A stretch of 64,000 bases of DNA from contig LJSY01000001.1 of the NCBI GenBank assembly GCA_001314805.1, positions 1 to 64,000 of the forward strand, read 5' to 3'. This document shows positions 1 to 64,000 of this stretch, piece by piece. Origin of the DNA: Rhodobacteraceae bacterium HLUCCO18 (GTDB taxonomy: Bacteria > Pseudomonadota > Alphaproteobacteria > Rhodobacterales > Rhodobacteraceae). How positions within the stretch are numbered: the stretch's first letter is position 1; each line of letters begins with the position of its first letter. The notes beneath the pieces are model-generated. The model was not told where the DNA came from. It made no database searches and was given only the letters and a program-made list of their open reading frames with translations. The translations under genes and the position numbers were made by a program.

Positions 1-758
1 ACCCAGACGGGCGCCAGCATCACCTCGATCAACGTCAGAAGCGCGAGATCCGCCGCCGGAACCACCCGGCTGCCCAGCGTGAAAAGCACCATTCCCCCGG
101 AGAGCAGGACCGCGCCCATCCCCATCGCCCAGAGCGCATCGGGCACTGGCACGGCAAGCGATGTGCCCGCAAGAAGCGTCATCGCCCCCGCCGCGGCGAT
201 GGCGAAGATACCGCCGAGCAGCACCGTCGGCAGCGTGTCGGCGATGGCGCGCCAGCGCAGGGACACGGTGAAGGCCGCGAACCCCGCCGCACTGATCAGC
301 GCGGCGATGTTGCCGGCAAGGACACCGGTGGCCAACCCGCCGCTGATCATCACGTAGATGCCGACCATGGCGAGCGCGATGGAGGCCCATGTCTTGGCGC
401 GCACGCCCTCGCCCAGCACGATCCAGCCGGCGAGCGCGGTCAGGAAGGGCGTCGCGGCGAAGAGAAACACGGCGTTGGCGACGGTCGTGACCTGCATCGC
501 GTAGACCGCGCCGCCGAAGGCCGCGACAAGGCCGAACCCGCCGAGGATGCCGGCCATGCCGGCGCGCCTAATGCCGGGCAGGACCCGTCCCCGCCCGCGC
601 CATGCAAGGAAGGCCAGCAGGACCGGCATCATCCCGACCGAGCGCCAGAACAACGTGGCCCAGGGACCCGCATCCTCGATCTGCCGGAAGATCAGGCCTT
701 GCAGCGACCACAGCAGGGCCGCGGCCGCGACGAGGGCGACACCCGTTCCATAGCGCAT
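1..758 (-). CDS. EamA/DMT-family transporter (3' part, runs off the window start)
   Basis: Reverse-strand translation MRYGTGVALVAAAALLWSLQGLIFRQIEDAGPWATLFWRSVGMMPVLLAFLAW... shows multiple hydrophobic helices typical of EamA permeases; no stop before the window edge. Confidence 0.8.
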   Translation of the reverse strand, partial: MRYGTGVALVAAAALLWSLQGLIFRQIEDAGPWATLFWRSVGMMPVLLAFLAWRGRGRVLPGIRRAGMAGILGGFGLVAAFGGAVYAMQVTTVANAVFLFAATPFLTALAGWIVLGEGVRAKTWASIALAMVGIYVMISGGLATGVLAGNIAALISAAGFAAFTVSLRWRAIADTLPTVLLGGIFAIAAAGAMTLLAGTSLAVPVPDALWAMGMGAVLLSGGMVLFTLGSRVVPAADLALLTLIEVMLAPVW

Positions 759-940
759 CTGCCTTCGTCCGCCTTGCCGTGCCAGCCAATCGTTGGAATT
801 ATCTGGACCGTGGCGCAGCGCGCCGTCGCGTCAGGAAACGACCTTGGCCCGCGCCGTTTTCCGACACCGAATGGGCGGTAAAGGAAAAAACGGCGCCCGA
901 AGGCGCCGCCTTTTCCTGCCGAGCGGTGCGGGCGATGCCG

Positions 941-2785
941 CTACTCCTCCACCCACCAGACGTCGGGCTGCCAGCCGATCCAGTCGCCGTAGATGGGGAT
1001 GTAATCCGGGTAGCGCAGTTCCGCATCATGGGCGATCCGCGCGATGGGGTTGTACCAGAAGGGCACCACGTAGCGCTGCGAGATCAGCACCCGGTCGAGG
1101 GCACGGACGGCGGCGACGTAGTCGTCCTGGCTTTCGGAGGTCAGCATCCGGTCGATCATCGCCTCGATGGCCGGGTGGCAGGCGCCCATCACGTTGCGCG
1201 AGCCTTCGGTCTCGACCATGTCGCAGCCCCAGTAAAGGCGCTGCTCGTTGCCTGGACTGAGCGACAGGCCTCGCCGGAAGGTCGTCATGTCGAAATCGAA
1301 GGCATCCGTGCGCTCTCGATACTGGGCCGGATCGACGGAGTTGACGGACGGCGTGATGCCGAGTCGTTCCAGCGCCTCCACGTAGATGTTGACGATGGCC
1401 TCGTTCTCGGACGACCCGCTCTGCAACAGGATATCGAAGGTGAAGGGCGTGCCGTCGGGGCCGGTCATCACGCCCTCTTCGACCGTATAGCCCGCCTCCT
1501 CCATCAGGCGCAGCGCCTCGGCGATGCCGGCGCGGTTGCGCTCCGACCCGTCCGAGACCGGCAGCTCGTACCCCTCGAGCGCGCCGGGCAGAAGTTCGCC
1601 CGCGAAGGGTTCGAGGAATTCCGCCACCCTGCCCTCGGCCGGTCCGGGGAGCATCCCCAGCGGCGAGTTGGAGAAATAGGAGGTGATGCGCGGCTCGATC
1701 CCGCCGTTGAGCGTCTGGTTGATGAATTCGAAGTTGAAGGCCTGGATCATCGCCTCGCGGACGCGCCAGTCGGCGAAGACGTCGTGGCGTGTGTTCATCA
1801 CCAGCCCGGTGATCCCCGAAGGCCGGCGGTGGGGCACTTCCGACAGAACCACCTCCCCCGACTGCACGCGCGGGAAGTCGTAATTCTCGGCCCAGTTGGC
1901 GGCGTTGGTCTCGCGCATTGTCGTCAGCAGGCCGCTGGTGAAGGCCTCGAACATGGCTGTGCCGTCGGTGAAGAACTCCATCCGCACCTCGTCGATCACG
2001 TTGGTGCCGCGACGGAACGGCAGATCCGCGCCCCAGTAATCGGGATCGCGCCGGAGCGAAACGAAGCGGCCGGCCTCGAAATCGTCGATCACATAGGGCG
2101 CCGTGGCGATCGGGATCGTGTCGAGCCCGCTTTCGGTAAAATCCGCGTCCTCCCACTGGGCGGCCTTGAGGATCGGCCTGAGCCCCATGATGAGCGCCAG
2201 TTCACGGTCGGCCTCGGTGAAGGTCAGCCGCACCGAGCGGTCGCCCGTGGCCTCGATCGACGCGATCCGGGTCCAGGCGTTCAGGTAGCGCGGGTGGCCT
2301 TCGGTGCCCAGCGTCTCGTAGGACCAGATCACGTCCTCGACCGTGACCGGGCTGCCGTCGGAAAACCGCGCCTCGGGGCGGAGCGTGAATTCCACCCACA
2401 TATGATTCGGATCGACTTCGACCGATTCGGCCAGCAGACCGTAGAGCGTGAAGGGTTCGTCCCAGGACCGGCCCATCAGCGACTCGTAGGCAAGGAATCG
2501 CAGCTGCCATGGCACCGAGCCCTGGCGGATATGGGGGTTGAGACTGTCGAAGGACCCGACCTCGCCGGTGACGATCCGCCCGCCGGTGGGCGCGTCGGGA
2601 TTTGCGTAGGGCAAATGCTCGTAATCGGGGGGCAATGCGGGCTGCCCGTACATCGAGATCCCGTGCATTGGCTGGGTTATTGCGGGCCCCGCGGCGACCA
2701 CGGCGCCGATGAACATGATCTTCGCGATCTGCCGCCCTAGTGGTACGGAATCGTGAAGGAATCTTCCGAAACAATTCTCTGGCAT
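941..2785 (-). CDS. ABC transporter substrate-binding protein, family 5 (peptide/oligopeptide type)
   Basis: 614-aa ORF with SBP_bac_5 motifs (GGRIVTGEVGSFDSLNPH, LRPEARFSDGSPVTVEDVIWSYE). The true start may be an internal Met before the hydrophobic signal. Confidence 0.88.
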   Translation of the reverse strand: MPENCFGRFLHDSVPLGRQIAKIMFIGAVVAAGPAITQPMHGISMYGQPALPPDYEHLPYANPDAPTGGRIVTGEVGSFDSLNPHIRQGSVPWQLRFLAYESLMGRSWDEPFTLYGLLAESVEVDPNHMWVEFTLRPEARFSDGSPVTVEDVIWSYETLGTEGHPRYLNAWTRIASIEATGDRSVRLTFTEADRELALIMGLRPILKAAQWEDADFTESGLDTIPIATAPYVIDDFEAGRFVSLRRDPDYWGADLPFRRGTNVIDEVRMEFFTDGTAMFEAFTSGLLTTMRETNAANWAENYDFPRVQSGEVVLSEVPHRRPSGITGLVMNTRHDVFADWRVREAMIQAFNFEFINQTLNGGIEPRITSYFSNSPLGMLPGPAEGRVAEFLEPFAGELLPGALEGYELPVSDGSERNRAGIAEALRLMEEAGYTVEEGVMTGPDGTPFTFDILLQSGSSENEAIVNIYVEALERLGITPSVNSVDPAQYRERTDAFDFDMTTFRRGLSLSPGNEQRLYWGCDMVETEGSRNVMGACHPAIEAMIDRMLTSESQDDYVAAVRALDRVLISQRYVVPFWYNPIARIAHDAELRYPDYIPIYGDWIGWQPDVWWVEE

Positions 2786-2865
2786 CCGTGAACAGTCCCC
2801 TCACACATGTGTTTTTCCTGTGAATGCAGGCTAGTCATGCAATTGGTCGCGGTGCAACTTTTCGG

Positions 2866-2895
2866 TTGGACACGCGGCAAGTCATTGCTTATAAA
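2866..2895 (+). promoter_or_regulatory. Sigma70-like promoter TTGGAC-N18-TATAAA
   Basis: TTGGAC at 2866-2871 and TATAAA at 2890-2895 in intergenic DNA, upstream of a strong intrinsic terminator. Confidence 0.5.
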
Positions 2896-2901
2896 GAGGC
2901 C

Positions 2902-2977
2902 ACTGCTCGATAGGTTTCTTGCCTGTATGAAACCTGCCTCATAACTTAACGCCGGCCTCGTGCCGGCGTTTTTTTTT
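2902..2977 (+). ncRNA. Candidate intergenic small RNA (about 75 nt) ending in an intrinsic terminator
   Basis: Promoter-like boxes, then hairpin AGGTTTC-ttgcctgtat-GAAACCT (2912-2935), then terminator ACGCCGGC-ctcgt-GCCGGCGT plus a 9-T tract (2949-2977). No ORF of note. Confidence 0.5.
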
Positions 2978-3103
2978 GCGCAGGTCCCAGCGTGAGCGGA
3001 TGAGCCGCCCTTCGTGCCGGTGCCCCTTGCCGGTCCCTCTGTTCCTTTCGCAGATGCAGCATTAGTGTCGCGCCCGAACGCCATCAGCGAGGGAACGACA
3101 TCC

Positions 3104-3889
3104 ATGGCCATCATCACCGATCTGTCGGGAAAGACCGCCGTCATCACCGGCTCCAACTCCGGCATCGGGCTCGGCATCGCGCGGGAACTGGCGCGGGCCG
3201 GCGCCGATATCGTGCTGAACTCCTTCACCGACCGGGAAGAGGACCACGCGCTGGCCGCCGGGATCGCCGAGGACGCCGGCGTCACCGTGCGCTACATCAA
3301 GGCCGACATGTCGAAGGGCGGCGAATGCCGCGCGCTGATCGAAAAGGCAGGGGCCTGCGACATCCTCGTCAACAACGCGGGCATCCAGCATGTCGCCGCG
3401 ATCCCCGATTTCCCGGTCGCGAAATGGGATGCGATCATCGCGATCAACCTCAGCTCCGCCTTTCACACCACGGCGGCCGCCCTGCCCCTGATGCGCGCCG
3501 CCGGCTGGGGCCGCGTGATCAATATCGCCTCGGCCCATGGCCTGACGGCGAGCCCCTACAAGGCGGCATACATCGCGGCCAAGCACGGGATCGTGGGCCT
3601 GACCAAGACGACGGCGCTGGAGACCGCGGAGGAGCCGATCACGGCGAACGCGATCTGCCCGGGCTACGTCCTGACCCCGCTGGTCGAGGCGCAGATCCCC
3701 GACACGATGAAGGAATACGACATGAGCCGGGAGGACGTGATCCGCAACGTCATGCTGACGCGCCAGCCGTCGAAGGAATTCGCCACGGTCGAGCAGATGG
3801 GCGGCACGGCGGCCTTCCTGTGCTCGGACGCCGCCGCGCAGATCACCGGGACCACGATCAGCGTCGATGGCGGCTGGACGGCCCTGTAA
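3104..3889 (+). CDS. bdhA: 3-hydroxybutyrate dehydrogenase (SDR family)
   Basis: TGSNSGIGLGIA nucleotide-binding motif, NNAGIQHVAAI, YKAAYIAAKHG active-site region, C-terminal GTTISVDGGWTAL. Confidence 0.85.
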   Translation: MAIITDLSGKTAVITGSNSGIGLGIARELARAGADIVLNSFTDREEDHALAAGIAEDAGVTVRYIKADMSKGGECRALIEKAGACDILVNNAGIQHVAAIPDFPVAKWDAIIAINLSSAFHTTAAALPLMRAAGWGRVINIASAHGLTASPYKAAYIAAKHGIVGLTKTTALETAEEPITANAICPGYVLTPLVEAQIPDTMKEYDMSREDVIRNVMLTRQPSKEFATVEQMGGTAAFLCSDAAAQITGTTISVDGGWTAL

Positions 3890-3926
3890 CTCGGGTGGTG
3901 CGATCATTCGTGCGAATGATCGAAAA

Positions 3927-3985
3927 GGGGGGCTCCGCCCCCGCGCCCTGCGGGCGCTCCCCCGGAGGTTTTTTGCCAGGATGAA
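3927..3985 (+). repeat. Gene-end hairpin repeat (GGGGGCTC[CT]GCCCCC...CCCCCGGAGGTTTTTTGCCAGGATGAAG)
   Basis: Nested inverted repeats shared with 23546, 32105 and 48904; sits just downstream of bdhA. Confidence 0.65.
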
Positions 3986-4004
3986 GTTGCCGGGAGTGTG
4001 AAGG

Positions 4005-5039
4005 ATGGCCGGGACGAAACGCATCAATCTCGCGCTTCAGGGCGGCGGCGCGCATGGCGCCTTTACCTGGGGCGTGCTCGACCGGTTGCTTGAAAGCGAC
4101 GAGATCGAGATCGCGGGCATATCCGGCACCTCCGCGGGCGCGCTGAACGGCGCGGCGCTCAAGGCGGGTCTGGCGCGCGGTGGCCCCGAGGCGGCGCGGG
4201 AAAACCTGGAATGGCTCTGGGAACAGGTGGGCGCGATCACCGACCCGCGCATGACGCCGTGGCTGGAGGCTGTCGCGCCCTCGGCCATGAGCGGCGCGAT
4301 CGAGGCCTCGTTGCCCTTCGCGCTGGGCGACACGGTCTCGCGCATGGTCAGCCCCTACGCGGCGGGGCCGTTCTACACCAACCCGCTGCGCCGGATCGTT
4401 GAGCGGTTCCATTACGACGAGGTCTGCGGCGAACCCGGGCCGGCCTTTCACATCTGCGCCACCAATGTGCGCACCGGCAAGATCCGGGTTTTCACCGGCG
4501 ACGATATCGGGCCCGAGGCGATCATGGCCTCGGCCTGCCTGCCGACGCTGTTCAAGGCCGTGGAGATCCCCGATGCCGCGACCGGCAGGCTCGAGGCCTA
4601 TTGGGACGGCGGCTATACCGGCAACCCGGCGCTCTACCCGCTCTTCGCGTCCGAACTGCCCGGCGACGTCGTGGTGGTGAACATCAACCCGCTTTATCGC
4701 GAGGAAGTGCCGGTGACGGCGCGCGCGATCCAGAACCGGATCAACGAGATCAGCTTCAACGCCTCGCTCCTGCGGGAGATGCGCGCCATCGACTTCGTTC
4801 AGCGTCTGCTGGAGGAAGGGACCTTGGCAGAAGGCCGCATGAAGCGGCTGCGTCTGCACATGATCGCCGATGACGCGCTGATGCGGCAGCTTTCGGTGGC
4901 CACCAAGCTCGTGGCCACGCCGCAGGTCCTGCACCAGTTGCGTCAGGCCGGGCGCATCGCGGCCGAGGCGTTCCTCGAGGCCCATCTGGGCGACATCGGC
5001 ACCCGGAGCAGCATCGATTTGCGCGAGATGTTCGCCTGA
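4005..5039 (+). CDS. Patatin-like phospholipase family protein
   Basis: LQGGGAHGAFTWGVLD oxyanion motif, GISGTSAGALNG (GxSxG) and DGG motif (YWDGGYTGNPAL). Confidence 0.88.
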   Translation: MAGTKRINLALQGGGAHGAFTWGVLDRLLESDEIEIAGISGTSAGALNGAALKAGLARGGPEAARENLEWLWEQVGAITDPRMTPWLEAVAPSAMSGAIEASLPFALGDTVSRMVSPYAAGPFYTNPLRRIVERFHYDEVCGEPGPAFHICATNVRTGKIRVFTGDDIGPEAIMASACLPTLFKAVEIPDAATGRLEAYWDGGYTGNPALYPLFASELPGDVVVVNINPLYREEVPVTARAIQNRINEISFNASLLREMRAIDFVQRLLEEGTLAEGRMKRLRLHMIADDALMRQLSVATKLVATPQVLHQLRQAGRIAAEAFLEAHLGDIGTRSSIDLREMFA

Positions 5040-5102
5040 AGGGGGAACCTGTCGCGGCCGCGCTCCGTTGACGGGGCGTGTGGAACGGCAGGAGGCCCCA
5101 AA

Positions 5103-5453
5103 ATGCAGTGGAACGACATCCAGGCGAACTGGCCAGCAATGATCCCGGTGCTGCGGGCAGCGTTTCCGGAACTCGACGAGGCGCTGCTGACCGGCCTGAG
5201 CGGAACGCCCGAGGAACTGGCCGACGCGCTGGCCGAGGCCTCGTCGCGCGACCGGCAGGAGGCGATGCGCGACCTCGAGGCCTGGCGCGAGGGTCCGATG
5301 CCCGCCGACGCCTATGCCGACCCCACCCATGACGATGCCGCCCTGTCCGAGGCCGGACGCTACGTCCCCGAGGGGGAGGACGTCCTGTCCGATGACAGCC
5401 GCTTCGGCGATGACGACCTGCCCGACCGCCCGATGGGAAGGCGCGAGACCTGA
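5103..5453 (+). CDS. Hypothetical acidic protein (116 aa)
   Basis: Complete ORF with good context; no family recognised with certainty. Confidence 0.6.
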   Translation: MQWNDIQANWPAMIPVLRAAFPELDEALLTGLSGTPEELADALAEASSRDRQEAMRDLEAWREGPMPADAYADPTHDDAALSEAGRYVPEGEDVLSDDSRFGDDDLPDRPMGRRET

Positions 5454-5507
5454 CGCGGGTTCGGTCCCGCTCCGTCCCGCGCAGTCCCGTGAAGTAACCC
5501 AGCCCGC

Positions 5508-6128
5508 TCAGTCCCGGGACGTCACCCAGAGGATCGTCGCGTCATCCTCGGAGATCGAGATCACGTTATGGCCCATGGCCGCGTCGTAATAGGCGCTGTC
5601 GCCGCGGGCGAGGTCCACATGCGCGTAGAACTCGGTGAAGAGCCGCACGCGTCCGGTGAGGACGTACAGGAACTCCTCCCCGTCATGGCGGACCCAGCCG
5701 TCGAATTCGTCGAAACTGCGGGCCCGGATGCGTGTGCGGTAGGGCAGCATCGCCTTGCGCGTGAGCGTGCCCGCCAGAAGCTCGTGCTCGTAGGTCGCGG
5801 TGGGATGCGCCTGCCCCTCGGAGCTGCGCGTCACCGCCATGCGCCCTGTGACCTGCGCCTCGGAGGGCGGGGTGAAAAGCTGCGGGACGGAGATATCGAG
5901 CCCCTGCGCCAGTTTCTTCAGCGCGTCATAGGTGGGCGACATCTGCGCGTTCTCGATCTTCGAGAGGGTCGAACGCGCCAGCCCCGCCGCCTGTGCCGCC
6001 TGCTCCAGCGTCCAGCCGCGCGCCTTGCGCAGCGCGCGCACACGTTCGGCCAGGTCCACCGGTTGCGGCGGGCCCTCCCCGGCGTCACCGGCGCGCGCGA
6101 GGCGCAAGAGGCTCGGTTCATCCTTCAT
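5508..6128 (-). CDS. XRE-family transcriptional regulator with C-terminal cupin domain
   Basis: HTH ...RVRALRKARGWTLEQAAQAAGLARSTLSKIENAQMSPTYDALKKLAQGL plus a cupin-like C-terminus; start chosen at MKDEPS. Confidence 0.85.
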   Translation of the reverse strand: MKDEPSLLRLARAGDAGEGPPQPVDLAERVRALRKARGWTLEQAAQAAGLARSTLSKIENAQMSPTYDALKKLAQGLDISVPQLFTPPSEAQVTGRMAVTRSSEGQAHPTATYEHELLAGTLTRKAMLPYRTRIRARSFDEFDGWVRHDGEEFLYVLTGRVRLFTEFYAHVDLARGDSAYYDAAMGHNVISISEDDATILWVTSRD

Positions 6129-6215
6129 CGCGCGCCACATAGCCGCTTTCGGCCCGCAGGTGCAACGCCCGCCGGTCCCTTGCGAAGGGCGGCCCTTGGG
6201 CATAGGCCGTCGAGC

Positions 6216-7706
6216 ATGGATGCGCCCTGCCCCGATCCCTTCAACCTCGCCGATTACGTGCTGTCGGCGGCCCGCCGCGAGCCCGGGAAGATCGCGCTGG
6301 CCGTTCTGGGTCCCGCGCGGGCGGAGCGGTGGAGCTACGCGCGCCTCGAGGCGGCGGTCCTCGGCATGGCCGGGGCGCTCAAATCCGCGGGCCTCGGTCC
6401 GGCCGACCGGGTTCTCCTGCGGCTGGGCAACACGGTCGATTTTCCGGTGGCGTTTCTGGGCGCAGTGGCGGCAGGTCTGGTGCCGGTGCCGACGGCCGCG
6501 GGGCTGACCGTGCCCGAGATCACGCGCCTGGCGCGTCTCGTGACACCCTCCGCCATCCTCGCACAGCCCGATATCGCGCTGCCGGAAGGTGCCGCCTGCC
6601 CTGTTTTCACCGATATCGGCGCCATGATGGCGCATGCGCCGGGCGAGACCGTTTTCGGGCCTCCCGACCGGCTCGCCTATCTCGTCTTCACCTCCGGCTC
6701 GTCCGGCGATCCCAAGGCCGTGGCCCATGCCCATCGCGCCGTCTGGGCCCGGCGCATGATGTTCGATGGCTGGTACGGGCTTGGCCGTGAGGACCGGCTG
6801 CTCCATGCCGGGGCCTTCAACTGGACCTTCACGCTCGGCACCGGCCTGCTCGACCCATGGGCCATGGGCGCGACCGCGCTGATCCCTGCGCCCGGCGTGC
6901 CGATCGAGGCGCTGCCGCTGCTGATGCGCCGCCATGACGCGACGATCCTTGCCGCCGCGCCCGGTGTCTTCCGGCGGCTGCTGCGCACGGAAGGCGACCT
7001 GCATCTGCCCCGCCTGCGCCACGGGCTATCGGCGGGCGAGAAACTGCCCGAGCCCCTGCGCGCGCGCTGGACGGAGGCCACCGGCACCGCGGTGCACGAG
7101 GCGCTGGGCATGTCGGAATGTTCCACGTTCCTGTCGGGTTCCCCCGCCCGTCCGGCGCCGGAGGGCACGCTGGGCTTCGCGCAGGAGGGCCGCCGCCTCG
7201 CCGTGCTGGACGAGGACGGGGTGGACCTGCCCGTGGGCGAGATCGGCACGCTTGCCGTCCATCGCAGCGATCCGGGCCTGATGCTGGGCTACTGGACCGG
7301 GTCGGGCGCGCCGGACCTGCCTCTCAGGGGCGACTGGTTCGAGACCGGCGACCGTGTCCTGCTCAGGCCCGACGGCGCCTACGTCTATCACGGGCGCCGC
7401 GACGACCTGATCACCGCGGGCGGCTTTCGCGTCGCCCCGCAGGAGATCGAGGCGGCCTTTCACGGCGCGCCGGGCGTGGAGGATTGCGCGGCACTCGCCA
7501 TCAGTCCGAACCCTGACACGACGCTCATTGCGCTCGCCCATGCCGGTATCGCCCCGGAGGCCGCGCTTGCGGAACTGGCGCAGGCGCGGCTGGCGCGCTA
7601 CAAGCAGCCGAGGGCCTATGTTCATCTGGACGCCCTGCCCCGATCCCCCAATGGCAAGCTTGACCGGCGCGCGCTGGCCGGGCTGGTGCGAAAGGCGCTG
7701 ACATGA
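6216..7706 (+). CDS. AMP-dependent acyl-CoA synthetase/ligase (class I adenylate-forming)
   Basis: YLVFTSGSSGDPKAVAHAH P-loop motif, YHGRRDDLITAGGFRVAPQEIE and LPRSPNGKLDRRAL motifs. Confidence 0.9.
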   Translation: MDAPCPDPFNLADYVLSAARREPGKIALAVLGPARAERWSYARLEAAVLGMAGALKSAGLGPADRVLLRLGNTVDFPVAFLGAVAAGLVPVPTAAGLTVPEITRLARLVTPSAILAQPDIALPEGAACPVFTDIGAMMAHAPGETVFGPPDRLAYLVFTSGSSGDPKAVAHAHRAVWARRMMFDGWYGLGREDRLLHAGAFNWTFTLGTGLLDPWAMGATALIPAPGVPIEALPLLMRRHDATILAAAPGVFRRLLRTEGDLHLPRLRHGLSAGEKLPEPLRARWTEATGTAVHEALGMSECSTFLSGSPARPAPEGTLGFAQEGRRLAVLDEDGVDLPVGEIGTLAVHRSDPGLMLGYWTGSGAPDLPLRGDWFETGDRVLLRPDGAYVYHGRRDDLITAGGFRVAPQEIEAAFHGAPGVEDCAALAISPNPDTTLIALAHAGIAPEAALAELAQARLARYKQPRAYVHLDALPRSPNGKLDRRALAGLVRKALT

Positions 7707-8356
7707 TCCCGCTCGACATCATCTCGGATCCGATCTGTCCGTGGTGCTATATCGGCTGGACGAACCTTGCCCGCGCACTCGAGGCGCGGCCCGATCACCC
7801 CTTCGCCATCGAATGGCACCCCTTCCAGCTCAACCCAGAGATGCCCGAGGGCGGCATGGACCGCCGCGAGTACCTCGAGGCCAAGTTCGGCGGCCGGGAG
7901 GGCGCGGTGAAAGCCTATGCGCCGGTGCTGGACCATGCCGAGCGCGCGGGGCTTGCGTTGAACTTCGACAGGATCGAGCGCACGCCCAACACGATCGATG
8001 CGCACCGGCTGATCCACTGGGCCGGGATCGAGGGGCGGCAGACGCCCGTCGCGGTGGCGCTTTTCAGGGCCTATTTCGTGGACGGGCGCGATATCGGCGA
8101 TCCCGACACGCTCCGCGAGATCGCGGAGGCCATGGGGCTCGACGGGGCGATGATCGCGACGCTTCTGGCGGGCGACGCGGATGCCGACGACCTGCGCGCG
8201 CGCGATGCCTCGGCCCGGTCGCGCGGTGTCACCGGAGTGCCCTGTTTCTTGGTGGCGCGGCAGCACGTGGTCACGGGCGCCCAGTCGCCCGAGTTCTGGA
8301 TGCAGGTGATCGACGAGGTGAACGCGGCCCGCGCAGGCTCGGACGCCGGGCAATGA
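7703..8356 (+). CDS. DsbA-family oxidoreductase (FrnE-like)
   Basis: IISDPICPWCYIGWTNLARAL (CPWC) and GVTGVPCFLVARQHVVTGAQSPEFW. Confidence 0.88.
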   Translation: MIPLDIISDPICPWCYIGWTNLARALEARPDHPFAIEWHPFQLNPEMPEGGMDRREYLEAKFGGREGAVKAYAPVLDHAERAGLALNFDRIERTPNTIDAHRLIHWAGIEGRQTPVAVALFRAYFVDGRDIGDPDTLREIAEAMGLDGAMIATLLAGDADADDLRARDASARSRGVTGVPCFLVARQHVVTGAQSPEFWMQVIDEVNAARAGSDAGQ

Positions 8357-9579
8357 GCGTCGCCGAAGGGAACGCCGCGCAGCCGAAGCGCCTGTCGCGC
8401 GGGGAATTCATCGCGCTGATGGGTACGATCTTCGCCACGGTGGCCTTTTCCATCGACGCGATGCTGCCCGCGCTGCCCGAGATCGCGGCCGAACTGTCGC
8501 CCGAGGACGCCAACCGCGCGCAGCTGATCCTGACGAGCTTCGTTCTCGGCATGGGGCTCGGCACGCTTGTGGTGGGCCCGCTATCGGACGCGCTGGGCCG
8601 CAAGCGCGTGATCCTGATGGGGGCCGCGCTCTATCTCGTGGGGGCGGCGCTTGCCTTCGTGGCGCCCTCGCTCGAGATGATCCTGCTTGCGCGCGTCATC
8701 CAGGGGCTTGGGGCGTCGGGACCGCGCGTCGTGTCGCTGGCCATGATCCGAGACCTCTATTCCGGCCGGGCCATGGCGCAGATCGTGTCCTACGCGATGC
8801 TGATCTTCACGATCTTTCCCGCCGTCGCGCCGCTGATCGGGGCGGCGATCATCGCGGGTTTCGGCTGGCGATCGATCTTCGTGGCCTTCCTCGTGTTCTC
8901 CGTCCTGTCCGTCGGCTGGCTCGCCCTGCGCCAGCCCGAGACGCTGGCACCCGAGGCGCGCCGCCCGCTTCAGGCGGGCCGGATCATCGCGGACATGCGC
9001 GAGGCGATGGCGCACCGGCAGATGCAGCTGTCGATCCTGACCCAGACGCTGATCTTCACGGCGCTCTTCGGTTGCATCAGTTCCATCCAGCAGGTCTTCG
9101 ACACGACCTATGGGCGGGGGGAGGCCTTTCCGCTCTGGTTCGCGCTGATCGCGCTTCTGGCGGCGCCGGCCGGTCCGGTCAACGGAAGCCTCGTCATGCG
9201 GCTTGGCATGCGCCCGCTGATCCGCCGCGCGCTGTGGCTTTCGGCCGCGGCGGGGGTCGGCACCGGCCTATACCTCATGGCCGTGGGACCGGGACAGGGC
9301 TTCGCCGTCTATTTCATCTGGTCCGTGACCGTCTTCGGGACGGCGGCCTTCACCATCGGCAATCTCAACGCGCTGGCGCTGGAGCCTCTGGGCCATATCG
9401 CGGGCACGGCCGCGTCGCTGATGGGGGCGCTGGCCACCGTGGGCGGGGCCATCGGCGGCGCGCTGATCGGCCAGCTCTACGACGGGACGGCCGTGCCGGT
9501 GGCGATCTGCATCGGCCTGGCGCAGGGCCTGGCCGCCGTGGTGATGATCCGCATGCCGCGCGAGGCGGTGGACGACTGA
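8353..9579 (+). CDS. Bcr/CflA-like multidrug efflux MFS transporter
   Basis: MGTIFATVAFSIDAMLPALPEIAAEL, GPLSDALGRKRVILMG; 12-TM type hydrophobicity; ATG overlaps the previous stop. Confidence 0.85.
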   Translation: MSVAEGNAAQPKRLSRGEFIALMGTIFATVAFSIDAMLPALPEIAAELSPEDANRAQLILTSFVLGMGLGTLVVGPLSDALGRKRVILMGAALYLVGAALAFVAPSLEMILLARVIQGLGASGPRVVSLAMIRDLYSGRAMAQIVSYAMLIFTIFPAVAPLIGAAIIAGFGWRSIFVAFLVFSVLSVGWLALRQPETLAPEARRPLQAGRIIADMREAMAHRQMQLSILTQTLIFTALFGCISSIQQVFDTTYGRGEAFPLWFALIALLAAPAGPVNGSLVMRLGMRPLIRRALWLSAAAGVGTGLYLMAVGPGQGFAVYFIWSVTVFGTAAFTIGNLNALALEPLGHIAGTAASLMGALATVGGAIGGALIGQLYDGTAVPVAICIGLAQGLAAVVMIRMPREAVDD

Positions 9580-9586
9580 GGTACGC

Positions 9587-10360
9587 CTACTCCGCCGGGG
9601 TCACGTTCATCGCCGGGGGCGGCGTTTGCGTGGTGCCGCGCTGGCGCGCCAGATCGCGCTGCCACCACCATGCGACCACCAGCACATTGGGCACCCAGCA
9701 GGTCCAACCGAGATAGGGGAACACAACGTCCTGGTCGAAAAAGAGCCTCAGGACGGGGAGTTGAAGGCGGAAGCTCACGGCGCCGAAGCAGAGCGCGGCC
9801 ATCATCACCATCCAGCGGCGGTGCCGCTCGCGGTGGCCCTTGCGGATCCAGTAGATGCCCATGACCAACGCCCCGAACCACGCGATCGAGCCGAGCGCGA
9901 AGCCCGCCTCCGACCAGAGCGGATAGTCCATGTTGAACGAGATCGGCGGCGTGGTCAGCGCCGAGATCGCCACCACCGGCACCAGCGCCCATCCGAGATA
10001 GACATGCTTGCGCCGGTCGCCCCTGCGCCACATGCGGCTGACCTGCAACGGGATGAGGATGACGGCGAGCCCGCCGAAGATCATGTGCACGGCCAGCGTG
10101 CCGCCCACGTTCTCGATATGGTGCGCCACGTGATCGGCGCCGCGGCGGATGCCCTCGTCCACGAAGGCCCACCATGCCGCGGGGAGCCCCTCATGCAGCG
10201 TCGGGAAAAACCCCTGCATCAGGCCCGGCGGCACGAACTTAAAGGCGGAAACCGCTGAAAGAAAAGAGAAAAAGAGGAACATGTTCCAGCCCCACCGCGG
10301 CATGTGCCGTGGCGGTGCCGATGTGCTGCGATATGCCTGTTCCGCGGTGGATCTGCTCAT
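9587..10360 (-). CDS. DUF2306-like integral membrane protein
   Basis: Multi-TM protein with HMIFGGLAVILIPLQ and RRKHVYLGW motifs. Confidence 0.65.
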   Translation of the reverse strand: MSRSTAEQAYRSTSAPPRHMPRWGWNMFLFFSFLSAVSAFKFVPPGLMQGFFPTLHEGLPAAWWAFVDEGIRRGADHVAHHIENVGGTLAVHMIFGGLAVILIPLQVSRMWRRGDRRKHVYLGWALVPVVAISALTTPPISFNMDYPLWSEAGFALGSIAWFGALVMGIYWIRKGHRERHRRWMVMMAALCFGAVSFRLQLPVLRLFFDQDVVFPYLGWTCWVPNVLVVAWWWQRDLARQRGTTQTPPPAMNVTPAE

Positions 10361-10438
10361 GTCCCCTACCCCGATATCCCGCGCGCCCTGTGCGAGCGCT
10401 TAGCGCAATTCGGGCGTCCGGCCAATCCCGCCGAACCA

Positions 10439-13400
10439 TCATGTCGCCGCGTGTTGCGCCAAATCCCGTGCGATGGCGAAGGCGCCCTTGATCTTGTCGG
10501 CCTCGCGCGCCCAGTCACGGCGCACGACGATCTTGTTGTCCTTGACCTTGGCGAGGCCCTGCTGGTCCTGAACGAACTCCACCAACCCCTTGGGATTGGG
10601 GAACTTGTCGTTGTGGAACTGGATCGTCGCGCCCTTGGGCCCGGCGTCGAGCTTCGCGATATGGGCGCGTTTGCACATGGTCTTGATCCGCACCACCAGA
10701 AGCAGCGTGTTGACCTCGCGGGGGAGCTTGCCGAAACGGTCGATCAGCTCGGCGGCGAAGCCTTCGAGATCGACCTTCGTCTCAAGCTGGCTGAGCCGCC
10801 GGTAGAGACCCAGCCGCACGTCGAGATCGGGCACGTACTCCTCCGGGATCAACACGGGCACCCCGAGGTTGATCTGCGGCGACCACTGCCCGTCATCCTC
10901 GACCAGACCTTCGGCCTCGCCCGAGCGGATCTTGGCGATCGCCTCCTCCAGCATGGACTGGTAAAGCTCGAAGCCCACCTCGCGGACGTGCCCCGATTGT
11001 TCCTCGCCCACGATGTTGCCCGCGCCGCGGATGTCGAGATCCTGGCTGGCGATGGTGAAGCCTGCGCCGAGACTGTCGAGCGATCCCAGAACACGCAGCC
11101 GCTTTTCCGCGGCTGGCGTCAGCTTCATGCGCGGCTTGGTCGTGAGATAGGCATAGGCGCGGGTCTTGGCGCGCCCCACCCGGCCGCGGATCTGGTAAAG
11201 CTGCGCCAGCCCGTACATGTCGGCGCGGTGGATCACCATGGTGTTGGCGGTGGGAATGTCGATGCCGCTTTCCACGATGGTCGTGGCCAAGAGCACGTCA
11301 TACTTGCCGTCGTAGAAGGCGTTCATCCGGTCGTCGAGCTCGCCCGCCGCCATCTGGCCATGGGCGGTGACGAAACTGACCTCGGGCACCTGCTCGCGCA
11401 GGAAAGCCTCGATCCCGGCGATATCCTCGATCCGGGGCACGACGTAAAAGGACTGACCGCCGCGATAGTGTTCGCGCAACAGCGCCTCGCGCACGGTGAC
11501 CGCGTCGAATTCGCTGACATAGGTGCGGATGGCCAGCCGGTCGACGGGCGGCGTGCCGATCATGGACAGGTCGCGCACGCCCGACAGCGACATCTGCAGC
11601 GTGCGCGGGATCGGCGTGGCCGAAAGCGTCAGGACATGCACGTCCGAGCGCATCTCCTTGAGACGTTCCTTGTGGCCGACGCCGAAGCGCTGTTCCTCGT
11701 CGATCACCAGCAGCCCGAGATTCTTGAACCGGATGCCCTTGGCCAGCAGCGCGTGCGTGCCGATGACGATATCGACGGTGCCGTCGGCCATGCCCTTCTT
11801 CGTCTCGGTCGCGACCTTTTGCGGGACGAAGCGCGACAACTGCCGGACATTGACCGGAAAGCCGCGGAAGCGGTCGGCGAAGGTCTGGGCGTGCTGGCGC
11901 GCCAGAAGCGTCGTGGGCGCGATGACGGCGACCTGCAGACCCTGTGCGGCGGCCACGAAGGCCGCGCGCATCGCGACCTCGGTCTTGCCGAAACCCACGT
12001 CGCCCACGATCAGCCGGTCCATGGGCCGCCCGCGTTCGAGGTCTTCCAGCGCATCGGCGATGGCGGACAGCTGATCGTCCGTTTCCTCGTAGGGGAAGCG
12101 GGCGCAGAAGGCCTCCCACATGTCGCCCGGCGGCTCGAGGATGGGGGCCGAGCGCAACTCCCGCTCGGCGGCGACGCGGATGAGCTTGTCGGCGATCTGG
12201 CGGATGCGTTCCTTGAGCCTGGCCTTCTTGGCCTGCCACGCGCCGCCGCCCAGCCGGTCGAGAAGCCCCTCCTCATGGCCATAGCGGCTAAGAAGCTCGA
12301 TGTTCTCCACCGGCAGGAACAGACGGTCGCCGCCCGCATATTCCAGCGCGAGGCATTCATGGGGTGCGCCCATCGCCTCGATCGTCTCCAGCCCCTTGTA
12401 GCGGCCGACCCCGTGATCGACATGCACCACCAGATCGCCGGGGCTGAGCGTCTGCGCCTCGGTCAGGTAATTCTCGGCCCGCCGGGTCCTGCGGTGCGGC
12501 TTGATCAGGCGGTCGCCGAGGACGTCCTGCTCGGAGATGACGGCCAGCCCGCCGCCGGTAAACCCCTGTTCCAGGGGCCACACCGCCAGATGCAGCGGGC
12601 GCGGAAAAGCCGGCTTTTCCGTTCCGGATTTGCCGGCAAATCCGGCCCCCTCGATATCCCGCGCGTTCTCGATCAGGCGCAGGTCGCTCAGCCCCTGGTC
12701 TTCCAAAAGCCCCTTCAGACGGTCGCGCGCGCCTTCCGACCACGACGCGACGATCACATCCCGTTCCTCGCGCTCCCTGCGAACATGGTCCGCCAAGGAA
12801 CCGAAAAGATTTATCTTTTCATTCTGTCGCTCGACGGCAAAATCGCGCCCCATGCGCCCGCCCGCGTCGATCACACCCGGGCCCGGCGCCTGCGGAAGGG
12901 GCGAGAACTCCACCACCCGCCGCCCCGCGAGCGCCTTCGTCCAGGCTGCGTCGTCGAGGTAGAGCTGACCGGGCGGAACCGGCTTGTAGACGGTATCGAG
13001 CCGCCCCTTCTGGTGCAGCGCCGTGACCCGCGTGTCGTATTGATCCGCGATCGTCTCCCACCGCGCGAGGCGCTGGGGCGTGCTCTGGTCGTCGAGCGTG
13101 ACCGTCGCCCCGGGCAGGTAGTCGAAGATCGTCTCGAGCCGCTCGTGGAAGAAGGGTAGCCAATGCTCCACGCCCTGATGCCTGCGGCCTGCGCTGACGG
13201 CCTCGTAGAGCGGATCGTCGGTGCCCGCCGCCCCGAATTCGATGCGGTAGTTCTGCCGGAACCGGGTGGTCGCGGACTCGTCGAGAATGACCTCGGCGAC
13301 GGGCGCGAGCTCCACCCGCTTCAGGCTTTCCGTGGTGCGCTGCGTGACCGCGTCGAAGCGGCGCGCGCCATCGAGGATATCGCCGAAGAGATCGAGGCGC

Positions 13401-13942
13401 ACGGGCGCGGGTTCCCCCGGCGGCCAGACGTCGATGATGCCGCCGCGCATGGCATAATCGCCCGGTTCGGTCACCGTGGGCGTCTGCACGAAGCCCATGC
13501 GCACGAGGAAGGCGCGCAGATCGGCCTCGTCGATCCGGCCGCCCACCTCGGCGGTGAAGGCGGAGGCGCTCAGCAGGTCGCGCGGCGGTACGTACTGGGT
13601 GGCGGCGTTCAGCGTCGTCAAGAGCACGAAGCGCCCCGAGAGCCCCGCCGCCAGCGTGGCGAGCGTCGCCATGCGCGTGGCCGAAACCTCGGGATGCGGC
13701 GAGACGCGGTCATAGGGCAGGCAATCCCAGCCGGGACAGCGCAGGACGGGCATGGACGGGTCGAAAAAGGCCAGCGCGCGCGCCATCGCCTCGGCCCGCT
13801 TGTCGTCGCGCGCCACGTGCACGACCGGGCCGTCGCCGCGCCCGGCCTCGCGCAGGACGAGCGTCGCGTCGAAACCCTCCGGGGCACCGCCCGCGCGGAT
13901 CACGGTCGGGCCTGGGGGTGTGGTGGGGGAAGCCTGTGCCAT
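10439..13942 (-). CDS. mfd: Transcription-repair coupling factor
   Basis: 1167-aa ORF; GDVGFGKTEVAMRAAF Walker A, DEEQRFGVGHKERLK, LSATPIPRTLQMSLSGVRDLSMI. Confidence 0.95.
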   Translation of the reverse strand: MAQASPTTPPGPTVIRAGGAPEGFDATLVLREAGRGDGPVVHVARDDKRAEAMARALAFFDPSMPVLRCPGWDCLPYDRVSPHPEVSATRMATLATLAAGLSGRFVLLTTLNAATQYVPPRDLLSASAFTAEVGGRIDEADLRAFLVRMGFVQTPTVTEPGDYAMRGGIIDVWPPGEPAPVRLDLFGDILDGARRFDAVTQRTTESLKRVELAPVAEVILDESATTRFRQNYRIEFGAAGTDDPLYEAVSAGRRHQGVEHWLPFFHERLETIFDYLPGATVTLDDQSTPQRLARWETIADQYDTRVTALHQKGRLDTVYKPVPPGQLYLDDAAWTKALAGRRVVEFSPLPQAPGPGVIDAGGRMGRDFAVERQNEKINLFGSLADHVRREREERDVIVASWSEGARDRLKGLLEDQGLSDLRLIENARDIEGAGFAGKSGTEKPAFPRPLHLAVWPLEQGFTGGGLAVISEQDVLGDRLIKPHRRTRRAENYLTEAQTLSPGDLVVHVDHGVGRYKGLETIEAMGAPHECLALEYAGGDRLFLPVENIELLSRYGHEEGLLDRLGGGAWQAKKARLKERIRQIADKLIRVAAERELRSAPILEPPGDMWEAFCARFPYEETDDQLSAIADALEDLERGRPMDRLIVGDVGFGKTEVAMRAAFVAAAQGLQVAVIAPTTLLARQHAQTFADRFRGFPVNVRQLSRFVPQKVATETKKGMADGTVDIVIGTHALLAKGIRFKNLGLLVIDEEQRFGVGHKERLKEMRSDVHVLTLSATPIPRTLQMSLSGVRDLSMIGTPPVDRLAIRTYVSEFDAVTVREALLREHYRGGQSFYVVPRIEDIAGIEAFLREQVPEVSFVTAHGQMAAGELDDRMNAFYDGKYDVLLATTIVESGIDIPTANTMVIHRADMYGLAQLYQIRGRVGRAKTRAYAYLTTKPRMKLTPAAEKRLRVLGSLDSLGAGFTIASQDLDIRGAGNIVGEEQSGHVREVGFELYQSMLEEAIAKIRSGEAEGLVEDDGQWSPQINLGVPVLIPEEYVPDLDVRLGLYRRLSQLETKVDLEGFAAELIDRFGKLPREVNTLLLVVRIKTMCKRAHIAKLDAGPKGATIQFHNDKFPNPKGLVEFVQDQQGLAKVKDNKIVVRRDWAREADKIKGAFAIARDLAQHAAT
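12602..12644. repeat. 43-bp double-palindrome element, copy 1 (inside mfd)
   Basis: CGGAAAAGCCGGCTTTTCCG-N3-CGGATTTGCCGGCAAATCCG; the same architecture recurs at 15706-15748. Confidence 0.85.
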
Positions 13943-13990
13943 AGCGCGCCTGACCTACGCCCCTCGGCCCCGGAGTCAAGGCCGGTCGGA

Positions 13991-14509
13991 TCAGCCGAGC
14001 GGACCGACGGTGACGTTGGTGTACATGCCCCAGAACGCGGTCACGAAGATGAACAGAACGCCCATGATCTGCACGGTGACGCGATGCAGGCGCAGCGTGC
14101 GCGCGATGTTCTCGTAGCCGTCGCGCCGCAGCTTGCGGGCCGTCAGCACCGTCAGGCCGCCCACCAGCATCGCCGGGAAGAGGAGCAGGAACAGAGCCTG
14201 CAGAAACTCCACCCGGTACAGCCATCCCGTGACGGCCAGACCGCTGGCGATGAAACTGGCGACACCCAGAAGGACGGGAGCGGACTGATCGGTCAACGAC
14301 AGCAGGCGTGTGCCGTTGATCTCGACCAGTGCGCGCATGTCGCGCTCCGCCTGCGCATCGCCGCGACGGGCGCGTGTCACCAGGTGATAGGGCACGCCCA
14401 GTGTCCAATGCGACAGGCTGGACCACAGGATCGCCAGAACGATCCAGTACCACAGGTTGGAGAAGGATCGCAGGTCGATCACTTCCGTAACGAGGTCGAA
14501 AAAATCCAC
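13991..14509 (-). CDS. Small membrane protein of the Rhodobacteraceae type annotated as 'component of SufBCD complex'
   Basis: FFDLVTEVIDLRSFSNLWYWIVLAILWSSLSHWTLGVPYHLVTRARRG; probable GTG start; location next to mfd. Confidence 0.6.
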   Translation of the reverse strand: MDFFDLVTEVIDLRSFSNLWYWIVLAILWSSLSHWTLGVPYHLVTRARRGDAQAERDMRALVEINGTRLLSLTDQSAPVLLGVASFIASGLAVTGWLYRVEFLQALFLLLFPAMLVGGLTVLTARKLRRDGYENIARTLRLHRVTVQIMGVLFIFVTAFWGMYTNVTVGPLG

Positions 14510-14684
14510 GTCGGTCGTTGTCCGTGAGAGGGCCGTTCGCAAGAGCGCCGGCACCATAGGCGGGGACCCTCCGGGATGCCAGAGGCGAAACGAGCAAGCC
14601 GGTGGACTCTTTGACATATTGCGGAGCGGGCGCGCGCATGCGACCGCTGCGGGACCTTTTGCAAGACCCGGAGGCACCGGACCC

Positions 14685-15683
14685 ATGCCCGTCAACCAGG
14701 CCCCCTTCCCCGCCACCCGTTTCCGCCGCACCCGGAGCTCTGCCGCCCTGCGCGACCTCACGCGGGAAACGGAGCTTTCGGTCAACGACCTGATCTGGCC
14801 GATCTTCGTGCGCGACGGCACCGGCGTGGAGGAGCCGGTGACCTCGATGCCCGGCGTCCTGCGCCGTTCGGTCGACAGGATCGTCGAGGCCGCCCGCGCG
14901 GCGCGGGATCTGGGCATCCCGGCGATCTGCCTGTTTCCCTACACCGACCCGTCGCTGAAGACCGAGCTCTGCGAGGAGGCATGGAACCCCGACAACCTGT
15001 CGAACCGCGCGATCCGGGCGGTCAAGGACGCGGTTCCGGAACTCGCGGTGATGACCGACATCGCGCTCGACCCCTACAACGCCAACGGCCATGACGGGAT
15101 CGTGCGCGACGGCGTCATCGTGAATGACGAGACCGTGGAGGCGTTGGTGAAGATGGCGCTCGCGCAGGCCGAGGCGGGCGCGGACATCCTGGGACCATCG
15201 GACATGATGGACGGACGCATCGGCGCGATCCGCAGCGCGCTCGAGGCCGAGGGGCACACGACTGTCTCGATCATGTCCTATGCGGCGAAATTCGCCTCGG
15301 CCTATTACGGGCCGTTCCGCGACGCGGTGGGCGCGAGCGGCGCGCTCAAGGGCGACAAGAAGACCTACCAGATCGACCCCGCCAACCAGCGCGAGGCGCT
15401 GCGTTGCGTCGAACGCGACCTTTCCGAGGGCGCCGACATGGTCATGGTCAAACCCGGCCAGCCCTATCTCGACATGGTGCGGCAGGTGAAGGACCGCTTC
15501 GGCGCGCCGACCTACGCCTATCAGGTCTCGGGCGAATACGCGATGATCGAGGCGGCGGCGGCCAATGGCTGGATCGACGGCGAGAGGGTGATGCTGGAAA
15601 GCCTGATGTGTTTCCGGCGCGCCGGCTGCGACGGCGTTCTGACCTATTTCGCGCCGCGTGTGGCCGAGGCACTGAACGGCTGA
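14685..15683 (+). CDS. hemB: Delta-aminolevulinic acid dehydratase (porphobilinogen synthase)
   Basis: DLIWPIFVRDGTG, LGPSDMMDGRIGAIR, MVKPGQPYLDMVR, AYQVSGEYAMI. Confidence 0.95.
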   Translation: MPVNQAPFPATRFRRTRSSAALRDLTRETELSVNDLIWPIFVRDGTGVEEPVTSMPGVLRRSVDRIVEAARAARDLGIPAICLFPYTDPSLKTELCEEAWNPDNLSNRAIRAVKDAVPELAVMTDIALDPYNANGHDGIVRDGVIVNDETVEALVKMALAQAEAGADILGPSDMMDGRIGAIRSALEAEGHTTVSIMSYAAKFASAYYGPFRDAVGASGALKGDKKTYQIDPANQREALRCVERDLSEGADMVMVKPGQPYLDMVRQVKDRFGAPTYAYQVSGEYAMIEAAAANGWIDGERVMLESLMCFRRAGCDGVLTYFAPRVAEALNG

Positions 15684-15705
15684 GGCGGCGATCGATCGCG
15701 GTGGG

Positions 15706-15748
15706 CGGAAAAGCCGGCTTTTCCGCGACGGATTTGCCGGCAAATCCG
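15706..15748. repeat. 43-bp double-palindrome element, copy 2 (downstream of hemB)
   Basis: CGGAAAAGCCGGCTTTTCCG-cga-CGGATTTGCCGGCAAATCCG. Confidence 0.85.
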
Positions 15749-15916
15749 CCCTCCGCCCCCTACCCTTAGCGGTCCGTTCGGCGAGAAACCGCAGACCTTG
15801 TGTCATTGGCGGATGACACCGTGGGTCAAGACGCGTATGATCGTATCAAGAATCCGTGGCGCACAAGAACCACGCGACCATCGAGACAGGCACACACCCA
15901 GAGAGGCACGAGAACA

Positions 15917-16474
15917 ATGAGCAGGCTTTCGCGGCGCACCTTCATGATCGGAGGCGGGTCCGTGCCGCTTCTGGCGGCATGCGGCAACGGGCTGAATTCG
16001 GGCGGCGCGCAGCGTATCGACGCGCGCGTCGACGCGGCGCTCGATTTCATGGTGCAGGAAGTGCCTGGCACCGACGCGCTCAGGCGCGACGCCGCGGGCA
16101 TGCTGGTGATGCCGCTGGTGACCGAGGCGGGCTTCGGTTTCGGCGGCGCCTACGGGCGCGGCGCGCTGCGCGTCGGCGGCGCGACGGTGGATTACTATTC
16201 CGCCATCGCAGGGAGTTTCGGGCTCCAGATCGGGGCGCAGCAGTACGCCCATACGCTCTTCTTCATGACCGAAGAGGCGCTGAGGAACTTCCGCAACTCG
16301 CCGGGCTGGTCGGCGGGCGCGGATGTGCGGTACGCCGTGAACTCCAGCGGCGCGACGCTGGGCGTCGACACCACGGTCCTGCTCGATCCGGTGATCGCGG
16401 TGATCTACGGTCAGGCGGGCCTCATCGTGGGCGCGACGCTCGAGGGCACACGCTACACCCGCATCCTTCCCTAA
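15917..16474 (+). CDS. SYLF (YSC84-related) lipid-binding domain protein, probable Tat-exported lipoprotein
   Basis: MSRLSRRTFMIGGGSVPLLAACGNG (RR signal and LAAC lipobox), then SYLF-like GMLVMPLVTEAGFGFGGAYGRGALR. Confidence 0.75.
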   Translation: MSRLSRRTFMIGGGSVPLLAACGNGLNSGGAQRIDARVDAALDFMVQEVPGTDALRRDAAGMLVMPLVTEAGFGFGGAYGRGALRVGGATVDYYSAIAGSFGLQIGAQQYAHTLFFMTEEALRNFRNSPGWSAGADVRYAVNSSGATLGVDTTVLLDPVIAVIYGQAGLIVGATLEGTRYTRILP

Positions 16475-16551
16475 GGTCAACCTGGCCGCGCACGGCTTGC
16501 ATTTGCCGGGTTGCGGGGTAGACCGGACGCGTTCGAGCGTTCCGAGGTGTC

Positions 16552-19023
16552 ATGACCGTTCTCCTGCGTTGGCTGTTGCGACTTGTGACCCTCGCCGTCG
16601 CGCTCAGCGTGGTCTCCGTCACCGTGCTCTTCTGGATCGCGTCACGGTCGATCCCGGACTATGACGCGGACTGGACGGTCGAGGGTATCTCGGCCCCCGT
16701 CGAGATCGTCCGCAACACTTCTGCGGTGCCGCATATCTTCGGGGAAACCGACGCGGACGTGTTCTTCGGCCTCGGCATGGCGCACGCGCAGGACCGGCTG
16801 TGGCAGATGCTCATGCTGCGGCGCACCGCGCAGGGGCGTCTGTCGGAACTGTTCGGCCCCGCGACGGTGCAGGTGGACGACCTCATGCGTCGGCTCGACC
16901 TCGACCGTTACGCCAATGCATCCGTGGCCGAGCTGGAGCCCGAGACCCTCGCCGCGCTCGAGGCCTATGCCGACGGTGTGAACGAGTGGATCCGGATCGT
17001 GAGCGACGAAGCGCTGGGCCGGGGGGCCCCGGAACTCCTGCTCTTCGAACCCGAAATCGCGCCATGGCGGCCGGCCGATTCCGTGGCCCTGACGCTGGTG
17101 ATGGCGCTGCAACTGACCGAGCATCACGAGCAGGAGGTTCAGCGCGCCCGCACATCGCTCGCCCTGCGCGATTCCGATCGGCTGCTGGACATCCTGCCCG
17201 ATGCGCCCGGCGAAGGGGCGGCGGAACTGGTCGATTTCGCAGCACTTTTCGACGCGCCCATCCCGCGATTCGCCGAAAGCGATCCCCGCCCCCGGCATCC
17301 GCTTCATCCCAACCGGCTGGGTCTGGGGCGCGCGGGGGCGTCCAACGTCTTCGCCGCGGCGCCCAGCCGATCGGCTGCGGGCGGTGCGATCCTCGCCAAC
17401 GATCCGCATCTTAACCTGACCGCGCCGACAATCTGGTATCTCGCCCGGCTGGAGCTTTCGACCGGCGGCGTGATCGGCGCGACGATCCCGGGGATGCCGT
17501 TCATTCTGGTCGGACGGTCCGAGCGGCTGGCCTGGGGCATTACCGTCGCCTATCTCGACGACATCGACCTCTATGTCGAGGAGCTCAACCCCGACAACCC
17601 CGAGGAATACCGCACCCCTGACGGCTGGGCACCGTTCGAGACCCGGCGCGAGATCATCGAGATCGCGGGCGAAGCTCCGGTCACCATCACGCTGCGCGAA
17701 ACGGCGAACGGCCCCGTCATCCCCGGAAGCCATTTCGACTTCGGCGCCGTCACACCGCCCGGCCACGTCATGAGCATGGCCTGGACCGCGCTGACCGAAC
17801 GGAACACCTCGATCCAGACGGGCTACAAGCTGATGCGCGCCGACACGATCGAGGACGCGCTCGCGGCCGGCGAGCATTTCGTGGCTCCCGCCCAGAATCT
17901 GATGCTGGCCGGCGCCGACGGGCGCATCGCGATGCAGGTGATCGGCCACATGCCGTGGCGTTCGACACAGCACGCCACGCAGGCGCGCATGCCCTCCCCG
18001 GGATGGGAGGAGGATAACCGCTGGCTGGGCGTGACGCAGTATTTCGCCAACCCGCGTTTCGTCGATCCCGAGGGCGGACTTCTGGGCAATACCAACAACA
18101 AGAGCGTCGATCGCGACTTTCCGCTCCATGTCAGTTTCGACTGGGGCGACGCGCAGCGGATCACCCGGCTCACGCGGTTGATGCAGGACCGGCAGGTGCA
18201 CACGCGCGACAGTTTCATCGAGGCGCAACTGGACACGGTCTCGGCCGCCGCGCGCAATGTCCTGCCGCTTGTGGCGCGCGATCTGTGGTTCATCGAGGAG
18301 GCCGCGCCCGACGGCACGCCCGAGCGGCGGCGCCAGCGCGCGCTGGAACTTCTGGCCGAATGGAATGGCGAGATGAACGAACACCTGCCCGAGCCGCTGA
18401 TCTATGCGGCCTGGATGCGGGCGCTGCAGCAACGTCTGATCCGCGACGAGCTCGGGCCGTTGGCCAGCGAGTTCTGGCAGGTGGAGCCGGTCTTCCTCGA
18501 GCGCGTGTTCCGCGACGTGGGCGGGGCCGCCGTCTGGTGCGATGTCGTGACCTCCAGCGTCGTGGAGACCTGCACCGATATCGCGCGCCTGGCACTCGAC
18601 GACGCGATACAGGAGCTTGTGGAACGCTACGGGACCGACGTGGAAAGCTGGCGCTGGGGGGCGGCGCACGAGGCCCGCCACGATCACCAGGTTCTGGGCG
18701 ACACGGCGCTGTTTTCCTGGATCGTCAATATCCGTCAACCGACCTCGGGGGGCGATTTCACGCTGCAGCGCGCGGCGACCCCCGGCAACGGGCCGGACCC
18801 GTACGCCAACATCCACGCCGCCAGCTACCGAGGCGTCTACGATTTCGCCGATCCCGACAGCTCCGTCTTCATCACGTCGACGGGGCAATCCGGTCATCCG
18901 CTCAGCCGCCACTACGACGATCTGGGAGAGCTTTGGCGCCGGGGCGAATACGTTCCGATGACGCTCGACCCGGACCTGGCGCGCGCGGGCAACCTCGGGG
19001 TGATGGTGCTGACGCCGCGGTGA
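16552..19023 (+). CDS. Penicillin acylase family protein
   Basis: 823 aa; GLGRAGASNVFAAAPSRSAAGGAILANDPHLNLTAPTIWYLARLE (Ntn-type catalytic Ser and NDPHL motif). Confidence 0.9.
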   Translation: MTVLLRWLLRLVTLAVALSVVSVTVLFWIASRSIPDYDADWTVEGISAPVEIVRNTSAVPHIFGETDADVFFGLGMAHAQDRLWQMLMLRRTAQGRLSELFGPATVQVDDLMRRLDLDRYANASVAELEPETLAALEAYADGVNEWIRIVSDEALGRGAPELLLFEPEIAPWRPADSVALTLVMALQLTEHHEQEVQRARTSLALRDSDRLLDILPDAPGEGAAELVDFAALFDAPIPRFAESDPRPRHPLHPNRLGLGRAGASNVFAAAPSRSAAGGAILANDPHLNLTAPTIWYLARLELSTGGVIGATIPGMPFILVGRSERLAWGITVAYLDDIDLYVEELNPDNPEEYRTPDGWAPFETRREIIEIAGEAPVTITLRETANGPVIPGSHFDFGAVTPPGHVMSMAWTALTERNTSIQTGYKLMRADTIEDALAAGEHFVAPAQNLMLAGADGRIAMQVIGHMPWRSTQHATQARMPSPGWEEDNRWLGVTQYFANPRFVDPEGGLLGNTNNKSVDRDFPLHVSFDWGDAQRITRLTRLMQDRQVHTRDSFIEAQLDTVSAAARNVLPLVARDLWFIEEAAPDGTPERRRQRALELLAEWNGEMNEHLPEPLIYAAWMRALQQRLIRDELGPLASEFWQVEPVFLERVFRDVGGAAVWCDVVTSSVVETCTDIARLALDDAIQELVERYGTDVESWRWGAAHEARHDHQVLGDTALFSWIVNIRQPTSGGDFTLQRAATPGNGPDPYANIHAASYRGVYDFADPDSSVFITSTGQSGHPLSRHYDDLGELWRRGEYVPMTLDPDLARAGNLGVMVLTPR

Positions 19024-19095
19024 GGCGGGGCGCTCTTTCGCTGTGGCACCGCTTGCGATAAACGCCGTCGGGACCGCAGCATCGGAACCCCGCCC

Positions 19096-19979
19096 ATGGC
19101 CCTGCTCTACGACACACCCGACGCCTGGATCTCGGCCCCCGAAAAGCGTCTGTCGGTTTTCGGCATGTCGGGCCTCGGCAAGACGCGGCTGGCCAGCCTC
19201 ATGCGCGAGGCGGGCGACTGGTTCCACTACTCCATCGATTACCGCATCGGCACCGCCTACATGGGCGAGCACATCACCGACAACCTCAAGCGGCAGGCGA
19301 TGCAGGTGCCGTTCCTGGCCGATCTCCTGCGCTCGGATTCCATCTATATCGGCTCCAACATCACCTTCGGGAACCTCGCGCCGCTGTCGACCTTTCTGGG
19401 CAAGCCCGGCGATACCGCCCGCGGCGGCCTGCCCTTCGAGGAATACATGCGCCGGCAGGACCTGCACCGGCGCGCCGAGATCAACGCGCTGCTCGACACG
19501 CCCACCTTCATCTCGCGGGCGCGCGACATCTATGGCTATCCCCATGTGATCTGCGACACCGGCGGGTCGATCTGCGAGGTGAGGTGGTGGACCCCGAGGA
19601 CCCCGCCGACCCGGTGCTGTCCACCCTCGCGGCAAGCACGCTGATGCTCTGGATCGAAGATACCGAGGCGCACCGCGCCGAACTGATCCGGCGCTTCGAT
19701 CTTGCACCGAAGCCCATGTATTACCACCCGGATTTCCTCGTGCCGCTCTGGCAGGAGTATCTGACGACCAACGCCGTGGCGCCGGAGGCGGTGGACCCGG
19801 ATGCCTTCGTGCGCTTCGCCTATGCCCGCGCGCTCGACCACCGCGCGCCGCTTTACGCCGCCATGGCGCGGAACTGGGGCGTCAGCGTCACCGCCGCCGA
19901 GGTCGAGGCGGTGCGCGACGCACAGGACGCCATCGCGCTGGTCGCGGCCGCCCTTGGCAGACATGGCCCGACCGCCTAG
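19096..19979 (+). pseudogene. P-loop ATPase gene interrupted by a 5-bp tandem duplication (frameshift)
   Basis: 5' half (19096-19644 frame) has FGMSGLGKTRLA...YPHVICDTGGSICEV. The 3' half continues in another frame as [46 protein letters not shown]. Removing one GAGGT copy at 19576-19585 joins them as CEVVDPEDP. Confidence 0.75.
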
Positions 19980-20014
19980 GTAGAGCGACCGCAGCCACAG
20001 GATACCCGCCCGCC

Positions 20015-20974
20015 ATGCCCATTCGCCTGCCCTCCAACCTGCCCGCCTTCCGCATCCTGCGCGACGAGGGTGTGATGGTCATGGGCCGGAGTGCGGCCGA
20101 CCTTCAGGATATCCGCCCGCTGCGCATCGGCCTGCTGAACCTGATGCCCAAGAAGATCCAGACCGAAACCCAGTTCGCCCGACTGATCGGAGCCACGCCG
20201 CTTCAGGTCGAGCTGTCGTTGATCCGGATGACCAGCCACGAGACGAAGAACACCGCCGCCGAGCACATGGAGGCCTTCTACCGTCCCTTCGCCGACGTCG
20301 CGGCCACGGGCGAGAAATTCGACGGGCTCATCATCACCGGCGCGCCCATCGAACACCTGGAGTTCGAGCACGTCACCTATTGGGACGAACTGACCCGGGT
20401 CTTCGACTGGACGCAGACCCATGTGCATTCGACCTTCGGCGTCTGCTGGGGCGGCATGGCGATGATCCACCATTTCCACGGCGTGCGGAAACACCTGCTG
20501 CCCGAAAAGCTCTTCGGCTGCTACCGTCACATGAACCTCGCCCCGGAACGCCCTTATCTCAGGGGGTTTTCCGACGATCTGGTGATGCCCGTGAGCCGCT
20601 GGACCGAGATGCGCCGCGACGAGATCGAGGCGGCCGGGTTGCCCGTGCTGCTCCATTCCGCCGAGGTCGGTCCGGCGCTGGTGGAGGACCCCGCGCACCG
20701 CGCGCTCTACATCTTCAACCATCTCGAATACGACAGCGGCACGCTGGACGAGGAATACCGCCGTGACCTGACCACGGCACAGGTCGACGGGGCGGAGATC
20801 CGGCTGCCGGTTCATTACTATCCCGACGACGATCCCGGACGCGCGCCGCCGAACCGCTGGCGCAGCCATGCCCACCTGCTCTACGGCAACTGGCTGTCGG
20901 AGGTTTACCTGACGACACCCTTCGACATCGCCGAGATCGGCGAGAAAAGCACCGACCTCAGGACGACGCCGTGA
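20015..20974 (+). CDS. metA: Homoserine O-acyltransferase (MetA family)
   Basis: [71 protein letters not shown]. Confidence 0.93.
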
Positions 20975-21921
20975 AGCTGTTGCTCTGGCTGGTCCTGATC
21001 GCGGCTGCCCTCGCGGCGGCGACGCTTTGGAAAGCAGCGCGCCACGAGCGGCTGGCCGAGGCGACCTGGCCGCCCGAGGGCGCTTTTCTCACCATCGACG
21101 GGCACCGGGTGCATTACGTCGTGCAGGGCGAGGGCCCGGACCTCGTCCTGATCCATGGTGCCAGCGGCAACACCCGCGATTACACCTACGCCATGGCCGC
21201 GCGGCTGGCCGGGCGCTACCGCGTCATCGTCCTCGACCGGCCCGGTCTCGGCTATACCGACCGGATCGACCCCGATGGCGCGTCGCTCGCGGCGCAGGCG
21301 GGGCTTCTGGCCGATGCCGCCGCCGAACTGGGCGCGGAGCGGCCCATTGTCTACGGCCACTCCTACGGCGGGGCCGTCGCGCTGGCCTGGGCGCTCCACC
21401 GGCCCGAGCGGCTGTCGGCGCTGGTGGTCTCGGCTGCGGCGTCGAACCCGTGGGACAGCGGGCTGGGGACCTATTACACCGTCCTGTCGCACCCGCTGGG
21501 GCAACGCGTCGTCATCCCGTTCCTGACGGCATGGGTGCCCGACCGGGTGGTCGATGCGCAGATCGACGCCGTCTTCGCGCCGCAGACGGCACCCCCGGGC
21601 TATCACCGCCACATCGGTGCGGGTCTGACGCTCAGGCGTGTCTCGATGCGCGCCAATGCCCTTCACCGGCGCAACCTGCTGGCCGAGATCGAGGCGCAGG
21701 CGCCGCGCTATGGCGAGATTGCGGTGCCCGTCGAGATCCTCCATGGCGATGCCGACACGACCGTGCCGCTGGCCGTCCATTCCGAGCCGCTGTCGCGCCA
21801 GATCGCGGGCAGCCGGCTGACGGTGCTGGAGGGCGTGGGCCACATGCTCCACCATGCCGCGCCGCAGGCGGTGGACGACGCCATCGACCGGGCCGCCGCC
21901 CGGGCTGGCCTGACGCCCTGA
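20971..21921 (+). CDS. Alpha/beta hydrolase
   Basis: [26 protein letters not shown] (GxSxG), [21 protein letters not shown]. Confidence 0.88.
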
Positions 21922-21995
21922 TGCCGCGCGATTGCGCAGGCGAAGCGCTCCGCCTAATGTCAAACTTCATAACATGAGCAGGAAGGCCGGCCGCC

Positions 21996-22907
21996 ATGTC
22001 CAAGTCCGAGTCCCTATCCGTACCCCTGCCCTTCGACGGGGCCATCACCCGCTTTTTCGAAGAGGACGCGCCGCGCGACGTTCACAAGGCGATCGTCGAG
22101 ACCCGGAAGGACCATGTGCTCGATCCCGGCTTTCCCTATGACCGGCGGATGGACAAGGACGACTACAAGGATCAGCTCGACGCGCTTCAGGTCGAGCTGG
22201 TCAAGTTCCACGCCTGGGTCCGCGATAGCGGTCAGCGCATCGCGGTCGTGTTCGAGGGGCGCGACGCCGCCGGCAAGGGCGGGTCGATCAAGCGGGTGCG
22301 CGCCAACCTCAACCCGCGCGTGGCCGGTGTCGTGGCCTTGCAAAAACCCAGCGAGCGCGAGGCCGCGCAGTGGTATTTCCAGCGCTACGTGCAGCACCTT
22401 CCCGCAGGCGGCGAGATCAGGCTTTTCGACCGGTCATGGTACAATCGCGGCGTGGTGGAGCATGTCTTCGGCTTCTGCACGCCGACCGAGCGCGCCACGT
22501 TCTTCCGCCAGTTGCCGGATTTCGAACAGATGATCGTCGATGACGGCATCAGGCTCACCAAGATCTGGCTCAATGTCGGCCGCGCCGAACAGCTGCGCCG
22601 CTTTCTCGACCGGGAGAGCGATCCGCTGAAACAATGGAAGCTCAGCCGCATCGACGTGGACGGGCTCAAACGCTGGGAGGCCTATTCGGACGCCATCGCC
22701 GAGACGCTGGCCCTGGGGCACACGGCGCATGCGCCGTGGACCGTCATCCGCGCCGACGACAAGCGGCGTGCGCGGCTGGCGGTGATCCGCGCGATCCTCG
22801 CCCCGGTCGACTATGACGGCAAGGACAGGGACGTCGTGGGACGCCCGGACCCGGCCATTTGCGGCGGACCCGAGATGTGGGCGGATCACTCGGCGCCCGG
22901 CGTCTGA
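21996..22907 (+). CDS. ppk2: Polyphosphate kinase 2
   Basis: [68 protein letters not shown]. Confidence 0.95.
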
Positions 22908-22911
22908 GCCC

Positions 22912-23529
22912 ATGCCGAAGCGCGGGTATCACCACGGAAACCTCAAGCAGGCGCTGGTCGACGCGGCGCTGCGCCTGATCGAGGAAAAGGGTCCGACGGG
23001 GTTCACCCTGTCCGAGGCGGCGAAGAATGCCGGTGTGACGCCCGCCGCCGTCTACCGCCATTTCGAGGGGCGCGAGGATCTGATCGCGGAATGCGCGCGG
23101 CAGGGCCACGAGATCTTCGCGGAGCTGATGGCGTTTGCCTTCAACGACGGAAAACCCACGGCGCTGGCGGCCTTCGAGGCCACGGGGCGCGCCTACCTCG
23201 CCTTCGCGCGCAAGCATCCCGGCCACTACATGGCGATGTTCGAAAGCGGCACATCGGCCAATGCCACGCCCGACCTGGCCGCGGCGGCGGCGAAATCGCG
23301 CAAGGTGCTGGAGACCGCCGCCGAGGCCCTGTCGGAGCATATCCCGCCCGAAAAACGCCCGCCGCCCTCGATGTTCTCGGCCCATGTCTGGGCGATGAGC
23401 CACGGGGTGGTGGAACTGTTCGCCCGGGGCCGCCCCGGGGCCAACACGCCCTTCGCCCCCGAGGACCTTCTGGAGGCCGGGATCGGCATCTACCTGCGCG
23501 GCCTCGGCCTGATCCGTCCTGACGAATAG
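22912..23529 (+). CDS. TetR/AcrR-family transcriptional regulator
   Basis: MPKRGYHHGNLKQALVDAALRLIEEKGPTGFTLSEAAKNAGVTPAAVYRHFEGREDLI. Confidence 0.9.
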   Translation: MPKRGYHHGNLKQALVDAALRLIEEKGPTGFTLSEAAKNAGVTPAAVYRHFEGREDLIAECARQGHEIFAELMAFAFNDGKPTALAAFEATGRAYLAFARKHPGHYMAMFESGTSANATPDLAAAAAKSRKVLETAAEALSEHIPPEKRPPPSMFSAHVWAMSHGVVELFARGRPGANTPFAPEDLLEAGIGIYLRGLGLIRPDE

Positions 23530-23545
23530 GAACGTCACGTGAAGT

Positions 23546-23602
23546 GGGGGCTCTGCCCCCGCCCTTCGGGCTCCCCCGGCGGTATTTTGGGAAAGATGAA
23601 GG
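23546..23602 (+). repeat. Gene-end hairpin repeat with a partial inverted partner at about 23669-23690
   Basis: GGGGGCTCTGCCCCCGCCCTTCGGGCTCCCCCGGCGGTATTTTGGGAAAGATGAAGG; inverted CCTTCATCTTTCGAAAAATACGC downstream. Confidence 0.65.
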
Positions 23603-23742
23603 ATTGAGCCTTTGTGCCGCTTGGAGTCCGTTAGCTCGGAAGGGAGCAAGAAAGGCACCATCCAGCCCCTTCATCTTTCGAAAAATACGCAAAGGCCGAA
23701 GGCCCGCCCGGTCAAGGGGCTCGATGCCCCGCGACCGGGCGC

Positions 23743-26700
23743 CTACTCGGCGGCCTCGGCCATCGGCGCGCTCCCCGCGCGCAGATGCGCGATGAGGCTG
23801 TCACGCTGTTTCGCGGCCTTCTCGGCGTTCGCCTCCTTCACCGGGCCGAAGCCGCGGATGGTCAGCGGAAGCTCGGCCAGCGCCACGAGCGCGTCCATCG
23901 TCTCGGGGCTGGCCTTTGGCAGGAACTCGGCCATGTCGGCCTGATATTGCCTGATGAGCGCGCGTTCCATCCGACGCTCGGCCGAGTAGCCGAAGAGGTC
24001 CAGCGGCGTGCCGCGCAAGGATTTCAGCCGCGCGAGGATCGGATAGAGCCGCCCGATCCACGGCCCGAATTCACGTTTCTTCGGGCGACCGGCGGCGTCC
24101 TTGCCGGGCAGCATCGGCGGGGCGAGGTGGTATTTCAATTTGAAATCCCCGTCGAAGGCCTCCCGCGCCTTGGCCTCGGTCTGCAGGTGCAGGCGCGCGA
24201 CCTCGTACTCGTCCTTGTAGGCCAAGAGCTTGTGATAGCCCTTCGCCACCGCCTCCTTCAGGCGCGGATCGGCGATGGGGTCGACAAGCTTGCGGTAGCG
24301 CTTCGCCAAACGCTTGCCCTGGTAGGCGGTGAGGTGGGTTTCGCGGAAGGCGATCTTCTCCTCCGGCGTCCTGGGCTTCTCCACCACCTCGGCCTCGATC
24401 AGACGCCGCGCGGCCTCCGGGTTCACGATCGCCCAGCGGCCCATCTCGAAAGCTTGGCTGTTGCGCTCCACCGCGGCACCGTTCAGCTCCACCGCCTGCA
24501 GGATCGCCTCACGCGAGAGCGGGATCAGCCCCCGCTGCCACGCCGCGCCCAGAAGCATCTGGTTGGTGAAGATCGTGTCGCCCAGCAGCTTGCGGGCAAG
24601 CTCCGAGGCGTCGAAGAGGCTGAGCCCGTCCCGCAGCCGCGCCTGAAGCGCGAGCGCGAGGTCCTCGCCGGGGATGCGGAATTCGGTGTTGCGGGTGAAA
24701 TCGCCGGTGACGATCTCGTGGCTGTTGACCACGGCGCCGCTGCGGCCCGTGGTCATCAGGCCCAGTGTCCTCGCGCCGGCCGACACCACCAGGTCGCCGC
24801 CGATCAGCGTGTCGCATTCGCCGGTGGCCACGCGGATCGCGCTGATATCCTCGGGGCTTTCCGCGATGCGCACATGAATATGGACCGCGCCGCCCTTCTG
24901 AGCGAGGCCGGCCATTTCCATCATCGCCGCGCCCTTGCCCTCGATATGGGCGGCCATGGCGAGGTTCGCGCCGATGGTCACGACGCCTGTGCCGCCGACA
25001 CCGGTGATCACGATGTTATGGGTGCCGTCGATGGCCGGGATCACGGGCTCTGGCAGGCCGGAGAGATCGACCTCGGCCGTGGCCTCCCGTTTCGGGGTGC
25101 CGCCCTCGACCGTGACGAAGGAGGGGCAGAACCCCTTGAGACACGAGAAATCCTTGTTGCAGGTTGACTGGTCGATGGCGCGCTTGCGGCCCAGTTCGGT
25201 TTCCACGGGCACGATGGAGACGCAGTTCGACTGCACCCCGCAATCGCCGCAGCCTTCGCAGACATCCGTGTTGATGAAGACGCGCCTGTCGATATCCGGG
25301 AAAGTGCCGCGCTTGCGCCGGCGGCGTTTCTCGGCGGCGCAGGTCTGGATATAGATGATGGCCGAGACGCCTTCGAGCTTCTGGAAGCGCTCCTGCACCG
25401 TCATCAGATCGTCGCGGGTGTGGCGTTCGAGGTCTTTCGGGAAAGTGGACCAGTCGATCTCTTCCTTCGGGTCGTAGACCAGCGCGATGTTCTCCACACC
25501 CATGGCCTTGACCTCGCGCGCGATGCGGGCCGGGTCGAGATCGCCTTCGTTGTGTTGCCCGCCGGTCATGGCGACGGCGTCGTTGAACAGGATCTTGTAG
25601 GTGATGTTGGCCTTCGCGGCCACGGCGGCGCGGATGGCGAGAATGCCGGAATGGTTGTAGGTGCCCTCGCCGAGGTTCTGGAAGACGTGGGGACGATTGG
25701 AAAACGGCGCCTCGCCGATCCAGTTCGCGCCTTCGCCGCCCATATGGGTGTAGGCTTCGGTCGCGCGGTCCATCCATTTGGCCATGAAGTGGCATCCGAT
25801 GCCCGCGCCCGCCACCGCGCCCTCGGGCACCCTGGTCGAGGTGTTGTGCGGGCAGCCCGAGCAGAAATAGGGCGTGCGGGTCGCAAGCTCCGGCGCGTTG
25901 TTGGCGCGCCGCGCCTCGTCCACGCGCGCCATGCCCGCCGCGATCCGGTCCGTGCCGCGCCCCTCCTCGGTCAGGATGCGGCCGAGCTTCACCGCGATAT
26001 CTGTGGGGTCGAGCGAATAATGCTGCGGGAAGAGCGTGTTGCCCTGCCCGTCCTTGTAGCCGTAGACGCGCCGTCCGCGCCGGTCGTCGAAGATCGCCTC
26101 CTTGACCTGCACCTCGATCAGCTTGCGCTTTTCCTCGACCACGACGATGAGCTCGAGCCCCTCGGCCCAGTCCTTGAATCCCGCCATGTCGAGCGGCCAT
26201 GTCTGGCCGACCTTGTAGGTGGTTACGCCGAGACGCTCTGCCTCGGCCGCGTCGATCCCCAGCGCGTCGAGCGCCCAGACCAGATCGAGCCAGTTCTTGC
26301 CCGCCGCGACGAAACCGATCTTCGCCCCCGGACGCCCGTGCATGCGCTTGTCGATGCCGTTGGCATGGGCGAAGGCCTCGGCGGCGAAGCGCTTGTGGGC
26401 CAGAAGCCGTTCCTCCTGCGCGATCCAGTGATCGCCGAGGCGGATGTTGAGCCCGCCCTCGGGCATCTCGAAGGCGGGGTGCGTGAACTGCATCCGGTCC
26501 GGCCGGCCATCGACGACGGCGGTCGCCTCGACCGTGTCCTTCATCAGTTTCAGGCCTACCCAGACGCCGGCGAAGCGGCTGAGCGCGATGCCGTAGATCC
26601 CGAAATCGAGGATTTCCTGCACGCCCGCGGGGCTGAGTACGGGGCTGTGCGCGTCGATCAGCGCCCAGTCGGACTGGTGGCAGGTGGTGGAGCTTTCGCC

Positions 26701-27147
26701 CGTATGGTCGTCGCCCATGGCCACGAGCACACCGCCATGTTGCGACGTGCCGGCCATGTTCACATGGCGGAACACGTCGCCGGTGCGGTCCACGCCGGGG
26801 CCCTTGCCGTACCAGAGGCCGAAGACGCCGTCGAACTTCCCCTCGCCGCGCAGCTCGGCGCCCTGGCTGCCCCAGAGCGCGGTGGCGGCAAGGTCCTCGT
26901 TCAGGCCGGGCTGGAACACGATGTCGGACGCGTCGAGATGCTTCTTCGCGCGGGTCATCTGCATGTCGACGGCCCCCAACGGCGAGCCGCGATAGCCGCT
27001 GACCAGACCGGCGGTGTTCAGCCCCGCGGCCCGGTCGCGTGCCTTCTGCATCAGCATCAGACGCACCAGCGCCTGCGTGCCGTTCATCAGGACAGGCGAT
27101 TTTCCGAGATCGAAGCGGTCGTCGAGAGAGACACTCTGGAGACCCAT
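23743..27147 (-). CDS. Indolepyruvate ferredoxin oxidoreductase family protein (fused subunits)
   Basis: 1134 aa; LMLMQKARDRAAGLNTAGLVSGYRGSPLGAVD, SGCPHNTSTRVPEGA, CEGCGDCGVQSNCVSI, TGVGGTGVVTIGANLAMAAH. Confidence 0.93.
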   Translation of the reverse strand: MGLQSVSLDDRFDLGKSPVLMNGTQALVRLMLMQKARDRAAGLNTAGLVSGYRGSPLGAVDMQMTRAKKHLDASDIVFQPGLNEDLAATALWGSQGAELRGEGKFDGVFGLWYGKGPGVDRTGDVFRHVNMAGTSQHGGVLVAMGDDHTGESSTTCHQSDWALIDAHSPVLSPAGVQEILDFGIYGIALSRFAGVWVGLKLMKDTVEATAVVDGRPDRMQFTHPAFEMPEGGLNIRLGDHWIAQEERLLAHKRFAAEAFAHANGIDKRMHGRPGAKIGFVAAGKNWLDLVWALDALGIDAAEAERLGVTTYKVGQTWPLDMAGFKDWAEGLELIVVVEEKRKLIEVQVKEAIFDDRRGRRVYGYKDGQGNTLFPQHYSLDPTDIAVKLGRILTEEGRGTDRIAAGMARVDEARRANNAPELATRTPYFCSGCPHNTSTRVPEGAVAGAGIGCHFMAKWMDRATEAYTHMGGEGANWIGEAPFSNRPHVFQNLGEGTYNHSGILAIRAAVAAKANITYKILFNDAVAMTGGQHNEGDLDPARIAREVKAMGVENIALVYDPKEEIDWSTFPKDLERHTRDDLMTVQERFQKLEGVSAIIYIQTCAAEKRRRRKRGTFPDIDRRVFINTDVCEGCGDCGVQSNCVSIVPVETELGRKRAIDQSTCNKDFSCLKGFCPSFVTVEGGTPKREATAEVDLSGLPEPVIPAIDGTHNIVITGVGGTGVVTIGANLAMAAHIEGKGAAMMEMAGLAQKGGAVHIHVRIAESPEDISAIRVATGECDTLIGGDLVVSAGARTLGLMTTGRSGAVVNSHEIVTGDFTRNTEFRIPGEDLALALQARLRDGLSLFDASELARKLLGDTIFTNQMLLGAAWQRGLIPLSREAILQAVELNGAAVERNSQAFEMGRWAIVNPEAARRLIEAEVVEKPRTPEEKIAFRETHLTAYQGKRLAKRYRKLVDPIADPRLKEAVAKGYHKLLAYKDEYEVARLHLQTEAKAREAFDGDFKLKYHLAPPMLPGKDAAGRPKKREFGPWIGRLYPILARLKSLRGTPLDLFGYSAERRMERALIRQYQADMAEFLPKASPETMDALVALAELPLTIRGFGPVKEANAEKAAKQRDSLIAHLRAGSAPMAEAAE

Positions 27148-27331
27148 TTGACACCTCCCTGTCGTGTGGGTTTCGCGCGTGGATCCGATTATAGGTCAAA
27201 AATGCTGACCTGAAAACAGTTTTTACAGGGGATGGCCGTCGCCTCAGGGTTGATTATGTCCGCCGGGACTATATGCCTTTGGGGCCGCTCGGTCCGGGAA
27301 GCGGTCGGACGGAACGGATGGAGCGACGCGC

Positions 27332-28243
27332 GTGGATTGGGATAAATTGCGGATTTTTCATGCGGTTGCCGATGCCGGCAGCCTGACGCATGCGGGCGAT
27401 ACGCTGCATCTGAGCCAGTCTGCCGTCAGCCGCCAGATCCGCGCGCTGGAGGAGAACCTCAACACCACGCTTTTTCACCGGCACGCGCGCGGCCTGATCC
27501 TGACCGAACAGGGAGAGCTTCTGTTCGACGCCACGCGGCACATGTCCAAGCGGCTGGAGGCCGCCGCCGCGCGCATCCGCGATTCGGAGGAAGAGGTCTT
27601 CGGCGAACTGCGGGTCACGACGACGATCGGTTTCGGCTCTCTCTGGCTCGCGCCGCGCCTGCCCGCGCTCTACGAGAAATATCCCGATCTGAAGATCGAC
27701 CTGATGCTCGAGGAACGCCTGCTCGACCTGCCCATGCGAGAGGCCGACGTGGCCATCCGCATGAAGGAACCCAGCCAGGCCGACCTGATCCGGCGCAGGC
27801 TGATGTCGATCAACATGCGCCTTTACGCCTCGCCCCGCTATATCGAGGGGCGCGGCATGCCCGCGACGCTGGACGACCTGCGCCATCACCGCCTGATCAG
27901 CCAGAACGCGACCTCCGCGCAGGTTTCCTCCGGCGCGCTGCTGGTCCGCGAACTGATGAGCTACGACATCGGCAGCCATCTGACGGTGAACAACTATTTC
28001 GGCGTTCTGCAGGGCGTGATCCACGACCTCGGCATCGGCGTCCTGCCCGATTACCTGACGCAGGATTTCCCCGAACTCGTCCGCGTCCTGCCCGACGTGC
28101 AATCGGGCGAGGTGCCCGTCTTTCTCGCCTATCCCGAGGAGTTGCGGCAGTCCAAACGCATCGAGGTGTTCCGGGAATTCGTCACCGAAGAGGTCATCGC
28201 CTACCGCCGCCGCCAGAAGGAAGCGGCCGCCGAAGACAGCTGA
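27332..28243 (+). CDS. LysR-family transcriptional regulator (GTG start)
   Basis: DWDKLRIFHAVADAGSLTHAGDTLHLSQSAVSRQIRALEENLNTTLFHRHARG. Confidence 0.9.
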   Translation: MDWDKLRIFHAVADAGSLTHAGDTLHLSQSAVSRQIRALEENLNTTLFHRHARGLILTEQGELLFDATRHMSKRLEAAAARIRDSEEEVFGELRVTTTIGFGSLWLAPRLPALYEKYPDLKIDLMLEERLLDLPMREADVAIRMKEPSQADLIRRRLMSINMRLYASPRYIEGRGMPATLDDLRHHRLISQNATSAQVSSGALLVRELMSYDIGSHLTVNNYFGVLQGVIHDLGIGVLPDYLTQDFPELVRVLPDVQSGEVPVFLAYPEELRQSKRIEVFREFVTEEVIAYRRRQKEAAAEDS

Positions 28244-28348
28244 GGCCCGACCGCTGCCGGTCGCGGTCCGGCGCCGCCAGGACCCGGAAACGGATGTGTG
28301 TTATGCGCCACAGACATATCGGGATTGCGGCAGCGCAGCACCTTTTGG

Positions 28349-28377
28349 CTTGATCGTTTTCAGGCTGCTGCCTATTT
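28349..28377 (+). promoter_or_regulatory. Alphaproteobacterial sigma70-like promoter CTTGAT-N17-CTATTT
   Basis: CTTGAT 28349-28354 and CTATTT 28372-28377 with exact 17-bp spacing. Confidence 0.5.
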
Positions 28378-28383
28378 CAGCAT

Positions 28384-28463
28384 CAATGAGGTTGGGCGGG
28401 CAACCGCGCACTTCATTACCTCCCTGTTGGACTTTGGCCGAGATTCGTCTCGGCCTTTTTTTT
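28384..28463 (+). ncRNA. Candidate small RNA or terminator-bearing leader upstream of the GNAT gene
   Basis: Hairpin GGTTG-ggcggg-CAACC, single-stranded ACCTCCCTGTTGGACTT, terminator GGCCGAG-attcgt-CTCGGCC plus 8 T (28436-28463). Confidence 0.5.
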
Positions 28464-28480
28464 GCTCGGGAGGACCGCCG

Positions 28481-28954
28481 ATGGTTTCCGAAATCGAAAC
28501 AAACCCCGAAGCGTTCTCGGACCACGCCGCCCTTTATGCGCTGCTGACCGAGGCGTTTTCCCCGATGGCCGGACGGATCGACCCGCCCTCTTCCCTGACC
28601 TCCATGTCGTTGGAGGATATCGCCCGGAAGGCCGAGACGGAGGACCTTTTCCTGATGCGCGCTGCGCACCGACCGGTGGCCTGTCTTTTCGCGGAGCCCC
28701 GAGGGACGACCTACTCCCTCGGCAAGCTGGCCGTCGCTCGGGACATGCGCGGGCGCGGGCTTGCCCGAACGCTGATCGAGGCCGCCGGGTTGCGGGCGCG
28801 CGGGCTCGGGTTGCGGGAGCTGGAGTTGCAGACGCGGGTCGAGTTGACTGAAAATCACGCTGCCTTTGCCGCTCTCGGCTTTGTTGAAGCGGGCCGCACC
28901 TGCCATCCCGGCTACGCGCGAGCCACCTCGATTACCTTCCGGAAGCCACTTTGA
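28481..28954 (+). CDS. GNAT-family N-acetyltransferase
   Basis: LGKLAVARDMRGRGLARTLIEAA acetyl-CoA binding motif, ELTENHAAFAALGFVEAGR. Confidence 0.85.
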   Translation: MVSEIETNPEAFSDHAALYALLTEAFSPMAGRIDPPSSLTSMSLEDIARKAETEDLFLMRAAHRPVACLFAEPRGTTYSLGKLAVARDMRGRGLARTLIEAAGLRARGLGLRELELQTRVELTENHAAFAALGFVEAGRTCHPGYARATSITFRKPL

Positions 28955-29055
28955 AACGGCGCTGAAACCGCGTCCACCGGCGCAAGGTCCATGGCGCTGC
29001 CCCTTTCCCCCGCGCGCCCGGTCGCCTAAACAGCGGCAAGAACATGGGATGCCCA

Positions 29056-31230
<2,175 letters not shown>

Positions 31231-31298
31231 GCCAGCGCTTGCGCGAGGGGCGCGGCGTGTCTACATTTCCGACTGAAACTGTCGAGGATAGCAACCAC

Positions 31299-31535
31299 AT
31301 GCCCATGCAGGCCCATGAAATCGAAAGCCTTCTGCGCGAAAGCTTCCCCGATGCCACGATACAGGTCTCGGGTGACGACGGTCGGCACATGGCAGCCATG
31401 GTCATCGACGAGAGCTTTCGCGGCATGAACCGCGTTCAGCAGCAGCGCGCCGTATATGCCGCGCTGAAAGGCAAGATGGACGGCTCCGACGGCGATCTGC
31501 ACGCGCTGGCCCTGACCACGAAGGCGCCGGAGTGA
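31299..31535 (+). CDS. BolA-family protein
   Basis: MQAHEIESLLRESFPDATIQVSGDDGRHMAAMVIDESFRGMNRVQQQRAVYAAL; upstream of the monothiol glutaredoxin. Confidence 0.9.
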   Translation: MPMQAHEIESLLRESFPDATIQVSGDDGRHMAAMVIDESFRGMNRVQQQRAVYAALKGKMDGSDGDLHALALTTKAPE

Positions 31536-31681
31536 TGGTGTTCGTCGTCGCCCTGAGCGGTCTCGTGGTGCTGGCGGTCATCGCCCGCCGGATGAACCCG
31601 GCGCGGTCCAGGATGCAGCCCGCCCCGATCCCAATCCCGACCCGAACAGACGACCAGAGGATACCCCACCATGAGCGCTGA
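31535..31681 (+). CDS. Possible 48-aa small membrane protein between bolA and grxD
   Basis: Overlaps the bolA stop (TGATG) and the grxD start; hydrophobic N-terminus MVFVVALSGLVVLAVIARR. Could be chance. Confidence 0.3.
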   Translation: MVFVVALSGLVVLAVIARRMNPARSRMQPAPIPIPTRTDDQRIPHHER

Positions 31682-32030
31682 AGACACGATCAAGCAGACC
31701 GTCACCGAGAACGACGTCGTCCTTTTCATGAAGGGCACGAAGATGATGCCGCAATGCGGGTTCTCGTCCCGCGTGGCCGGCGTGCTGAACTTCATGGGCG
31801 TGGAGTTCCAGGACGTGAACGTTCTGGCCGACGAGGAAATCCGCCAGGGCATCAAGGAGTATTCCGACTGGCCCACGATCCCGCAGCTTTACGTGAAGGG
31901 TGAATTCGTGGGCGGTTGCGACATCATCACCGAGATGACGCTGTCGGGAGAGCTTGACACGCTGTTCGAGCAAACGGGCGTGACCTACTCCAAGGAAGCG
32001 GCCGACAAGATCCGCGAAGCGAACGCGTAA
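31671..32030 (+). CDS. grxD: Monothiol glutaredoxin (Grx4 family)
   Basis: VLFMKGTKMMPQCGFSSRVAGVLN (CGFS), YSDWPTIPQLYVKGEFVGGCDI. Confidence 0.95.
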   Translation: MSAEDTIKQTVTENDVVLFMKGTKMMPQCGFSSRVAGVLNFMGVEFQDVNVLADEEIRQGIKEYSDWPTIPQLYVKGEFVGGCDIITEMTLSGELDTLFEQTGVTYSKEAADKIREANA

Positions 32031-32104
32031 ACCGTTTCGCCGCCTGTCGGCGGCGACCCGCGCGAGGCGTCTTCGCCCCCTCGCGCTCGAGTCTTTTCGT
32101 TACG

Positions 32105-32157
32105 AGAGGGCTCTGCCCCCTCGCGCTCCCCCGGCGTATTTTTGGAAAGATGAAGGG
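32105..32157 (+). repeat. Gene-end hairpin repeat
   Basis: GAGGGCTCTGCCCCCTCGCGCTCCCCCGGCGTATTTTTGGAAAGATGAAGG between convergent grxD and the DsbA-like gene. Confidence 0.65.
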
Positions 32158-32159
32158 GA

Positions 32160-32942
32160 TCAGGTGCACTGCGCCGGAGGGCCGTCCCGGCGTTCGGCCC
32201 GCATGAGGACGAGCAGGGTCCCGCGGGGCAGCGCGCCTTCGACGACGGTTCTTCCCACCACGAGACCCGGGGTGCCGCGCAGACCGAGACGCCGCGCGAG
32301 GGCGCGGTCCTCCGCGAGGCTTTCGGCGACAGCAGGACCTTGCCAAGCGTCGACCAGCGCGCCCGGGTCGAGGTCAAGCGTCACGGCCAGTGCGGCGATA
32401 CCCTCGGGGCTTGTCGGGGCCGGGCGCGTGCGAAGCTGGCGGCGCATGGTCTCGGACGCGCCCTGCCCCTGCGCGGCGCGGATGGCGCGGGCGGCGGCCT
32501 CGGACCGCGGGCCGAAGATGGGGAATTCGCGGGTGCGCAAACGGAAGAGGTCCGGTTCTTGCCGTGCGAGGCCCGCGAGGCTCCCTTCGAGCACCCGGCA
32601 GCTCGGGCAGCGGATATCGGTGAAATAGGTGACCGGAACGGGCGCGCCTTCGGCCCATGGCAGGTCGAAGAGCCGGCAAATGCCTGCGGCGTCCGTCGGC
32701 AGGGGCGCAGGCTCCGAGGGCGCATCGGGGGCCTCGAGGCCGAGGAACAGGGCGTCCGTGGCGGTTCCCGATGTCGAGGCGGCCTGCGTCACCAGGCGGC
32801 GGAGTGGCGGCAGGTCGGGGATATCCTCGTAGGCAAGGTCCCGCGTCTTCCACCCGGTCCATGGCCGCGCGACGATCAGGCCCGCGACGACGATCAGGGC
32901 CGCGACGCGCAGGACACCGCGACGCGTTGGACCGGCCGCCAC
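32160..32942 (-). CDS. DsbA-family thiol oxidoreductase, N-terminal signal/anchor (probable GTG start)
   Basis: VTYFTDIRCPSCRVLEGSLAGL (CPSC) and RGTPGLVVGRTVVEGALPRG; begins just after the der stop. Confidence 0.75.
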   Translation of the reverse strand: MAAGPTRRGVLRVAALIVVAGLIVARPWTGWKTRDLAYEDIPDLPPLRRLVTQAASTSGTATDALFLGLEAPDAPSEPAPLPTDAAGICRLFDLPWAEGAPVPVTYFTDIRCPSCRVLEGSLAGLARQEPDLFRLRTREFPIFGPRSEAAARAIRAAQGQGASETMRRQLRTRPAPTSPEGIAALAVTLDLDPGALVDAWQGPAVAESLAEDRALARRLGLRGTPGLVVGRTVVEGALPRGTLLVLMRAERRDGPPAQCT

Positions 32943-32944
32943 GC

Positions 32945-34399
32945 TCAGCCCTTTTTCGTGGCGCCCGAGCGCACATGCTTGGACAGGCGCGAGGGCGTGG
33001 ATTTCTTGCGGTTCCTGTACGGGTTCTTGTCCGCCTGCGAGCGTAGCCAGAGCCGGATCGGTGTGCCCGGCATGTCGAAATCCTCGCGCAGCCCGTTCAC
33101 GAGATAGCGCGTGTAGCTGGCCGGAACCTTGTCGGGATGCGAGCACATGACCACGAAACCCGGCGGCCGTGTCTTGGCCTGGGTCATGTAGCGCAGCTTG
33201 ATGCGCCGCCCGCCCGGCGCCGGAGGCGGATGCGCCTCGGTCATCGCGGCCAGCCAGCGGTTCAGCGCGGCGGTGGGCACGCGACGGTTCCAGGTGTCAT
33301 GGGCCTTGAGGATTGCGGCCTGCAAGCGGTCGAGACCCTTGCCCGTGGCCGCCGAGACAGTGACCAGCGGCGCGCCCTTCAGCTGCGGCAGGAGGGTTTC
33401 GAAGCCGGTGCGGAGCGCGCGAAGCTTGTCCTGCTTCTCGGCCTCCAGATCCCACTTGTTGACCGCGACCACGACGGCGCGCCCCTCGCGTTCCGCGAGG
33501 TCGGCGATGCGCAGATCCTGGGTCTCGAAGGGAATCGCGGCGTCGAGGAGGACGACCACGACCTCGGCGAATTTCACCGCACGGAGCCCGTCGGCGACCG
33601 AGAGTTTCTCGAGCTTTTCCTGGACCTTGGCCTTCTTGCGCATCCCGGCGGTGTCAAAGATGCGCATCGGCGTGCCGTCCCACGTGACCGGCACGGCGAT
33701 GGCGTCGCGGGTGATGCCCGCCTCGGGGCCGGTCAGCAGGCGCTCCTCGCCCAGGATGCGGTTGATGAGGGTGGATTTGCCCGCGTTCGGGCGGCCCACG
33801 ACGGCGATGCGCAAGGGCCGGGCCTGCGTGATCTCGCGCGGGGCGTCGGTGTCGTCCTCGGTCACGTCGACATCGGTCTCGGGCTCGTCGACAGTCAGGG
33901 CGGCGGCCTCGATCATGGGGGTGAGGCGAACGGCAAGCTCGGCCATGCCCTCGCCATGTTCGGCCGACAAGGCCAGCGGCTCGCCCAGGCCCAGCTCCCA
34001 CGCCTCGATCAGGCCGGCATCGGCCGCCGTTCCTTCGGCCTTGTTGGCGGCGAGGATCACGGGGCGGCCCGAGCGGCGCAGGATCTCGGCGAAGACGCGG
34101 TCATTGGCGGTCACGCCCGCCCGCGCGTCGATCAGAAAGAGGCTCGCGTCGGCCATCTGCACGGCCCTTTCGCTGAGCCGGCGCATGCGGCCCTGCAGGC
34201 TGTCGTCATTGGCGTCCTCGAGGCCCGCGGTGTCGATGATGGTGAAGCGCAGGCCGCCAAGCCGCGCCTCGCCCTCGCGCAGGTCGCGCGTCACGCCGGG
34301 CTGGTCGTCGACAAGCGCCAGCTTGCGGCCCACCAGCCGGTTGAACAGCGTGGACTTGCCCACATTGGGGCGTCCGACAATGGCGAGGGTAAAGCTCAT
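32945..34399 (-). CDS. der: Ribosome biogenesis GTPase Der (EngA)
   Basis: Two G domains: [18 protein letters not shown] and [24 protein letters not shown]. Confidence 0.96.
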
Positions 34400-34458
34400 G
34401 GGCGCGGGTCCGATTGAAAGATGCGGCCATACCCCAAGTGCCGTGCGATGAAAACACC

Positions 34459-34902
34459 CTAGAGCTTGCGGAGCGCGGTTTGGATCGCCTGCGCGAAGGC
34501 GCTGCGGTCGGCCTTCGAGAACGCACGCGGGCCTCCGAGCCCCTGCCCCTCCAGCCCGCTGCGCAGATCGGCCAGAAGGTCGCGCGTGGCGAACCTGGCC
34601 CCGATGTTGGAGGCGTCGAGCACCTCGCCCCGATGGGTGAGCACCGACGCGCCCTTCTCGATCGCGCGGCCCGCCAGCGGCAGGTCGGCGGTGATCACCA
34701 GCGTGCCGGGCCCCGCATCGGCCACGATCCGGTCATCGGCGGCGTCGAAGGCGTCCCCGGCGGTGATCATGGAAATCAGCGGATGCTCCGGGTGGCGCAG
34801 GTAGCTTGCCGCGTAAAGGCGCACCGGCGTCTGGTGGCGATAGGCGGCGGCGTAGATCTGGTCCTTTACCGGGCAGGCGTCGGCATCGACGAGAATGGTC
34901 AT
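34459..34902 (-). CDS. YaiI/YqxD family protein (DUF188)
   Basis: [48 protein letters not shown]. Confidence 0.92.
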
Positions 34903-34909
34903 GTCCGGA

Positions 34910-35947
34910 TCACGCGAAATGCTCCCCGGGGAACGGCACCGCGATTTCGCCGCCGCCGAGATCGCGGAGGGTGAGCGTGTCGTCCTTCAGCGCGATCCCG
35001 GTGACCTCGGACCATCCGGGCGGTCGCGGCAGGCTGAGGATGGCGTGGGCGATGACGTGGCGGCCCCCGAGCGGGATCGTCGTAGGCACGCCAAAGGCGC
35101 TCACGCGGTTGTCGGCCTGCGCGGCCCTGAGCCCGATGCCGCCCGCGGCGCAGCCATCCTCGATCCCCAGAACGCCGGTGTGGCGCCCGTTCCATGGGCC
35201 GAAGTCGCGCCCGCCATTCGAGATCCAGAGCATGGTGACAGGCAGCACGCGGGCATCCTTGAGCACCACGACCATGTCGTTTTCCGCGTTGCGCATCAGC
35301 ACGGTCCAACCGAGAAGCGCGTCGCGAGCCTCCAAGAGGATCGCGAAATCCTCGACGCTGTGGCCGGCGGGATAGTCGCGCAGGTCCCAGAGGCTGCCAT
35401 CCTCGCAATCCAGATGCATGTCGCCGCGCAACTGGTTGAGAGACCAGAGATTATGCCCCTCGTATTGCGGCATGGGATCGGTCATCACGGCGCGCTTGGG
35501 CGAGAAGGACAGACGCCCGCCTTCGGCCATGTGCACCATCGGGTGGTGGGCGAGAGTCACGTCTCCCGCCCCGCCCTCGATGACATGGGTCTGCAACAGC
35601 GCGGGGCCGACCAGCTGCACCCGCTTGGTGACGGTGGCGCCCCGGGGTTTCGCCTGAAGGCGGACCGTGGCGTGGGCCACGTCCTGTTCGACGACATCCC
35701 AGGGGGTGTTGGCGGGCAGCCCGTGGATCGGACCGTTCTCCACATCGTCACGGCCGAAGGGCATGCAGAGGAAATCGCCGGCGAGACGGCGGTTCACCAG
35801 CGGCAGGCTCTCGTCCTGCTGCACCGCCTCCTCGTCGCGCCAGGGGGCGCTGTGCAGCGGATGGCGCCCGCCCACGCGCCAATGTGGGATGTTGCCGACA
35901 GCCGGGTCGATCTCGGCCACCGCATCGCCATGGGCCAGCCGGATCAT
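34910..35947 (-). CDS. Aldose 1-epimerase/galactose mutarotase-like protein
   Basis: RLAGDFLCMPFGRDDVENGPIHGLPANTPW, fold-like spacing; family assignment moderate. Confidence 0.55.
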   Translation of the reverse strand: MIRLAHGDAVAEIDPAVGNIPHWRVGGRHPLHSAPWRDEEAVQQDESLPLVNRRLAGDFLCMPFGRDDVENGPIHGLPANTPWDVVEQDVAHATVRLQAKPRGATVTKRVQLVGPALLQTHVIEGGAGDVTLAHHPMVHMAEGGRLSFSPKRAVMTDPMPQYEGHNLWSLNQLRGDMHLDCEDGSLWDLRDYPAGHSVEDFAILLEARDALLGWTVLMRNAENDMVVVLKDARVLPVTMLWISNGGRDFGPWNGRHTGVLGIEDGCAAGGIGLRAAQADNRVSAFGVPTTIPLGGRHVIAHAILSLPRPPGWSEVTGIALKDDTLTLRDLGGGEIAVPFPGEHFA

Positions 35948-36702
35948 GGGCGCGCGGCGAGGCGGCGGAAGGCGGTCGTCAGGCTGTGGGCGTCCGAGCC
36001 GACAGCGACGACGCGCGCGCCGGCTTCGATCATGGCAGCCTCGCGATCCGGCGACGAGAACACCCCGGCGACCTTGCCCGCCGCGACGATGCGTCGGATC
36101 CCGTCCGAAACCGCCTCCCACAGGGCATCGCCGTTCGGATCATCCGCCAGACCCATGTCGTAGGAGAGGTCGGTGGGCCCGAAGAACAGGACGTCGATCC
36201 CGTCGACCGCGGCAATCTCCTCGATGGCATCCAGCGCGCGGCGCGTCTCGATCTGGGCCATGATGCTGATCTGGTGGTTCGCGGTCTGGCCATAGGCCTC
36301 GAAGGCGCCATAGCCGCCCGCTCGCATCGTGGCGCCGCCATGGCCGCGCACGCCCTCGGGGGGATAAAGGCTCGCCCGGACAATCGCACGCGCCTCGTCG
36401 GCCGAGTTCACCATGGGCACCATGATCGACTGCGCGCCGAGGTCCAGCACCTGGCGGATGATCCATCCCTCGTTCGTCGGCACGCGCACGGCGGACGGCA
36501 TTCCGGTGGCTGCCAGCACGGTCAGTTGCCGGCTGATGACGGTCGGGTCGTAGGCGCAATGCTCGCCATCGACGAGGCAGAAGTCGAAGCCCGCGCGCCC
36601 GGCGATCTCGGTGGCGGCCTCGGAGCCGAGACTTAGGAAAACCCCGCGCAGGACGCCGCCATCGCCCAGTGCGGCCTTCAGCCGATTGATCGGTGCCGGC
36701 AT
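35944..36702 (-). CDS. HpcH/HpaI aldolase family protein
   Basis: GFDFCLVDGEHCAYD, MVPMVNSADEARAIVRASLYPPEGVRGHGG, IMAQIETRRAL. Confidence 0.9.
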   Translation of the reverse strand: MPAPINRLKAALGDGGVLRGVFLSLGSEAATEIAGRAGFDFCLVDGEHCAYDPTVISRQLTVLAATGMPSAVRVPTNEGWIIRQVLDLGAQSIMVPMVNSADEARAIVRASLYPPEGVRGHGGATMRAGGYGAFEAYGQTANHQISIMAQIETRRALDAIEEIAAVDGIDVLFFGPTDLSYDMGLADDPNGDALWEAVSDGIRRIVAAGKVAGVFSSPDREAAMIEAGARVVAVGSDAHSLTTAFRRLAARP

Positions 36703-36724
36703 GTAACCTCCCCTCCCGAACCCG

Positions 36725-37954
36725 TCATAGCGCGCCGCCGGTGACCTCACGGTACCAATCCCGGATCAGCGCGCGATCCTCTTCCCACAGCTCGGCCACA
36801 CCGCCCGGCGGCATGGCGTGGCTGACGCCGGCCTGAAGGTAGATGTCCATCGCATGGGTGGCAATCGCCGCGTCGGTGTCGAGGATCACGCCGCCGGGTG
36901 CCGCGGCAAGGCCGGGATAGGTGACCTCGGCGGCATGGCAGTAGCTGCAGTTGCCCAGCACCACCGTCGCCACGTCCGGAAAGGACGCATGGGCGGCGAA
37001 GCGTTCCGCGTTCGGGCTGAGGGCGGCGGCCTCCGCCTGCGCGTCCTGTCGCATCAGCGGCAGGATCGAAAGATAGACGATCGCCGCGAAGATCGCCGCC
37101 GTCGCGCCCCAGGTCCACCACCTGTAGCCGCCGCGCGCATGCATGGTGTTGAAGAAATGCCGGATCGTGACCCCCATCAGGAAGACGAGGCTCGCAATCA
37201 GCCAGTTCCAGTCCGACGCGAAGGCCAGCGGGTAATGGTTTGACAGCATGAGGAAAATCACCGGCAGCGTCAGGTAGTTGTTATGGGTCGACCGAAGCTT
37301 GGCGATCTTGCCGTATTTCGGGTCCGGCGTGCGGCCCGCCTTGAGGTCGGCCACCACGACCTTCTGGTTGGGAATGATGATCATGGCCACGTTGGCCGTC
37401 ATGATCGTCGCCGTCAGCGCACCGAGGTGCAACAGCGCCGCGCGGCCCGAGAAGACCTGCGTGTAAGCCCATGAAAGCACGACGATGATGCCGAAAAGCA
37501 GCAGCATCAGAAGCGTCGGGTTGTCGCCCAGCCTCGACTTGCACAGAAGATCATAGGCGACCCAGCCCAGCACCAGCGAGAAGGCCGAGATCGCGATCGC
37601 CTGCCAGGGTGCAAGTTCCATCACCGTCCAGTCGATCAGGTAAAGCTCCGCGCCCACCCAGTAGAGCAGGATCAAAAGCGCCACGCCCGACAGCCACGTG
37701 GCGTAGCTTTCCCATTTGAACCAGGTCAGGTGCTCGGGCATCGCCTCGGGCGCGACCATGTATTTCTGGATATGGTAGAAGCCGCCGCCATGGACCTGCC
37801 ATTCCTCTCCGTCGGCGGGGCCGGGAATGTTGCGGTTCAGGCCCAGATCGAGCGCGATGAAATAGAAACTCGACCCGATCCACGCGATGGCGGTGATGAC
37901 ATGCAACCAGCGCACGGCGAATTCCGCCCAGTGCAAGAGAATTGTCGCATCCAT
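36725..37954 (-). CDS. puuD: Urate hydroxylase PuuD with C-terminal cytochrome c domain
   Basis: WLHVITAIAWIGSSFYFIALDLGL...; C-terminal GNCSYCHAAEVTYPGL haem c motif (CSYCH). Confidence 0.88.
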   Translation of the reverse strand: MDATILLHWAEFAVRWLHVITAIAWIGSSFYFIALDLGLNRNIPGPADGEEWQVHGGGFYHIQKYMVAPEAMPEHLTWFKWESYATWLSGVALLILLYWVGAELYLIDWTVMELAPWQAIAISAFSLVLGWVAYDLLCKSRLGDNPTLLMLLLFGIIVVLSWAYTQVFSGRAALLHLGALTATIMTANVAMIIIPNQKVVVADLKAGRTPDPKYGKIAKLRSTHNNYLTLPVIFLMLSNHYPLAFASDWNWLIASLVFLMGVTIRHFFNTMHARGGYRWWTWGATAAIFAAIVYLSILPLMRQDAQAEAAALSPNAERFAAHASFPDVATVVLGNCSYCHAAEVTYPGLAAAPGGVILDTDAAIATHAMDIYLQAGVSHAMPPGGVAELWEEDRALIRDWYREVTGGAL

Positions 37955-38189
37955 GTCTCGTCCCTGCCCCGGCGCGCCTGCGCCTTGTCCCGTTCCGGTC
38001 GTGTCGCCGTCATTTCCACCAATTCGCCAAGGCTCTGCAAGGTGCCGCGCGGCCGCCCTCTTGCCAGCGGGCCGGAAAGCCGCGTATTGGCTGGGCATCT
38101 GCTGCATTCAAGGGCATGTGCTGCACGCCGCGCGCCTCCGGCATTTCACGGATGCCGCGTGCCGTCCTGCCCGAACGGAACCGGGACAC

Positions 38190-39209
38190 ATGACCAGTAT
38201 CGAAAGCCTGAACCCAGACATTCCGCTCTTCGCCCGGACGGGTATCAACCTCGCCTCGGCCGGGCTCGGCGCGCGGGCGATCTGGGCCTCGAACCAGTTC
38301 TTCGCGCCGCTCGACCGGATGCTGCAGGATCACGACCCCGTCTTCATCGAGGGCAAGTTCGACGACCATGGCAAGTGGATGGATGGCTGGGAGACGCAGC
38401 GCCGCCGCGACGGTGGCCATGACAGCGCGATCATCAAGCTCGCCGGGGCGGGGCGCATCATCGGCTTCGACATCGACACTACCCATTTCACCGGCAACTA
38501 CGCGCCAGCCGTACGCATCGAGGCCTGTTCCTTCGCCGGCGACGAGCCGCCCGCCGACCAGACATGGGTCGAGATCCTGCGCCACAAGCCGCTCGGCCCC
38601 TCGGCGCATCACTACCATTCCTGCCAGAACTTCGAGAGCTGGTCGCATCTGCGAGTCAGTATCTATCCCGACGGCGGCATCGCGCGGCTCAGGGTCTACG
38701 GCGTGCCGGAACTCGACAAGGCCAATGCGAAGGGCGAGATCGACCTCGCCGCCGCGCTGAACGGCGGCCGCATTCTCGGCTTCTCGGACGCCCATTACGG
38801 CGACTACATGCGCCTGCTCGCTCCCGGGCGCGGCATCAACATGGGCGATGGCTGGGAAACCCGGCGGCGGCGGGAGCCGGGCTATGACTGGATGATCATC
38901 GCGCTCGGCGCGCGGGGCGAGATCGAGAAGGCCGTCATCGACACGGCGCATTTCAAGGGCAACTATCCCGACCGCGCCTCGATCCAGGCCGCGGACATGC
39001 GCAGTTTCGGCGACGGGCTGACCGATGCGCTGATCACGGATTCGATGTTCTGGAAGGAACTCCTGCCGCAGCAGAAGCTGGGCGCGGATGCCGAGCATTC
39101 CTTCCGCGACGCGTTGAACCGCCTCGGGCCCGTGACCCATGTGCGATTCAACATCTACCCCGATGGCGGCGTGTCCCGGCTGCGGCTGTTCGGGACGCCG
39201 GCCCCCTGA
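38190..39209 (+). CDS. alc: Allantoicase
   Basis: Two repeated allantoicase domains: GKWMDGWETQRRR...HDSAIIKL and MGDGWETRRRREPGYDWMIIAL; HLRVSIYPDGGIARLRVYG. Confidence 0.93.
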   Translation: MTSIESLNPDIPLFARTGINLASAGLGARAIWASNQFFAPLDRMLQDHDPVFIEGKFDDHGKWMDGWETQRRRDGGHDSAIIKLAGAGRIIGFDIDTTHFTGNYAPAVRIEACSFAGDEPPADQTWVEILRHKPLGPSAHHYHSCQNFESWSHLRVSIYPDGGIARLRVYGVPELDKANAKGEIDLAAALNGGRILGFSDAHYGDYMRLLAPGRGINMGDGWETRRRREPGYDWMIIALGARGEIEKAVIDTAHFKGNYPDRASIQAADMRSFGDGLTDALITDSMFWKELLPQQKLGADAEHSFRDALNRLGPVTHVRFNIYPDGGVSRLRLFGTPAP

Positions 39210-39403
39210 TCCGGCGCAGGGCCGAACAGGCTACTCGCCTGAAATAGGTGTATATGGCGGACGATCGTCCCGCCTGCACAGGGTAAAATGGCCCCAAGGG
39301 CCTTTTGACGGCTTTCTGACGGATACCCCTTCCCTTAATTCTGACCTGTCGCTATTTTTTCCCAATCATAAGAAACAACTTGTCCAACTTGGGAGACCAA
39401 CAG

Positions 39404-40591
39404 ATGAAAAAGATCCTCATGGCTTCTGCCGCCACGATGGCGCTTGCCGGCGCGGCGCAGGCACAGGAAAGCATCACGCTTGGCGTGATCCTCGGTTTCA
39501 CAGGGCCGCTTGAATCGCTTGCACCGGGCATGGCGATGGGCGCTGAAATGGCGATCGCGGAAGTGTCCGAGTCGGGCCTGCTGCTGGACGGCACCACCGT
39601 GACCGCAGTGCGCGGCGACTCCACCTGCATCGACAGTTCAGCCGCCAACGCGGCTGCCGAACGCCTCATCACCTCGGACAGTGTCAGCGGCATCGTCGGC
39701 GCGGACTGTTCGGGCGTGACCACCTCGATCCTGACCAACGTGGCCGTGCCCAACGGCATGGTCATGATCTCGCCCTCGGCAACCTCGCCCGCGCTCTCGA
39801 CGATGGAGGACGACGGCCTGTTTTTCCGCACCGCACCGTCCGACGCGCGTCAGGGCGTCGTGATGGCGGACATCATCATGGAGCGCGGTATCGACACCGT
39901 CGCCGTCACCTATACCAACAACGATTACGGCCTCGGCCTCGCCGACAGCTTCGCCTCCGCCTTCGAAGCCGCGGGCGGCACCGTGACGATGGTATCCGCG
40001 CATGAAGACGGGCGCGCCGACTACTCGGCCGAAGTGGGCGCGCTGGCCTCGGCGGGCGGCGACGCGCTCGTCGTGGCGGGCTATGTTGACCAGGGCGGCT
40101 CGGGCATCATCCAGGCGGCCCTGGACACCGGCGCGTTCGAGACCTTCGTCTTCCCCGACGGCATGGTCAGCCAGGCGCTGATCGACAATTTCGGCTCGGA
40201 CATCGACGGCTCCTTCGGCCAGAACCCCGGCACCGACAGCGAGGGCGCCAACATCTACCAGTCGATGGCCTCCGATGAAGGCTTCGACGGCACCTCGCCC
40301 TTCTCGGCCGAGGCCTATGACGCCGCGGCGCTGATCCTGCTTGCCATGCAGGCGGCGGGCTCGACCAATCCCGGCGATTACGCGCAGCATGTCATGGACG
40401 TCGCCAACGCCCCCGGCGAGCAGATCCTGCCGGGCGAGCTGGCCCGCGGGCTGGAGCTGATCGCCGCCGGTGAGGACATCGACTATGTCGGTGCGTCTGC
40501 CGTCGAATTGATCGGTGGCGGCGAAAGCGCCGGCAACTACCGCGAAATCGAGATCGAGGGCGGCGAACTCGTGGTGGCCGGTTTCCGCTGA
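39404..40591 (+). CDS. ABC transporter substrate-binding protein (Liv-type)
   Basis: MKKILMASAATMALAGAAQAQESITLGVILGFTGPLESLAPGMAMGAEMAIAEV; first gene of the Liv-type operon. Confidence 0.88.
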   Translation: MKKILMASAATMALAGAAQAQESITLGVILGFTGPLESLAPGMAMGAEMAIAEVSESGLLLDGTTVTAVRGDSTCIDSSAANAAAERLITSDSVSGIVGADCSGVTTSILTNVAVPNGMVMISPSATSPALSTMEDDGLFFRTAPSDARQGVVMADIIMERGIDTVAVTYTNNDYGLGLADSFASAFEAAGGTVTMVSAHEDGRADYSAEVGALASAGGDALVVAGYVDQGGSGIIQAALDTGAFETFVFPDGMVSQALIDNFGSDIDGSFGQNPGTDSEGANIYQSMASDEGFDGTSPFSAEAYDAAALILLAMQAAGSTNPGDYAQHVMDVANAPGEQILPGELARGLELIAAGEDIDYVGASAVELIGGGESAGNYREIEIEGGELVVAGFR

Positions 40592-40666
40592 TCCCTGCCG
40601 CAAGGTAGAATGGCAGACAGCCCGGTGTCACAACCGGGCTGTCTCGCAACAGGGGGACTTCCGCCG

Positions 40667-41458
40667 ATGATCGTCGTCGAGGACATCCACAAGCATTTCG
40701 GCGGCTTCCATGCCGTCGACGGGGCATCGCTGAGGATCGAGACCGGGTCGATCACCGGCCTCGTCGGGCCGAACGGCGCCGGAAAGACCACGCTTTTCAA
40801 CGTGATCGCGGGCGTTCTTCCAGCGACCTCCGGCCGCGTCATCATGGATGGCGAGGATATCACCGGCCTCACCCCGCACGAGCTGTTCGCAAGGGGTCTT
40901 CTGCGGACATTCCAGATCGCCCACGAATTCCATTCCATGACCTGCCGCGAGAACCTGATGATGGTGCCGCCCGCGCAATCGGGCGAAAGCCTCTGGAACA
41001 CGTGGTTCGGCCGCGCCCGCATCGCCGAGGAGGAACGCGCGCTCCGCGCGAAGGCCGACGAGGTGCTGGAGTTCCTGACCATCGAGCATCTGGCCGACCA
41101 CCCGGCGGGCCAGGTCTCGGGCGGGCAGAAGAAACTGCTGGAGCTTGGCCGCACCATGATGGTCGACGCCAAGATCGTCTTCCTCGACGAGGTCGGCGCT
41201 GGCGTGAACCGGACGCTCCTGAACACGGTCGGCGACGCGATCATGCGGCTCAACAAGGATCGTGGCTACACCTTCTGCATGATCGAACACGACATGGACT
41301 TCATCGGCCGCCTCTGCGACCCGGTCATCGTCATGGCCGAGGGCCGCGTGCTGGCCGAAGGCAGCATCGACGAGATCAAGGCCAACGAGCAGGTGATCGA
41401 GGCCTATCTCGGCACCGGTCTGAAGAACAAGGACAAGCTTCAGGAGACGGGCGCGTGA
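40667..41458 (+). CDS. ABC transporter ATP-binding protein (LivG-like)
   Basis: GLVGPNGAGKTTLFNVIAGVL, VSGGQKKLLELGRTMM, VFLDEVGAGVN. Confidence 0.92.
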   Translation: MIVVEDIHKHFGGFHAVDGASLRIETGSITGLVGPNGAGKTTLFNVIAGVLPATSGRVIMDGEDITGLTPHELFARGLLRTFQIAHEFHSMTCRENLMMVPPAQSGESLWNTWFGRARIAEEERALRAKADEVLEFLTIEHLADHPAGQVSGGQKKLLELGRTMMVDAKIVFLDEVGAGVNRTLLNTVGDAIMRLNKDRGYTFCMIEHDMDFIGRLCDPVIVMAEGRVLAEGSIDEIKANEQVIEAYLGTGLKNKDKLQETGA

Positions 41459-42276
41459 GCGGTAACCCCTACCAGGACGACCGCGGCAACAAGGACCGCT
41501 CGATCACGAAGGACGGCGGCGGCACGCTGGTCGCGTCCCCCGGCACGAAAGAGGCGGTGCATTCCTCCAACGCATTCCTGATCGGCGACACCATGTCGGG
41601 AGGGTACGGGCAGGGTCCCGATATCCTCCATGACTGCACCATCGCGGTGAACCCCGGCGAGATCGCCGTCATCGTCGGTCCCAACGGCGCGGGCAAGTCC
41701 ACCGCGATGAAGGCCGTGTTCGGCATGCTCGACGTGCGCAAGGGCTCCGTCCGGCTCGACGGCGAGGACATCACCGACCTCACGCCCCAGGCGCGTGTCC
41801 TCAAGGGCATGGGCTTCGTGCCGCAGACCTCCAACATCTTCCCCTCGCTCACCGTCGAGGAGAACCTCGAGATGGGCGCCTATACCCGCGAGGACGATTT
41901 CCGCGAGACGATGGAACAGGTCTACACCCTCTTCCCGATCCTCAGGGACAAGCGTCGGCAGGCGGCGGGCGAGTTGTCGGGCGGCCAGCGTCAGCAGGTG
42001 GCCGTGGGCCGCGCGCTGATGACCCGGCCCAAGGTCCTGATGCTGGACGAACCCACCGCCGGCGTCTCGCCCATCGTGATGGACGAGTTGTTCGACCGGA
42101 TCATCGAGGTCTCCCGCACCGGCATCCCGATCCTGATGGTCGAACAGAACGCGCGCCAGGCGCTCGAGATCGCCGACCGCGGCTATGTGCTGGTGCAGGG
42201 GCGCAACGCCCATACCGGCACCGGCAAGGACCTTCTGGCCGACCCCGAGGTACGGCGGAGCTTCCTCGGCGGATGA
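41455..42276 (+). CDS. ABC transporter ATP-binding protein (LivF-like), GTG start
   Basis: VIVGPNGAGKSTAMKAVFG, LSGGQRQQVAVGRALMTRPKVLMLDEPTAGVSP; GTGA overlap with the previous gene. Confidence 0.9.
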   Translation: MSGNPYQDDRGNKDRSITKDGGGTLVASPGTKEAVHSSNAFLIGDTMSGGYGQGPDILHDCTIAVNPGEIAVIVGPNGAGKSTAMKAVFGMLDVRKGSVRLDGEDITDLTPQARVLKGMGFVPQTSNIFPSLTVEENLEMGAYTREDDFRETMEQVYTLFPILRDKRRQAAGELSGGQRQQVAVGRALMTRPKVLMLDEPTAGVSPIVMDELFDRIIEVSRTGIPILMVEQNARQALEIADRGYVLVQGRNAHTGTGKDLLADPEVRRSFLGG

Positions 42277-42632
42277 TTCGCGCCGCACTCATATCCCTGG
42301 CGCTTGCCATGCCGGTCACCTCCGCGTCGGCGCAGCAGGTGGCCTGTGCCTTCACGCTGGTCTGCGCCCCCGAGATCGAGTGCGAAGCCCATGACGGCAT
42401 CCCCTTCGAGATCGCCTATACCGGCGGCGTGCATTGGCTGGAGGTCGCGGGCGAGGACGTGGTGGGCGTCATGCTGCGCCCTGCCCCGGACCTCACGCTC
42501 GGCTTCGTGACCGATGACGAGACGCTGCTCTTCACGCTGAGCGGGGACGAGGGCGCGCTGACTCGTCACCGGCGCGGCCCCGGCGAGCGGCTGACCGTGG
42601 CGAGCTTTCTCGGGCCTTGCGTGACGGCATGA
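42273..42632 (+). CDS. Small secreted four-Cys protein A (uncharacterised)
   Basis: Signal peptide MIRAALISLALAMPVTSASA then QQVACAFTLVCAPEIECEAHDGIPFEI...SFLGPC; ATGA overlap with livF. Confidence 0.75.
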   Translation: MIRAALISLALAMPVTSASAQQVACAFTLVCAPEIECEAHDGIPFEIAYTGGVHWLEVAGEDVVGVMLRPAPDLTLGFVTDDETLLFTLSGDEGALTRHRRGPGERLTVASFLGPCVTA

Positions 42633-42994
42633 TGCGGTCCCTCACCTTCCTTGCGGCCCTGATGCCTGCGGCGGTCCATGCCGAGCCCTGGGCGTGCAGC
42701 TTTACCGTGGAATGCGTCGCGGGCGAGGCGTGCGGTGAGACCGGCTTCGAGATCGAACTCATCGCCGCCGATCACGCGGGCGAGCTTTTCCTGTCCACCG
42801 TCACCGGCGACAGCCGCGTCGCGCGCCTGACCGACGCCGGCGCCCTGCCCGCCACCTATGCCAGCGCGGGCGCGGGCGGGTTGGCGGAGCTGCTGACCGT
42901 GGAAACCGACGGCACCGCGCTGATGAGCGTGCATTTCTTCGACGGGGTCGCTGCGGCCGTCACCCATTTCGGCACCTGTGAGGAGTTGCGGTAG
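42629..42994 (+). CDS. Small secreted four-Cys protein B, paralogue of the preceding gene
   Basis: MMRSLTFLAALMPAAVHA then EPWACSFTVECVAGEACGETGFEI...THFGTC; ATGA overlap. Confidence 0.75.
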   Translation: MMRSLTFLAALMPAAVHAEPWACSFTVECVAGEACGETGFEIELIAADHAGELFLSTVTGDSRVARLTDAGALPATYASAGAGGLAELLTVETDGTALMSVHFFDGVAAAVTHFGTCEELR

Positions 42995-42996
42995 CC

Positions 42997-44007
42997 ATGG
43001 ATGTCCTCAACGCCTTCGTGGCGCTCCTGAATTTCGTCATCATCCCGGCCACGGCCTATGGCGCCCAGCTGGCCCTCGGGGCGCTTGGCGTGACGCTGAT
43101 CTACGGGATCTTGCGGTTTTCCAACTTCGCCCATGGCGACACGATGGCCTTCGGGGCCATGGTGACGATCCTCGTGACATGGGGGATGCAATCGGCCGGG
43201 ATCACGCTGGGGCCCCTGCCCACCGCGCTCCTGGCGCTGCCCGTTGGGATCGCGGTGACGGGGCTTCTGGTGCTCGCCACCGATCGCGTGGTCTACAGGT
43301 TCTACCGCACGCAGAAGGCCAAGCCGATCATCTTCGTCATCGCCTCGATCGGGGTGATGTTCCTGCTCAACGGGATCGTGCGCTTCATCATCGGCGTGGA
43401 CGATCAGCGCTTTGCCGATGGCGAGCGCTTCATCATCTCCGCCCGCACCTTCCGCGAGTTGACCGGCCTGGACGAGGGCCTCGCCTTCCGCACCACGCAA
43501 GGGATCACCATCGTCGTGGCGGTGATCGCGGTGGCGCTTCTGTTCTGGTTTCTGAACCGGACGCGGACGGGCAAGGCGATGCGGGCCTTTTCCGACAACG
43601 AGGATCTGGCGCTTCTTTCGGGCATCAACCCGGAACGCGTCGTGGTCATCACATGGCTGATCGTGGCGGCACTCGCGACCACGGCGGGCGTGCTCTACGG
43701 GCTCGACAAGAGCTTCAAGCCCTTCACCTATTTCCAGCTTCTGCTGCCGATCTTCGCCTCGGCCATCGTGGGCGGGCTGGGCAATCCGCTGGGCGCGATC
43801 CTCGGCGGCTTCCTGATCGCCTTCTCCGAGGTCGGCGTGACCTATGCCTTCCGCAAGGTGGTCACCTATCTCGCGCCCGGTGACTGGCAGCCCGACGGGT
43901 TGCTGCAGCTTCTGTCGACGGATTACAAGTTCGCGGTGAGCTTCGGAATTCTGCTGATCGTGCTCCTGTTCCGGCCCACCGGCATCATGAAAGGGAAATC
44001 GATATGA
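42997..44007 (+). CDS. Branched-chain amino acid-type ABC transporter permease (LivH-like)
   Basis: GAQLALGALGVTLIYGILRFSNFAHGDTMAFGA; SGINPERVVVITWLIVAALATTAGVLYG. Confidence 0.92.
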   Translation: MDVLNAFVALLNFVIIPATAYGAQLALGALGVTLIYGILRFSNFAHGDTMAFGAMVTILVTWGMQSAGITLGPLPTALLALPVGIAVTGLLVLATDRVVYRFYRTQKAKPIIFVIASIGVMFLLNGIVRFIIGVDDQRFADGERFIISARTFRELTGLDEGLAFRTTQGITIVVAVIAVALLFWFLNRTRTGKAMRAFSDNEDLALLSGINPERVVVITWLIVAALATTAGVLYGLDKSFKPFTYFQLLLPIFASAIVGGLGNPLGAILGGFLIAFSEVGVTYAFRKVVTYLAPGDWQPDGLLQLLSTDYKFAVSFGILLIVLLFRPTGIMKGKSI

Positions 44008-45350
44008 GCGCCGACGCCTCAATTCCCGCCAACACCACCGCGCCGAGACCGCCGGACACGCGGGCGCTGCTGCTCTTCGCGCTGGTGGCGTGCCTCTTCA
44101 TCGGTACGGGCTTCGCACAATCGTGGAACACCGCGCTCACGATCTTCAACATGGGCCTCGTCAGCGCGATCATGGCGCTCGGCGTGAACATGCAATGGGG
44201 CTATGCGGGCCTGTTCAACGTGGGCGTCATGGGTTTCGTGGCGCTTGGCGGTCTGGCGGCGGTGCTGGTGTCCATGCCGCCCGTCGGCGGCGCATGGGCC
44301 GCGGGCGGCGTCAGGGTGCTGCTCGGGCTCGTTCTGGGGGCGGCCACCATCGTCGCGGCAATCCTGGCATGGTCGCGCCTGCCGCCGGGGCGCATGCGCG
44401 GGATCGCCATGATCGTGATCCTCGTGAGTGGCTTCTTCCTCTACCGCGCGGTCTTCGACGCAGGCGTGGCCGCGGTCGAGGCGGTCGATCCGGCGGCGAC
44501 GGGCTACCTTGGCGGGCTGGGCTTGCCCGTGATCCTCGCCTGGCCCGTGGGCGGGCTTCTGGCGGCGGGTGCTGCCTGGATCATCGGCAAGACCGCGCTT
44601 GGCCTCCGGTCCGACTACCTCGCCATCGCCACGCTCGGTATCGCCGAGATCATCATCGCGGTGCTGAAGAACGAGGACTGGCTGGCGCGCGGCGTCAAGA
44701 ACGTCACCGGCATCCCCCGCCCCGTTCCCTACGAGGTCGATCTGCAGCGCTCCGAAGGTTTTGTTGCCTTCGCCGAGCGCATCGGGGCCGATCCCGTCAC
44801 CTTCTCGTCGATCATGGTAAAACTCAGCTATGCGGGGCTCTTCATCATCGTGCTGATCGGTCTGATCTGGCTGGCGGAAAAGGCGCTGAACTCGCCTTGG
44901 GGCCGCATGATGCGCGCGATCCGCGACAACGAGACCGCGGCCGAGGCCATGGGCAAGGACGTCAAGGCGCGGCACCTGCAGGTCTTCATCCTGGGCTCGG
45001 CCGTCTGCGGTCTCGCGGGCGCGATGATGACCACGCTCGACAGCCAGCTTGTGCCGGGCACCTACCAGCCGCTGCGCTTTACCTTCCTCGTCTGGGTGAT
45101 GGTGATCGTGGGCGGCTCCGGGAACAACTGGGGCGCCGTTCTGGGCGGGTTCCTGATCTGGTGGCTCTGGATCATGGTGGAGCCGCTGGGCCTCGGCCTG
45201 ATGCGGGGGATCACCGCCGGCATGCCGGAAGGCTCCTGGCTGCGCGATCACCTGATCGATTCCGCAGCCTATATGCGGCTCTTCACGATGGGGCTGATCC
45301 TGCTCCTGGTGCTGCGCTTCAGCCCGCGCGGCCTGATCCCGGAACGGTGA
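44004..45350 (+). CDS. Branched-chain amino acid-type ABC transporter permease (LivM-like)
   Basis: GVNMQWGYAGLFNVGVMGFVALG; SDYLAIATLGIAEII; GRMMRAIRDNETAAEAMGKDV. Confidence 0.92.
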   Translation: MSADASIPANTTAPRPPDTRALLLFALVACLFIGTGFAQSWNTALTIFNMGLVSAIMALGVNMQWGYAGLFNVGVMGFVALGGLAAVLVSMPPVGGAWAAGGVRVLLGLVLGAATIVAAILAWSRLPPGRMRGIAMIVILVSGFFLYRAVFDAGVAAVEAVDPAATGYLGGLGLPVILAWPVGGLLAAGAAWIIGKTALGLRSDYLAIATLGIAEIIIAVLKNEDWLARGVKNVTGIPRPVPYEVDLQRSEGFVAFAERIGADPVTFSSIMVKLSYAGLFIIVLIGLIWLAEKALNSPWGRMMRAIRDNETAAEAMGKDVKARHLQVFILGSAVCGLAGAMMTTLDSQLVPGTYQPLRFTFLVWVMVIVGGSGNNWGAVLGGFLIWWLWIMVEPLGLGLMRGITAGMPEGSWLRDHLIDSAAYMRLFTMGLILLLVLRFSPRGLIPER

Positions 45351-45415
45351 GGGGCTGGCTTCGGCGGGGCATCGAGCCCCTTCGAAGCCATTGCCTCCGG
45401 CGGGGAATATTTGAA

Positions 45416-45452
45416 ACCAGAGGAAGGAGAGGCGTTTTTCCCTTCCTCTGGT
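45416..45452. terminator. Large inverted repeat between convergent livM and enoyl-CoA hydratase genes
   Basis: ACCAGAGGAAGG (45416-45427) and CCTTCCTCTGGT (45441-45452), with flanking GGAATATTT/AAATATCC arms and T-rich loop. Confidence 0.7.
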
Positions 45453-45510
45453 CGGAAATATCCCGGGGGAGGCCGCAGGCCGGGGGCAAAGCCCCCCGAA
45501 AACGAAAGAC

Positions 45511-46287
45511 TCAGCGCCCCTCGAACACCGCGCTACGTTTTTCCAGGAAAGCCATGACGCCTTCCTTGAAGTCGCGGGTGCGCCCGCATTGGCCCTGCAA
45601 TTGCCCCTCGAGCAAAAGCTGTTCCTGCAGCGAATTGCCGGAGCTGGCCTGCAGCGCCTGCTTGATGCGCTTGTAGGCTTCGGTTGGGCCCTGGGCCAGA
45701 TGGGCCGCGCGGCCGCGCCAGACCTCGTCGAAGCGATCGTCCTCCACCGCCTCCCAGATCATGCCCCAGTCTGCGGCCCGACCCGCGCTGATCTTGTCGG
45801 CAAAAAGCGCGGCGCCCATGGCGCGCGCGAGGCCGACCTGCCGTGGAAGCACCCATGTGCCGCCCGCATCCGGAATGAGGCCGATGCGGCTGAAGGCCTG
45901 GATGAAGCTGGCGGAGGCTGTCGCGATCACCACGTCGCAGACCAGCGCCAGGTTCGCCCCCGCCCCGGCCGCCGTGCCGTTTACGGCCGCGATCACCGGT
46001 ACCGGGCAATCCACGATCGACATGAGCATGGGGATGTATTCGTCGCGCAGGGTGCGTTCGAGGTTGATGTTGCCGACATTGGCGCGGTCGCCGAGATCCT
46101 GCCCCGAGCAGAAGGCGCGACCTTCGCCCGTCAGGACGACCACGCGCGCCTCCCGGCCGGCGGTCCCCACGGCATGGGTGATCTCGGCCCGCATCTGCGT
46201 GTTGAGCGCGTTCATGACATCCGGGCGGCGCATCGTTATGATGGCCAAACCGCTGTCATCCTCGCGGGTGATCGTCTCGTAGTGCAT
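45511..46287 (-). CDS. Enoyl-CoA hydratase/isomerase family protein (PaaG-like)
   Basis: MRRPDVMNALNTQMRAEI, TGEGRAFCSGQDL, NGTAAGAGANLALVCDVVIA, RIGLIPDAGGTW. Confidence 0.9.
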   Translation of the reverse strand: MHYETITREDDSGLAIITMRRPDVMNALNTQMRAEITHAVGTAGREARVVVLTGEGRAFCSGQDLGDRANVGNINLERTLRDEYIPMLMSIVDCPVPVIAAVNGTAAGAGANLALVCDVVIATASASFIQAFSRIGLIPDAGGTWVLPRQVGLARAMGAALFADKISAGRAADWGMIWEAVEDDRFDEVWRGRAAHLAQGPTEAYKRIKQALQASSGNSLQEQLLLEGQLQGQCGRTRDFKEGVMAFLEKRSAVFEGR

Positions 46288-46361
46288 GTCCGTCCGCTCC
46301 CAAACCGAAACCGGTGAGACAGTAGCAGAGCCTGCGGGGGAGGAAAGGACCCGACGCCGCG

Positions 46362-46820
46362 TCAGCCGCGCAGGATTTCCTTCAGACGTTCGGCTTCCTC
46401 GTCGGACAAGGCCGCCTCGGCCGGGGCCTCCGCCTTGGCGCGGCGGCGGACATAGGCGACGGAAAGGCCGAGACCCAGCAGCAGCAGGACCGGTGCGGCA
46501 AGCCACAGCGCGATGGTGGAGCCCGTCATCGGCGGACGGAGCAGGACATACTCGCCGTAGCGATCGACGACATAGGACACGACCTCTGCGTCCGTGTCGC
46601 CGGCCACGAGGCGCTCGCGCACCAGAAGGCGCAGGTCGCGGGCAAGCTCTGCATTCGATTCGTCGATGGACTCGTTGCGGCAGACGATGCAGCGCAGGCC
46701 GCCCGAGATGTCGCGCGCGCGTTCCTCCAGCACGGGATCGGGCAGAACCTCATCGGGCTGCACGGCCGCGGCCGGCAGGGCCACCACGAGCGCGATCAGG
46801 AGTGCGGCGAGACGTGTCAT
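46362..46820 (-). CDS. ccmH: Cytochrome c-type biogenesis protein CcmH
   Basis: ISGGLRCIVCRNESIDESNAELARDLRLLVRERL (LRCxxC) plus TM. Confidence 0.93.
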   Translation of the reverse strand: MTRLAALLIALVVALPAAAVQPDEVLPDPVLEERARDISGGLRCIVCRNESIDESNAELARDLRLLVRERLVAGDTDAEVVSYVVDRYGEYVLLRPPMTGSTIALWLAAPVLLLLGLGLSVAYVRRRAKAEAPAEAALSDEEAERLKEILRG

Positions 46821-48808
46821 TCCGCAGGCACGCCTTCTGGCTGCGTGTTCCGCGCCTTGCCCGCGCCTGCGGCCACGCGATAGCGGCGGTCCGACAGGCT
46901 GAAGATCCCGCCGATCGCCATGATGATCGTGCCACCCCAGATCCAGTTGGCGAAGGGCTTGATCCAGGTGCGCACGGCCCATCCCCCGGTCCCCTGCGGA
47001 TCGCCCAGCGTGACGTAGACATCGCGGGTGAAGCCGTTGTTGATGCCGGCCTCGGTGGTGGGCATGCCCGCCACGGGATAGATCCGACGCTCCGGGTGCA
47101 CTTCCGTGATCAGGCGTCCGGTCTCGGCCTCCCGCACAGCGACGGTGGCCATGGTGGTGATGTAGTTCGGGCCGCGCATGTTTTCGTCAACGGCCAGAAG
47201 CTCGATCTCGTAGGCGCCGACCTCGTAGGGCGCGCCGATCTGGGCGACGCGGATGTCTTCGAACTGGTATCCGGTCAGCGTCACGACCCCGAACATGGTG
47301 ATGCCCACGCCCGAATGGGCGATCGACTTGCCCCAGTCCGCGCGCGGCAGGCGTGTCAGGCGCCCGAGGCGATGGGCCAGGCCGCCGCGTCCGGTGCGTG
47401 ACCAGAGGTCCACCGCCGCCCCCGCGATCAGCCAGACCGACAGACCGACGCCGATGGGCGCCAGCACAGTCTTGCCGGTATACATCGCCCAGGCCAGCAG
47501 ACCGCAGGCCAGCGCGAGGACCAGCGCGGGCAGGAGTGCGCGGACCGGTCGGCCGAGACCCGCCCGTTTCCACGGCAGCATCGCTCCGATGGGAAGCGCG
47601 ACCGCGGCGGCGAAGACGAAGGGCGTGAAGGCCGCGTCGAAGAAGGGCGGGCCCACCGACAGCGTCCGGTCGAAGAACATCTCGGCGATGAGCGGCCAGA
47701 TCGTGCCGATGAAGACCACGAAGGTCGAGACCGCCAGTAGAAGGTTGTTCAGCACGAGCCCGGACTCGCGGCTGACCGTCGAGAAGACGCCCTTGGCCTC
47801 CATGCTGCCCGCCCGGAACGCGAAGAGCAGGAGCGATCCGCCCATGAAGAGCGCGAGGATGGCGAGGATGTAAACACCCCGCTCCGGATCGTTGGCGAAG
47901 GCGTGCACGCTCGTCAGCACGCCCGAGCGCACGATGAAGGTGCCGATCAGCGAGAAGCCGAAGGCGAGGATGGCCAGCAGGATCGTCCAGGATTTCAGGG
48001 CTTCGCGCTTTTCCACGACGATGGCCGAATGCAGCAGGGCAACCGAGATCAGCCAGGGCATGAAGGAGGCGTTTTCGACCGGGTCCCAGAACCAGAAGCC
48101 GCCCCAGCCGAGTTCGTAATAGGCCCACCAGGACCCCAGCCCGATGCCGACGGTCAGAAACAGCCAGGCCGCCAGCGTCCAGGGCCGCACCCAGCGGCCC
48201 CAAGCGGCGTCCACGCGCCCCTCGATCAGGGCGGCCACGGCGAAGGAGAAGGCCATCGAGAGGCCCACGTAACCCAGGTACAGGAACGGTGGATGGAATG
48301 CGAGGCCCGGGTCCTGCAGGAGCGGGTTGAGATCCTGCCCGTCGAAGGGCGGCGCGGCGAGGCGTGTGAACGGGTTCGACGTGAACAGGATGAAGGCGAA
48401 GAACGCCACGGAGACAGAGGATTGCACCGCGAGCACGCGCGCCTTGAGCGTCGGCGGCAGGTTCTGGCCGAACCATGCCGCGCAGGCGCCGAACAGCGTC
48501 AGGATCAGCACCCAGAGCAGGAGCGAGCCCTCGTGATTCCCCCAGACGCCCGATATCTTGTAGATCATCGGCTTCGCGGTGTGGGAATTCGCCACCACGA
48601 GGCTGAGCGAGAAGTCGGAGGTGACGAAGGCATAGGTCAGCGCCGCGAAGCTGAAGGCGGTCAGCAGGAATTGCGTGGTCGCCGCGGGCTCGGCCACGGC
48701 CATCCAGCCGGGGCGGTTCTGATGCGCGCCGACAAGCGGCACGACCATCTGGAAGATGGCCACCATGAAGGCGAGGATGAGGGCGAAATGTCCGAGTTCT
48801 ATGATCAT
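46817..48808 (-). CDS. ccmF: Haem lyase CcmF/NrfE family
   Basis: WGNHEGSLLLWVLILTLFG haem-handling WWD-type region, SWWAYYELGWGGFWFWDPVENASFMPWL. Confidence 0.95.
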   Translation of the reverse strand: MIIELGHFALILAFMVAIFQMVVPLVGAHQNRPGWMAVAEPAATTQFLLTAFSFAALTYAFVTSDFSLSLVVANSHTAKPMIYKISGVWGNHEGSLLLWVLILTLFGACAAWFGQNLPPTLKARVLAVQSSVSVAFFAFILFTSNPFTRLAAPPFDGQDLNPLLQDPGLAFHPPFLYLGYVGLSMAFSFAVAALIEGRVDAAWGRWVRPWTLAAWLFLTVGIGLGSWWAYYELGWGGFWFWDPVENASFMPWLISVALLHSAIVVEKREALKSWTILLAILAFGFSLIGTFIVRSGVLTSVHAFANDPERGVYILAILALFMGGSLLLFAFRAGSMEAKGVFSTVSRESGLVLNNLLLAVSTFVVFIGTIWPLIAEMFFDRTLSVGPPFFDAAFTPFVFAAAVALPIGAMLPWKRAGLGRPVRALLPALVLALACGLLAWAMYTGKTVLAPIGVGLSVWLIAGAAVDLWSRTGRGGLAHRLGRLTRLPRADWGKSIAHSGVGITMFGVVTLTGYQFEDIRVAQIGAPYEVGAYEIELLAVDENMRGPNYITTMATVAVREAETGRLITEVHPERRIYPVAGMPTTEAGINNGFTRDVYVTLGDPQGTGGWAVRTWIKPFANWIWGGTIIMAIGGIFSLSDRRYRVAAGAGKARNTQPEGVPAE

Positions 48809-48903
48809 GAGAACCACTTTATGCCGGTCCGCAGCCGCGGCCAAGTGGATGCGTCAGTGCGGCGCATCGGATTTGACTATGTCGTGAGCAGCCCGGACGT
48901 CGA

Positions 48904-48963
48904 GGGGGCTCTGCCCCCGGCCCGTTCCGGGCCTCCCCCGGAGGTTTCCTGCCAAGATGAAGG
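48904..48963 (+). repeat. Gene-end hairpin repeat
   Basis: GGGGGCTCTGCCCCCGGCCCGTTCCGGGCCTCCCCCGGAGGTTTCCTGCCAAGATGAAGG. Confidence 0.65.
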
Positions 48964-48978
48964 TGCCGCCGCGCGCCC

Positions 48979-50526
48979 TTAGCGGCCCTTGAAGAGCCCG
49001 CCGAGGACGCCGCGCACCAGCGCCTGGCCGGATTTGGTGCCGAGCTGGCGTGCGAAGCTCTTTGCGAAGGTGGTGGCCACGCTGTCGGAGCGTGCGCTGC
49101 GCGCGCGCGAGGTAGACCGGCTGACGCGGCTGCCGGAGTAGCGGCGGGCGGCGCGGAATTCCCGCTCGGCCACGGCCTCGGACTCCTCTTCCGCTTGCTC
49201 GGCGGCTTCCGCCTCCCGGGCGGCTGCCTCGGCGCGGGCGCGCAACACCTCGAAGGCACTTTCCCGGTCGATGGGCGTGTCATATTTCCCGGCCAGCGGC
49301 GACGTGCCCAGAAGGGCCGCGCGCGCCGCGTCGTCGATGGGGCCCAGCTGCGACGACGGCGGTCGTATGAGCGTCCGTTCCGCCATGCCCGGCACGCCTT
49401 TGCGCTCGAGCATGGAGGTCACGGCCTCGCCCACGCCGACCTCGCGAATGGCGTCCTCGATATCGAAAGCCGGGTTGCCGCGGTAGTTCTGCGCGGCCTG
49501 CCTGAGGTCGCGCTGATCCTTCGCGGTGAAGGCGCGAAGCGCGTGCTGAACCCGGTTGCCCAGCTGGCCGAGGATATCCTCGGGCACGTCGGAGGGGTTC
49601 TGGGTCACGAAATAGACGCCCACGCCCTTGGAGCGGATCAGCCGTGCGACCTGCTCCACCTTGTCCACGAGCGCCTTTGGCGCGTCGTCGAAGAGAAGAT
49701 GCGCCTCGTCGAAGAAGAACACGAGTTTCGGTTTGTCCGGGTCGCCCACCTCCGGCAGCGTCTCGAACAGCTCGGACAGGAGCCACAGAAGGAAAGTCGC
49801 GTAAAGCCGCGGTGACCGCATCAGCGTGTCCGCGGCGATGATGTTGATTCGCCCGAACCCGTCCGCATCGGTCAGGAACAGGTCGTCGAGCGCCAGCGCG
49901 GGCTCTCCGAAGAGCCTGTCGCCGCCCTGCCCCTCCAGCACCAGAAGCCGCCGCTGGATCGCACCGATCGAAGCAGTGGCGACGTTGCCGTAGCGCAGGC
50001 TCAGATCCGCGCGGTTCTCGCCCACCCAGACAAGCAGCGCCTGAAGGTCCTTGAGATCGAGCAGGCCCAAGCCCTGTTCGTCAGCAACCCGGAAGGCGAT
50101 GTTCAGGATGCCTTCCTGCGCTTCGCTCAGTTCGAGGAGCCTCGCCAGCAGGAGCGGACCCATCTCGGAGACCGTGGTGCGCACCGGGTGGCCCTTCTGG
50201 CCGAAGAGATCCCAGAAGGTGACCGGAAAGGCGCGATAGGCGTAATCGTCGAAGCCTATCGTGCGCGCACGCTCGGTGAAGGCGTCGTGGAGCTTGAAGC
50301 CGGCGCTGCCGCTGGCGGCGAGGCCCGAGAGATCGCCCTTGACGTCCGACAGGATCACCGGCACCCCCTGGGCTGAAAATCTCTCCGCAAGGATCTGCAG
50401 GGTCACGGTTTTTCCGGTTCCTGTCGCACCCGCGATCAGGCCGTGGCGATTGCCGTATTTCAGAAGAAGATGCTGCGGCGTCGCGTAGTTTTCCGCCCCG
50501 CCGCCGATGAAGACCCGCTCGTCCAT
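48979..50526 (-). CDS. HerA/YjgR-type DUF853 ATPase
   Basis: RHGLIAGATGTGKTVTLQILAERFSAQGVPVILSDVKGDLSGL; LVFFFDEAHLLFDDAPKAL. Confidence 0.92.
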   Translation of the reverse strand: MDERVFIGGGAENYATPQHLLLKYGNRHGLIAGATGTGKTVTLQILAERFSAQGVPVILSDVKGDLSGLAASGSAGFKLHDAFTERARTIGFDDYAYRAFPVTFWDLFGQKGHPVRTTVSEMGPLLLARLLELSEAQEGILNIAFRVADEQGLGLLDLKDLQALLVWVGENRADLSLRYGNVATASIGAIQRRLLVLEGQGGDRLFGEPALALDDLFLTDADGFGRINIIAADTLMRSPRLYATFLLWLLSELFETLPEVGDPDKPKLVFFFDEAHLLFDDAPKALVDKVEQVARLIRSKGVGVYFVTQNPSDVPEDILGQLGNRVQHALRAFTAKDQRDLRQAAQNYRGNPAFDIEDAIREVGVGEAVTSMLERKGVPGMAERTLIRPPSSQLGPIDDAARAALLGTSPLAGKYDTPIDRESAFEVLRARAEAAAREAEAAEQAEEESEAVAEREFRAARRYSGSRVSRSTSRARSARSDSVATTFAKSFARQLGTKSGQALVRGVLGGLFKGR

Positions 50527-50587
50527 GGCCCGCCGTTCCCCTGTCGTTTTCGATCGTGTCGACCCCTGCGCCGAACATACATTCTTA

Positions 50588-50696
50588 AGCATCATGTGCC
50601 AGTGTCTCACTCGGTCCCCGGCCCATCGGGGCTTCGGGGGCCGACTTCCTCCCTGTCGACTGGCCGCGCCCTTCCCCGGGGCGCGGCTTTTTTTTT
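50588..50696 (+). ncRNA. Candidate small RNA with CCTCCCTG motif and intrinsic terminator
   Basis: CCCCGgcccatCGGGG-type hairpin, TTCCTCCCTGTCGACT, then GCCGCGCC-(9 nt)-GGCGCGGC plus 9 T (50663-50696). 5' end is a guess. Confidence 0.45.
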
Positions 50697-50846
50697 CGCG
50701 TGCACTTGCCGGTCGTGGGGGCCACACCGACCGGGATGGGGCCGCGTCTTGCAGGATGCGTGCAATGGAGACAAATTGGTCGTTGACGCATCGTGCACTC
50801 TGACATAGCGTCCGGCGCAGAAAGTCGGCCAGTCCGGCAGGGAGAG

Positions 50847-50881
50847 AAAAAAATGCAAAGGGTCCGCTTGTCGGACCCTTT
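50847..50881 (-). terminator. Intrinsic terminator in minus orientation (possible minus-strand ncRNA upstream)
   Basis: Minus strand AAAGGGTCCG-acaag-CGGACCCTTT-gca-TTTTTTT; no minus-strand protein gene ends here. Confidence 0.45.
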
Positions 50882-51119
50882 CGCTGTTCGTGCCGGGATC
50901 CATTCCGGCCGCGTGCATCTCTCCCGCCATCTCATTGCCGGATGTCGCTTTTCCCATTTTGCCCAAGCCTGCACATGGCGATGCCGCACATCCGCCGAGC
51001 GGTCGCTCGACCGTCGGTCCCGGCCCACCGCGGCCCTGTTTTTCAGCCTGACAATCGCGATGCGCCGTGTTAGCGAGCGGGCACGGAAAACAGGCAAGAT
51101 CACAAAGGAAGAGCCATCC

Positions 51120-51764
51120 ATGTCAATCATGCGCCTCAGCCTCAAAGCCCTGCCGGCCGCGGTTGCCGTCCTTGGCCTCACGCTTCCGGCAATGTCCGTC
51201 GCCCAGGAGGCAGATGCCGCTCGCGAACCCGGCGAACCCTACGTGGCCGAGGTCTTCAGCGATTGGGAACTTCGCTGCATCACCTCCGCCGAGCCCGGGC
51301 AGCCCGAACGCTGCGAGATGTTCCAGCTGTTGCTGGACGAAAATGACAATCCGGTCGCCGTGTTCCGTGTGAACGTGCCGCTGGTGGAAAACGAGGACCA
51401 GATCGCGGTCGCGGTCATCGTGACCCCGATCGAGACGCTTTTGGCCCCGGGCATGCGTGTCCGGATCGACGAAAGCGAACCGGCGGGCGTACCCTACACC
51501 TTGTGCGAACCGTCGGGCTGCCTTGCCCGTATTCCGCTGACGCAGGAAAACGTCGATGCCTTCGAGGCGGGAGCCGATGTGTTTCTCGAGATTTTCGCCC
51601 TTGTCCGCAGCGACATGGGCGAGATCGGCGGGGTTCCGGTGGCGCTGACGGCGTCGCTGCGAGGCTTCACCGCGGCCTTCGCAGCGCTGCAGGAACGTCA
51701 CGAGCCTTTCGCCGCGTTCGTCGCCGAGCGGCAGGCCGAGGCGGGCGACTCCGAAACCGAGTAA
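51120..51764 (+). CDS. Invasion-associated locus B (IalB)-like protein
   Basis: Signal peptide then FSDWELRCITSAEPGQPERCEMFQLLLDENDNPVAVFRV; C-x-C pairs typical of IalB. Confidence 0.82.
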   Translation: MSIMRLSLKALPAAVAVLGLTLPAMSVAQEADAAREPGEPYVAEVFSDWELRCITSAEPGQPERCEMFQLLLDENDNPVAVFRVNVPLVENEDQIAVAVIVTPIETLLAPGMRVRIDESEPAGVPYTLCEPSGCLARIPLTQENVDAFEAGADVFLEIFALVRSDMGEIGGVPVALTASLRGFTAAFAALQERHEPFAAFVAERQAEAGDSETE

Positions 51765-51809
51765 GATCAATCGGATGCGGCCCGCGCCTCAGGCAGCGGG
51801 CCGCGATCT

Positions 51810-53021
51810 TCAGGGCGCTTTTCGCAGGACCAGCACGGCATTCAGCCCGCCGAAGGCGAAGGCGTTGGACAGGACCGCGTCAACCTGCGCCTCGCGCGCC
51901 ATGTTCGGCACCACGTCCAGCGCGCATTCCGGGTCGGGTTCCTCGTAGCCGATCGTGGGTGCTATGACCCCGTCCCGGAGCGCCATGATACAGGCCAGAA
52001 GCTCCACCGCGCCGGTGCCGCCGATCAGGTGGCCGTGCATGGACTTCGTCGAGGAGATCATCAGCGCGTCCGCATGGTGACCGAAGGCATGGGCCACGGC
52101 GGCGCATTCGACCTTGTCGTTGGCCGCCGTTCCGGTGCCATGGGCGTTGATATAGCCGATTTCGGACGGGTCGAGCCGCGCGTCGCGAAGCGCGCCGGTG
52201 ATCGCGCGCGCGGCCCCCTGCTGGCTGGGCATGACGATGTCGGCCGCGTCCGACGTCATGGCGAAGCCCACCACCTCGGCAAGGATCGTGGCGCCACGTG
52301 CCATGGCTTGCTCGCGTTCCTCGAAGACGAAAACCGCCGCGCCCTCGCCCTGCACCATGCCGTTGCGGTTGGCGGAGAACGGGCGGCAGGCGTCCTTGGA
52401 CATGACCCGCAGCCCCTCCCACGCCTTAACGCCGCCGAAGGACAGCATCGCCTCGGACCCGCCGGTGACCATCACATCGGCGCCGCCGCCGCGGATCAGC
52501 TGGAACGCCAGCCCCATGGCATGGTTCGACGAGGCGCAGGCCGTGGCCACCGAAAAGGACGGGCCCTTGAGGTTCCATTCCATCGAGACGTGGCTCGCGG
52601 CGGCGTTGTTCATCAGCTTGGGCACCACGAAAGGGTGAACGCGGTTCTTGCCCTCCTCGTAGACCGAGCGGTAATTCTCGTCCCAGGTGTTCACACCGCC
52701 GCCCGCGGTGCCGAGAACCACCCCCGAGCGCGCGGCGAGATCGCCGGCGAAGGTCAGCCCCGCCTCGTCCAGCGCCTGACGGGCGGCGATCATGGTGAAT
52801 TGCGTGAACCGATCGTAAAGCGAGATCTGCTGGCGGTTGAACAAGGCCTCGGGGTCGTAGCCCTTGACCTGCGCGCCGATCCGCACCGAAAGACGCTCCA
52901 CGTCGCGCAGCTCCAGCGGGCCGATCCCACAGCGCCCCTCGCGCATCGCCTCCAGCGTGGCGGGCACGTCCTGTCCGAGCGCGTTGATCGTGCCCCGGCC
53001 GGTGATGACCACGCGTCTCAT
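51810..53021 (-). CDS. Beta-ketoacyl-ACP synthase (KAS I/II type)
   Basis: RRVVITGRGTINALGQDV, FSVATACASSNHAMGLAFQLI, NAHGTGTAANDKVE, KSMHGHLIGGTGAVE. Confidence 0.92.
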   Translation of the reverse strand: MRRVVITGRGTINALGQDVPATLEAMREGRCGIGPLELRDVERLSVRIGAQVKGYDPEALFNRQQISLYDRFTQFTMIAARQALDEAGLTFAGDLAARSGVVLGTAGGGVNTWDENYRSVYEEGKNRVHPFVVPKLMNNAAASHVSMEWNLKGPSFSVATACASSNHAMGLAFQLIRGGGADVMVTGGSEAMLSFGGVKAWEGLRVMSKDACRPFSANRNGMVQGEGAAVFVFEEREQAMARGATILAEVVGFAMTSDAADIVMPSQQGAARAITGALRDARLDPSEIGYINAHGTGTAANDKVECAAVAHAFGHHADALMISSTKSMHGHLIGGTGAVELLACIMALRDGVIAPTIGYEEPDPECALDVVPNMAREAQVDAVLSNAFAFGGLNAVLVLRKAP

Positions 53022-53031
53022 CGGACGCGCC

Positions 53032-53301
53032 TCACGATGCGGATTGCGCGGAGATCAGCCGTTCGACCTCGCGCACGATGGAGGCGACGGACGAGATGTC
53101 GAAATCGCCTGCATCCGGCTCGTTGGCATTGAACGGCACCTGGATGTCGAAGGCCTCCTCGATGGCGAAAATGGATTCCACCAGACCGAGACTGTCGATG
53201 CCGAGGTCTTCGAGCGTGGAATCGAGCGCGACATCGGACGGCTCGAGCACCGCCTGCTCCGCGATGATCGCGATCACCTTTTCGCTGACGCTCTCGGCCA
53301 T
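53032..53301 (-). CDS. Acyl carrier protein
   Basis: LEDLGIDSLGLVESIFAIEEAFDIQVPF (DSL phosphopantetheine site). Confidence 0.93.
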   Translation of the reverse strand: MAESVSEKVIAIIAEQAVLEPSDVALDSTLEDLGIDSLGLVESIFAIEEAFDIQVPFNANEPDAGDFDISSVASIVREVERLISAQSAS

Positions 53302-53334
53302 CCCATTCCCCGTATTGCGATCCTGTCGCGTCCC

Positions 53335-54435
53335 TTAAGGTTTCCGACCGGCGTTGAAAACGGCTTTCTGCAGCTCTGCGACGGTGCGTGCCAGACGGGG
53401 AAGACGGCGAAGCGCCTTGTACATCTCGACATGGGTGTCGAGCCTGACGGCGGGGCTGCCCATCAGCATGCGACCCGCGGGCACGTTGGAGTAGATCTTG
53501 GTGGCGCCCGCCGCGACCACATCCGAGCCGATCTCGATATTGTCGGAGACGCCGCATTGCCCGCCAAGGACAACCCGGTCGCCCAGCACCGCCGAACCCG
53601 CGAACCCCACCTGACCGCAAAGCAGGCAGTCGCGGCCGATCCGGCAGTTGTGGCCGATATGCACGAGGTTGTCGATCTTGGTTCCGTCGCCGATGACGGT
53701 GTCGGCGACGGTTCCCCGGTCGACGGCCGAATTCGCTCCGATCTCCACGTCGTCGCCGATCGCCAGCCCGCCGAGGGAATGGATGCGCGTCCAGCTTTGC
53801 GGCCCCCGTGAGCTGTGATCGGCGGTGCCCAGGCTCTCGCGGGCGGTCTCCACGTGGGATTTTTCCGGAGTTACGAAGGAAAATCCGTCACCGCCCAGGA
53901 CCGCGCCGGGCTGGATGATGACGCGGTCGCCGATGCGGACGCGCGCGCCGATCCGGACGCCGGCGAGGATCAGGGCATCGTCGCCGATGCGGGTGCCTTC
54001 GGCGATGCTGACATGGGCGGCGATGCGCGCGTTCCGACCGATCTCGACGCCGGGGCCGATATGGACGAAGGGGCCGATGGCGGCGCCGATGCCGATACTG
54101 GCCGCAGGGTCGATGACGGCCGAGGGGTGGTGGCCCGGCGCGATGACGGGCCCCGGGTCCATCGCACGGGTGACGCCGGCCATGGCAAAGCGGGGCCGCG
54201 GCGCGATGATGGCGGCCTCTAGCCCGAGCGCCTGCCAGCCCATGTCGGGGCCGAGCACGGCGGCTTTCGCGCGGCCCTTGGCGAGATCGTCCGCGTAACG
54301 CGGGGACATGGCGAGCGCGAGGTCGTCCGGTCCCGCCGCCGCGGGTTCGGCGACGCCCGTCACGACGAAATCGGCGGCGCCGAGAGCTTCCGCCCCGAGC
54401 GCCGCCGCGATGTCCCTGATCCTGTGGCCCGTCAT
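53335..54435 (-). CDS. lpxD: UDP-3-O-(3-hydroxymyristoyl)glucosamine N-acyltransferase
   Basis: Left-handed beta-helix hexapeptide repeats, [35 protein letters not shown]. Confidence 0.93.
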
Positions 54436-54465
54436 GATATCCCCGCCTGTCTCAGCGGGGCCCGA

Positions 54466-56064
54466 TTAGCTTGACGCGTCGGGCATGACCACCCCCATGG
54501 ACCGGATGGCCTGGCCCAGGCGCTCGTTGCGTCCGTAGACGTCGTCGCGGAAATTCAGGCCGCCATCGTCATCCACCCAGGCGGTCCAGTAGGTCAGGTG
54601 CACGGGGATATGCACGTCGAGATTGACCTGCGTTTCCTGCCCGGTGTTCAGGATGCGCTGGAACATGCCGACGGGGTCATCCGTCTGCCGCTCCAGCAGG
54701 TGGTAGGCGAAATCATGGGGATCGGCCAGCCGGATGCAGCCCGACGAGAAGGTGCGCACCTCACGCTCCATCAGATACTGCTCGGGCGTGTCGTGCAGAT
54801 AGATGGCGTGGCGGTTCGGGAACATGAACTTCACGCTGCCGAGCGCGTTGCGCGGCCCCGGAGGCTGGCGCAGGTCGAAGGGAAAGCTCGACACCGAATA
54901 CTGGCTCATGTCGACGGCACCGGGGTTCACCACGCGGCCGTTGGACAGCAGCTGCATGTAGGTACCGCCGCCGGCGATGATGTTCGGGATGTAGGAGCGC
55001 ATGGCGATCGAGCGCGGCACGTACCAGCTCGGGTTGATGACCATGTGCTCCATCTCGTCGGAGAACTCCGGCGTCTGGCGGTCGCGTGCGCCGATGACCG
55101 ACCGGGTGACGAAGGTGGTCTCGCCATTGTCGATCACGCGGGTGTGGAAATCGGCGAGGTTCACGAAGATCAGGCGGTCATGCACCTGACCGTCATTGAG
55201 CCAGCGCTGCCGCTCCATGTGCAGGACGACGTCGTTCCAGTGATCCTCGACCGAGCGGTTGACCGCGCGGATCGTGTCGCCCCCGGCGATGCCGTCGGCA
55301 TCGATGCCGTTGTCGAGCTGGAACTCGACCACGGCGGCCTGCAGGCGCGCATCGTATTCCGCGGTGATGGACCGTTCGAGATAGCCCATCGCGATCAGTC
55401 GGTTGCGCAGCGCCACGACGGCCGATCCGCTGTCACCGGGCGCGAGGCTGCCGGCCTGCACGAGCGGGCCGTAACCGCCACGGGCGGCGAGCCCCTCCAG
55501 ATGCAGCTTCTTGCGCAGAAGCCGCGCATAGGCCGGGTCTTGCGGCGGCAGCGTCGCCATGAAGGCGTGCGGGTTCGCCTCCATGAACGCGGTCAGAAGC
55601 GCCAGCGGATCCGGATGCGGCTGATCCTGGAAGATGTCGGGAATGATCGCGCCGGGGTCGAGGAAACCGGAATGCACGTCGCTGGCGTATTGCAGGAACA
55701 TGCGTGTGGCCATCACGTCGGCCTGCCCGCGCGCCCATGGGTTCGTGGCCTCCGCGAAGGCCTGGCGCAGGGCGTCGATATCGTAGCGCGCGGTCGGCAG
55801 GCCGTGGATGTCGGCCTGTTCCAGCGCCGCGATCAGGGCCGAACGGCGTTCCACCGCGGCCGAGGAGGTCCATATCGGCTGAAAATCCTGCGCGCGGTAG
55901 AACGTGGCGAGGCTTTCGTCGGTCGACGACGCCTCCGCGATCGCCTGGCGCAGGGCGGAGAATGTCTGCGCCTGCGCGGTGTCGGGCAGGAGCGACGACA
56001 CGGTCACCGGAGCGACGGCAAGGGCCAGTGCCAGAATCGAAGTGCGGGCAAGTCTCAAACTCAT
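54466..56064 (-). CDS. Murein L,D-transpeptidase (YcbB-like; PG-binding plus YkuD)
   Basis: VVEFQLDNGIDADGIAGGDTIRAVN; HAIYLHDTPEQYLMEREVRTFSSGCIRLADP (SSGCIRL active site). Confidence 0.92.
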   Translation of the reverse strand: MSLRLARTSILALALAVAPVTVSSLLPDTAQAQTFSALRQAIAEASSTDESLATFYRAQDFQPIWTSSAAVERRSALIAALEQADIHGLPTARYDIDALRQAFAEATNPWARGQADVMATRMFLQYASDVHSGFLDPGAIIPDIFQDQPHPDPLALLTAFMEANPHAFMATLPPQDPAYARLLRKKLHLEGLAARGGYGPLVQAGSLAPGDSGSAVVALRNRLIAMGYLERSITAEYDARLQAAVVEFQLDNGIDADGIAGGDTIRAVNRSVEDHWNDVVLHMERQRWLNDGQVHDRLIFVNLADFHTRVIDNGETTFVTRSVIGARDRQTPEFSDEMEHMVINPSWYVPRSIAMRSYIPNIIAGGGTYMQLLSNGRVVNPGAVDMSQYSVSSFPFDLRQPPGPRNALGSVKFMFPNRHAIYLHDTPEQYLMEREVRTFSSGCIRLADPHDFAYHLLERQTDDPVGMFQRILNTGQETQVNLDVHIPVHLTYWTAWVDDDGGLNFRDDVYGRNERLGQAIRSMGVVMPDASS

Positions 56065-56464
56065 GATGTCGTTTTCCTCCTCAGAGGTGAATTTTCCGTT
56101 TCCGTCCCGCAGCCGCCCCGCGAGCGCTCACATCTGTTTGACCCATGAAGGGATTCGAATCCATTCACAATTCAGCAAGCCATTGTCGCTAGATAGCGGG
56201 TGTGGCTTGCGGTCGGGTGTGACGCCGTTGCGCAGGTGGCGGGTCCCGGGGGCTGTGTTAGCGCGGGATTCGGCCGGTGTTCAGGCGGCAAGTTGGCGAA
56301 AACCCGCCGATGTCGACCGGTTATCCACAGCGGGTAGAGACTTCACTTCCCGAAACATTTCGTTTGTGTCATCCCTGCACTGCCTGCGGGGATTGGGGGC
56401 GCAACAAGCCGGAGTTTAATCCGGCAGCGCCATAAGAGCTGGCGGAACGATGGGCGAACGACAC

Positions 56465-57025
56465 ATGTCGACTAACTTGATGACGCGGCGCACTCTTTTG
56501 CGTGCCTTTGCGGCAACAACTGTGGCTGCGGCGCCGGTGATGGCGAACGCGACGGGCCTTCTGCGCGGGGCGGGCGATATCCGCCGGTTGCGCATGTATA
56601 ACGGGCGCGCGGGCGAAAGCCTGGACATGATCTACTGGATCGAGGGCGACTACATCCGCCCCGCGCTGGAGGAGATCAATTATTTCTTCCGCGACTGGCG
56701 CGACAACACGGTCCACCACATCGACCAGCGCACGATCGACATCCTCACGGCGTCCCATCGCCTGATGGAAACCGACGAACCCTACACGCTTCTGTCGGGC
56801 TATCGCAGCCCGGCCAGCAACAACCTGCTGCGCAGCCGGTCCTCCGGTGTCGCGCGCAACTCCCGCCACCTGCGCGGAGAGGCGGCGGACGTTCAGCTTC
56901 AGTCGCGCTCCGTCGGCCAGATGTACCAGGCCGCGCGCGCCTGCAACGCCGGCGGGGTCGGCCGCTACTCCCGGTCGAACTTCGTCCATATGGATTGTGG
57001 ACCGGTTCGCTCCTGGGGTGGTTAA
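56465..57025 (+). CDS. DUF882/YcbK-like peptidase family protein, Tat signal
   Basis: MTRRTLLRAFAATTVAAAPVMANA; LLSGYRSPASNNLLRSRSSGVARNSRHLRGEAADVQL; FVHMDCGPVRSW. Confidence 0.88.
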   Translation: MSTNLMTRRTLLRAFAATTVAAAPVMANATGLLRGAGDIRRLRMYNGRAGESLDMIYWIEGDYIRPALEEINYFFRDWRDNTVHHIDQRTIDILTASHRLMETDEPYTLLSGYRSPASNNLLRSRSSGVARNSRHLRGEAADVQLQSRSVGQMYQAARACNAGGVGRYSRSNFVHMDCGPVRSWGG

Positions 57026-57059
57026 CGCGTCACTCGCGGAAACGTTCCATCGCACCTTG

Positions 57060-57086
57060 CGCCCCGGCCACATCCGGGGCGTTTTT
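57060..57086 (+). terminator. Intrinsic terminator after the DUF882 gene
   Basis: CGCCCCGG-ccacat-CCGGGGCG-TTTTT. Confidence 0.8.
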
Positions 57087-57169
57087 CTGTTCGCCGCACC
57101 CTGCCTTCCCCCGTTGGACATCGCGCGACAAGAGCCCATATGTGCGGGGACCGACAGGAGTGCTGCGAG

Positions 57170-57619
57170 ATGAAGACCTATACCAAGGACCCCGATGCCA
57201 TCGCCCGCCTGACGCCGGAACAGTATCGCGTCACCCAGAAGGACGCGACGGAACGTCCGGGCACGGGAGAGTACCTTAACAACAAGGAGCCGGGGATCTA
57301 CGTGGACGTCGTCTCGGGCGAGCCGCTTTTCGCCTCGTCCGACAAGTACGAAAGCGGCTGCGGCTGGCCCAGCTTCGTCAAGCCGATCACGCCAGCCCAC
57401 GTGGTCGAGAAACGCGACCTCAGCCTCGGCATGATCCGCACCGAAGTGCGCTCCGCCCACGGCGACAGCCATCTGGGCCACGTCTTTCCCGACGGGCCGC
57501 GCGACCGGGGCGGCCTGCGCTATTGCATCAACTCGGCCTCGCTCCGCTTCGTCCATCGCGACGACATGGAGGCGGAAGGCTACGGCGACTATCTCGACCA
57601 GGTGGAGGACATCACATGA
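57170..57619 (+). CDS. msrB: Peptide-methionine (R)-S-oxide reductase
   Basis: [44 protein letters not shown]. Confidence 0.96.
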
Positions 57620-58131
57620 GCACGACACGTGAACGCGCCGTTCTGGCGGGCGGCTGTTTCTGGGGCATGCAGGAGCTGATCCGCCACAAGCCCGGCGTCA
57701 TCTCGACCCGCGTGGGCTATACCGGCGGCGACGTGCCGAACGCGACATACCGCAACCACGGCACCCATGCCGAGGGGATCGAGATCATCTTCGACCCCGA
57801 GGTGATCAGCTACCGCGAGATCCTCGAGTTCTTCTTCCAGATCCACGATCCGACGACGAAGAACCGGCAGGGCAACGACATCGGAATGAGCTATCGCTCG
57901 GCCATCTACTACGTGGACGAGGCGCAGAGGCAATGCGCGCTCGACACGATCGCGGATGTGGACGCCTCGGGCATCTGGCCCGGAAAGGTCGTCACCGAGG
58001 TCGAGCCCGTGGGCGATTTCTGGGAAGCGGAGCCGGAGCATCAGGATTACCTGCAGCGCCTCCCGCATGGCTATACCTGCCACTTCCCGCGGCCGGGCTG
58101 GGTCCTGCCGAAACGCGCCGCCGCCGAATGA
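57616..58131 (+). CDS. msrA: Peptide-methionine (S)-S-oxide reductase
   Basis: [15 protein letters not shown] (GCFWG), [25 protein letters not shown]. Confidence 0.96.
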
Positions 58132-58170
58132 ACGGGTGGCCGGGGTTTGCCCCCGGCCCCGTAGCCCGGC

Positions 58171-58854
58171 TCAGCGGCGCGCCTTGAGGGTTGGCCAGCC
58201 GAAGCGCTCGGTGATGCGCGGGTGCGAGGTCAGGATCGAGCGCTTGCGGCCCGTGGTGACCAGCGGCATCGGCCAGAAGTAGCGCGACATGTGCCGCCCG
58301 CCATGAAACACCGACGACCGCCGTGGTTTTGTCGACAAGAGCTTGCCGGGCCAGAACCATGTCGACTTGTGGCCCGGGCTAAGGTTGTCGGGTCGTTCCT
58401 TCCGGCGGCTGATGGTGGGAAAGCCGAAGACGTCCGAAAGCCGCCAGCCCGACCAGCCAGAGCCCACGTAATCGTCGCGCGTCATCATCATCGGGTGATT
58501 TTGCAGGACCGACGATGTGTATTTCCCCAGGTCCGGCTTCTCCTCGATGTAGCGGTTCTGGTTCGCCACCCCCGCATCGATCCATGGCTCGCTGTCGGCA
58601 ACCTCCTGCGCGCGACGCGCGGCCCCGAAGGGTGTGAACGGCGCCCGGACGACCAGAAGCGCGCGGCCCTCCGTCATCGCACTGGCGTATCGTTCCGCGG
58701 CGCGTTCCTCGACGCGGCTTGCGGCGATCCGCCCGGCATCGGCGGAGGTGATCACGTCAAACGTCGCCTCGGGAAACCCGTCGTCGCGCAGAACCTCTGC
58801 AACGCGGTCGACCACGGCCTTGGACTCGTATAGCCTCGTGACAACTGTCGTCAT
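58171..58854 (-). CDS. Uncharacterised LH2-operon-linked protein, short paralogue with degenerate C-terminal repeats
   Basis: MTTVVTRLYESKAVVDRVAEVLRD...; C-terminus FGFPTISRRKERPDNLSPGHKS/TWFWPGKLLSTKPRRSSVFHGGRH/MSRYFWPMPLVTTGRKRSILTSHPR/ITERFGWPTLKARR. Confidence 0.8.
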   Translation of the reverse strand: MTTVVTRLYESKAVVDRVAEVLRDDGFPEATFDVITSADAGRIAASRVEERAAERYASAMTEGRALLVVRAPFTPFGAARRAQEVADSEPWIDAGVANQNRYIEEKPDLGKYTSSVLQNHPMMMTRDDYVGSGWSGWRLSDVFGFPTISRRKERPDNLSPGHKSTWFWPGKLLSTKPRRSSVFHGGRHMSRYFWPMPLVTTGRKRSILTSHPRITERFGWPTLKARR

Positions 58855-59064
58855 GGGTCACCCCTCCCGTTGGTCCACTTCTTTAAGTGGTCGTCTCGTT
58901 GCAATGTGGAGCGATTGGCCCCGGCCGTCCAGTGCGATGACAACCAGTGCGGCCGGTCTGCCGGGCCCCTGCCCCGACCCGCCCGCATGGGCGCCATCGC
59001 CGAAAACCACGCCCGACACGGTGGCCGGACGCGGCGATGGTATCATGGCCCGTTCAGGGCACGC

Positions 59065-60102
59065 TCAACGCGCTGTAAGGGTCGGCAGGCCGAGCATCCG
59101 GGAGAAGGACCAGCGCTTGGCCCCCTCCGAGGATTTCAGGACAAGCGGAAGGATCATGTCCGCCATATGCGCGTGGCGTGGGAACGCATATTTGTCCACG
59201 GGCTTGCGTCGGCTGATCAGAGGGATCGGGAAATTGGCCATCCGTGCGTGGCGCGGGAAGGCGAACGTGTCGACCGGTTTGCGATCACTCAGAAGCGGGA
59301 TCGGGAAGTTTGCCATGTGGGGACTGCCCGGAATGATCGCGTTGGTCCCGGTCTTGCCATTGATGAGCAGCGGGAAGGGCCAGTTGGCCATCCGCGTGTG
59401 CTTGCCGATCCATGTGCCGGTATAGGGCTTGCGGTCGGACAGAAGCGGGATCGGCCAGTTCGCCATCCGCGCGTGACGCGGGAAGGCAAAACGGTCGGCG
59501 GGCTTGCGCCGGCTGATCAGGGGGATCGGGAAGGCCGCCATGCGCGCGTGGCGCGGGAAGGCGAAATTGTCCGCGGGCTTGCGGCGGCTGATCAGCGGGA
59601 TCGGCCAGTTCGCCATATGTGCGTGTGGCGGGATGATGGATTCCCGGATCGGCTTGCGCCGGCTGATCAGCGGGATCGGCCAGTCCGCCATGTGGTAGGT
59701 CGTGCTTCCCGGCACCCGGTCACGGGTCAGGAGCCGCGGGTGATCCAGAAGGATCTTGCCGGAGAGCGGCTCGGGCCCCTCCTTGAGATAGACCTCCTCG
59801 ACGAGATCGGACATGTCGAGCGCGCCCATCGCGTCGGCCACGTCCCGCGTGGTCTGCGCGACGCCCAGCGGGCGGTAGCCTGCCCGCACCAGCACCACGG
59901 CGCCGCCGCGCGCCACGTGCTTTTCGTAGGCCGTCGCCGTCGCGGCCTGCACATGGGCCTCCGTCAGCGTCGCGACGAGATCCTCGGCGGTGTCATGGAG
60001 CTCGACGATCCGGGGCGAGAATTTCTGCATCTCGATCAGTTCGTGGCGCACCAGGCGCGCCTTTTCGGCGCTGTCGTAGCAGCGCGTGATGATCTTGGTC
60101 AT
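59065..60102 (-). CDS. Uncharacterised LH2-operon-linked protein with eight 25-aa tandem repeats
   Basis: 345 aa; N-terminal domain homologous to the 58171-58854 product; residues 137-336 are 25-aa repeats HMADWPIPLISRRKP....FAFPRHA; C-cap LGLPTLTAR. Confidence 0.85.
   Translation of the reverse strand: MTKIITRCYDSAEKARLVRHELIEMQKFSPRIVELHDTAEDLVATLTEAHVQAATATAYEKHVARGGAVVLVRAGYRPLGVAQTTRDVADAMGALDMSDLVEEVYLKEGPEPLSGKILLDHPRLLTRDRVPGSTTYHMADWPIPLISRRKPIRESIIPPHAHMANWPIPLISRRKPADNFAFPRHARMAAFPIPLISRRKPADRFAFPRHARMANWPIPLLSDRKPYTGTWIGKHTRMANWPFPLLINGKTGTNAIIPGSPHMANFPIPLLSDRKPVDTFAFPRHARMANFPIPLISRRKPVDKYAFPRHAHMADMILPLVLKSSEGAKRWSFSRMLGLPTLTAR
59095..59694 (-). repeat. Eight tandem 75-bp coding repeats (25-aa units; last unit degenerate)
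   Basis: Direct reading of codons 137-336; repeated DNA core agaagcgggatcgg(c/g)a... / ctgatcagcgggatcggccag visible on the + strand. Confidence 0.92.
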
Positions 60103-60206
60103 GGTGCCTCTCCCGTTGTGCTGCGTGCCGAGGCCATGCCGCCGGACGACGGGGCGCGACGGGCGCACCCCAAAGGTTCAAAGAGCCGTGAGACGAGTGT
60201 CGTCAT
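60099..60206 (-). pseudogene. Truncated third family member or 35-aa leader ORF (MTTLVSRLFEPLG...) overlapping the pucC stop
   Basis: GACCCATGACGACACTCGTCTCACGGCTCTTTGA closely matches GACCCATGACGACAGTTGTCACGAGGCTATACGA at the start of the 58854 gene. Its TGA overlaps the ATG of the repeat gene (ATGA). Confidence 0.55.
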
Positions 60207-61698
60207 GGGTCTCCCTCTCTGTTCGCCCGGTGCTGTGCAGTGCAGTTTCCGTGGGCGCTGCGGGGACGTCCGGTCTGCCCCCGCGGTTGGACATGGGTTT
60301 GGTCTGGCTTTGTTGACGGGCCTGCCGTCCCCTCAGCAGCGTGATCGCGAAAAGGGCGGCAAGCAGGAGAAGAAGCTCGAGCGTGAAGACGGGCGTATAG
60401 GGCGCCTCGGGGCGGAAGGTCTCGGCACCCGGCAGGGCGGTGATGAGGTCGCGGATGATCCCACCGAGCGCCACGGCGATCCCGGCGGCGGTGGCCTGCA
60501 CCGCGCCCCAGGCGCCGAGCGCAAGGCCCACCTGCTCGCGCGGGGCGCTGCGCATCGTGGCCGTCAGCGTGCCATGACCGAAAAGACCCGCGCCAAGCCC
60601 GGCAAGCCACGTGCCGGCCACGAAAAGCGCGGGTTCGCCCAGCGGACCGGCCGCGATGATGGCGGCGAAGGCGGGAATGCCCGCAAGCGTGCCCAACCAC
60701 GCCACGTCGATCGGATCGCGGCCGTTCAGCAGCACGCGCGAGGCGATGGCGAAACCGATGAGCCCGCCAAGCGCCAGAACGGCGGTCAGCCGCGTGGTCA
60801 TCGCCACCGACAGGTCCAGCACCTGCCCGCCATAGGGCTCCAGCAGGACATCGGCCATCCCGAAGCCCATGGTGCCGAGCGCGATGACGACCAGCAGGCC
60901 CACGGCGGTCTTGCCGCGCACGAACAGTCGCCAGGCATCGATGAAATCGGCATGGGTCTCGGTCTCCATGCGGGCGGCGCGCGCACGGTCGCGCGGCTCC
61001 TGCTTCCACAGGGCCAGAAGGTTCAGCGCAATGGTAACCACGGCCGCACCCTGCACCACCTGCACCAGCTTTCCGGGCGTGTAGTCCTGCAGCAGATAGC
61101 CGAAGATCAGCGCGGCGGCGATCATGCCCACCAGCAGCATGACATACATGAGGCCGACGACCTTGGGCTGCTCCTCCACCGGGACGAGGTCGGTGGCGAG
61201 CGCAAGGCCCACGGTCTGCACCGTGTGCACGCCCGCGCCCACCAGCAGGAAGGCGAGCGCGGCGCTGGAATAGCCGATCCAGAGCGGCGCATCGGCCGCC
61301 TGATCGTAACCGGACAACACCAGAAGCGCGAAGGGCATGATCGCGAAGCCGCCGAATTGCAGCATCGTGCCCTTCCAGATGTAGGGCACGCGACGCCAGC
61401 CAAGCGCGGATTTGTGAATGTCGGAGCGGTAGCCGATCAGCGCGCGGAGCGGCGCGAACAGAAGCGGCAGGGAAATCATCACGCCCACAAGCGTGGCGGG
61501 CACCTCGAGCTCGACGATCATCACGCGGTTGAGCGTGCCCAGCAGAAGCACAAGCGCCATGCCCACGGTGACCTGGAAGAGCGACAGACGCAGCAGGCGC
61601 GACAGCGGCAGATCCTCGTTCGCGACATCCGCGAAGGGCATGTAGCGCGGTCCGATCTGGCGGATCTTGCGAAGCGCGAAGTCACGGGTTCTGAACAT
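60178..61698 (-). CDS. pucC: PucC/BCH-family LH complex assembly protein (MFS fold)
   Basis: LPLSRLLRLSLFQVTVGMALVLLLGTLNRVMIVELEVPATLVGVMISLPLLFAPLRALIGYRSDIHKSALGWRRVPYIWKGT. Confidence 0.94.
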   Translation of the reverse strand: MFRTRDFALRKIRQIGPRYMPFADVANEDLPLSRLLRLSLFQVTVGMALVLLLGTLNRVMIVELEVPATLVGVMISLPLLFAPLRALIGYRSDIHKSALGWRRVPYIWKGTMLQFGGFAIMPFALLVLSGYDQAADAPLWIGYSSAALAFLLVGAGVHTVQTVGLALATDLVPVEEQPKVVGLMYVMLLVGMIAAALIFGYLLQDYTPGKLVQVVQGAAVVTIALNLLALWKQEPRDRARAARMETETHADFIDAWRLFVRGKTAVGLLVVIALGTMGFGMADVLLEPYGGQVLDLSVAMTTRLTAVLALGGLIGFAIASRVLLNGRDPIDVAWLGTLAGIPAFAAIIAAGPLGEPALFVAGTWLAGLGAGLFGHGTLTATMRSAPREQVGLALGAWGAVQATAAGIAVALGGIIRDLITALPGAETFRPEAPYTPVFTLELLLLLAALFAITLLRGRQARQQSQTKPMSNRGGRPDVPAAPTETALHSTGRTERETHDDTRLTAL

Positions 61699-61852
61699 GG
61701 GCGTCGGGGCCTGGCCCTCTCTCGTGGTGCGCGCGCGGGCCGGTGTCTGATGCCGGGGGCACGTGTCCTTGTGCGTCGTCGGAAGGGGTGGTCGGGGTCG
61801 AAGTGGCTCGTCCCCGGCCTAGTTTGTCCGGTCGTTCTGCATCGGTCCGCCC

Positions 61853-62191
61853 CTAATCTACAAGGGCTGCCGATGTGAGGTCGTCCACGACGAGCGTCGC
61901 GGTCCGGCCATCGGGCAGGATCACACGCATGCTCTCGGCGCCGGCTGCGTCGGCCTCGAGATACATGGGCAGATCCGCTGCACCCGCCGAAGCGGGCAGA
62001 ATGGTCTGTTCCTGGGCGCGGGCCGCCGTATCGCCCGAACCCAGCTCCTGGCCGCTGAGGAAATCCGCAACCCACGAGGTGTTCGACAGAACAGCCACGT
62101 GAACCGAGAACGACCCAACGGCAACGGCGCTGAGGAAGAGCGGGATACCAACGGTCGGTTTCACGACCAGCCACATTTTCGCATTGTTCAT
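61853..62191 (-). CDS. pucA: Light-harvesting complex 2 alpha subunit with extended C-terminus (112 aa)
   Basis: MNNAKMWLVVKPTVGIPLFLSAVAVGSFSVHVAVLSNTSWVADFLSG... matches the LH2-alpha N-terminus, TM and liganding His31. Confidence 0.93.
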   Translation of the reverse strand: MNNAKMWLVVKPTVGIPLFLSAVAVGSFSVHVAVLSNTSWVADFLSGQELGSGDTAARAQEQTILPASAGAADLPMYLEADAAGAESMRVILPDGRTATLVVDDLTSAALVD

Positions 62192-62202
62192 TGTGTCACC
62201 CC

Positions 62203-62358
62203 TTATCCGAGCCAGGGCGTGGACACGGCCACGAGAACATGTGCCAGAAGTGCAATCGCACCGAAGACGCGGGTGCCGTCGATGAGGTAGCTGTGAACCT
62301 CTTCGGCCTCCTTCAGGGTCAGGCCGGTTGGCCAGACCTTATCGGGATCATCGGACAT
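62203..62358 (-). CDS. pucB: Light-harvesting complex 2 beta subunit (51 aa; absent from the supplied ORF track)
   Basis: MSDDPDKVWPTGLTLKEAEEVHSYLIDGTRVFGAIALLAHVLVAVSTPWLG; LH2-beta signature, 11 bp upstream of pucA. Confidence 0.95.
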   Translation of the reverse strand: MSDDPDKVWPTGLTLKEAEEVHSYLIDGTRVFGAIALLAHVLVAVSTPWLG

Positions 62359-62471
62359 CAGTCCTTCCCTCCTTTTCGTTTCGTTACTCCCAACCAGTGA
62401 AGCGAACAGGCCGCACTGCCGAGTGACACGCCGTTGCCCCGCAGGGTGTCACGCCGTGTCCGGTGACAAGG

Positions 62472-62515
62472 TGTCACGTCAGGTTGACATTTGCAATTGT
62501 AAAGTGATGTAGACA
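62472..62515. promoter_or_regulatory. Tandem PpsR/CrtJ-type operators upstream of pucB
   Basis: TGTCACGTCAGGTTGACA (62472-62489) and TGTAAAGTGATGTAGACA (62498-62515), each TGT-N12-ACA, separated by exactly 8 bp. Confidence 0.75.
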
Positions 62516-62629
62516 TGTTGCAAGTTCGCGCGACCATCGACGACCGCAACCCGCAAAGGTCAAGTATCGGATTCATCGTGAAGATTTGCCGCTGAGACCC
62601 CTTGTATGCTGCGATGACAGCGCCTCGGT

Positions 62630-63571
62630 TCAGATCGGCTCGGCCTTGCAGTCCGACAGAATCACCCGGAACAGGTCGGGGTCGCACAGCTCCGTCGCTT
62701 CGGTTGTCACTGCGGCGCTGGCTGCGCAGGATCCCCAGCAGAGAACGTCCTGCAACGCCATGTCCCGCGACAGGGCGAGCGTGGCACCGGCCACGAAACT
62801 GTCGCCCGCCCCGGTGACCGAGACCACGGGCACGTGGGCGGCCGGCGCGAACCAGCGTTCCGTCGACGTGACCAGTACCGAGCCCTCCGCCCCGCGCGCC
62901 AGGATCGCGATTTCGGCCGCACCCGACGCGACAAGATCGGAGCCGACGTCGGCGGTGTCCTCCGCGGAGGCGAGTTTTCGCCCCACGAGTTCCTCGGCCT
63001 CGACCTGATCCATCCGCAGCACCTTCAGACCCAGCCCTGCACGCGCGATCTCGGCCAGCGGCGCGCCGGAGGTGTCGACCACGACCGCGCCGCCGGCGGC
63101 CTTGAGCGCCCGCGCGAGGTCCCTCAACGCCCACGGCTCCAGCCCAGGCGGCACCGAGCCCGAAAGCACCACGAAGTCTCCGGGCCGCACCAGCGGCAGC
63201 AGCGCTTCCAGGGCGGCGTCGAGGTCCGACGCGCGCCAGTCCGGTCCCGGGAAGATGAAACGGTATTGCGCGCCGGTGTCCTCCTCGATCACCGAGAGAT
63301 TCTGGCGTGTCTCCCCCGGCGACGGCAATGGCGCGACGTCGTGGCCCGCGGCCCTGAGCCTTTCGACCAGTCCCGTGCCCACCGGCCCGCCCACGGCGAC
63401 GGCGGCCCGCGCCTGTCCGCCCAGCACGTGGATGGCACGGGCCACGTTGATGCCGCCGCCGCCCGGATCGACACGGGGCGGCGTGCAGCGCAGCTTGTCG
63501 CCGGGCACCAGTTCGGGCGTCCGGGTTTCCAGATCGACAGCGGGGTTCAGCGTGATGGTGAGAATGCCCAT
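62630..63571 (-). CDS. PfkB-family hexose kinase (1-phosphofructokinase-like)
   Basis: MGILTITLNPAVDLETRTPELVPGDKLRCTPPRVDPGGGGINVARAIHVLGG; VSVTGAGDSFVAGATLALS. Confidence 0.9.
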   Translation of the reverse strand: MGILTITLNPAVDLETRTPELVPGDKLRCTPPRVDPGGGGINVARAIHVLGGQARAAVAVGGPVGTGLVERLRAAGHDVAPLPSPGETRQNLSVIEEDTGAQYRFIFPGPDWRASDLDAALEALLPLVRPGDFVVLSGSVPPGLEPWALRDLARALKAAGGAVVVDTSGAPLAEIARAGLGLKVLRMDQVEAEELVGRKLASAEDTADVGSDLVASGAAEIAILARGAEGSVLVTSTERWFAPAAHVPVVSVTGAGDSFVAGATLALSRDMALQDVLCWGSCAASAAVTTEATELCDPDLFRVILSDCKAEPI

Positions 63572-63660
63572 GCTGCCTTGATAGGGCCAAGTGGCGGCTC
63601 TGTTAACACGATATGCGCGGGAACGTTGCAGTCGCCCGGGGAATGTCTAGGCTCGCGCGC

Positions 63661-64000
63661 ATGACACGCTCCTCACCGCGCCCCGCCCCGGAGATCGACC
63701 GCCCGCTTGCCGAGGCGCTGGCGCGGGTGCGCGACGGCACCCATGACGATCCGTTCTCGGTGCTGGGCCCCCATGACGGGCCAACCGGGCGCACGATCCG
63801 CGCCTTCCAGCCCGACGCGGCGCAGCTCCGCGCCCTGCAGGACGGGACCGAGGCGACACCCCTGCAACCGGTCGCGGGTGTGCCGGGCGCGTTCGTGGGC
63901 GCCCTGCCCGGGGACGGCGCCTACCGGCTGGAGGCCCGCAACAGCGAAGGGGCGACATGGGTCCATGACGACCCCTATCGCTTCGGCCCGGTTCTGGGCG
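63661..64000 (+). CDS. glgB: 1,4-alpha-glucan branching enzyme, N-terminal part (truncated by window end)
   Basis: DDPFSVLGPHDGPTGRTIRAFQPDAAQL...YRFGPVLG; open to the window edge. Confidence 0.82.
   Translation, partial: MTRSSPRPAPEIDRPLAEALARVRDGTHDDPFSVLGPHDGPTGRTIRAFQPDAAQLRALQDGTEATPLQPVAGVPGAFVGALPGDGAYRLEARNSEGATWVHDDPYRFGPVLG

Follow-up and report, generated by a model that had tools for sequence, protein, structure and literature searches.

The puc operon

The window, the whole stretch of 64,000 nt analysed here from contig LJSY01000001.1 of Rhodobacteraceae bacterium HLUCCO18, carries a puc locus with the following features.

62472-62515, no strand assigned: tandem TGT-N12-ACA palindromes upstream of pucB, a PpsR/CrtJ-type operator (pattern scan)
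62203..62358, minus strand: pucB, LH2 beta subunit (PF00556 match at 62209-62310; translation)
61853..62191, minus strand: pucA, LH2 alpha subunit, extended at its C-terminus by about 60 residues (PF00556 match; PDB LH2 alpha matches; extension survey)
60178..61698, minus strand: pucC, LH2 assembly protein (PF03209, E = 9.8e-146)
59065..60102, minus strand: long-type paralogue, 345 aa, with N-domain, eight 25-residue units and a cap (ORF, BLASTP, alignment)
59068..59691, minus strand: 25-residue repeat array of the long protein, consensus MANFPIPLISRRKPxxxFAFPRHAR (near gap-free in 12/15 aligned long-type proteins)
58171..58854, minus strand: short-type puc-operon repeat protein, 227 aa (ORF; relatives directly after pucC in about 30 Rhodobacteraceae genera)
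58543..58854, minus strand: YflT-like ferredoxin-fold N-domain, residues 1-104 of the short protein (AlphaFold2; hhalign to YflT, E = 6.7e-12)
58171..58440, minus strand: repeat region of the short protein, four units of about 25 residues, basic (pI 12) and predicted to be disordered

The short ORF occupies exactly 58171..58854, begins with ATG and is preceded by a ribosome-binding-like sequence (GGGAGGGG). It lies 210 bases downstream of the long ORF, the start of which was taken as the ATG at 60102, within a mechanical ORF that extends upstream to 60168. The palindromes at 62472-62515, which we take from the known consensus to be PpsR/CrtJ operator sites, are one of two close pairs of TGT-N12-ACA matches in the window; the other pair (28295-28316) overlaps itself. 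From pucC through the short gene, the minus strand shows no terminator-like site except one within pucC, and the stem-loop between the long and short genes is ordinary (z -0.95). Given their common strand and order (pucB-pucA-pucC-long-short), the palindromes upstream of pucB and the lack of an intervening terminator-like site, the five genes look like one LH2 operon. The alpha/beta gene pairs of this genome number two, one LH1 and one LH2. Convergent with the operon are msrB and msrA (57140-58131, plus strand), encoding methionine sulfoxide reductases, which occur in the same order in genome G372.

Two paralogous repeat proteins

The initial annotation listed sequence motifs common to the product of 58171-58854 and its neighbour, and all of them are present in both proteins. 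It also proposed that the two have an N-terminal domain and repeats in common, which is borne out by BLASTP (E = 4e-21, 28% identity over 225 residues) and by comparison of the short-type and long-type family profiles (E = 1.6e-39 over 188 columns). Judged from these alignments, the two proteins are paralogues. Each consists of an N-domain of about 105 residues followed by a repeat region; the heads are acidic (N-domain pI 5), and the arrays are basic (pI about 12) and rich in proline and aromatic residues. No membrane helix is predicted in either protein, and no amphipathic helix in the array. Pfam and NCBIfam searches with both proteins returned no covering model, and a PDB sequence search with window protein P0001 and profiles A1 and A2 gave nothing useful.

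In AlphaFold2 models of both proteins, the head is ferredoxin-like and confident (with lower pLDDT in the long protein than in the short) and the arrays have no fold. The short protein forms a block up to residue 100 with pLDDT of 92-98 and the order strand-helix-strand-helix-strand-helix-strand. A Foldseek search with the AlphaFold model yielded weak ferredoxin-like matches only (NDK, NikR, CutA, PII), with E values of at least 0.097.

In the short protein, repeat cores are located at residues 143 (FGFPTI), 167 (FWPGKLL), 193 (FWPMPLV) and 218 (FGWPTL), with spacings of 24, 26 and 25, in agreement with the earlier estimate of about four units. Within its C-terminal part, self-similarity is highest at lag 26, a value matched by 2 of 1500 residue shuffles, while the N-terminal 130 residues are aperiodic (837/1500 shuffles), so that the repeats are not an artefact of composition. 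The long protein contains eight units of exactly 25 residues and a cap (GLPTL), giving nine cores, and its self-similarity peak at lag 25 was reached by none of 1500 shuffles. In the long clade this array is constant in length, and it is near gap-free in 12 of the 15 aligned long-type proteins. Histidine recurs in 65 of 89 long-type units and is absent as a recurring residue in the short form. In three long-type arrays (L076 9749-10858, L077 4729-5796 and L078 9490-10686), a 15-residue repeat (KFPFGHIVPGHKFMA) has replaced the usual one, flanking a central 25-mer that is conserved.

A faint resemblance of the N-domain to YflT had been noted in the initial annotation, and profile comparison strengthens it. 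The YflT model PF11181 (general stress protein 17M-like) is matched by 7 of 29 short-type relatives, with a best E of 0.0013; P0001 does not match it, and neither window protein reaches the Pfam gathering cut-off. Against an alignment of the YflT proteins gathered here, hhalign gave 97.5% probability and E = 6.7e-12 for profile A1, with both halves of the YflT alignment matching the family N-domain, and E = 6.1e-7 for profile A2. Where the short-type profile is matched over its initial portion only, the matches are ordinary YflT proteins. By these comparisons, the N-domain is distantly related to YflT.

The relationship between the two forms was reconstructed from their N-domains. In the tree, which is midpoint-rooted, with bootstrap values not fully settled and many inner forks open, the long type forms a single clade (100/99, 17 rows) nested within a grade of short types. 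The window long protein falls inside the long clade, nearest to those of G315 and G167. The window short protein is sister to that of G372 (100/98), to which it is 52% identical, and the G372 gene is syntenic, with the same downstream genes as in the window. The short array had been described as a degenerate, eroded version of the long one; this description does not hold, because the derived clade is the long one, which branches within the short types, and the window short protein has its own ortholog in G372. As read from the tree, the short array, which occurs in about 30 genera, is the conserved form, and the long one is a derived expansion.

Linkage to LH2 genes and likeness to LH2-gamma

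Both window proteins belong to a puc-operon repeat-protein family, recognised by a homologous N-domain and proline/aromatic repeats, encoded next to pucC or pucA. The family was found in 46 of 397 Rhodobacteraceae genomes, all of which fall among the 54 with an LH2-type pucC (PucC search score above 540 bits; the two groups are divided at an empty interval of scores from 495 to 548 bits). It is absent from all 114 phototroph genomes that have only an LH1-type (LhaA-type) homologue, that is, only a weaker, LhaA-like PucC match, and from the remaining genomes of the 397. Eight of the 54 genomes with LH2-type pucC lack the family, and no obvious replacement gene after pucC was seen among the neighbours listed for the family-less genomes. 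No family member accompanies the R. sphaeroides-type LH2 (G052). No family match was found in plasmid records, and one scan of named genomes found no relatives. The association of the family with LH2 is well supported; the family was previously unnamed and is found only where LH2 genes occur.

Every pucC-linked family gene lies on the strand of pucC and directly downstream of it, the window short gene being one place further, behind its paralogue. Relatives almost always have a single copy behind pucC, and the window is the only one of the 46 pucC loci with a long and a short gene in tandem. Both types also occur in three other genomes, but at separate loci. The second, long-type genes of these genomes (L075 1127-2176, L076 9749-10858 and L078 9490-10686) lie beside unrelated housekeeping genes, with no puc gene within the fetched stretch, and the same genomes have a short type after pucC. 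An LH2-linked two-protein family, the genes of which should commonly be adjacent in relatives, had been proposed from the sequence of the window; the tie to pucC stands for each copy, but the pair as a unit does not, as its adjacency is rare and relatives are mostly single-copy. The puc operon of D. shibae is reported to comprise four light-regulated genes, Dshi_2897-2900 (PMC10890935), which would fit pucBAC and one family gene.

The alpha subunit varies along with the family. PDB LH2 alpha matches cover at most residues 1-53 of the window PucA, and the C-terminal extension of about 60 residues (61856-62047) carries a V-x-L-PDGR-TA-x-L-V motif. A similar extension was seen at almost every Rhodobacteraceae locus that bears the family (L063 and L066 excepted) and at none of the eight LH2 loci without it (counts 43/2 and 0/8; Fisher p 5e-8, with loci treated as independent of phylogeny).

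Outside the Rhodobacteraceae, a search with the short-type profile brought up relatives from four other alphaproteobacterial families, the six examined being L147-L151 and L154. They have the same N-domain and C-terminal repeats, with a head match of E = 4.7e-20 for five of the six. All six adjoin pucA and/or pucC, some being placed between two pucBA pairs and some divergently from pucA. L149 and L150 show an unusual LH2 operon layout, pucA - repeat gene - pucA - pucC. The repeat period is 16 in L154 and 32/16 in L151, and 16 is among the top lags in L148; 16 is also the period of the LH2-gamma polypeptide of Rhodopseudomonas palustris (PDB 7ZCU, 7ZDI, 7ZE3 and 7ZE8, chain 'PucA-LH2-gamma').

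Six 16-residue repeats make up gamma, an extended ribbon that runs around 6/9 alpha-beta pairs near the cytoplasmic face of LH2 and binds six extra BChls; BLASTP searches by the authors of the structure found it only in Rhodopseudomonas (PMC9618040). Its gene is RPA1495, three genes away from pucBAe (RPA1491-1492; PMC5069747). Like the family, it is encoded near LH2 genes and has tandem short repeats with a P-L core that are extended and without secondary structure. Its period of 16 is common to the distant puc-locus relatives, whereas that of the window proteins is 25-26. It also differs from the window proteins in its length of 97 aa without an N-terminal domain, and in having six repeats rather than four (short) or nine (long). 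The Ser that ligates BChl in gamma is not conserved in position, the equivalent residue in the long repeat being F or W.

One distant member suggests a link in sequence. L154, the puc-locus protein of G748, has gamma (7zcu_S) as its top match among 177,635 PDB sequences (E = 0.0062; next match 0.8). The alignment runs along the repeats and scores 17.9 bits, compared with a maximum of 4.4 bits for 300 shuffles of the L154 repeat region, which keep its composition but not its periodicity. A second bridging member did not retrieve gamma, comparisons of gamma with profiles A1 and A4 were not significant, and the window proteins and their profiles have no significant similarity to it. A gamma search of 386 genomes gave matches at background level with E values similar to that of L154, and was for this reason left out as support. 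A match in G844 was rejected as chance, the genome having no family member or puc gene there. Since other bridging sequences and profiles fail and background matches are similar, homology of the family to gamma is suggestive.

PucC and LhaA assembly proteins are LH2-linked and share the operon, as neighbours only, and have an unrelated membrane transporter fold. In Rhodobacter capsulatus, pucD and pucE follow pucC, and PucE is an LH2-associated protein of about 14 kDa. The window proteins occupy the same operon position and are larger.

A possible role in the LH2 ring

By analogy with gamma, the favoured reading, to which slightly better than even confidence is attached, is that both window proteins are accessory subunits of the LH2 ring, with their repeats on the cytoplasmic face and one unit per alpha-beta pair. 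We infer from this physical binding to LH2 with one repeat per subunit on the cytoplasmic side, and likewise any effect on absorption, stability or packing. The proteins would be made from the PpsR-type-controlled puc operon, and the acidic YflT-like head would be a small soluble cytoplasmic domain. The basic array, having no fold of its own, could stretch out as a ribbon along the cytoplasmic rim of LH2 at the lipid head groups, contacting one alpha-beta pair per repeat as gamma does for 6/9 pairs in Rhodopseudomonas palustris. With nine cores, the long protein could span a whole nonamer; with four, the short protein might lie over a portion of a ring, or over a site where two rings touch. 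The C-terminus of LH2 alpha is periplasmic, and the proposed belt would thus be on the side opposite to the PucA extension. The N-terminus of the window PucA matches the alpha subunit of the nonameric R. sphaeroides LH2 (7pbw) without gaps, and under the rule relating the alpha N-terminus to ring size (PMC9618040), a nonamer is expected here. The nine cores of the long form would fit such a ring with one core per alpha-beta pair. In favour of the subunit reading are the co-occurrence with LH2, the operon position, the placing of the distant members at puc loci, the repeat periods, the charge pattern and the predicted disorder. Telling against it are the dependence of the gamma link on a single bridging match and a common period, the lack of an N-domain in gamma and its restriction to Rhodopseudomonas in BLASTP, the period of 25-26 in the window proteins, the R. 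sphaeroides-type LH2 with no family member, and the three long-type genes located apart from puc genes.

The proteins might instead assist in building LH2, the head binding PucC or nascent alpha/beta and the tail holding alpha-beta units until the ring closes and then leaving, so that neither would be found in the mature antenna. The position directly downstream of pucC at every pucC-linked locus, the co-occurrence with LH2-type pucC and not LhaA, and the combination of a soluble head with a flexible, basic, multivalent tail are all in keeping with such a factor. However, distant members lie between two pucBA pairs or divergently from pucA and are not always placed after pucC, 8 of the 54 genomes with LH2-type pucC manage without the family, and the 16-residue period in common with gamma points to a structural subunit; an assembly role is considered rather unlikely. 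Less likely again is a membrane-shaping or clustering protein that attaches through its basic repeats to lipid head groups, or to several LH2 rings at once, and arranges or bends the antenna membrane while no individual ring is wrapped. An array that is disordered, strongly basic and rich in proline and aromatic residues, with a fixed period and in two lengths within one operon, would suit this purpose, but the long clade has the same number of repeats in different genera, which a lipid binder would not need, and no amphipathic helix is predicted.

Two further explanations take up single features of the proteins. The distant relationship of the N-domain to YflT would allow a stress protein of that type to have come into the puc operon by chance. 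This is very improbable: the YflT relatives collected here have a glycine-zipper insert between the two halves, which the puc family lacks, its head being followed by the repeat array; no canonical YflT match was found in the 31 nearest genomes; and the linkage to LH2 is strict, with no family members found in non-phototrophs. That the short gene is the decaying remnant of a tandem duplication of the long one is hardly credible, even though the genes are adjacent and their products 28% identical, as the short protein is 52% identical to its syntenic G372 ortholog, the long proteins form one derived clade among the short ones, and the short form stands alone after pucC in about 30 genera.

An extension of the ring-subunit reading is possible but is put forward tentatively. 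The family may constitute an undescribed and widespread class of LH2 belt subunits, each with a YflT-like head and a measured ribbon of nine or four cores, of which the Rhodopseudomonas gamma would be a headless outlier. In that case the array would serve as a ruler matched to the size of the ring, and it might hold additional bacteriochlorophylls.

Few antenna complexes have been studied as thoroughly as LH2, but 46 of the 54 LH2-bearing Rhodobacteraceae sampled have an operon gene of an unnamed family. If its products are ring subunits, then LH2 structures from model species without the family would not be representative, the gamma belt would be a general feature and not one confined to Rhodopseudomonas, and the idea of repeat number as a ruler, for spectrum as well as ring size, would become testable.
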